Below, in pieces: positions 1 through 34,367 of a stretch of DNA of 34,367 nt. A program made the position numbers and the translations under genes. The DNA is from Methanobacteriaceae archaeon (GTDB taxonomy: Archaea; Methanobacteriota; Methanobacteria; Methanobacteriales; Methanobacteriaceae): assembly GCA_030539615.1 (NCBI GenBank), contig JAUNXU010000008.1:1-34367 (forward strand), in the 5' to 3' direction. Below the pieces are notes generated by a model. That model ran no database searches, was not told the origin of the DNA, and saw only the letters and a list, made by a program, of their open reading frames with translations. Numbering within the stretch: the stretch's first letter is position 1; the number at the start of each line of letters is the position of its first letter.

Positions 1-170
1 GAGAAAACAGCAAATACAACACAACAACAAAAAACATAACACTAACAATAACAAACACTATAAATGAATTTTCATCTTTAAAAACATCTATCAATTATAT
101 GGATTTTTTAACAAATTATTTAGAAAATAATAATGAATTATTAGCAATGATAAACTCTAATAATGATTAA
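1..170 (+). CDS. C-terminal fragment of an adhesin-like surface protein
   Basis: An open frame enters from the left edge (first full codon at base 3) and stops at TAA 168-170, giving about 55 residues. Its beginning, ENSKYNTTTKNITLTIT, matches the end of the Ig-like repeats in the next gene (compare GNSKYESTRIEKTLTV), where a tyrosine and polar stretch lead into a final beta strand. After the repeat comes a short asparagine-rich tail. I infer the end of a second secreted repeat protein lying in tandem with the one at 722. The fragment is short, so the call rests on this one resemblance and on the frame staying open. Confidence 0.5.
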   Translation, partial: ENSKYNTTTKNITLTITNTINEFSSLKTSINYMDFLTNYLENNNELLAMINSNND

Positions 171-171
171 T

Positions 172-200
172 AAAATTTTTTAAATAAAATAAAAAATTTT
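172..200 (+). terminator. AT hairpin after the edge gene
   Basis: A perfect 10-bp inverted repeat, AAAATTTTTT and AAAAAATTTT with a 9-base loop, begins two bases after the stop codon of the edge gene. The position fits transcription termination. Pure A/T repeats are common by chance in DNA of this composition. Confidence 0.4.
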
Positions 201-721
201 AATTAGGTTAAATAGAAAAAAGGTTAATTTAAGAGACAAATATTTCTTAAATTTTTTAAGAGTTATAATAAATTAATATTTTTCTAAACCTATTTTTTTA
301 TTAATTATAAAATTAAAATAAAAGTAATAAATAATAAAAAAAAATAACTATTTTTTAATAATTTACAAATAATATACTAAAAAATAATATTAATTAGAAT
401 TAAATTCACCAAAAATTATTTTACACTATTCTCATTTTTCAATTACTATCTTTTTATTTTGCACTATTTTTAAGAATAATTTAATAAGAGATTAAAATAG
501 ATATATTAACATGCATTACTATATACACTTCAAAAAGATATAAAGATAAAAAGAGAAAAAAACAAATTACACCTATAAAAAATTAAATATCTTAAACTTA
601 ATTAAGATAACTCCAAGTTAATTTTAATAAGGAAATTCAAGTAATTAAATAAATATTTTCCCTTATTTTCTTTCAATGGAGGAATGATAAGTTCAATATC
701 AATAAAAAAAGCATTTTAATC
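201..721. other. Long AT-rich intergenic region before the cysteine peptidase gene
   Basis: About 520 bases without a credible gene. Near its left end are a 9-bp inverted repeat (AATTTAAGA at 226-234 with TCTTAAATT at 245-253) and an overlapping shorter one, so alternative hairpins are possible in any transcript. TATA-like stretches occur around 500-530, but composition makes them uninformative. A good ribosome binding site, GGAGG, sits at 678-682 just ahead of the problematic start of the next gene. Confidence 0.5.
704..710 (+). repeat. A7 homopolymer at the frame break of the signal peptide
   Basis: Seven adenines sit between the ATG at 684 (frame A) and the signal-peptide codons (frame B). 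Read as seven A, the ATG frame ends at TAA 717-719. Read as eight A, the ATG frame would continue as MISSISIKKSILILSILI into the protein, forming a normal signal peptide. This is either a slippage (phase-variable) site or a one-base error in the sequence. Confidence 0.45.
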
Positions 722-3700
722 TTGTCAATTCTTATAATATTTTTAGTAGGGTTAAATGCTGTAAATGCATCAAATGTGACTGATAATAAAAATTTAATAA
801 AAGAATCATCAAATGATTCAATAGATAAAACCCTTACAGAAAATAGTATAACTGGTATTGAAAAAGAAACTCAAAGAAAAGACAGTATAAGTTTCAGAAA
901 TACTGGAGAAATTTCTGATTCAGAAGACTATAATGACACATTCCAAAATACAATTTATGAAACTACCTCTTGCACTGTTACAGAAGAAAGTAATCTAATA
1001 TCTACAAATAGGTCTAATGATTTAAAAGGTACAATTCAAACAAATTATCCAGAATCATATGATCTTAGAAATCTTAGTTACGTTACTTCAGTTAAGAACC
1101 AAATAAACTCAGGTAGTTGTTGGGCATTTTCAACTTATGCTTCCCTTGAATCATATTTATTAATAAATGACAATATAACATATGATTTTTCAGAAAATAA
1201 TTTAAAAAATTTAATGGGTTATAACTCAACTAAAGGTACTGATTATCATACCAACTCAGAAGGTGGTACTGAATTTATGGCAGCTGCTTACTTAACTCGT
1301 TGGTCAGGACCAGTATTAGAAAGTCAAGACCCATATAATGCTACAAATGCTCATTCAGAAGAAATGAATGCGACATATTATGTTCAAGATATTGCATTTT
1401 TAGAAAGAAGAGAAAATGCTTTGGACAATGATCAAATAAAATATGTATTATTAAATTACAGTCCTGTTGCTGTAAGCTTATATTATGGTAATAATTACTT
1501 TAATTCTTCATCATATAGTTATTATTATAGTGATACTGGTAAAGCTGCAAATCATATGGTTGCAATAGTAGGTTGGGATGATAATTATAATGCTAGTTTA
1601 TTTAAAGTAGAAGCTCCAGGTAATGGTGCTTTCATTGTTAAAAATAGTTTTGGAACAGGATTTGGTGATGAAGGATATTTCTATATTTCATATTATGATA
1701 GTGCTCTTGCAGGTTATAACGATTTAGCAGAAGGTAATATTGGTGGTTTTGCAATATTAAATATTGAAGAAACAGATGTTTATAAAACAAATTATCAATA
1801 TGATATTTTAGGATATAATCTTGGATGGGGATATGATTCTGAAACAGGATGGTTTGCAAGTAAGTATAATTCATCAAGTAATAATCCATTAACAGCTGTT
1901 GCAACATATTTCTTTTCAGAAAATTCTGAATATTCACTATATGTATATGTCAATGAAGAATTAAAACTTACACAAAATGGAACCATAGAAATACCCGGAT
2001 ATAGAACTATTGAATTAACCACTCCTGTATTATTAAATGAAGGAGATGAATTTAGAGTTGTAATAAAATCAACAACACCAGGATGTAATTATCCAATACC
2101 TGTTGAAGCACAAATTGATAAATATAGCAAAGCAACATCTAATCCAAATGAAACATTTGTTAGTAAAAATGGGGTTAATTGGTTAGATGTTTATTCTGCT
2201 AAAGCCAATGCTAGTATATGTTTAAAAGCATTTACAGGTTATGTGTCCAATTTAAGTTTAACTACGACAGCTAATACAACCACATTTAATACAGGCGATT
2301 CTGTATTATTTAATATAACCGTTAGAAATTCTAATGAAATTTCAAGAGAAATAAATATTAGTTCAGTATTAGATTCAAATATTAAAATAATAAACTATAA
2401 CATATCTTCAGGATCATATAATAATATAACAAATATATGGTCAATAGGTTCAATAGATACAAATGAATCAGTTTCCCTATTAATAAATACAATAATAGGC
2501 TGTACTAATAATGTAATAACAAAATTCAATTTAAATACAAAAAGTTATAATGAAAACAATGAAACATCTTCAGAAATTAAATTAACCATAAAAAATATTC
2601 CAACAGATAATACCGTTACTTCCATAAATTTATCTTCAAATAATGCAACAATTAATGATACAATTAAAATAACCGCAATAGTAACATCAAAAAACAATAT
2701 TATTAATGAAGGTGTTGTAATATTTAAAATAAATGATAGAATAATAAGAATAGTAAATGTTATTAATAACAAAGCAACATTTGATTACACAGTAGAAGCA
2801 ATTCTTAATTCAGGAACATACAATATAACTGCAGAATATATGGGTTCAAAAACATATAAACCAAGTAATTCCATTACTCAATTTACAGTAACAAAAGTTA
2901 AAACAAACCTAACATCATTTGATATCACAACATTACCAGGACAATCAATAACATTCAAAGCAATAATTAGTAATGATATTAACAACACTACAACTGGAAA
3001 AGTTTCATTTAAATTAAATGGAAAAACAATGGCAACAGTAAAATTAGTAAATGGTAAAGCAGAATTTACTAAAAGAATGCCTGAAACAACTAGTGCAAAA
3101 GATTATGTAATAACAGTAGTATATAGTGGAAATAGTAAATATGAATCGACTAGAATAGAAAAAACTTTAACAGTAAATTGTTTAGAGCCCATAATTACAA
3201 CTAATCCAATAACTCATGAAAATCAAGGCATTATAAATTTCACGGCTACCATAAAAAGTTCAAGTGGAATCACTGCAAAATCAGGAAAATCAACATTTAA
3301 AATTAATGGAAAAAGTATTGGAACAGTAATTGTATCAGATGGAAAAGCAATATTAAGTTATAATATTTCAAAATATAGTGCTGGAACATATACTTTAACT
3401 ATAACTTTCAGTGGAAATGGTCAATTTACAGAATCAAGAATAAATTCATCAATGAATCTTGTAAAAATAAGTACTGAAGTAAATTCAAAAGATACTGAAA
3501 ATCAACTAAATGAAAATATAAGTGTTCAAAGTGAAGTTTCAACTAAAACTGGAGAATTAATCAATGGCACATTAATTTATAAAATTAATGGAAAAACTTT
3601 AAAACAAGAAGATGGAGAAACAATAAAAGTTGAGGTTATAAATGGAATTGGAACATTAGAATATCCTATTCCTGAAACATGGACTGCAAATACATATAAT

Positions 3701-4081
3701 TTAACCACTAAACTAATTGAAGATTCATATTATTTAACATCAACAACTGAAAGTCAAGTGAAATTAGATAAAATACCAACAATATCCATAATAAATAATA
3801 TAACATCAAAAGCTAAAGAAACAATTGAATTAACAGCATATGTGACTACTAATGATAGTGAAAAAGTAAACTCAAAATATGTTATATTTAAAATCAATGG
3901 ACTTACTTTAAAATATGCTAATGGTACACCAATACAAGTATATTTAGTAAATGGAGTTGCAAAACTTAATTATACTATACCTTCAAGTTGGAGTGGTACT
4001 AAAACTATCTCTGTAAATTATTCAGGAACAAGCAGACTTGAAACTAGTAAATCTGAAGGTACATTAATAATTGTAAAATAG
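722..4081 (+). CDS. Secreted C1A (papain-like) cysteine peptidase with lectin-like and Ig-like repeats
   Basis: Predicted exported cell-surface protein. After a hydrophobic segment ending in NAVNA, a papain-family domain (about residues 108-340) shows oxyanion Gln127, nucleophile Cys133 in SGSCWAFS, His278 in ANHMVAIVGW and Asn308 in VKNSFG, so the catalytic set is complete. Residues about 350-500 resemble the lectin-like domain that follows such peptidases in methanogens. Residues about 510-620 resemble a DUF11-type domain. Residues about 627-1119 form five Ig-like (Big_3-type) repeats of about 100 residues. No C-terminal membrane anchor or sorting motif is visible. The TTG start at 722 has no ribosome binding site and drops the basic n-region (NKKS) that lies in frame just upstream, so the true start is unresolved; see the A7 tract. 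The role is probably attachment to, or proteolysis at, the cell wall; substrate unknown. Confidence 0.85.
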   Translation: MSILIIFLVGLNAVNASNVTDNKNLIKESSNDSIDKTLTENSITGIEKETQRKDSISFRNTGEISDSEDYNDTFQNTIYETTSCTVTEESNLISTNRSNDLKGTIQTNYPESYDLRNLSYVTSVKNQINSGSCWAFSTYASLESYLLINDNITYDFSENNLKNLMGYNSTKGTDYHTNSEGGTEFMAAAYLTRWSGPVLESQDPYNATNAHSEEMNATYYVQDIAFLERRENALDNDQIKYVLLNYSPVAVSLYYGNNYFNSSSYSYYYSDTGKAANHMVAIVGWDDNYNASLFKVEAPGNGAFIVKNSFGTGFGDEGYFYISYYDSALAGYNDLAEGNIGGFAILNIEETDVYKTNYQYDILGYNLGWGYDSETGWFASKYNSSSNNPLTAVATYFFSENSEYSLYVYVNEELKLTQNGTIEIPGYRTIELTTPVLLNEGDEFRVVIKSTTPGCNYPIPVEAQIDKYSKATSNPNETFVSKNGVNWLDVYSAKANASICLKAFTGYVSNLSLTTTANTTTFNTGDSVLFNITVRNSNEISREINISSVLDSNIKIINYNISSGSYNNITNIWSIGSIDTNESVSLLINTIIGCTNNVITKFNLNTKSYNENNETSSEIKLTIKNIPTDNTVTSINLSSNNATINDTIKITAIVTSKNNIINEGVVIFKINDRIIRIVNVINNKATFDYTVEAILNSGTYNITAEYMGSKTYKPSNSITQFTVTKVKTNLTSFDITTLPGQSITFKAIISNDINNTTTGKVSFKLNGKTMATVKLVNGKAEFTKRMPETTSAKDYVITVVYSGNSKYESTRIEKTLTVNCLEPIITTNPITHENQGIINFTATIKSSSGITAKSGKSTFKINGKSIGTVIVSDGKAILSYNISKYSAGTYTLTITFSGNGQFTESRINSSMNLVKISTEVNSKDTENQLNENISVQSEVSTKTGELINGTLIYKINGKTLKQEDGETIKVEVINGIGTLEYPIPETWTANTYNLTTKLIEDSYYLTSTTESQVKLDKIPTISIINNITSKAKETIELTAYVTTNDSEKVNSKYVIFKINGLTLKYANGTPIQVYLVNGVAKLNYTIPSSWSGTKTISVNYSGTSRLETSKSEGTLIIVK

Positions 4082-4110
4082 TATTAAATTAAAACTAACT
4101 CCCTAAATTC

Positions 4111-4118
4111 TTTTTTTT
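4111..4118 (+). terminator. T8 tract after the peptidase gene
   Basis: Eight consecutive T on the coding strand lie about 30 bases after the stop codon, as in archaeal oligo-T termination. No hairpin is required in archaea. Confidence 0.45.
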
Positions 4119-4152
4119 AATAAATCGAAAGTGAAATAAAAATCCAAATAAG

Positions 4153-4188
4153 GTTAAATGAAAAGACTATGAAAAGTTTTTATTTAAC
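4153..4188 (+). other. Hairpin between the peptidase gene and lhr
   Basis: GTTAAAT at 4153-4159 pairs with ATTTAAC at 4182-4188. Inner A4/T4 and ACT/AGT pairs leave two single-G bulges and a 6-base loop. It could be a second terminator of the upstream gene or a structure in the lhr leader. Confidence 0.3.
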
Positions 4189-4333
4189 AATTGAAATAAA
4201 ATTTTCTAAAAAAAAAATGATTTTTGTCAGACACTTCAGTAATATTCTTTTTCATTGTTTAACTTTATAATATTATTAAAATTTAGTTATACATATATAA
4301 TAATATATTTAATAATTATTATAGGTTAAAAAA

Positions 4334-6919
4334 ATGATGGAATATTCTGATAAATATATACACAATCTTTTACATCCATGGGTAAGTAAATGGTTTAAAT
4401 CAAAATTTGAAAAATTTACTGATGCTCAAAGACAAGCAATACCATATATTAATGCTGGAGAAAATATGCTTATTTTATCCCCAACTGGATCTGGAAAAAC
4501 ATTAACAGCTTTTCTTGCAATATTAAGTGGATTAGCAGGATTAGCACAAAAAAATAAATTAGAAGATAAAGTTTATTGTATTTATATTTCACCATTGAAA
4601 GCATTAGATAATGATATTTATAAAAATTTAGAAGAACCTATACAAGATTTAGATAATATAGCTGGAAAAAAATTGAATATTAGACATGCTGTTAGGACAG
4701 GTGATACAACTTCTTATCAAAAAAATAAAATGTTAAAAAAACCACCTCATATCCTTATAACAACTCCTGAAACATTATCAATAATATTAGTAGCTCCCAA
4801 ATTTAGAAAAAAATTAAGAGATGTGAGATATGTTATTATTGATGAGATTCATTCATTAGCTGAAAATAAAAGAGGAACTCATTTAAGTTTAACTTTAGAA
4901 CGATTAGAAAAATATACTGGAAATTTTACAAGGATTGGATTAAGTGCTACAGTAAGTCCTCCTAAAAAAATAGCTGAGTTTTTAGTGGGGTTTAAATGGA
5001 ATAAACCACGACCGTGTAAAATAATCAATGTAAATTATCAAAAAAAATTAGATATGAAAGTGTTATCTCCAGTAGATAATATTATTGAAACAGATCAAGA
5101 AACTGTTACAAAAGAAACTTATAAATTATTAAATAATTTAATCCAAAATCATGAAACAACTCTTATATTTACTAATACTAGAAGTGGAGCTGAAAGTGTT
5201 TCTTATAAATTAAAACAAATTTATCCTAATAATTATAATAATACTAATGTTATGGCACATCATTCATCATTATCAAAAGAGATAAGATTAGATACTGAAA
5301 CACAATTAAAAGAAGGAAATTTAAAAGTTGTAGTAAGTTCAACTTCATTAGAATTAGGAATTGATATTGGTTATATTGATCTTGTAATATTAATAAGTTC
5401 TCCTAAATCAGTATCTAGAGCCTTGCAAAGAATAGGTAGAAGTGGACATAAATTACATGAAAAATCAAAAGGTAGACTTATAATTGTAAATCGTGATGAC
5501 TTAGTTGAATGTAGTTTAATATTAAAAAATGCTAAAGAAGGAAAAATAGATGAAATAAATATTCCTCAAAAATGTTTAGATGTGCTTGCTCAACATATTT
5601 ATGGATTGGCAATAGAAGAAAAACAGAATATTGATCATGTATATATTATATTAAAACAAAGTCAACCATATCATAATTTATCAAAAGAAGAGTATTATGA
5701 TGTATTAAATTATCTTTCAGGAAAATATATTGAACTTGAACAAAGATATGTTTATGCAAAAATATGGGTTGATTATGATATTAGACAATTTGGAAAACGT
5801 GGAAAATTAGCAAGAGTATTATATTCAACAAATATAGGTACAATACCAGAACATAGTTATGCTAAAGTAAAATGTGCAGGAGATATTATAGGAAATATTG
5901 AAGGAGATTTTCTTGAACGATTAAAAAAAGGTGATACATTTGTTCTTGGAGGAAAAACATATACATTTAAATATGCTCGTGGAATGACTGCTACTGTAAC
6001 TCCTTCAACTTCAACACCTACTATACCTTCTTGGATATCTGAACAACTTCCATTAGCATATGACATTGCAATATCTATACAACAATTTCGAGCAGTTATT
6101 GAATGGAAATTAGATATTGGTAATTCAGAAGAGGAAATAATTGAATATATTAAGAAATATTTATATTTAGATGATAAAGCAGCACATTCCATATATTATT
6201 ATTTTATTGAACAATATTTGTATTCCACAATACCTTCAAAAAAGAAATTGTTAATTGAACATTATACGGGATTTGGAGGTAGGAAATTTTTAATATTTCA
6301 TAGTTTATATGGTAGACGAGTAAATGATGCTTTATCAAGAGCAATAGCATATATTATAGCAAAAGAGTATCATCAAGATATAACAATTAGTATTGATGAT
6401 AATGGTTTTTATTTAAGTTCTGATTCAAAGATAAGTGGAGAACAAGCTTTTAATGAATTAAATTCTGAAAATATTGAAGAAATTCTTAAAAAAGCAATTG
6501 ATCAAACAGAACTTCTTGCAGGACGATTTAGAAATTGTGCAAATAGATCATTAATGATTCTTAGAAGATATAAAGGAAAACAAAAAAGTGTTGGAAAACA
6601 ACAAGTAACAAGTAAAATATTACTTAGTTTTGTTAAAGAATTAGATGATGAATTTACCATATTAAACGAAGCAAGAAGAGAAGTTATAGAAGATTATATG
6701 GATATAAAAAATGCTAAAAAAGTATTAAAATCTATTGAAGAAAAAGAAACTATAATTAAAACCACTAATACCATTATACCAACTCCATTTGCATTTAATC
6801 TAGTTTCAAGAGGATATCTTGATGTATTAAAATATGAAGATAGATCTGAGTTCATAAAACGTATGCATAAAGCAATAATAAATAAAATTAAAGATAAAAA
6901 AAGAAAAGTTAATCAATGA
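4334..6919 (+). CDS. lhr: Lhr-type ATP-dependent DNA helicase (superfamily 2)
   Basis: Large helicase-related protein, a 3'-5' DNA translocase of the archaeal Lhr-core group linked to DNA repair. All SF2 motifs are visible: FTDAQRQAI near residue 28, Walker A PTGSGKT at 50-56, the TTPETL motif, DEIH at 170-173, SAT in [18 protein letters not shown], the [11 protein letters not shown] motif and GRSGH at 368-372. The remaining 480 residues fit the winged-helix and C-terminal region of the family. At 861 residues the length is normal for archaeal Lhr. Two adjacent ATG codons (4334 and 4337) follow a weak AGGT; the first is used here. The stop lies 2 bases from the convergent nucS stop. Confidence 0.93.
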
Positions 6920-6921
6920 TT

Positions 6922-7680
6922 TTAAAAGAATGCATCAAGTGTTGATGGTTTATTACTTTTTAAAAATTCTTTTGGTGGTTCCATACTTTTAAATTCCATT
7001 TGTAAAGATTCTAATTCTTCAAGTGCATCTACTGTAATAGCTGGTGCAACAATGATTCCTCTTACAAAATCTTTATTATCTAAAAAACAATCCACATATC
7101 TTTTTAATTGTTTTACTGCACTCATACCTGCTTGTCTACTTTTAAATTCCAATATCATTAAATGATCTTCTTTATCAACACCCATTAAATCAATAAATCC
7201 ATTATCAGTTTGATATTCTCTTTTTGTTGGCCTAAATCCATGTTCAATTAAATCTGGTTTTTCATAAGCTAAATCTACCATATGTTTTTCATAACCTCTA
7301 ATTTCTAAATCACAAATATCTTCACAGGAATAATAAGATACTGTGTAAAATTCTTCAAATCTAACAATTAATTCTTCATATGGTTTATTATGAACACCTA
7401 TTAATTCAATAGAATCATTTACTACTTTTAAAACATTTTTTGTATTTGGAGCTTGCCAATTTACTGGTTCAAGATTATATTCTTGATGTATCATGAAAGA
7501 TCCATCTTTTTTAAGTATTATCACTCTATCACCAGATGCTAATTTACTTCTAGCACGACCATTATATTCTACAGTGCATTTAACAACAAGTATTAATAAA
7601 GATTTCTTATTTAATCCATCTTCTAATAATTTTAATGCTTCTTTATTACTTGGATTATTAACACATTCATAATTTAAAAT
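6922..7680 (-). CDS. nucS: Endonuclease NucS/EndoMS
   Basis: Mismatch-specific endonuclease that cuts both strands at mispaired bases and works with the PCNA clamp. The C-terminal nuclease domain shows the expected residues in FIDLMG, ILEFKSRQ and VKQLKRYVD, and the protein ends in TLDAFF, a PCNA-interacting (PIP-like) motif. The first ATG in frame (7524) would delete about 50 residues, yet the frame upstream encodes family-like sequence (LNKKSLLILVVKCTVEYNGR, then RSKLASGDRV) back to a stop at 7684-7686. That extension has no ATG, GTG or TTG. An ATT at 7680 lies 6 bases after GGTG (7687-7690), so an ATT start giving 252 residues is proposed. The function is clear; only the start codon is uncertain. 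Confidence 0.88.
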   Translation of the reverse strand: MLNYECVNNPSNKEALKLLEDGLNKKSLLILVVKCTVEYNGRARSKLASGDRVIILKKDGSFMIHQEYNLEPVNWQAPNTKNVLKVVNDSIELIGVHNKPYEELIVRFEEFYTVSYYSCEDICDLEIRGYEKHMVDLAYEKPDLIEHGFRPTKREYQTDNGFIDLMGVDKEDHLMILEFKSRQAGMSAVKQLKRYVDCFLDNKDFVRGIIVAPAITVDALEELESLQMEFKSMEPPKEFLKSNKPSTLDAFF

Positions 7681-7873
7681 AATTTACACCTTCTTAATAA
7701 AAAAATAATAATAAACTCGGTTATTTACAATATATAATATATTTTAAAAAAGAAATATAAAATAATTGTCATTAGTTTTAAGCTAAATAATAATTAATAA
7801 TATAAACAATATAAAATAATAATAAACTAAGAAAATAATTCATATTTAAAAATATATGGAGTAATAATAAATT

Positions 7874-8374
7874 ATGAGTAATATTATAACAAAACATCCC
7901 ATAATTCCTATTTTAATAATTGCATTATTACTATCATACATTACACCTATAAACTATATTATATTATTATTAATTATAGGACTTATTATAGGATATATAT
8001 CTGATAGTATTTTTAAAAGTATTATAACAGGAACATTATATGTAATTTTAAGTTTTATATCTTCTTATCCAGGAGCATTATCTCTTGCACAATATATGCC
8101 AAATATTGATATACCAGTAAATTCTACTTTTTATTCAGTAGCAACAAATTTATCAATATTAATAATTATACCAGTTTTAATAGCTATTATTTTAACAACA
8201 ATAGGAGCAATTTTTGGAAAACAACTTAAAAAAATAACTAGAAAAAATAATCCAAAAAAAGATAATAAAATAAAAAAGAAAGAATATATTACTCAAAAGC
8301 ATAATTATAAGAAAAAACCAACAACAAGAATAGATAAAAAAAAGAAAAATCGAAAAAATCAAGGAGATGAATAA
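7874..8374 (+). CDS. Small membrane protein with a lysine-rich tail
   Basis: Not recognised. The first about 118 residues contain four hydrophobic segments (near residues 8-25, 27-44, 48-66 and 88-115). Most of the rest (about 48 residues) is a strongly basic tail of Lys, Asn and Arg, probably cytoplasmic. GGAG lies about 12 bases before the ATG. The next gene starts 3 bases after the stop, with its ribosome binding site inside the end of this one, so the two are almost certainly cotranscribed. A partner or anchoring role for the oxidoreductase is possible but not shown. Confidence 0.7.
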   Translation: MSNIITKHPIIPILIIALLLSYITPINYIILLLIIGLIIGYISDSIFKSIITGTLYVILSFISSYPGALSLAQYMPNIDIPVNSTFYSVATNLSILIIIPVLIAIILTTIGAIFGKQLKKITRKNNPKKDNKIKKKEYITQKHNYKKKPTTRIDKKKKNRKNQGDE

Positions 8375-8377
8375 ATA

Positions 8378-9580
8378 ATGGTAAATATTATAATAGTTGG
8401 ATCTGGAGCAGGAGGAGCTACAGTAGCCCAAACTTTATCTAAAAACCCGAAAAATAATATAACAATAATTGAAGCAGGTCCACAAGCTAATGTTCAGGAA
8501 TCATATAAATATTACAAATCTTGGGATTATGAATCAATTGAAATTTTATCTACAAAGTTAGTAGGTGGATCAACAACTGTGATTGCTGGAAATATGATAC
8601 CTACTTTAGTTACGGAATTAATGATAAATGGTATAGATATAAATCCACAATTACATAGTTTAGAAGACGAACTAGATATTGTTCCATTACCTTTAAAACA
8701 TACAAAAAAAGGTACTCAAAAATTAATAGATGCTTCTAAAAAGTTAGGATTACATATGGGACGTATGCCTAAAGCCATTAATAGTGATAAATGTATTAAT
8801 TGTGGAAAATGTGCATTAGGATGTCCAATGAATGCAAAATGGAGTTCAATAAGATTTATTAAAGAAGCTGTAGTTGAAAATGCAAAACTTATTACTGACA
8901 CTCCTGTTATTGGATTAATAGTTGAAGACAATAAAATAAGAGGTGTTAAAACAAAAAATAATACATATACTGCAGATATTGTTATTTTAGCTGCAGGTGC
9001 TCTTAACACACCATTATTATTACAAGATATTGGGATTGATGCAGGACATAATCTTTTTGTTGATCCATTTGTTACTATAGGGGGAGTTTTACGAGATATA
9101 AATCAAATTGAAGAAGTATCAATGAATGCTTTACTTGATCTTAATGGAATTGTAATTTCCCCCCATTATAGTGGTATTTTAGAAAAAAAAGTTGAAAAAT
9201 TTGGTGCTAAAAAAGAAGATATTTTAAGTTTAATGGTTAAAATTAAAGATGAAAATAAAGGCACTGTAAAAAATGGATTTATCCATAAAGGAGTATCATC
9301 TGATGATATTGCATTATTATCAAGAGGAACAGGTATTGCTGGAAGTATTTTAGTAGAAGCTGGTGTTGATCCTGAAACAATTGTATCAACACAAGCTAGA
9401 GGTGCTCATCCTGGAGGTACTGCTGCTATTGGAGATATTGTTGATTCTAATTTAATGACTGAAGTTGAAGGATTATATGTTAGTGATGCAAGTGTATTAC
9501 CTGTTGCTCCAGGAGCTCCACCACTTCTAACTATTATGGCATTAGCAAGAAGACTAGGAGAATATATTAATTCTCTATAG
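8378..9580 (+). CDS. GMC-like FAD oxidoreductase with a 4Fe-4S motif
   Basis: The N-terminus has a dinucleotide-binding motif, VGSGAGG (residues 7-13), ending in the acidic ITIIEAG strand. Residues 139-149 hold four cysteines spaced CxxCxxCxxxCP (C139, C142, C145, C149), a ferredoxin-type 4Fe-4S site. The C-terminus (GAHPGGTAAIGD, then YVSDASVLP and PLLTIMALARRLGEYI) is the GMC oxidoreductase C-terminal region with its active-site-type histidine. At 400 residues it is shorter than classic GMC enzymes. The substrate is unknown; the cluster suggests electron transfer to or from a ferredoxin-like carrier. It is cotranscribed with the preceding membrane protein, and its stop directly abuts the convergent thiI stop. 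Confidence 0.82.
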   Translation: MVNIIIVGSGAGGATVAQTLSKNPKNNITIIEAGPQANVQESYKYYKSWDYESIEILSTKLVGGSTTVIAGNMIPTLVTELMINGIDINPQLHSLEDELDIVPLPLKHTKKGTQKLIDASKKLGLHMGRMPKAINSDKCINCGKCALGCPMNAKWSSIRFIKEAVVENAKLITDTPVIGLIVEDNKIRGVKTKNNTYTADIVILAAGALNTPLLLQDIGIDAGHNLFVDPFVTIGGVLRDINQIEEVSMNALLDLNGIVISPHYSGILEKKVEKFGAKKEDILSLMVKIKDENKGTVKNGFIHKGVSSDDIALLSRGTGIAGSILVEAGVDPETIVSTQARGAHPGGTAAIGDIVDSNLMTEVEGLYVSDASVLPVAPGAPPLLTIMALARRLGEYINSL

Positions 9581-10732
9581 TTATTCTTTTTTTATCTTAG
9601 TACAAGTTTCATATACTTTATCAACTAATGATTCAATATTAATTTTTTCTTCTGTATCTATTACTAAATCAAGATCAGCATTTGTTTCAGGATATTTTGG
9701 TACTGCACTACAACCACTATCAGGCAATATTGATATTTCATAAGTTCCTATTTGTTTTCCTAAGTTTTCTATTTCTATTTTATCCATACCAATTAAAGGA
9801 CTAAATATTGGCATATTACAGTGATATCTACTTGCTTGTATATTAGGTAATGTTTGAGATGCAACTTGTCCTATACTACTTCCATCTACTATTGCTTGAC
9901 AATTTCTATCCTTAGCTAATTTTTGAGCTACTTGATACATTCCACTTTTACATAAGATACAAGTCATTCTTGGAGGTGCATCAATTTGTACTTGTTTTAG
10001 ATAATCACCATAGTTAACTACAAATGATTCTATTTTAGATCCTACAGAATATTTTTTTAATTGATTTATATTAGATATTACTTTATCCATATCTCCACTT
10101 GTATAAGGACTATTATTAAAATGTAATATACTTACACTACATCCTCTTTTTAACATTGAATAAACTGCTACTGGAGAATCTATTCCACTAGAAACAAGGA
10201 CTAATACTCTTCCTTGTGTTCCTACAGGTAATCCACCAAGACACTGTATTTTTTCATGATAAAGATATGCTTTATCATCTCTTATTTCAACATATAATGT
10301 GAAATCAGGATTACTTAAATTTACTGGAGCATTTGTCTTTTTAATTACTACCGATCCACAATATCCTGCTATTTGTTGACTTGAATAATTATGTTTTCCA
10401 ACCCTTCTACATTTAATTGCAAATGTTTTTTTAGGATCAAATTCTTTTTCTTCTAATAACTTATCTATTAAATCTTCTATTGTTTTTGTAAGAATTGATT
10501 TTTCAGCTACTGTTTCTATTATTGGACTATATGATACTATTCCAAATATTTTAGTTAAATATTGATTTACTGTTTCAGGTTTTTCACTTGTTTCTAATAT
10601 CATTCGTCCTTGATCAATATCTATTTGGGCATCTAATACTGTTTGTATATTTTCTGATAATCTATTTTCAAATTTTCTTCTAATCTTTGGACTTTTTACA
10701 CCAATTTCACCATATCTTATAATATATTTCAT
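9581..10732 (-). CDS. thiI: tRNA 4-thiouridine synthase ThiI, archaeal CxxC type
   Basis: Makes 4-thiouridine in tRNA by ATP-dependent adenylation followed by sulfur transfer. An N-terminal ferredoxin-like/THUMP region occupies about residues 1-165, followed by the PP-loop SSGIDSP at 181-187. There is no rhodanese domain, as is usual in archaea. Cys258-x-x-Cys261 (MTCILCK) and Cys341 (DSGCSAVPKYP) correspond to the three cysteines reported as important in methanogen ThiI, which uses an Fe-S cluster rather than a persulfide-carrying rhodanese. AAGGAGGA precedes the ATG in the 19-base gap after the upstream gene, so it is probably the last gene of a minus-strand operon. Confidence 0.92.
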   Translation of the reverse strand: MKYIIRYGEIGVKSPKIRRKFENRLSENIQTVLDAQIDIDQGRMILETSEKPETVNQYLTKIFGIVSYSPIIETVAEKSILTKTIEDLIDKLLEEKEFDPKKTFAIKCRRVGKHNYSSQQIAGYCGSVVIKKTNAPVNLSNPDFTLYVEIRDDKAYLYHEKIQCLGGLPVGTQGRVLVLVSSGIDSPVAVYSMLKRGCSVSILHFNNSPYTSGDMDKVISNINQLKKYSVGSKIESFVVNYGDYLKQVQIDAPPRMTCILCKSGMYQVAQKLAKDRNCQAIVDGSSIGQVASQTLPNIQASRYHCNMPIFSPLIGMDKIEIENLGKQIGTYEISILPDSGCSAVPKYPETNADLDLVIDTEEKINIESLVDKVYETCTKIKKE

Positions 10733-10751
10733 TAACTTAAAATCCTCCTTT

Positions 10752-11957
10752 TTAATCTATTATTTGCATTGGAAATAGTTTTTCTTCTGCTTTTTTAATA
10801 TGAAATAAAGTTATATTATTCTCTTTTGCTATTTCTTTAAATGATTCTATTAAACCTTCAGAAAATTCTTTTCCTAAATATAGTCCTTCTGGTTTTTTAA
10901 ATTCTTTTATAATTGTATCAGGTAAAATATTCTCTATTTTCTTAAATTGATTATTAAGATCATTAGTTTGATATTCTGTATCTTCTATTATTGTTTTTAG
11001 ATCATTTATTAATTTTTTATAATTATATTCAAACTTATTAGTGTCTTCTTTCATATAATTTTTTTCTTTAATTGTTTTTATTTGTTCAGTTTCAAATATA
11101 TCCATAAATAATTCATTTAAAAGTGGATCTATCTGTTCATAAAGATTATCACTTGGTTCTTCATATATTATATATACCCATTCTTTTTCTTCAAATAATA
11201 GTTCTTTTTCTTCAAATAATGATGCACAATGATGATTATATGTTGATTTAGTTATATTATCATCCTTATTTAAGTATAATAAAGGAAATATTTTATCCAT
11301 TAAAAACATATTTTTTGTATTTAATTCTTTAAAATCATAAGTTATACAATAACCTTTTTGATTATTAGCATATTTTTCCCATATTTCTTCTGAATTATAA
11401 GGAGTAATAAATTTTGTTGTATATAAACTATTTCTATATAATTTTATTGTAAAATACGTAGTTACTATTACATAAATTATCTGATTATTTATAAAATCAT
11501 TAACATGATCCTTCCATTTTTTAATATCTTCTTCATCCATATTTTGTGTTTCTTTTTCAAATACAATTTTCATTATTGTAAGAAATGGAAAATGAGATGA
11601 ATATATTTTATCTTCTTCTTCTTTGGTTAAAAAATTAGGATCTTCATGATTAAGTCCATGAATTTGATCTTTTACCAAACCATTTAATTCAGATATTATT
11701 GCTTTTTCATAATCAATATCTAATATTTCTTTATTATAATCTTTTACTAGAGGTGCTTTTGTTAAAGTCATATTTCCATTACATAACTCTTTTAATAATT
11801 CTATACTCATATCAACTTGATATTTTCCAATAACTGGTGAAAAATGTTCTATCTTTAGTTTATCTGCTTTTTTTAATTCTTCTTTATCTTGAAAATTTTC
11901 TGAAAATATTTTAAAAAAATCTATTTTCCATTCTTTATTTATTGCACTATCTAACAT
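10752..11957 (-). CDS. DUF2971-like protein of unknown function
   Basis: A soluble, very acidic and lysine-rich 401-residue protein. The order EEIWEKYANNQKGYCITYDF, then LLYLN, then an EKEWVYIIYEE segment and finally GLYLGKEFSEGLIESF resembles the DUF2971 pattern (W..YA.n..G.Ci.yDf, later K..W.yE.E, then a lLG strand and a closing helix). I match it by pattern memory only. No catalytic motif or membrane segment is seen. It lies 19 bases upstream of thiI in the same direction and 106 bases after the VWA gene. A weak GGA precedes the ATG. Confidence 0.5.
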   Translation of the reverse strand: MLDSAINKEWKIDFFKIFSENFQDKEELKKADKLKIEHFSPVIGKYQVDMSIELLKELCNGNMTLTKAPLVKDYNKEILDIDYEKAIISELNGLVKDQIHGLNHEDPNFLTKEEEDKIYSSHFPFLTIMKIVFEKETQNMDEEDIKKWKDHVNDFINNQIIYVIVTTYFTIKLYRNSLYTTKFITPYNSEEIWEKYANNQKGYCITYDFKELNTKNMFLMDKIFPLLYLNKDDNITKSTYNHHCASLFEEKELLFEEKEWVYIIYEEPSDNLYEQIDPLLNELFMDIFETEQIKTIKEKNYMKEDTNKFEYNYKKLINDLKTIIEDTEYQTNDLNNQFKKIENILPDTIIKEFKKPEGLYLGKEFSEGLIESFKEIAKENNITLFHIKKAEEKLFPMQIID

Positions 11958-12063
11958 ATGACTCTTTTTTTCCTTTTTAAATTGTTTAATGAATTAATAT
12001 AAATTTTAATATATTTATTTAATATTATCTATGTTTTAAATTATTGTTAAAATTAATTAATTT

Positions 12064-13182
12064 TCATAATTTTGTTATAAGATTAGCTAAATGATTTAAT
12101 GATCCAATTTCATATACCTGAGCACCTACTTCTTCATAATATTTAACTGCACTAGTTTCATTATACCATAAATTTTGACTTTCAGGATTTAATATAATTA
12201 CTTTTTTTGATTTATTAACTATTTTTTCTAGAATGTCTGCACTTAATGGTCTATTATTTTCTTTCAAACCATTCCACTCACGACAATCACTTAAAATTAT
12301 TACATAACTTTTATTATTTATTGGAGCTTGTTTATAAAATTCATTAAAAGCAGAGTACATATCTGATTGTCCATGAAACATCCTATTTTCTATACGAATC
12401 TTCCTTATTTCTTCATAAGAATTTTTATAAGTTGTTTTTTTTAATAAATCAGTTATATTAATTATTTTATTATCAAACTCATATGCTTGCATCTTATTAA
12501 ATGATCTTTTAGATGCATACAATATTACAAAAAACCAACTAGTTATCCAATCACAAGATCCACTAACATCACTTAAAAATATGTGATTATGATTTTTTTT
12601 AGGTGGTTTTGATTTAATAAGAGTTATTAATTTACCTCCATGTTTTAAATTTGACCTTAAAGTTTTTGATATATTTATCTCATGCTGTTTTGATAATTTT
12701 TTTCTTTTTATTCTACGATTAGCTATTTTAACTCCTAATTTATAACATAAATCAAAAATCCTTTGATCAAAGAAGTCTAAATCATTTATATCATATTCAC
12801 TTATCTTTTGATCTATTACTCTTTTTTGTTCTAGATGTGGTATTAAACCTATTTCTTTTAAATTTTGAATATTTTCAGGATTAAATACCAATTCTGTATC
12901 TGATTCTGGATAATTTTCACCTTCTTTTTTTATTTCTTCTTGTTTATAAGGAATATCCACATAATTTTCAAATAAGTCTTCAAATACTTTTTTAAACTTT
13001 AATTTATCCTCATGATCTTTTACATATACAGATTCTAATGAATTAAATAATATTTCAATATTATCTTCAGGAACTATCTTTAAGACATTACAAGCTGTTT
13101 TAGTACTTCTTATACTAACATCCATTCCATTATTTCTAAGGAGATTAGATAAAGCTATTATTTTCTCATTTTTAATACTCAT
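12064..13182 (-). CDS. CoxE-type von Willebrand factor A (VWA) protein
   Basis: The C-terminal half (about 195-372) is a VWA domain. Its MIDAS metal site is nearly complete: D205-x-S207-G-S209 in FLSDVSGSCDW, Ser/Asp in GQSDMYSAF (near 273-274) and D299 in ILSDCREW. The N-terminal half is helical and charged, with a basic RRIKRKK stretch near 156-162. CoxE-type VWA proteins usually act with a MoxR-type AAA+ ATPase in metallo-enzyme maturation or complex remodelling; no such ATPase is encoded in this window. No ribosome binding site is evident, so the message may be leaderless. The gene is divergent from cfbB. Confidence 0.75.
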   Translation of the reverse strand: MSIKNEKIIALSNLLRNNGMDVSIRSTKTACNVLKIVPEDNIEILFNSLESVYVKDHEDKLKFKKVFEDLFENYVDIPYKQEEIKKEGENYPESDTELVFNPENIQNLKEIGLIPHLEQKRVIDQKISEYDINDLDFFDQRIFDLCYKLGVKIANRRIKRKKLSKQHEINISKTLRSNLKHGGKLITLIKSKPPKKNHNHIFLSDVSGSCDWITSWFFVILYASKRSFNKMQAYEFDNKIINITDLLKKTTYKNSYEEIRKIRIENRMFHGQSDMYSAFNEFYKQAPINNKSYVIILSDCREWNGLKENNRPLSADILEKIVNKSKKVIILNPESQNLWYNETSAVKYYEEVGAQVYEIGSLNHLANLITKL

Positions 13183-13245
13183 TTTATTTTTCTACTCAAA
13201 CTAATAATTTTATTTATATTGTCAATAATTTATTTATATAATTTA

Positions 13246-13273
13246 ATACTATATTTTATTATTAATATAGTAT
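13246..13273. promoter_or_regulatory. Perfect 10-bp dyad upstream of cfbB
   Basis: ATACTATATT and AATATAGTAT flank an 8-base spacer and end 11 bases before the cfbB ATG. No ribosome binding site separates them. If cfbB is leaderless, its TATA box should lie near 13256-13265, inside this dyad. That position fits an operator for a repressor acting on cfbB, on the divergent VWA gene, or on both. The regulator is unknown. Confidence 0.45.
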
Positions 13274-13284
13274 AATATATAATT

Positions 13285-14649
13285 ATGAAACGTTTAGTTA
13301 TAACAGGAACTGGTAGTGGTGTTGGTAAAACTACAATTACTACAGGAATAATGAAAGCCCTATCAGAAGAATATAAAATTCAACCATTTAAAGTTGGTCC
13401 AGATTATATTGATCCTTCATATCATACTATGGCAACTGGTATTCAATCTCGTAATTTAGATTCTTTTTTTATGGATGATGGTCAAATAAGACAATCATTT
13501 ATTAATGGTATGACTGTATCAAAAGCTAATTATAGTATTATTGAAGGTGTAAGAGGATTATATGAAGGAATTAGTGCTACAAATGATATTGGAAGTACTG
13601 CTTCTATTGCTAAATCATTGAATGCACCTATTATTTTAATTATTAATAGTCGTAGTCTTGTAAGGAGTGCTGCTGCAATGACTCTTGGATTTAAAGCATT
13701 AGATAAAAATGTTCAAATAAACGGAGTTATATTAAATAATGTGAAAAGTAGATCACATTATCTTAAAACAAAAGAAGCTGTTGAAACATTAGCTAATACT
13801 CCTGTTTTAGGTGGAATTACACGTAATGAAGAGATTAGTATAAAACAAAGACATTTAGGACTTATACCTGCAGTTGAAAAAGAACAAATAAAAGATTTAA
13901 TTAATAGCTGGGGCAAATTAGTTAAAGATAATATAGATCTTGATAAGATAATTGAAATTCTTAATAATTGTGAAAAATTATCAAAAAATACTAACCCTAT
14001 TTGGAATAAAACTATTAATTCAAAAGTTAAAATTGCTGTTCCATTTGATGAAGCAATAAATTTTTATTATAAAGAGAATTTTGAAGCATTAGAAGCTAAT
14101 AAAGCACAAATTAAATTTTTTAGCCCATTACATGATGAAGTTATGCCTGATGCAGATGCATTATATTTTGGAGGAGGATATCCAGAAATATTTAAAAAAG
14201 AATTGTCTAACAATTCATCAATGATTAAATCAATACAAAAGTTTTCCAAAGATAATCATCCAATTTATGCTGAATGTGGAGGATTAATGTATTTAACTAA
14301 AAGTATTGATAATGTTCCAATGGCAGATATATTCCATTATAAATCATGTTTAACTAAAAAAGTCCAAGGACTAAGTTATACTATAGCTGATACTATAATA
14401 GATAATCCTTTATTAAAAAAAGGAGAACAATTTAAAGGTCATGAATTTCATTATTCTAAAGTAGAATATACTGGAAATAATAATGATTTTGCATTTGAAA
14501 TGAAACGTGGAAAAGGTATTATAGGAAAATATGATGGTTTATTAAAAAATAATACAGTTGCTAGTTATGTTCATACACATACTGCTAGCTGTTTAAATTT
14601 TGCAAATAATTTTATTAATTTAGCTAAAGAACAATCAAATAGACAATAA
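13285..14649 (+). CDS. cfbB: Ni-sirohydrochlorin/cobyrinate a,c-diamide synthase
   Basis: Amidates the acetate side chains a and c of a tetrapyrrole with glutamine-derived ammonia. In methanogens this enzyme serves coenzyme F430, the nickel cofactor of methyl-CoM reductase. The N-terminal ATP domain has GTGSGVGKT at 8-16 and VGPDYIDP. The C-terminal glutamine amidotransferase-like domain has the nucleophile Cys331 in [10 protein letters not shown] and a C-terminal HTHTAS histidine region. At 454 residues it is of normal length. Sequence alone does not fully separate CfbB from cobalamin-pathway CbiA; the methanogen context favours CfbB. There is no ribosome binding site and the gene is preceded by a dyad. 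mtd follows 46 bases later. Confidence 0.85.
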
Positions 14650-14695
14650 TAAATAACCGATAATAATTCAAAAAAAAAGGAGTCTTCAAGATAAT

Positions 14696-15526
14696 ATGGT
14701 AGTAAAAATAGGAATAATTAAAATAGGAAATTTAGGAACATCACCATTATTAGATCTTGTGTTAGATGAAAGAGCAGATAGAGCAGATATTGACATAAGA
14801 ACCATTAGTTCTGGTGCTAAAATGGGTAAAATACAAATGGAATATGTATTACCAAAACTTAAAGATTTTAATCCAAATTTTATAATGTTTATAAGTCCTA
14901 ATCCAGGATCAGCACAACCTAGTACAGCAAGACAAATCCTATCAGAAACAGGTATCCCAACAATAATTATTGGAGATAAACCTGGAGAAAGTATAATTGA
15001 AGAAATGGAAAAACAAAATTTAGGATATATTATAATACGTGCAGATCCTATGATAGGTGCTAGAAGAGAATTTTTAGATCCTACTGAAATGGCTCTATTT
15101 AATGCATATGTTTTAAAAGTTCTTGCTATAACAGGAGCTTTTAGATTAGTACAGGAAACTATTGATAAAGTGATTCATGAATTTAATAATAATAACACAG
15201 TAAAATTACCTCGTGTTGTTGTTACTGCTGAAAAAGCTGCAGAATATGGTGATTTTGATAATCCTTATGCTAAAGCAAAAGCTATTGCAGCATATAGAAT
15301 TGCTACTGAAGTAGCAGAAGTTGATATAACAGCTTGTTTTAAAACTAAAGATCCTAAAAGATATATTCCACTTGTTACTGCTGCTCATGAAATGATTCGT
15401 TCAGCTGCAAATCTTGCTTCAGAAGCTCGTGAAATTGAAAAGAATAATGATACTGTACTTCGAACTCCCCATACAAGTAACGGTAATATTGTTCGAAAAA
15501 AATCATTAATGGATAAACCTGAATAA
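14696..15526 (+). CDS. mtd: F420-dependent methylene-H4MPT dehydrogenase
   Basis: Catalyses reversible hydride transfer between coenzyme F420 and methylene/methenyl-tetrahydromethanopterin, a step of the C1 pathway found in methanogens and a few other archaea. The sequence is family-typical throughout: VKIGIIKIGNLGTSPLLDL at the N-terminus, then ISPNPGSAQPSTARQIL, RADPMIGARREFLDP and a C-terminal AAHEMIRSAANLASEAREIE helix. The 276-residue length is standard. A GGAG precedes the ATG. It lies 46 bases after cfbB on the same strand, and a strong hairpin follows it. Confidence 0.97.
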   Translation: MVVKIGIIKIGNLGTSPLLDLVLDERADRADIDIRTISSGAKMGKIQMEYVLPKLKDFNPNFIMFISPNPGSAQPSTARQILSETGIPTIIIGDKPGESIIEEMEKQNLGYIIIRADPMIGARREFLDPTEMALFNAYVLKVLAITGAFRLVQETIDKVIHEFNNNNTVKLPRVVVTAEKAAEYGDFDNPYAKAKAIAAYRIATEVAEVDITACFKTKDPKRYIPLVTAAHEMIRSAANLASEAREIEKNNDTVLRTPHTSNGNIVRKKSLMDKPE

Positions 15527-15543
15527 AAAAAGTATTTAAAAAA

Positions 15544-15573
15544 GATTAATAATTCATAACTGAATAATTAATC
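15544..15573. terminator. Hairpin between convergent mtd and transporter genes
   Basis: A 13-bp stem (GATTAATAATTCA with TGAATAATTAATC, one A-A mismatch) closed by a TAAC tetraloop sits in the middle of the 53-base gap between two convergent stop codons. A-runs on its left supply oligo-U for the minus-strand transcript. It probably ends both transcripts. Confidence 0.55.
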
Positions 15574-15579
15574 AATTAT

Positions 15580-17013
15580 TTATTCTATTCCATGCATTAG
15601 ATGTATTATTCTACCTTTAAATATAAATGCAAGCATACCTATAAATGCAGAAACTATTATAAATATTAAGAAAAATGCTTCTAAATTAGGTATTGGTATC
15701 AATCCCAAGAAATATGGTGTAGGATTACCTGCAACAGGATATAACCCCGCTGTTAATGCACCAATTATTTCTGCTACTGCTGTTGCCATATACCAGATAC
15801 CCATCATTAAAGAAGAATATCTTACTGGGGATAATTTTGCAACTAAACTCTGTCCTGTTGGAGAAATACATAATTCTGCTACTGCTTGAACTGTATTAAC
15901 TAATATTAAATAAAATACCGGTATATTGAAAATTCCATTATCTGCTTGTATTCCTGCAGGAAGTATTATTACAAATGAAACTGCTAACAATAACATTCCA
16001 ATTCCCATTTTTATAGGTATTGATGGTTCCTTACCCATATCAGATAATTTCATCCATAATCCAGCCAATATTGGTGCAAATAGTACTACTCCCAAAGGAT
16101 TTATACTTTGATACCACTCCAATGGAAATGTTATTCCAGCTATTGTTTTTGCCATGAAACTTTGTGCAAAATACATTAAAGATGTTGCACTTTGTTCTGA
16201 AGCTGACCAATACAATACTGTAAATAAAGCCAACAAGAATATTGCTTTTATCCTATCTTTTTCTATTTTTGTTAATTTAGTTTTTGATTCATGCCCTAAT
16301 TCTTTTTCTTTTTCTATTAATTTTTCTCTTTTTGATTTAGATGAAGGTTCTATACCTACAAGATCTCCTTCAGGACTTATAACATATTTATTTTTAAATA
16401 CTGTAAAAATTAATAAACCTGCAATTAATCCCAATCCAGATAACAAGAATCCATATTGATATAATTCAGGATGTGTTGTTCCAATTAAGAGCCCTATTAT
16501 TATAGGAGATAAAAAGGATCCAATATTAATTCCCATGTAAAATAATGTAAATGCTGAATCTAATCGTTCATCATCTTCAACATATAAAAATCTTACTAAA
16601 GAAGATATATTTGCCTTAAAAAAACCATTACCTATTACTAAAATCAATAATCCCAATATTAAAAATATTTCTTGTGTTGAAAATATAAATGATGAATGTA
16701 TCGGTATTTTTACTGCAGGATTATACAATGATGCACTAAAAGTTAAAGCAAATTGACCTAGTGCCATTAATATTCCACCAATATAAATTGATTTCCTATT
16801 TCCTAAATATTTATCAGACAAATATCCTCCAAAAACAGGAGTTAAAAATGTTAAACCAGTATATACACCAAATATAATTGATGCAAATTCCATAGAACAG
16901 TTTAAGACATTTAATGCAAATAGAAACAATAAAGCTTCCATACCATAAAAACTAAACCGTTCCCACATTTCAAGTGTCGATAAAACATACAATCCTGGTG
17001 GATGACTTTCCAA
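15580..17013 (-). CDS. POT/PTR2 family proton-dependent peptide transporter
   Basis: Inner-membrane importer of di- and tripeptides or related solutes driven by protons. The N-terminus carries the family signature GLYVLSTLEMWERFSFYGM, including the ExxERFxYG proton-coupling motif; FYMGINIGSFLSPI is the second PTR2 signature. About 14 hydrophobic segments are present, with a long charged cytoplasmic loop in the middle (KSKREKLIEKEKELGHESKT). The start is TTG at 17013, chosen because GAGGTG lies about 5 bases upstream and the family N-terminus begins here. Single-gene unit. POT transporters are mainly bacterial and eukaryotic, so ancient transfer is possible. Confidence 0.9.
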   Translation of the reverse strand: MESHPPGLYVLSTLEMWERFSFYGMEALLFLFALNVLNCSMEFASIIFGVYTGLTFLTPVFGGYLSDKYLGNRKSIYIGGILMALGQFALTFSASLYNPAVKIPIHSSFIFSTQEIFLILGLLILVIGNGFFKANISSLVRFLYVEDDERLDSAFTLFYMGINIGSFLSPIIIGLLIGTTHPELYQYGFLLSGLGLIAGLLIFTVFKNKYVISPEGDLVGIEPSSKSKREKLIEKEKELGHESKTKLTKIEKDRIKAIFLLALFTVLYWSASEQSATSLMYFAQSFMAKTIAGITFPLEWYQSINPLGVVLFAPILAGLWMKLSDMGKEPSIPIKMGIGMLLLAVSFVIILPAGIQADNGIFNIPVFYLILVNTVQAVAELCISPTGQSLVAKLSPVRYSSLMMGIWYMATAVAEIIGALTAGLYPVAGNPTPYFLGLIPIPNLEAFFLIFIIVSAFIGMLAFIFKGRIIHLMHGIE

Positions 17014-17215
17014 TTATCCCACCTCTAAATGTTTTTATTATTCAAATTGTTTTTTTAAAAAATAATTTTTTATTATATATATTTTTAATTTAATTTTTTA
17101 GTAAAATAATTCTTTTGTAGTTATTTTAAGATTTAAATCAGTTTTTATTTAAAATTATTCCTATTTTCATTATTTTTTTATTATGTAATTTTTTTGAAAT
17201 AATTTATTAAATTTT

Positions 17216-17797
17216 TTATATTATTTCTTTTGTACTTAATATTGAATCATGACTTATTTTTGTTGCATCATTTAATGAACGAGCCAATGCTTTAAATATA
17301 GCTTCTGATTTATGATGATCATTTTCACCACTGACTTTAACATTTATATTCATCAACCCATTATTAGCAAATGATTCAATAAAATGATATATATTTTGAG
17401 AACTCAAATCACCAATTTTCTGATAAGCAAAAGAACCTTCAAAAACTGTGTAAGATCTTCCACTTAAATCAACAGCAACTGTTGCAAGAGATTCATCCAT
17501 TGGAAAAATACAATATCCCACCCTATTTATACCAATTTTATTCCCAAGAGCTTCTTTAAATGCATCACCTAAAACAATACCCACATCTTCAACTGTATGA
17601 TGATCATCAACATCAATATCACCAACAACTTTTAAATCAAGATCAAAAAAACCATGACGACTAAATGTTTCAAGCATATGATCAAAAAATCTTACTCCAG
17701 TACTAATATTACTATTACCATCACCATCAAGATTTAATTTAAGAGTAATATCTGTTTCTTTAGTAATACGACTTTTATTAACAATTCTATCAGTCAT
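17216..17797 (-). CDS. hisB: Imidazoleglycerol-phosphate dehydratase
   Basis: Histidine biosynthesis: dehydrates imidazole glycerol phosphate to imidazole acetol phosphate at a di-manganese centre. The metal-binding histidine clusters are present as [23 protein letters not shown], and the later [17 protein letters not shown]. The start is taken at ATG 17797 (193 residues, MTDRIVNK), 10 bases after GGAGGG at 17808-17813. An ATG at 17815 would overlap that ribosome binding site. It follows the flippase gene by 31 bases and is probably cotranscribed with it. hisG is 16 kb away, so his genes are dispersed. Confidence 0.95.
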
Positions 17798-17828
17798 TAT
17801 AACAAAACCCTCCATTAAAAATTTTTAT

Positions 17829-19382
17829 CTAATCATATATTAGATTATGATCTTCTATAATCTTTACTAATTTATCAATAAAACATTTAAAATACTTAAA
17901 TTTAGAACTATAACTTTGTATAAACTTAAGATCATTTCTATTAAATACTTTAAACAATATAAGACAGATTATATAAACAATACAACCTAATACAGAACCT
18001 ACAAACATACCTAAAATAGTATTAGGAATTAAAAAACACACAACCCCCATACATATATTAGCAAGAACTATAAAAGCAATGTTTTTAAGTGGTAATTTCA
18101 CACCAGTAACTTTAATAAGTAATAAAACAATTATTATCATTAAAAACAAAGTTGCAATACTAGTACCAATAGCAGCACCTATAATACCAAAAAATTGAAC
18201 TAATAAAACATTTAATAATAAATTTACTATAGTTCCAGATACTAGAATATACATTGGAAGTCTAGGTAATCCAATACCTTGTAAGATACTACATGCAATC
18301 ATGAACACAGTATAAAATGCCATCCCTATAACTAAAATACTAAGAACACCACTACTAGGAATATAACTAGTACCAAATAACAACACAAGTAAAGGCATTG
18401 CAAAAATAGAAATACCAACACACAAAGGTAATACAACAATAATACTATATCTTATACAATCAAGAATATAACGTTGCAATAACTTTTCATTATGTAAAGT
18501 ATGAGCTTCTGCTACTGCAGGTAATAATATTGTTGATACAGACAATGAAATTATAAGTGGTATGCGAGAAATAGGATCTGCAGCTGTATAATATCCAACA
18601 TCACTAGTTAACATAAAAACACCAATAATTAATGTTCCAATATCATAAATAGCAATTTCAGACAAAGCTGTAATTGCAACAGGTATAGCAAAACGTAACA
18701 AAGTAACAATTAATTTAAGTTCTTCATGAAAAGATAAAAAAGAATCATCATATTTACCTAACATAGGGACAATATAATGTCTATAAATTAAAATAGCACT
18801 GATAGCTGATGCAACAAAACCACCCGCAGTTCCAAGAACACCACCAACAGAATAAAATCCTAAACTCACAAATATAACTGCAAAACATACAATGAATACT
18901 TGCTCTATCATACGGTTATAAACTATATATTCTGCTTTATATAATGCTTGAAAAGCTCCCCTCAATGCACCTACAACTACACTAAATGGAGTTATAAGAC
19001 AAACAGCTCTTAAACACCATACAACTTCAGGTTTATTAAATATAACATTAGCAATCCAATCAGAAGAAAAAAGAAGAATAATACTTAAAATTATTGCCAT
19101 TACAACCATGAACTTAGTGGAAGTAATAATAACTTGTCTTGCCATCTGTTTATCATCTTTTGCATTATATTCTGCAACATATTTAGCAATAGCTGGAGGT
19201 AACCCCCCAGCAGATAATATTTGAAACATTCCCTGAAATGGAAAAGTTAAACCTAATAAACCATAGCCTTCAGGTCCAAGCATCCTACTCATTAAAACAC
19301 GATAAACATATCCTCCAATACGAAAGATAATATTTCCAATAATTAATAAGAAACTTCCTCTGAGTATTTTAGAACCTGCCAT
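17829..19382 (-). CDS. MOP-superfamily polysaccharide flippase (SpoVB/Wzx/MurJ-like)
   Basis: Multi-pass membrane protein of 517 residues with about 14 hydrophobic segments. The N-terminus (KILRGSFLLIIGNIIFRIGG, then SRMLGPEGYGLLGL and GLPPAIAKYVAEY) is typical of SpoVB/polysaccharide-synthesis flippases that move lipid-linked sugar or peptidoglycan-like precursors outward. In a pseudomurein-walled archaeon a wall or glycan precursor is the likely cargo; this is inference. It is divergent from the polymerase-like and GT-B genes starting at 19643, which supports an envelope-polymer role. A weak AAGGTTT precedes the ATG. Confidence 0.85.
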   Translation of the reverse strand: MAGSKILRGSFLLIIGNIIFRIGGYVYRVLMSRMLGPEGYGLLGLTFPFQGMFQILSAGGLPPAIAKYVAEYNAKDDKQMARQVIITSTKFMVVMAIILSIILLFSSDWIANVIFNKPEVVWCLRAVCLITPFSVVVGALRGAFQALYKAEYIVYNRMIEQVFIVCFAVIFVSLGFYSVGGVLGTAGGFVASAISAILIYRHYIVPMLGKYDDSFLSFHEELKLIVTLLRFAIPVAITALSEIAIYDIGTLIIGVFMLTSDVGYYTAADPISRIPLIISLSVSTILLPAVAEAHTLHNEKLLQRYILDCIRYSIIVVLPLCVGISIFAMPLLVLLFGTSYIPSSGVLSILVIGMAFYTVFMIACSILQGIGLPRLPMYILVSGTIVNLLLNVLLVQFFGIIGAAIGTSIATLFLMIIIVLLLIKVTGVKLPLKNIAFIVLANICMGVVCFLIPNTILGMFVGSVLGCIVYIICLILFKVFNRNDLKFIQSYSSKFKYFKCFIDKLVKIIEDHNLIYD

Positions 19383-19477
19383 TTATTAAACCTTAATCTT
19401 TTTATTTTTTTTATTTAAAACATTTCAAAAATAAAATTCATTATATTATATTATATAACAATAATTATAATTATTTT

Positions 19478-19496
19478 ATGATTTTAAAAAAATCAT
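19478..19496. promoter_or_regulatory. Inverted repeat in a divergent intergenic region
   Basis: ATGATTTT and AAAATCAT with a 3-base spacer lie in the 260-base gap between the divergent flippase and polymerase-like genes. It could be a shared operator. The rest of the gap is AT-rich with no gene. Confidence 0.25.
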
Positions 19497-19642
19497 AACA
19501 AAGTTATATTTTATATTATTTAAAACTATTTTAATGAGTCTTCCTAAAAAACAAACCCATATAAATTATAAAAATGATAACTAATAATATATTAAAGAAT
19601 AGAATACTATATATTAAAAATCAATAAAAAGGATCCTATAAA

Positions 19643-20731
19643 ATGAATACTAAAGAAATTAACATTTTTTCACCAGGAATAGTCATACTACTAGTACTGA
19701 TATATTTAATAGCCTCTATTGTAGGATTTTCATACAACATAAAAGGATTAACTGGAGTTAACAATAAAACAATAATTGTAATTTTATTTGGATTAATAGC
19801 ATATAGTATAGGAATTTTAATAGCTAAACAAACAAACAAAAAGTATAAAATAAAAAAATCAAATTTAATAGAACGTATAACTTCAAAGAATATAATATTA
19901 TCACTAGTAATAATAGGAATCATTTTACAAATAATAAATTTCATATATCTTGGTGGAATTCCATTATTTAGCGGATATCTTAAAGCAAAAGCAGCAACAA
20001 GAATATGGTTATTATCTTACCTAATATTTTTACCTTCTATAAACATATTATTAGCAAAATATTTCAATAAAAAACAGTACATTCTATTAATATTTGGATT
20101 AATATTATTTTCATTAACTGGATATAGAACAACTGCTATAGCAATATTAATAAGTGCTTTAATAACAATATATTACACCCAAAAAATACCATGGAAATAT
20201 ATTTTATTATCTATTCTTGGAATAATTATTATACTTCTCGGTATAGGATATATTGCAACTCAATTTATAGAATGGCAAACTTGGACATTAAATCCAATAG
20301 AATTATTATTTTATAGAGCAGGATACACATTACAAGTATTAAATAATGCTATAATGTTAGAAGCACAAACAAATGGACAATTATTATACAATACACTAAC
20401 TGGATTTTTAAAATCAACAGATCCTAGGGCAATAGTAGGACAAGTAACTTTAGGTTATTTTCATTCAACAACATCAACAATATTTGGACCAGCAATATTA
20501 GACTTCGGTATACCTGTAATGTTAATACAAATGATGGTTTTAGGATTTATATTAGAAACAATATCATCCATACAATTAAAAGAAAAAGGATTATTCACCG
20601 CATTATACGCCATATTAACAGCACACACAATTATATGGATAGAAACAGGCCCAACAGATTTAGTAATATTTTTATTCTTCTTAATTACAATAATAATAAC
20701 CATATTTAGTATTAAAACAAAGGAGGGTTAA
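19643..20731 (+). CDS. Multi-pass membrane protein, oligosaccharide-repeat polymerase-like
   Basis: A 362-residue protein with about ten hydrophobic segments. The pattern of clustered helices with a long extracytoplasmic loop (about residues 205-275, including LFYRAGYTLQVLNNA and GFLKSTDPRAIVG) resembles the archaeal putative O-antigen polymerase family (Wzy-like). Such enzymes join lipid-linked repeat units outside the membrane. An AAGGATCC motif lies ahead of the ATG. The next gene begins 4 bases after the stop with a strong AAAGGAGGG embedded in the end of this one, so the two are cotranscribed. The neighbouring divergent flippase supports glycan or wall-polymer export. Confidence 0.65.
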   Translation: MNTKEINIFSPGIVILLVLIYLIASIVGFSYNIKGLTGVNNKTIIVILFGLIAYSIGILIAKQTNKKYKIKKSNLIERITSKNIILSLVIIGIILQIINFIYLGGIPLFSGYLKAKAATRIWLLSYLIFLPSINILLAKYFNKKQYILLIFGLILFSLTGYRTTAIAILISALITIYYTQKIPWKYILLSILGIIIILLGIGYIATQFIEWQTWTLNPIELLFYRAGYTLQVLNNAIMLEAQTNGQLLYNTLTGFLKSTDPRAIVGQVTLGYFHSTTSTIFGPAILDFGIPVMLIQMMVLGFILETISSIQLKEKGLFTALYAILTAHTIIWIETGPTDLVIFLFFLITIIITIFSIKTKEG

Positions 20732-20735
20732 TAAT

Positions 20736-21806
20736 ATGAAAATTGCAATAGTAGCTGAAACAGCACCTGTAAAAACAATTATTCCAATAATAGAAAATAT
20801 TAATGCAAAAATAATCTCATTAACACATGACATAGGATCATACCAATTATTAGAACCATATAGTGAAAAAATACAACCAATAGGACAAGGTCGAAAAGGA
20901 CAAACTAAAAGAAGTAACTTCACCATAGCAAGACTAGTATTACAAGATACTTTAAGAACTATGAATGCATTAAAAAAACAAGAAGATATCGATTTAGTAT
21001 TAACCTGTGGCAATGCCGGAGATGCAAGAAAAGGAATATTAACATCAAAATTATTACATATTCCATGTTTACATATAGAACAAGACATATACAATCCAAC
21101 AGAAATGTTAGCATTTGCAAATTTAATAACAGTACCTAATAAACAACATGAAAAAATTATAAAGAAAAATTATGGAATAAAAAATACAATAAATATAAAA
21201 GGATATCCACAAGCAAAATATGTTTCACAAGCCATATTAGAACCTGAAGAGGAAGTATTTAAACAATATAATACAAATGATTTTTATGTATTAGTTCTTG
21301 GTGGAGATACAAAAACGAAAGATATTAAATCAATAATAAGAGAAGTAGAACAATTAAACAAAACAATACTTATAATCCCATTTAGATTTAATCCAGAATA
21401 TGTAAGGCAATTTATAAGAAAGGAAAATATATTTATTATTACTGAATTTGTAGATTTATTAAGTTTAATGAGAGCATCACAAGGAGTTATCTATTCTGCA
21501 GGAATGGGAATAACTATAGAAGTAGGAGCATTGAATATACCTGCAATAAAAATATTAGGATTTCATAAAAAACATGCCAGTATTGATTTAGCAAGAAGTC
21601 TTGGAATAAATGTTATTAATATCCATCAATTAACAGAAGCAATAAATATAATGAAACCTACAAATGGAAAACAATTAATACAAAATGGGGATAAAGCAAG
21701 TAAAAAAGTAGCAGAAATAATAACAAATTTCCAATTATTTAATGGAAAAAATGGTGGAATAACCAGTATGAAAAAAATATGGGATGAAAGAAAACAATAT
21801 AGGTAA
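20736..21806 (+). CDS. GT-B-fold protein, UDP-GlcNAc 2-epimerase/MurG-like
   Basis: A soluble 356-residue protein with two Rossmann-like halves. The first opens MKIAIVAETAPVKTIIPIIENI and contains LVLTCGNAGDARKGILTSK and PCLHIEQDIYNPTEMLAFAN. The second contains YVLVLGGDTKTKDIKSI and the sugar-nucleotide-site-like VIYSAGMGITIEVGALNIPAI, where a Gly-rich loop is followed by a Glu. This resembles UDP-GlcNAc 2-epimerases and DUF354/MurG-type enzymes. Its position in a two-gene operon with a polymerase-like membrane protein, next to a flippase, suggests a step in wall or surface glycan assembly. The exact activity is not determinable. Confidence 0.65.
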   Translation: MKIAIVAETAPVKTIIPIIENINAKIISLTHDIGSYQLLEPYSEKIQPIGQGRKGQTKRSNFTIARLVLQDTLRTMNALKKQEDIDLVLTCGNAGDARKGILTSKLLHIPCLHIEQDIYNPTEMLAFANLITVPNKQHEKIIKKNYGIKNTINIKGYPQAKYVSQAILEPEEEVFKQYNTNDFYVLVLGGDTKTKDIKSIIREVEQLNKTILIIPFRFNPEYVRQFIRKENIFIITEFVDLLSLMRASQGVIYSAGMGITIEVGALNIPAIKILGFHKKHASIDLARSLGINVINIHQLTEAINIMKPTNGKQLIQNGDKASKKVAEIITNFQLFNGKNGGITSMKKIWDERKQYR

Positions 21807-21813
21807 TTTTAAC

Positions 21814-22371
21814 CTATTCCACAGTAAAACCTATAAGAACAGACCCTAAAGAATCTTCAGTAGAATATCCATAATGTTTAAGGAAAAAATCATTAGTATC
21901 TGCTGATGGAATTGCCATAATCATATCTTTAACATTTGATAAATCAATATCACCCAATATTTTAGAACCTACTTCTGATATAAGAAAATATTGTTCTTCA
22001 GCTTCCATTCCAGATACATTAGTAAATGATACAAAATTATCAGATATGAAATAAACATCATCCCTATTACGATATTCTTCAAGTTCATCTTCATCATATA
22101 CTTCTTCACCAATTAATTTTCCAGATTTTGTTAATAATTCTAAAGAAGCCATAGGGATAGCTTGTACATCATTTCTCTTTATAATAACTGCAACATACTC
22201 TGATTCAAAAGCATCATTTAACCCTTTATTAACTACAGGTATCATTTCATCAAGCCGTCTTAATTCTATTTCCAATATTCTTTTTTTCATATCATCAGAT
22301 AATATTTCAGATTCAACAACAGTATTATCCTCTTTAATTTTCCCAATAATTTGTTCTGGATCGTTATACAT
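21814..22371 (-). CDS. Conserved-looking hypothetical protein
   Basis: Not recognised. A soluble, acidic 185-residue protein with an N-terminal helical part (SDDMKKRILEIELRRLDEMIP) followed by alternating strands (YVAVIIKRND, DVYFISDNFVSF, QYFLISEVGSKIL) and an ending DSLGSVLIGFTVE. No catalytic motif, cysteine cluster or membrane segment is seen. The start is placed at ATG 22371 because GGTGA sits 8 bases ahead; an ATG at 22389 lies upstream of that site. The stop is 7 bases from the stop of the convergent GT-B gene. Confidence 0.7.
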   Translation of the reverse strand: MYNDPEQIIGKIKEDNTVVESEILSDDMKKRILEIELRRLDEMIPVVNKGLNDAFESEYVAVIIKRNDVQAIPMASLELLTKSGKLIGEEVYDEDELEEYRNRDDVYFISDNFVSFTNVSGMEAEEQYFLISEVGSKILGDIDLSNVKDMIMAIPSADTNDFFLKHYGYSTEDSLGSVLIGFTVE

Positions 22372-22570
22372 TAAAAAAATCACCAACATACTCTTTATAA
22401 AATGTGTTAATTATTAATAGATTTATTTTGCTAAATATATATTATTATACAAATATTATTTAAAACAACATCAAAAAATAGTATTATATCTCTAGGAACA
22501 TTATGAATTAAATTATTAATTTAAGAAATTAAATAATTTTTATAAAATTGATATAAAGAATAATTATTAA

Positions 22571-22591
22571 AAATAAAAAAAGAAAAAAAAA
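22571..22591 (-). terminator. Oligo-T terminator after the histone gene
   Basis: On the minus strand the histone stop is followed about 25 bases later by T9-C-T7-A-T3, a strong archaeal oligo-U signal in a single-gene unit expected to be highly expressed. Confidence 0.6.
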
Positions 22592-22615
22592 GATATTATG
22601 TATGTTAATGCGTGA

Positions 22616-22825
22616 TTAGAATTTAATTTTAACTACTAATTCGATATCTTCACCTTTAACTGTTTTTCTACCTGCATGTTTTGCAATTTTAACAGCTTCT
22701 TCTGAAATTTGCATACCGATTTCTTCAAGTTCTTTTGTAAGTTCTACTTTTGCATCATCACTAATTCTTGCAGCACCAGCATTTTTTAATAGTCTTCCTA
22801 CTGGAGCAATTGGTAATTCAGACAT
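22616..22825 (-). CDS. Archaeal histone (HMf family)
   Basis: A 69-residue histone-fold protein that wraps DNA as dimers and longer stacks. [20 protein letters not shown], then ISDDAK, and the ending [18 protein letters not shown] match the HMfA/HMfB pattern residue for residue in the DNA-contact and dimer regions. The start is ATG 22825, 7 bases after a perfect GGAGGTGA (22833-22840); an ATG at 22831 would be only 1 base from it. The C-terminus (KIKF) lacks the double lysine tail of HMfB. It is a monocistronic gene with a strong terminator, preceded by a 440-base gap holding the GC-rich hairpin element. Confidence 0.97.
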
Positions 22826-22840
22826 AAACATTTCACCTCC

Positions 22841-23157
22841 TTAATTAATTAATTAATAATATAATCCCATTAGTATTTAAATGTATCGTCTTCTTATAAT
22901 ATTTAAAAATAGTAATTACATTAGTTAGATGTAGAAATATAACAAAAATATGTGAAAAAAGTTTGATAAATAAAAAAAAATATAATCCCAAAATAAGAAT
23001 ACTAAATAAACATTTATTAAAATATTAGTTGAAAAATGAACATTTTAATATACATAAAACTAATTATTAAAAATAACAATTAATTTGTTAAATATGTGAC
23101 ATGATAATTATTGTAAAAATAGTTACATAGACTAATAAAAAAATTTATTATTAATTA
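22841..23157. other. AT-rich gap upstream of the histone gene
   Basis: No gene is seen on either strand. The histone promoter must lie in its left part (for example AT-rich TATA-like sequence around 22895-22910 on the minus strand), but composition prevents a firm call. The right part leads into the GC-rich element at 23158. Confidence 0.4.
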
Positions 23158-23249
23158 AAGCGGGGTGAATAGACGGGTGGTGTCTATCCACCCCTATGAA
23201 GAATAAACTGGTGGTTGTTTAAACTCCATATTTATTTTTTTATTTTTCT
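23158..23249 (+). ncRNA. Candidate structured small RNA (GC-rich double hairpin)
   Basis: A stretch of about 60 bases (23160-23220) is roughly half G+C in otherwise about one-quarter G+C DNA. It contains no credible reading frame. GGGGTG (23162-23167) pairs with CACCCC (23189-23194), then after one A/C mismatch ATAGAC pairs with GTCTAT, leaving the loop GGGTGGT (23075+100 to 23181, i.e. 23175-23181). A second hairpin pairs TAAAC (23204-23208) with GTTTA (23217-23221) around TGGTGGTT, so both loops show GGTGGT. On the plus strand T7 (23235-23241) and T5 tracts follow, as expected for termination. A TATA-like AT stretch at about 23134-23146 would place a start near 23162. The strand is inferred from the T tract. 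A protein-binding DNA dyad or mobile-element remnant remains possible. Confidence 0.45.
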
Positions 23250-23270
23250 TATTATTTAAATATTATTATT

Positions 23271-23278
23271 AAAAAAAA
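23271..23278 (-). terminator. T8 tract after get3
   Basis: Eight T on the minus strand immediately follow the get3 stop codon. This would end the get3 transcript before it reaches the GC-rich hairpin element, supporting independence of that element. Confidence 0.5.
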
Positions 23279-23280
23279 TA

Positions 23281-24402
<1,122 letters not shown>

Positions 24403-24459
24403 TAAATAAAAAACAAGTTTAAAAATAGTTTAATGAATTAAATAATATTAAAAAGAAGA

Positions 24460-25194
24460 TCATATTTTCTGTTGGCCATAAACTTCTTTAATAAATGTTA
24501 ATTTCTTAGCAATATCTTCATTTTCAGGATCTAAAATTAAAACTTTGGTTCTCAATGGTTTATCTTTCAATAATTTAAAATATTTTACTTTACTGTAATT
24601 AAATCGTATCTTTCCTTTATTTTTTCCAGCACTAAGAACAGAATCACCATAAACATCAGACAATTCCCCATTAGGCATACAAGTAACAATTAATGATTCT
24701 ATTTTTAGATTAAGTTTATTATACAATATTACAATAAAATAAGTCAAACAAATTTTCTTAGTTTTATCATTTTTAGTGTAAAAAGTAGGTAAATTACCTG
24801 AATATTCCCGTGATTTTGCACCTTTGACTGAAAATTTTCCTTTATAACTATTTTGATTATCTCCAACAAAAATATTCTTACTAAAATCACCAATATTATT
24901 TATAGTAACTGTTTTTATATCAATATGAACAAATGCATTGTATGTTTCAAAAAACATGTCAGACCCTATAGGTGAGGAATTAGGTTCGCCAAATTGATTA
25001 AAAAGCCAATAAAAAATTCTTTCAGATCCTGTAGCAAAATCTGAAGTTTCTTTTCCTAAAAAATCTTCCCAATCTGATTTTATAAGTTCTTTTGTATTAA
25101 ATCCCTTTAACATTTTTTGCTTATCTACCTGTAATAGATAATAAATTTGTTTTAAATATTCATATTCCCAAAATTCTATTTCTTCTAGTTTCAT
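24460..25194 (-). CDS. Type II restriction endonuclease, PD-(D/E)XK-like
   Basis: A 244-residue protein directly downstream of a cytosine-C5 methyltransferase. The candidate active site is GSDMFF (Asp79) followed after a short span by HIDIKT (Asp92-x-Lys94), with Glu58 in an upstream helix, which matches the PD-(D/E)XK nuclease pattern. Length and position are typical of a type II enzyme that recognises the same site as its methylase. The recognition sequence cannot be read from the protein. The ATG lies 15 bases after the methylase stop, with GAGGAT ahead of it. I did not recognise a named restriction enzyme family. Confidence 0.75.
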   Translation of the reverse strand: MKLEEIEFWEYEYLKQIYYLLQVDKQKMLKGFNTKELIKSDWEDFLGKETSDFATGSERIFYWLFNQFGEPNSSPIGSDMFFETYNAFVHIDIKTVTINNIGDFSKNIFVGDNQNSYKGKFSVKGAKSREYSGNLPTFYTKNDKTKKICLTYFIVILYNKLNLKIESLIVTCMPNGELSDVYGDSVLSAGKNKGKIRFNYSKVKYFKLLKDKPLRTKVLILDPENEDIAKKLTFIKEVYGQQKI

Positions 25195-25209
25195 TTTAAA
25201 TAATCCTCT

Positions 25210-26457
25210 TCATGATTTTGCTTTTAACATTTGTCTAGTACAATCTGCAATTTTATGGGCAAGTTTCACAGGGACCGCATTACCTACTTGTCTATGCATA
25301 GAATTAAGACTACCTTCAAATACAAATTCATCAGGAAAAGTTTGTAACATTGCACATTCCCTTACAGAAAGTCTTCGTTTCTTATTTATATGTATTTCAG
25401 GACTAGTAGCAGTTATTGTATCACTAGGCCTATTCCAATTTGTTATACGTAATGATTGCTCAAATACTATTTCTTTTTCAACAAGATCAGTTACATATTT
25501 ATCATATTTATTATCAAAATTAAGAATTTTCTTAAGTTCCCACCAGTCATCAACAGATGGTATAGACCCGGAATTATTATCTTTTCTAAACCAATGCCCT
25601 GCAGTATATTTATATCCTAAATATTCATCTATTTTCTTAACACTCCAATCAGATTTATTTTTCCAATAATTTAAATAATCACAAATATCCGCTTGATTTA
25701 CGTCATATTTTCTTTTCCAAAAAGTATCTGCAACATTAGTATAAGCTATGTGATTATAAATTGTCCTTTCATCTACTTTTATGGGATTATTTGTAATTTT
25801 TATATTTTTTAAAAATCCTATAGTTTCATTAGTAGTAATGTAAGGTTTTAAAGACTTATTTTCTTCTAAATTAGAATCAAAATCTTCCAAAGTAAGTTGT
25901 TTAGATTGTTTTTTGATATTAGTATGTGTTTTAGTAGGGAAAATATTCTTAATATCAATTCGATTTCCTAAAATTATAATTCGTTCTCTTGCTTGAGGTA
26001 CCCCATAATCAGCAGCATTTAAAACTTCAATATTAATTTTATATCCTATATTTTCAAAATCTTGTTTTATCATTTTAAGAACTTTTCCATTTTCCATAGA
26101 AAGAAGTCCCTTAACATTTTCAGCTAGGAATATTTTAGGTTGTTTGTCTTTTATTACCCTGAGCATTTCTTTATATAAAAAATTACGTTTATCATTCATA
26201 TTTCTTTTTGTATTGGCAACTGAAAATCCTTGACATGGAAACCCACCTATAATCACATCAGGATTATTTGGAATGTTATCACTGTCTATGTTACAAATAT
26301 CTCCAAGAACTATGTGATCCCCTATATTTTTTTTATAAGTGGATACCGCATCTTTATCAAAGTCATTTGCCCATTCAATTTTGAAATTAGCTTTTTTAAA
26401 ACCTAAATCCATCCCCCCAGCTCCTGAAAAAAGGGATATTACTGAATAATTTTTCAT
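25210..26457 (-). CDS. DNA (cytosine-5) methyltransferase
   Basis: Methylates a cytosine within a specific DNA site, protecting the chromosome from the partner nuclease. Motif I is FSGAGGMDLGF (residues 10-20), motif IV is GGFPCQGFS with catalytic Cys75, motif VI is ENV (113-115), motif VIII is QARERIIILG, and the C-terminal motifs are RPSDTITA and MHRQVGNAVP. The variable region between VIII and IX, the target-recognition part, contains an aromatic block, YTAGHWFRK, then GSIPSVDDWWELKKIL. At 415 residues it is complete. It is the first gene of the restriction-modification pair, so protection is made before the nuclease. No control (C) protein gene is seen. Confidence 0.93.
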   Translation of the reverse strand: MKNYSVISLFSGAGGMDLGFKKANFKIEWANDFDKDAVSTYKKNIGDHIVLGDICNIDSDNIPNNPDVIIGGFPCQGFSVANTKRNMNDKRNFLYKEMLRVIKDKQPKIFLAENVKGLLSMENGKVLKMIKQDFENIGYKINIEVLNAADYGVPQARERIIILGNRIDIKNIFPTKTHTNIKKQSKQLTLEDFDSNLEENKSLKPYITTNETIGFLKNIKITNNPIKVDERTIYNHIAYTNVADTFWKRKYDVNQADICDYLNYWKNKSDWSVKKIDEYLGYKYTAGHWFRKDNNSGSIPSVDDWWELKKILNFDNKYDKYVTDLVEKEIVFEQSLRITNWNRPSDTITATSPEIHINKKRRLSVRECAMLQTFPDEFVFEGSLNSMHRQVGNAVPVKLAHKIADCTRQMLKAKS

Positions 26458-26735
26458 AAAAAATACACTTCTTTAATTTTTAAATAGTAAATCATTATAA
26501 TAATATTTATATCAATTATATATATTATATTTCACTACTTGACAGAGTTAAACTATAAACAATGTATTATAATTACCTTTTATAAACTAGAAAAATATAA
26601 CAAAAATAAATCATTATGTTACAATAAACATATAAAAAAAACTTACACCACTATATAAACCTTTAACAAAAAAGAGTATATATTTTTAATTAAATAGATA
26701 TTAAATAATTAAAGAATTTGTATTGGAGGACAATC

Positions 26736-27581
26736 ATGATAAAATTACCTGAAATTGATGTTGATGAATTTATTGAAAGAGCTTGTGAATTTATAAAAGA
26801 AGTAGTAGAAAATTCTAAAACAGAAGGAGTAGTTGTTGGATTAAGTGGTGGAATTGATTCAACTGTTATTGCTTATCTTGCTGTAAAAGCTTTAGGATCT
26901 GATAAAGTTAAAGGTTATATTTTACCATCTGTAACTACTTCAGATGAAGATTTATTTGATGCAAATCTTATAAAAGACAACCTTGATATTGAAGCTAGAT
27001 TAATTAGTATTGGTAATATTTATAATGAAATGGTAAAATCTTGTGAATATGAATCTACTCCAAAAAAGAATATAGAACTTGCTACTGCTAATTTCAAACC
27101 AAGAATAAGAATGTCTATATTGTATTATTATGCAAATTTATATAATTATCTTGTTATAGGAACAGGAAATAGAACTGAACTTGAAATAGGATATTTTACC
27201 AAATATGGTGATGGAGGAGTTGATTTATTACCAATAGGTGATTTATTTAAAGAAGATGTTTATGCAGTAGCTAAAGCATTAGAAGTTCCAGATCCAATTA
27301 TTAGAAAAAAACCTACTGCAGGTTTATGGCCAGGACAAACTGATGAAAAAGAATTAGGAATGATTTATCCAATTATTGATAGAATCTTATATTTATACCT
27401 TGATGAAGGATATTATGAAGAAGATATTGCTGATTTTTTAGAAATACCCGTTTCTGAAGTTGAAAGAATTATAGGAATGTTTAATAATGCAGGCCATAAA
27501 CGAGTAATGCCACCAATACTTTCTAGAAATGAATATACTGAAGAAGAAGATGAATATAATATATATATTGAAGAATGTTAA
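26736..27581 (+). CDS. nadE: NH3-dependent NAD+ synthetase
   Basis: Converts deamido-NAD+ to NAD+ with ATP and ammonia, the last step of NAD synthesis. The PP-loop SGGIDS is at 37-42 (VVGLSGGIDSTVIAYLA). GTGNRTELEIGYFTKYGDGG and KPTAGLWPGQTDEKELG are substrate-site signatures. There is no glutaminase domain, so it is the ammonia-using short form (281 residues). The start is ATG 26736, 5 bases after GGAGGA (26725-26730); an earlier ATG at 26718 lies upstream of that site. The preceding 278-base gap has a TATA-like ACTATATAAACC near 26650. Confidence 0.95.
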   Translation: MIKLPEIDVDEFIERACEFIKEVVENSKTEGVVVGLSGGIDSTVIAYLAVKALGSDKVKGYILPSVTTSDEDLFDANLIKDNLDIEARLISIGNIYNEMVKSCEYESTPKKNIELATANFKPRIRMSILYYYANLYNYLVIGTGNRTELEIGYFTKYGDGGVDLLPIGDLFKEDVYAVAKALEVPDPIIRKKPTAGLWPGQTDEKELGMIYPIIDRILYLYLDEGYYEEDIADFLEIPVSEVERIIGMFNNAGHKRVMPPILSRNEYTEEEDEYNIYIEEC

Positions 27582-27837
27582 AAGATGATAAATATTCATA
27601 CTTTTAATTTTTTTAAAACAATACACTTATCTTTAAATTACTTTTTTTATTAATTATAATATTTTTAAACTATTAAATACATATATATTTTATATACATA
27701 TTAAATTTTAAAAAATTTATTTTCATTATATATTAATTATTGATTTTTAGAATTTAGTTTTATTAATATTATTCATATGGAAAATTATACCAAATTTTAT
27801 GGATTATTTAAAAAAAAGATTATAGGAAATAAAAATA

Positions 27838-30702
27838 ATGGTTACACAAGATATAGAATCAAAATGGCAAAAGAAATGGGATGATGCTAAAATTTTTGAA
27901 TCAAACCCAGATAATAGAGAAAAAATATATCTTACAGTTGCATTCCCATACCCTAGTGGAGCAATGCATGTAGGACATGGACGAACATATACTGTACCTG
28001 ATGTATTTGCAAGATTTAAACGTATGCAAGGATATAATGTACTATTTCCTATGGCATGGCACGTTACAGGAGCTCCTGTAGTTGGAATAGCAAAAAGGAT
28101 TGAAAGAAAAGATCCATGGACATTAGACATATATAAAAATATTCATAAAGTACCTGAAGATGAATTAACAAAATTTACAGATCCAAATTATATTGTTAAA
28201 TATTTCAGTTCAGAATACCATGAAGATATGACTAATATGGGATATTCTATAGATTGGAGAAGAGAATTTAGAACTACAGATCCTCATTACAAACAATTTG
28301 TAAGATGGCAAATTAGACAATTAAAAGATAAAAATCTTATAAGAAAAGGAACACACCCTGTGAAATATTGTCCTGATGATGATAACCCTGTTGGAGATCA
28401 TGATTTATTAGAAGGAGAAGGAGTGGGAATTAATGAGTTAACCCTTATTAAATTTGCTTATGGTGATAAATTCCTTGTAGCTGCTACTTTTAGACCAGAA
28501 ACATTATTTGGAGCAACAAATCTATGGTTAAATCCTGATGAAGAATACATTACTGTAAAAACTAATGATGAAGAATGGATAATAAGTAAAATATCTTATG
28601 ATAATATTATTCATCAGAAAAAAGACATGATTGTAAAAGAAGAAGTAGATCCTAAAGAAATTATAGGAAGTGCTGTTAAAAATCCATTAAATAATACTGA
28701 TTTAGTAGTATTACCTGCAACATTTGTAGATCCTGATTATGCTACAGGAGTTGTATTTTCAGTACCTGCTCATGCACCAGCTGATTATATAGCATTAGAA
28801 GATCTTAAAAAAGATGAAGAAACTATTACTAAATATAACTTAAAAGAAGTTATAACTAACATTACACCATTATCTTTAATTGAATTAAAAGATTATGAAG
28901 GAATACCAGCAAAAAAATTCTTAGACAAATATAATGTTAAAAATCAAAAAGATCCAAATCTTAAAGAAGCAACAAATGAAATATATAAAATAGAACATGC
29001 CAAAGGAACTATGAATAAAAACACAGGTGACTACCAAGGATTAAAAGTTGTTAATGCTAGAGAACAAATAACAACTGATTTAATATCTAAAAATATTGGA
29101 GACAAATTGTATGAATTTGCTGAAAAACCAATAATTTGTAGATGTGGAAGTAAATGTGTTGTTAAAATATTAGAAGATCAATGGTTTGTAAAATATTCAG
29201 ATAAAGATTGGACAAAACAAACATATGATTGTTTAAATCAGCTAGAAATAGTACCAAAAGAAATTAGGTCTAATTTTGAATATTATCTTGATTGGTTAGA
29301 AGATTGGGCATGTGCAAGAAGATTAGGATTAGGTACTCATTTACCATGGGATAAAAAATGGCTTATAGAACCATTAACTGATTCAACAATTTACATGTCT
29401 TATTATACAATAGCAAAATATATGGATCAAATTCCAGCAGAAGATTTAAATGATGCATTCTTTAGTAAAATATTCTTAAATAAAGAAGATTCAATAAATC
29501 ATACAACAAATAATATAAGTCCTGAGTTAACTAAACAAATAAGTGATGAATTTAATTATTGGTATCCATTAGACTGGAGATTATCAGCAAAAGACCTTGT
29601 AGGTAATCATTTATCATTTTTCATGTTCCATCATGATGCTATATTTGATAAAAAATATTGGCCAAAAGGAATAACCATTTTTGGAATGGGCTTATTAGAA
29701 GGACAAAAAATGTCCTCATCAAAAGGAAATATCATATTATTAAGTGATGCAATAAAAATCTATGGTGCAGATACTGTTAGACTCTTTTTAATGTCCTCAG
29801 CTGAACCATGGCAAGACTTTGATTGGAGAGAAAAAGAAGTAAATGGAATACAAAAAAGATTAAATTGGATTCAGAATTTACCTGAAAACATAGAAGAAAA
29901 AACAGGAAAAAAATTAGAATTAACAAAAGAAAACAAAACACCAGTAGTAACTAAAACCATTAATAAATGGATAATAAATCAAGTAAATACTAGAATTACA
30001 AATGTAACTGAAGCTTTAAATAAATTCCAAACAAGAAAAGCATTACAAGAAGGATTATTTTTACTTAAAAAAGATATAGATCATTATTATGCTAGAACAA
30101 AAATATATGATAATGAAGAATATGAAACATTACAATATGTATTAAATATATGGATAAGAATTTTATCACCATTTATTCCATATACAACCGAAGAAATATG
30201 GGACACATATAGTACTGATGACACATTTATGTCATTGAATAATTGGCCAATCCCTGATGAAACAGTGATGAATCCAAAAATAGAAAAAAATGAAGAAATA
30301 ATCCAAGATTTAGCACAAGATATAAAAGAAATTATTAAAATAACTGATAGTACACCAAAAACAATCCACATATACACAGCACCAGACTGGAAATATAAAG
30401 TATATGATATAGCTGATGAAATAGGTAAACCAGATATAGGTAAAATAATACAAACATCTATGAAAAAACAGGTATATGATAATAAAAAAGAACTATCACA
30501 ATTTGCAACAAAAACAGGAAAATCATTTAATAAAATAAATTATGTTGGAAAAATTGATGAAAAAGAGATAATAGAAGATGCAAAAGAATATCTTGAAAAA
30601 GAGATAAATGCTGAAATCAAAGTATATCCTAAACCAGAATATGATCCACAAAACAAAGCTCGAAATGCTACGCCATATAAACCAGCAATATACTTAGAAT
30701 AA
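27838..30702 (+). CDS. leuS: Leucyl-tRNA synthetase, archaeal type
   Basis: Class I synthetase that charges tRNA-Leu. The HIGH motif is HVGH at 44-47 ([17 protein letters not shown]) and the KMSKS motif is KMSSS at 624-628 ([11 protein letters not shown]). A long CP1 editing insertion lies between ([17 protein letters not shown], then VPAHAPADY). The archaeal/eukaryal type is shown by the DWRREFRT and [16 protein letters not shown] segments and the 954-residue length. AGGA precedes the ATG by about 8 bases. A 256-base AT-rich gap without genes separates it from nadE. Confidence 0.97.
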
Positions 30703-30712
30703 TATAATATAC

Positions 30713-30734
30713 TTTTTCTTATTCTTTTTCTTAT
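30713..30734 (+). terminator. T-rich terminator after leuS
   Basis: Two T5 tracts and flanking TT pairs interrupted by C and A follow the leuS stop by about 10 bases, a typical archaeal T-rich end, ahead of the independent tRNA gene. Confidence 0.5.
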
Positions 30735-30815
30735 TATCGAAATATTTAATAAAAAGAAATAACATATTTATTTAATAGACTTTTAATGAACATTTTTAAT
30801 TAAAAATAATAATAT

Positions 30816-30887
30816 GCCTTGATAGTGTAGCGGATATCACGTGGGACTGCGGATCCCATTACCCGGGTTCAAATCCCGGTCAGGGCA
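30816..30887 (+). tRNA. tRNA-Arg (anticodon GCG)
   Basis: A full cloverleaf folds. The acceptor stem is GCCTTGA with TCAGGGC (one G-T pair). The D arm contains AGCGGATATC. The anticodon stem TGGGA/TCCCA closes the loop CTGCGGA, with anticodon GCG at 30849-30851 reading CGC/CGT (Arg). The T stem is CCGGG/CCCGG with loop TTCAAAT. The discriminator is A and the CCA end is not encoded. There is no intron. The short GC-rich gene stands out from its AT-rich surroundings. Confidence 0.95.
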
Positions 30888-30992
30888 CTAAATTTTAGAT
30901 CATCTCCCATTAATATAATTTTATTTTTAAAATAATTTATAAAAAATAAGGGTTTTCTTTTTATATTATTAAGAATTATAGAAGTATAAAAA

Positions 30993-31682
30993 ATGAATAT
31001 TACTGAAAAAGAATTAAACAAGTTTTTAGATGATATAGTTGACATTCATGGAGTAACTAGTCTAAATATACCTGAATTAATAGAAGAATATGGTGAAGAC
31101 ATTTGTTATTATCCTTATGCTATATCTGTTGGAATTTTAATGGATGAAAAAATCGTTGATCATATTCCACAAACAAGAAAAAATAAAAAATATGCTAGTG
31201 ATTATGTTGATGAATATTTTGGTTCCATTGATATTATAAATGAAAAATCTGAAAAGATATGTGAATTTATAAAAAATAATGGTTATGATGCAACATATAT
31301 TCGATTATCAGGTAAATGTAGAACTTTAAATCTTAAAAAGAAGTATGCTCAAAAAACTACTGCCAATCTTGCAGGATTAGGTTGGATTGGAAAAAGTGAT
31401 TTGATGATTACTCCTAAATTCGGTCCTCGATTAACTTGGGCTACAATATTAACTGATATGCCATTAAAAATTAAAGAACGTATTAAATCACGATGTGGAG
31501 ATTGTAATATCTGTACCAATATATGTCCTTCTAATGCTATTGAAGGTAAATATAATAGTAAAACTTGTCTTGAGTTTATTAATAATGAAATAAATAGATT
31601 AGGTTTTAAAATGATTTGTGGTATGTGTTTATATTCTTGTCCTTATGGACGAAAAATTAATGGAAAATATTTAAAAAATTAA
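30993..31682 (+). CDS. QueG-like double 4Fe-4S protein
   Basis: Resembles the core of epoxyqueuosine reductase-like proteins. The central AGLGWIGKSDLMITPKFGPRLTWATILTD matches the family segment ahead of the clusters. The C-terminus has CGDCNICTNICPSNAI and, after a further Cys in KTCLEF, CGMCLYSCPYGRK, enough for two 4Fe-4S clusters. At 229 residues it is shorter than bacterial QueG (typically over 300), lacking C-terminal repeats. Archaea make archaeosine rather than queuosine, so a queuosine role is unlikely and the substrate is unknown. Only weak ribosome-binding sequence is seen. It is convergent with tfrA, 20 bases apart. Confidence 0.8.
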   Translation: MNITEKELNKFLDDIVDIHGVTSLNIPELIEEYGEDICYYPYAISVGILMDEKIVDHIPQTRKNKKYASDYVDEYFGSIDIINEKSEKICEFIKNNGYDATYIRLSGKCRTLNLKKKYAQKTTANLAGLGWIGKSDLMITPKFGPRLTWATILTDMPLKIKERIKSRCGDCNICTNICPSNAIEGKYNSKTCLEFINNEINRLGFKMICGMCLYSCPYGRKINGKYLKN

Positions 31683-31702
31683 AAGAAATAAAATTATTTT
31701 TT

Positions 31703-33373
31703 TTAGAGAAAATCTCTAATTACAGTAGTCATATCTTTATTATTATTTACAATAAAGCTTTTTTCATATTCATTACTTTTTTCAGGAAAATCTGACCTAT
31801 AATGAGCTCCACGACTTTCTTTTCTTGCTATTGCAGATTCAATTATAAGATATGCTATTTGAATCATATTATCTAATTCTAATGTTGTTTGAAGATCAAT
31901 ATTATAATTTTCATCAGAACTAATTTTAACATTAGTAATTTTTTCTCTTAATTGATCTAATTTTTTAATTGCTGTTTTCAAACCTTCTTCATCACGAATT
32001 ATTGCTACATGATCCCACATTATATTTTCTAATTCTAATTTTAAATCAGACGGTTTATATTTTCCATCGTTTCCTATAAGTGAATTTAGTAATCCTATTT
32101 CTTCTTGAATTGATTTTGTAGAATCATAATTAATGTTGCTATCTGTTTTTGAAGCATTTTCAGCTGCTGTTAATCCTGCTTGTCTCCCAAATACTTGTGT
32201 ATCTGCTAATGCATTTCCACCTAGCCTATTTGCCCCATGTACACCCGATGTTACTTCTCCTGCAGCATAAAGATTTTCAAGATTTGTATTACAATTTTCG
32301 TCAATTCTTATTCCACCCATAAAATGATGTGCAGTTGGTGCTACTTCCATTGGTTCTTTTCTTATATCTATACCTATATCTTCAAATTGTAAAACCATTG
32401 TTTCAAGTTTTTCTTCTATTTGTTTTGAGGGTAAATGAGCTACTGAAAGATACACTCCACCATTGAATGTTCCTCTTCCTTCTTGTATTTCATTATAAAT
32501 TGCTCTTGCTACTATATCTCTTGTTGCTAATTCCCCTCTTGGATCATAATTAGTCATGAATCTTTCATTTTTATTGTTTATTAAATGTCCACCTTCTCCA
32601 CGTACTGCTTCTGTTATTAATACACCTTTTCGTGATTTTGGAGATAACATTCCTGTTGGATGGAATTGAACCATTTCCATATCCATTAAATCTACTCCAG
32701 CTCGGTATGCTATTGCATAACCATCCCCTGTTTTTTGTGCTGCATTTGATGTTACAGGATATAACCATCCAGCACCTCCAGAAGTTATTATTGTTGATTT
32801 TGCTTTGAATATCATAATGTCTGAATTTTTTTGTGATATTCCAATACAACCTAATACTTTTTTATTAGAATCATCTAATAAAAGATTAGTAACCATTATT
32901 TCTTCAAAAATTGTAACATTTTCTTTTATTAATTCTTGTTTTAATCCTATCATCATTTCATGACCTGTTTGATCACCTTGATAACAAGTTCTTCTATAAC
33001 ATTGCCCTCCAAAAGCCCTTTGATCTAATCTTCCATCATCTTGTCTATCAAATAAACATCCAAATGTTTCTAATTCTATTAATCTTTTTGGAGACTCTTT
33101 TACCAATTTATTTATTAATTTTGGATCATTTAAAAATGCTCCCCCTTTTAAAGTATCTTGTATATGTAATTGTAAAGAGTCTTCAGGATCTTTGTATCCA
33201 AATACTGCATTATATCCACCTTCTGCTAAATTAGTACAACCTGATTTAAATGCTAGCCCTTTAGTTACTATTGTTACTTTTTGATCTTGTTTACTTGCTT
33301 CTATTGCTGCTCGACATCCAGCTCCTCCAGACCCTATAACTAATATATCTGTTGTGTATTCTTTAATATTCAT
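31703..33373 (-). CDS. tfrA: Thiol:fumarate reductase flavoprotein subunit (TfrA-like)
   Basis: FAD subunit of the fumarate reductase/succinate dehydrogenase family. In Methanobacteriales this enzyme reduces fumarate with coenzymes M and B, supplying succinate. The FAD motif is GSGGAG (14-19), the flavin-linking-type segment is RTCYQGDQTGHEMM, and active-site regions are QFHPTGML, TEAVRGEGGHLIN, TRDIVARAI and APTAHHFMGGI; GVHGANRLGGNAL closes the FAD domain. The length of 556 residues is normal. AAGGAGGA precedes the ATG in the 38-base gap after hisG, so the two are probably cotranscribed. The partner tfrB is not in this window. A SdhA/FrdA role is the alternative. Confidence 0.88.
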   Translation of the reverse strand: MNIKEYTTDILVIGSGGAGCRAAIEASKQDQKVTIVTKGLAFKSGCTNLAEGGYNAVFGYKDPEDSLQLHIQDTLKGGAFLNDPKLINKLVKESPKRLIELETFGCLFDRQDDGRLDQRAFGGQCYRRTCYQGDQTGHEMMIGLKQELIKENVTIFEEIMVTNLLLDDSNKKVLGCIGISQKNSDIMIFKAKSTIITSGGAGWLYPVTSNAAQKTGDGYAIAYRAGVDLMDMEMVQFHPTGMLSPKSRKGVLITEAVRGEGGHLINNKNERFMTNYDPRGELATRDIVARAIYNEIQEGRGTFNGGVYLSVAHLPSKQIEEKLETMVLQFEDIGIDIRKEPMEVAPTAHHFMGGIRIDENCNTNLENLYAAGEVTSGVHGANRLGGNALADTQVFGRQAGLTAAENASKTDSNINYDSTKSIQEEIGLLNSLIGNDGKYKPSDLKLELENIMWDHVAIIRDEEGLKTAIKKLDQLREKITNVKISSDENYNIDLQTTLELDNMIQIAYLIIESAIARKESRGAHYRSDFPEKSNEYEKSFIVNNNKDMTTVIRDFL

Positions 33374-33411
33374 CTTATTTTTCCTCCTTTATAAATTTAT
33401 CATATTTTTTT

Positions 33412-34278
33412 TTAGTTTTTCATTATTCTTTCAATTGGAAGTACTAATATGTCTTTCCCACCTAATTTTCGTAAATTGTTTATTGTTGTAAATACATCTG
33501 TTTCAGATATAACTGCATTTACAGATACCATATTTTCTTTAGAATATATTTGAGATATTGTTGGTCCTGACATTCCAGGCAATACTTTTACTACATCTTC
33601 TATTTTATCTTTATGTATATTTATCATGATTAGTTTTTTTCTTTCAGCTGTATTTACCCCTTCTATACTTGTTTGTACAGCTTCTATTTTATCATATTTT
33701 TCTTTTAAACTATTTTTATTTGCAATTAATTTTATTGAACTTTCAAGTATTGTTCCTATCACTCTTAAATGATTCATTTTTAATGTGGTTCCTGTACTTG
33801 AAAGATCAGTTATAATATCTGCTACCCCTATTAATGGTGCTATCTCTGTTGCACCACTTAATTCTAATATTTTAATATTTTTTCCTTGTTTTTCCATATA
33901 TCTTTTTGTTATATTTGGAAATTCTGTTGCTACTGTAAACCCATCTTTAACATCATCCATTGAATATATTTCAGATGATTCAGGTGTTGCTATAACTAAA
34001 TTTGTTTGTCCAAAATGAAGATCAGATAATATTTCAACATCTGAATTTTTTTCTTTAATAAGATCATATCCCGTCATTCCCATATCTGCTGCTCCATCAG
34101 CAACATATTCTGGTATATCCGCAGCTCTTGTAAACATTACACTGATTTCAGGATCAAATGTTTGTGAAAATAATTTTCTATTTCCATTATCTGTAAGTCC
34201 AATTCCTGCTTTTTCTAATAATTCTACTGAGGGACCACTAATTCTTCCTTTTGATGGTAAGGCTATGCGTATATTCAT
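33412..34278 (-). CDS. hisG: ATP phosphoribosyltransferase, long (HisG-L) form
   Basis: First step of histidine biosynthesis, joining ATP and PRPP. The N-terminus RIALPSKGRISGPSVELLEKAG, the GMTGYDLI loop and the PRPP-binding-type ITDLSSTGTTLKMNHL motif are clear. About 75 extra C-terminal residues (ERKKLIMINIHKDKIEDVVKVLPGMSGPTISQI) form the ACT-like domain of the long form, the site of histidine feedback inhibition, so no HisZ partner is needed. AGGAGT lies about 9 bases before the ATG. The remaining 89 bases to the window edge hold only AT-rich sequence. Confidence 0.96.
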   Translation of the reverse strand: MNIRIALPSKGRISGPSVELLEKAGIGLTDNGNRKLFSQTFDPEISVMFTRAADIPEYVADGAADMGMTGYDLIKEKNSDVEILSDLHFGQTNLVIATPESSEIYSMDDVKDGFTVATEFPNITKRYMEKQGKNIKILELSGATEIAPLIGVADIITDLSSTGTTLKMNHLRVIGTILESSIKLIANKNSLKEKYDKIEAVQTSIEGVNTAERKKLIMINIHKDKIEDVVKVLPGMSGPTISQIYSKENMVSVNAVISETDVFTTINNLRKLGGKDILVLPIERIMKN

Positions 34279-34367
34279 ATATTAACTACTCCTAAAGAAA
34301 TGATATTTATTTTTTTTTAAAATTAATTTGTTTGATAAAATTATGTGTAAATTTATGAGAAATCTTT

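What the first reader, a model, noticed from the sequence alone, without database searches (positions are those of the whole stretch)
23158..23249. GC-rich double hairpin with repeated GGTGGT loops between get3 and the histone gene
Seen: about 60 bases near 50% G+C in roughly 25% G+C DNA, a 13-bp stem with one mismatch (23162-23194), a second smaller hairpin (23204-23221), and the same GGTGGT motif exposed in both loops. A T-rich tract follows on the plus strand, and get3 has its own terminator before it. No family I can name (tRNA, SRP, RNase P, C/D box, known riboswitch) fits. In AT-rich mesophilic archaea, GC islands outside tRNA/rRNA are a classic mark of structured RNA genes. Paired loops with one accessible motif suggest a protein-binding or RNA-pairing RNA.
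Basis: partly seen in the sequence, partly recalled or inferred. Interest (0 to 1): 0.65.

Follow-up and report, generated by a model that had tools for sequence, protein, structure and literature searches.

The report
Orphan double-hairpin RNA after get3
Just past the get3 gene of an AT-rich gut methanogen (Methanosphaera) lies a short stretch predicted to fold, on the same strand as get3, into two back-to-back RNA hairpins that show the same C-rich word (ACCACC) in both loops; it is the most stable non-coding fold found in half of this genome, but no relative of it was found, so it is probably a young regulatory or 3'-end RNA whose transcription is unproven.

Summary
The GC island and both hairpins are real, and among 77-nt windows covering 116 kb of this genome's intergenic DNA the element folds most stably of all, above every tRNA. 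On the minus strand (the strand of get3 and the histone gene) all 25 pairs form: HP1 23230-23195 with loop AACCACCA, and HP2 23194-23162 (13 bp) with loop ACCACCC. A CACCCC arm, 18 nt and T7 follow. On the plus strand two pairs become A.C mismatches. The element is single-copy and matches no Rfam family. It is absent from 138 other Methanobacteriaceae genomes by sequence and by a covariance model, so covariation could not be tested. Comparison did reveal a Methanosphaera-specific 3'-end signature: a C-rich tract followed by a T-run just after stop codons, 6.5-fold enriched and strand-specific. It follows get3 in 13 of 19 other Methanosphaera and in none of the 19 get3 flanks examined outside the genus. 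The hairpins occupy that slot on that strand. Best reading: a species-specific structured version of get3's C-rich 3' end, possibly released as a small RNA. A trans-acting sRNA like M. mazei sRNA154 is the main rival, but the ACCACC complement is not enriched at ribosome-binding sites. Transcription is unproven.

The parts
23195..23230 (-). Hairpin 1 (7 bp + 2x2 internal loop + 5 bp), loop AACCACCA at 23209-23216
   Evidence: MFE and centroid fold of the minus strand
23162..23194 (-). Hairpin 2: uninterrupted 13-bp stem with one G.U, loop ACCACCC at 23175-23181; abuts hairpin 1
   Evidence: on the plus strand the G.U becomes an A.C mismatch
23162..23167 (-). CACCCC at the 3' side of hairpin 2, matching the genus C-rich 3'-end signature
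   Evidence: listed by the signature scan, L061 minus 3165
23137..23143 (-). T7 run, candidate terminator of the element, 18 nt after CACCCC
   Evidence: sequence
23271..23278 (-). T8 run just after the get3 stop codon, candidate leaky get3 terminator
   Evidence: sequence
23253..23260 (-). TATA-like TTTAAATA centred about 26.5 bp upstream of the first base of hairpin 1; weak evidence
   Evidence: the word occurs about once per kb everywhere and is not enriched upstream of genes
23281..24357 (-). get3/arsA-type ATPase ORF, upstream neighbour on the same strand
   Evidence: relatives 66-73% identical in 19 Methanosphaera genomes
22616..22831 (-). archaeal histone ORF, downstream neighbour with its own promoter-like region; hairpins lie about 330 bp before its start
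23235..23241 (+). T7 run on the plus strand, which would end a plus-strand RNA in the rival reading

Best explanation
The element is an RNA of about 70-95 nt encoded on the minus strand, at the 3' end of the get3 transcription unit. It is a species-specific, strongly folded form of the C-rich 3'-end element that get3 carries across Methanosphaera. Proposed working: RNA polymerase that passes the T8 run after get3 transcribes two abutting hairpins and stops at the T7 run. The hairpins block 3'-to-5' decay and hold the C-rich words (ACCACC, ACCACCC, CACCCC) out for whatever factor reads C-rich 3' ends in this genus. The hairpin piece may persist as a separate small RNA. Shown: sequence, fold stability, single copy, lack of homologs, the genus-level C-rich/T-run signature and its strand. 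Inferred: transcription, strand, termination, protection and any reader protein.
For: Most stable 77-nt intergenic fold in about half the genome, minus strand; z -7.5. All 25 pairs form on the minus strand only. C-rich + T6 signature enriched 6.5-fold in the 60 nt after same-strand stops, p 9e-12, reverse-complement control 1.1-fold; own genome alone 4.8-fold, p 8e-5. CACCACC occurs in 7 and GGTGGTG in 0 of 348 own-genome 3' flanks. get3 carries the signature in 13 of 19 other Methanosphaera, against 16 of 170 3' ends in relatives generally, and in 0 of 19 get3 flanks outside the genus. The element's CACCCC + 18 nt + T7 was picked out by the same scan.
Against: A T8 run already stands before the hairpins, so get3 may end upstream. 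In relatives the C-rich tract is unstructured and lies 0-30 nt after the stop; here it starts more than 60 nt after it. No transcript data. The strand evidence from two G.U pairs alone is weak (about 1 in 4 by chance for a given strand). Relatives are not independent, so the p-values for get3 are too small.
Confidence: 0.4

Rival explanations
1. An independent trans-acting small RNA on the minus strand, with its own promoter (TTTAAATA centred 26.5 bp before hairpin 1) and T7 terminator. Two loops carry the same seed (ACCACC) and pair with GGUGGU-like sites in mRNAs, as twin-loop sRNAs do.
For: Fold above all tRNAs; two abutting hairpins with one shared loop word; TATA-like box at fitting distance. 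Known sRNAs work this way: M. mazei sRNA154 has two loops, loop 2 anti-RBS (PMC5867862); the alpha-r14/cuckoo RNAs repeat an anti-SD word in three loops (PMC10746234).
Against: GGTGGT is not enriched at translation starts (5 of 511, similar to permuted words; Shine-Dalgarno here is AAAGGAG). TTTAAATA is equally common everywhere. No homologs, so no conserved seed or target.
Confidence: 0.27
2. A plus-strand structured RNA showing GGUGGU in both loops, ending in the T-rich tract at 23235-23247.
For: The plus strand also folds better than shuffles (z -3.6) and is followed by T7 and T5 runs.
Against: Fold is much weaker than on the minus strand (-25.8 against -34.0 for the same 77 nt), with two A.C mismatches. 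The signature at 3' ends is C-rich, not G-rich, on the sense strand. It would run antisense towards get3.
Confidence: 0.12
3. Not an RNA gene: a chance or DNA-level palindrome, for example a remnant of a foreign insertion or a protein-binding site, with no RNA function.
For: Restricted to this one genome; orphan DNA is common in intergenic slots, and the neighbouring R-M-like genes (24460-26457) suggest a plastic region.
Against: Single copy with no repeat family, no similar hairpin in viral, phage or plasmid collections, and G.U-consistent stems at the extreme of the genome's fold distribution.
Confidence: 0.21

Closest known systems
Methanosarcina mazei sRNA154
   Same: Archaeal intergenic RNA predicted to show two stem-loops, one with an anti-ribosome-binding-site word (PMC5867862)
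   Different: sRNA154 is conserved in Methanosarcina and has tested targets; this element has no homolog and no enriched target site
alpha-r14 / cuckoo RNAs (NfeR1) of alphaproteobacteria
   Same: Several hairpins with different stems repeat one C-rich word in their loops (PMC10746234)
   Different: Their word CCUCCUCCC matches the Shine-Dalgarno sequence; ACCACC does not match the AAAGGAG used here; different domain of life; three hairpins, not two
Archaeal U-tract terminators read by aCPSF1/FttA
   Same: T-run after the gene end; aCPSF1 KH domains bind the U-tract (PMC8716108)
   Different: The described terminator motif is a U-tract only; neither a C-rich tract nor hairpins are part of it in the passages read
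CyaR_RyeE (Rfam RF00112)
   Same: Best Rfam score on the minus strand, 15.7 bits
   Different: Far below the gathering score of 47 and E = 4.7, a chance match

Membership tests
Any Rfam family (tRNA, SRP, RNase P, C/D, riboswitch and others) | Covariance-model score at or above the curated threshold | tested here: not met
   Only the tRNA-Arg at 30816 passes in the window; permissive scan of the interval gives E 4.7 at best
Twin-loop anti-SD sRNA (sRNA154, alpha-r14 type) | Two or more hairpins with the same seed in the loops | tested here: met
   ACCACC in both loops of the minus-strand fold
Twin-loop anti-SD sRNA (sRNA154, alpha-r14 type) | Seed complementary to ribosome-binding sites of the host | tested here: not met
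   GGTGGT in 5 of 511 initiation regions, similar to permuted words; consensus SD is AAAGGAG
Twin-loop anti-SD sRNA (sRNA154, alpha-r14 type) | Conserved family with covarying stems | tested here: not met
   No homolog in 138 family genomes by BLAST or corrected covariance model
Twin-loop anti-SD sRNA (sRNA154, alpha-r14 type) | Discrete transcript with own start and end | not testable with these tools
   Needs RNA-seq; only a TATA-like word and a T7 run are visible
Methanosphaera C-rich 3'-end element (defined here) | CCCC/CCACC followed within 25 nt by T6 or more, same strand, within 60 nt after a stop codon | tested here: inconclusive
   Pattern present on the right strand (CACCCC + 18 nt + T7), but about 115 nt after the get3 stop rather than within 60
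Mobile repeat (REP/MITE type) | Several copies in the genome | tested here: not met
   One copy; other own-genome matches are AT-rich tails of 17-30 nt

The most novel reading that the evidence does not exclude
Methanosphaera marks a subset of its mRNA 3' ends, get3 above all, with a C-rich RNA word ahead of the U-tract that a dedicated factor reads for termination or mRNA stability. In this species that word has been built into a hyper-stable double-hairpin that also acts as a small RNA. This would be an archaeal 3'-end code beyond the U-tract.
Probability: 0.2. Interest if true: 0.7.

Novelty: new variant of a known kind. Interest (0 to 1): 0.42.

Why it matters
Small RNAs and 3'-end signals of Methanosphaera, common methanogens of the human and rumen gut, appear undescribed: a full-text search for Methanosphaera, small RNA and transcriptome found no relevant paper. 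The element is a sharp, testable candidate because it is the most stable non-coding fold in half the genome. The C-rich tract ahead of the U-tract at get3 and other 3' ends would add a sequence element to archaeal termination, so far described as U-tract recognition by aCPSF1.

Tried and rejected
First covariance model (R1) was built with the structure shifted by one column; its searches are discarded and were repeated with the corrected R2. R2 hits in relatives at E 0.17-1.06 per genome over 139 genomes are at chance level; most of those read closely lie in open frames of about 950-1880 nt, and the two that do not (same site in G002 and G003) resemble only hairpin 1 without the ACCACC loop. 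BLAST of the element against 139 genomes matched only the AT-rich tail (positions about 42-92), shared by countless 3' flanks; the own-genome look-alikes in C43 and C110 are a 3' flank and a ribosome-binding site, not copies. Anti-Shine-Dalgarno targeting: no enrichment. TATA-box support: the word is not enriched upstream of genes. tRNA upstream regions gave no usable promoter consensus. The C-rich signature as a general rule of this window's genes: not seen, since only a minority of ends carry it. Viral, phage and plasmid collections: only chance or AT-tail matches. Leader of the histone mRNA: rejected, because the histone has promoter-like DNA just before its start and the hairpins lie 330 bp upstream. 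An 11-codon ORF over hairpin 1 (MEFKQPPVYSS) has no ribosome-binding site and is expected by chance.

Full report
What is there. The window comes from a Methanosphaera genome: its genus-level relatives in GTDB are mostly named Methanosphaera in the record titles. The get3 gene (23281-24357, minus) is 66-73% identical to that of 19 other genomes of the genus. Between get3 and a histone gene (22616-22831, minus) lies a 60-nt island of 50% G+C in DNA of 25.7% G+C. In a first sample of 122 intergenic regions it was the sixth most G+C-rich, after five tRNA windows.

Fold and strand. On the minus strand positions 23230-23162 form two directly abutting hairpins. Hairpin 1 (23230-23195) has 12 pairs and an AACCACCA loop. 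Hairpin 2 (23194-23162) has 13 uninterrupted pairs and an ACCACCC loop. The energy is -34.0 kcal/mol with z -7.5 (96 nt) and no shuffle as stable. The plus strand reaches z -3.6, because one pair in each hairpin turns from G.U into A.C. Two G.U pairs are weak strand evidence on their own, but the energies and the C-rich signature below point the same way. In 14,040 windows of 77 nt covering 116 kb of intergenic DNA (from 950 kb of the 1.8 Mb genome, both strands) this element is the most stable. The next is a tRNA at -28.5.

Relatives. The element is single-copy. BLAST finds no relative of its GC-rich part in 139 family genomes. Searched without filters, the get3 loci of 19 relatives give nothing below E 0.37. 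Rfam gives nothing. Covariation could therefore not be tested, and the element appears restricted to this species or its close strains.

What the relatives have instead. Immediately after the get3 stop, most Methanosphaera carry a C-rich tract followed by a T-run, for example TTCACCCCCCCCCCTGCTATTTTTTTT or TTTCACCACCACCCTTATTTTTTT. With a fixed pattern, 13 of 19 have it. None of the 19 get3 flanks examined outside the genus do. Genome samples show that this is a strand-specific 3'-end signature carried by a minority of genes: 29 hits within 60 nt after stops against 36 in a roughly eightfold larger remainder of intergenic DNA, 6.5-fold, p 9e-12. The reverse-complement pattern shows 1.1-fold. 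For the window's own genome alone it is 4.8-fold, p 8e-5. About 9% of relatives' 3' ends carry it, so get3 is clearly over-represented, although the relatives are not independent. In the own genome CACCACC occurs after 7 of 348 stops and GGTGGTG after none. The minus strand of the element carries ACCACC, ACCACCC and then CACCCC, 18 nt and T7, and the same scan picks it out. It differs in lying about 115 nt after the stop and behind a T8 run.

How it may work. The best reading is that this is the structured, species-specific form of get3's C-rich 3' end: read-through of the T8 run yields two stable hairpins, the C-rich words are held open in the loops, and transcription ends at T7. A known archaeal 3'-end factor, aCPSF1, binds U-tracts through its KH domains (PMC8716108). 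Whether anything binds the C-rich word is unknown. The main rival is a free twin-loop sRNA. M. mazei sRNA154 (PMC5867862) and the alpha-r14 RNAs (PMC10746234) show that such RNAs exist. However, the complement of the seed, GGTGGT, is not enriched at translation starts here (5 of 511), and the TATA-like word upstream is too common to count. The two readings can both hold if the 3' end of get3 is released as an sRNA.

Verdict. The interest lies in an extreme orphan structure and, perhaps more, in the genus-wide C-rich 3'-end signature that it led to. Transcription remains the missing fact.

Noticed in passing
L005-L023 (get3 3' flanks); own-genome loci L060-L079, L095-L154; relatives L040-L059: Methanosphaera-specific signature of a C-rich tract (CCCC, CACCACC) followed within 25 nt by T6 or more, just after stop codons; strongest at get3, absent from the get3 flanks examined in other genera of the family.
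   Followed up: partly
24460-26457: Two ORFs right upstream of get3 look like a DNA cytosine methyltransferase (by its sequence motifs) with a partner protein, probably a restriction-modification pair inserted next to get3.
   Followed up: no
23194-23229, minus strand: Hairpin 1 coincides with a short ORF ATG...TAG (MEFKQPPVYSS) that ends where hairpin 2 begins; no ribosome-binding site, probably chance.
   Followed up: partly
L073 (G000 contig C12) about 6846-9226: Repeated stretches reading CAAAAAATCAGACCATAGTGGAATTGAAAT look like a CRISPR array.
   Followed up: no
G003:C1:1565918-1565962 (L193) and G002:C98:724-768 (L192): A hairpin resembling hairpin 1 (AAGTTTAAAC...GTTTATACTT) lies outside any long frame in two Methanosphaera genomes, but lacks the ACCACC loop; probably chance.
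   Followed up: partly
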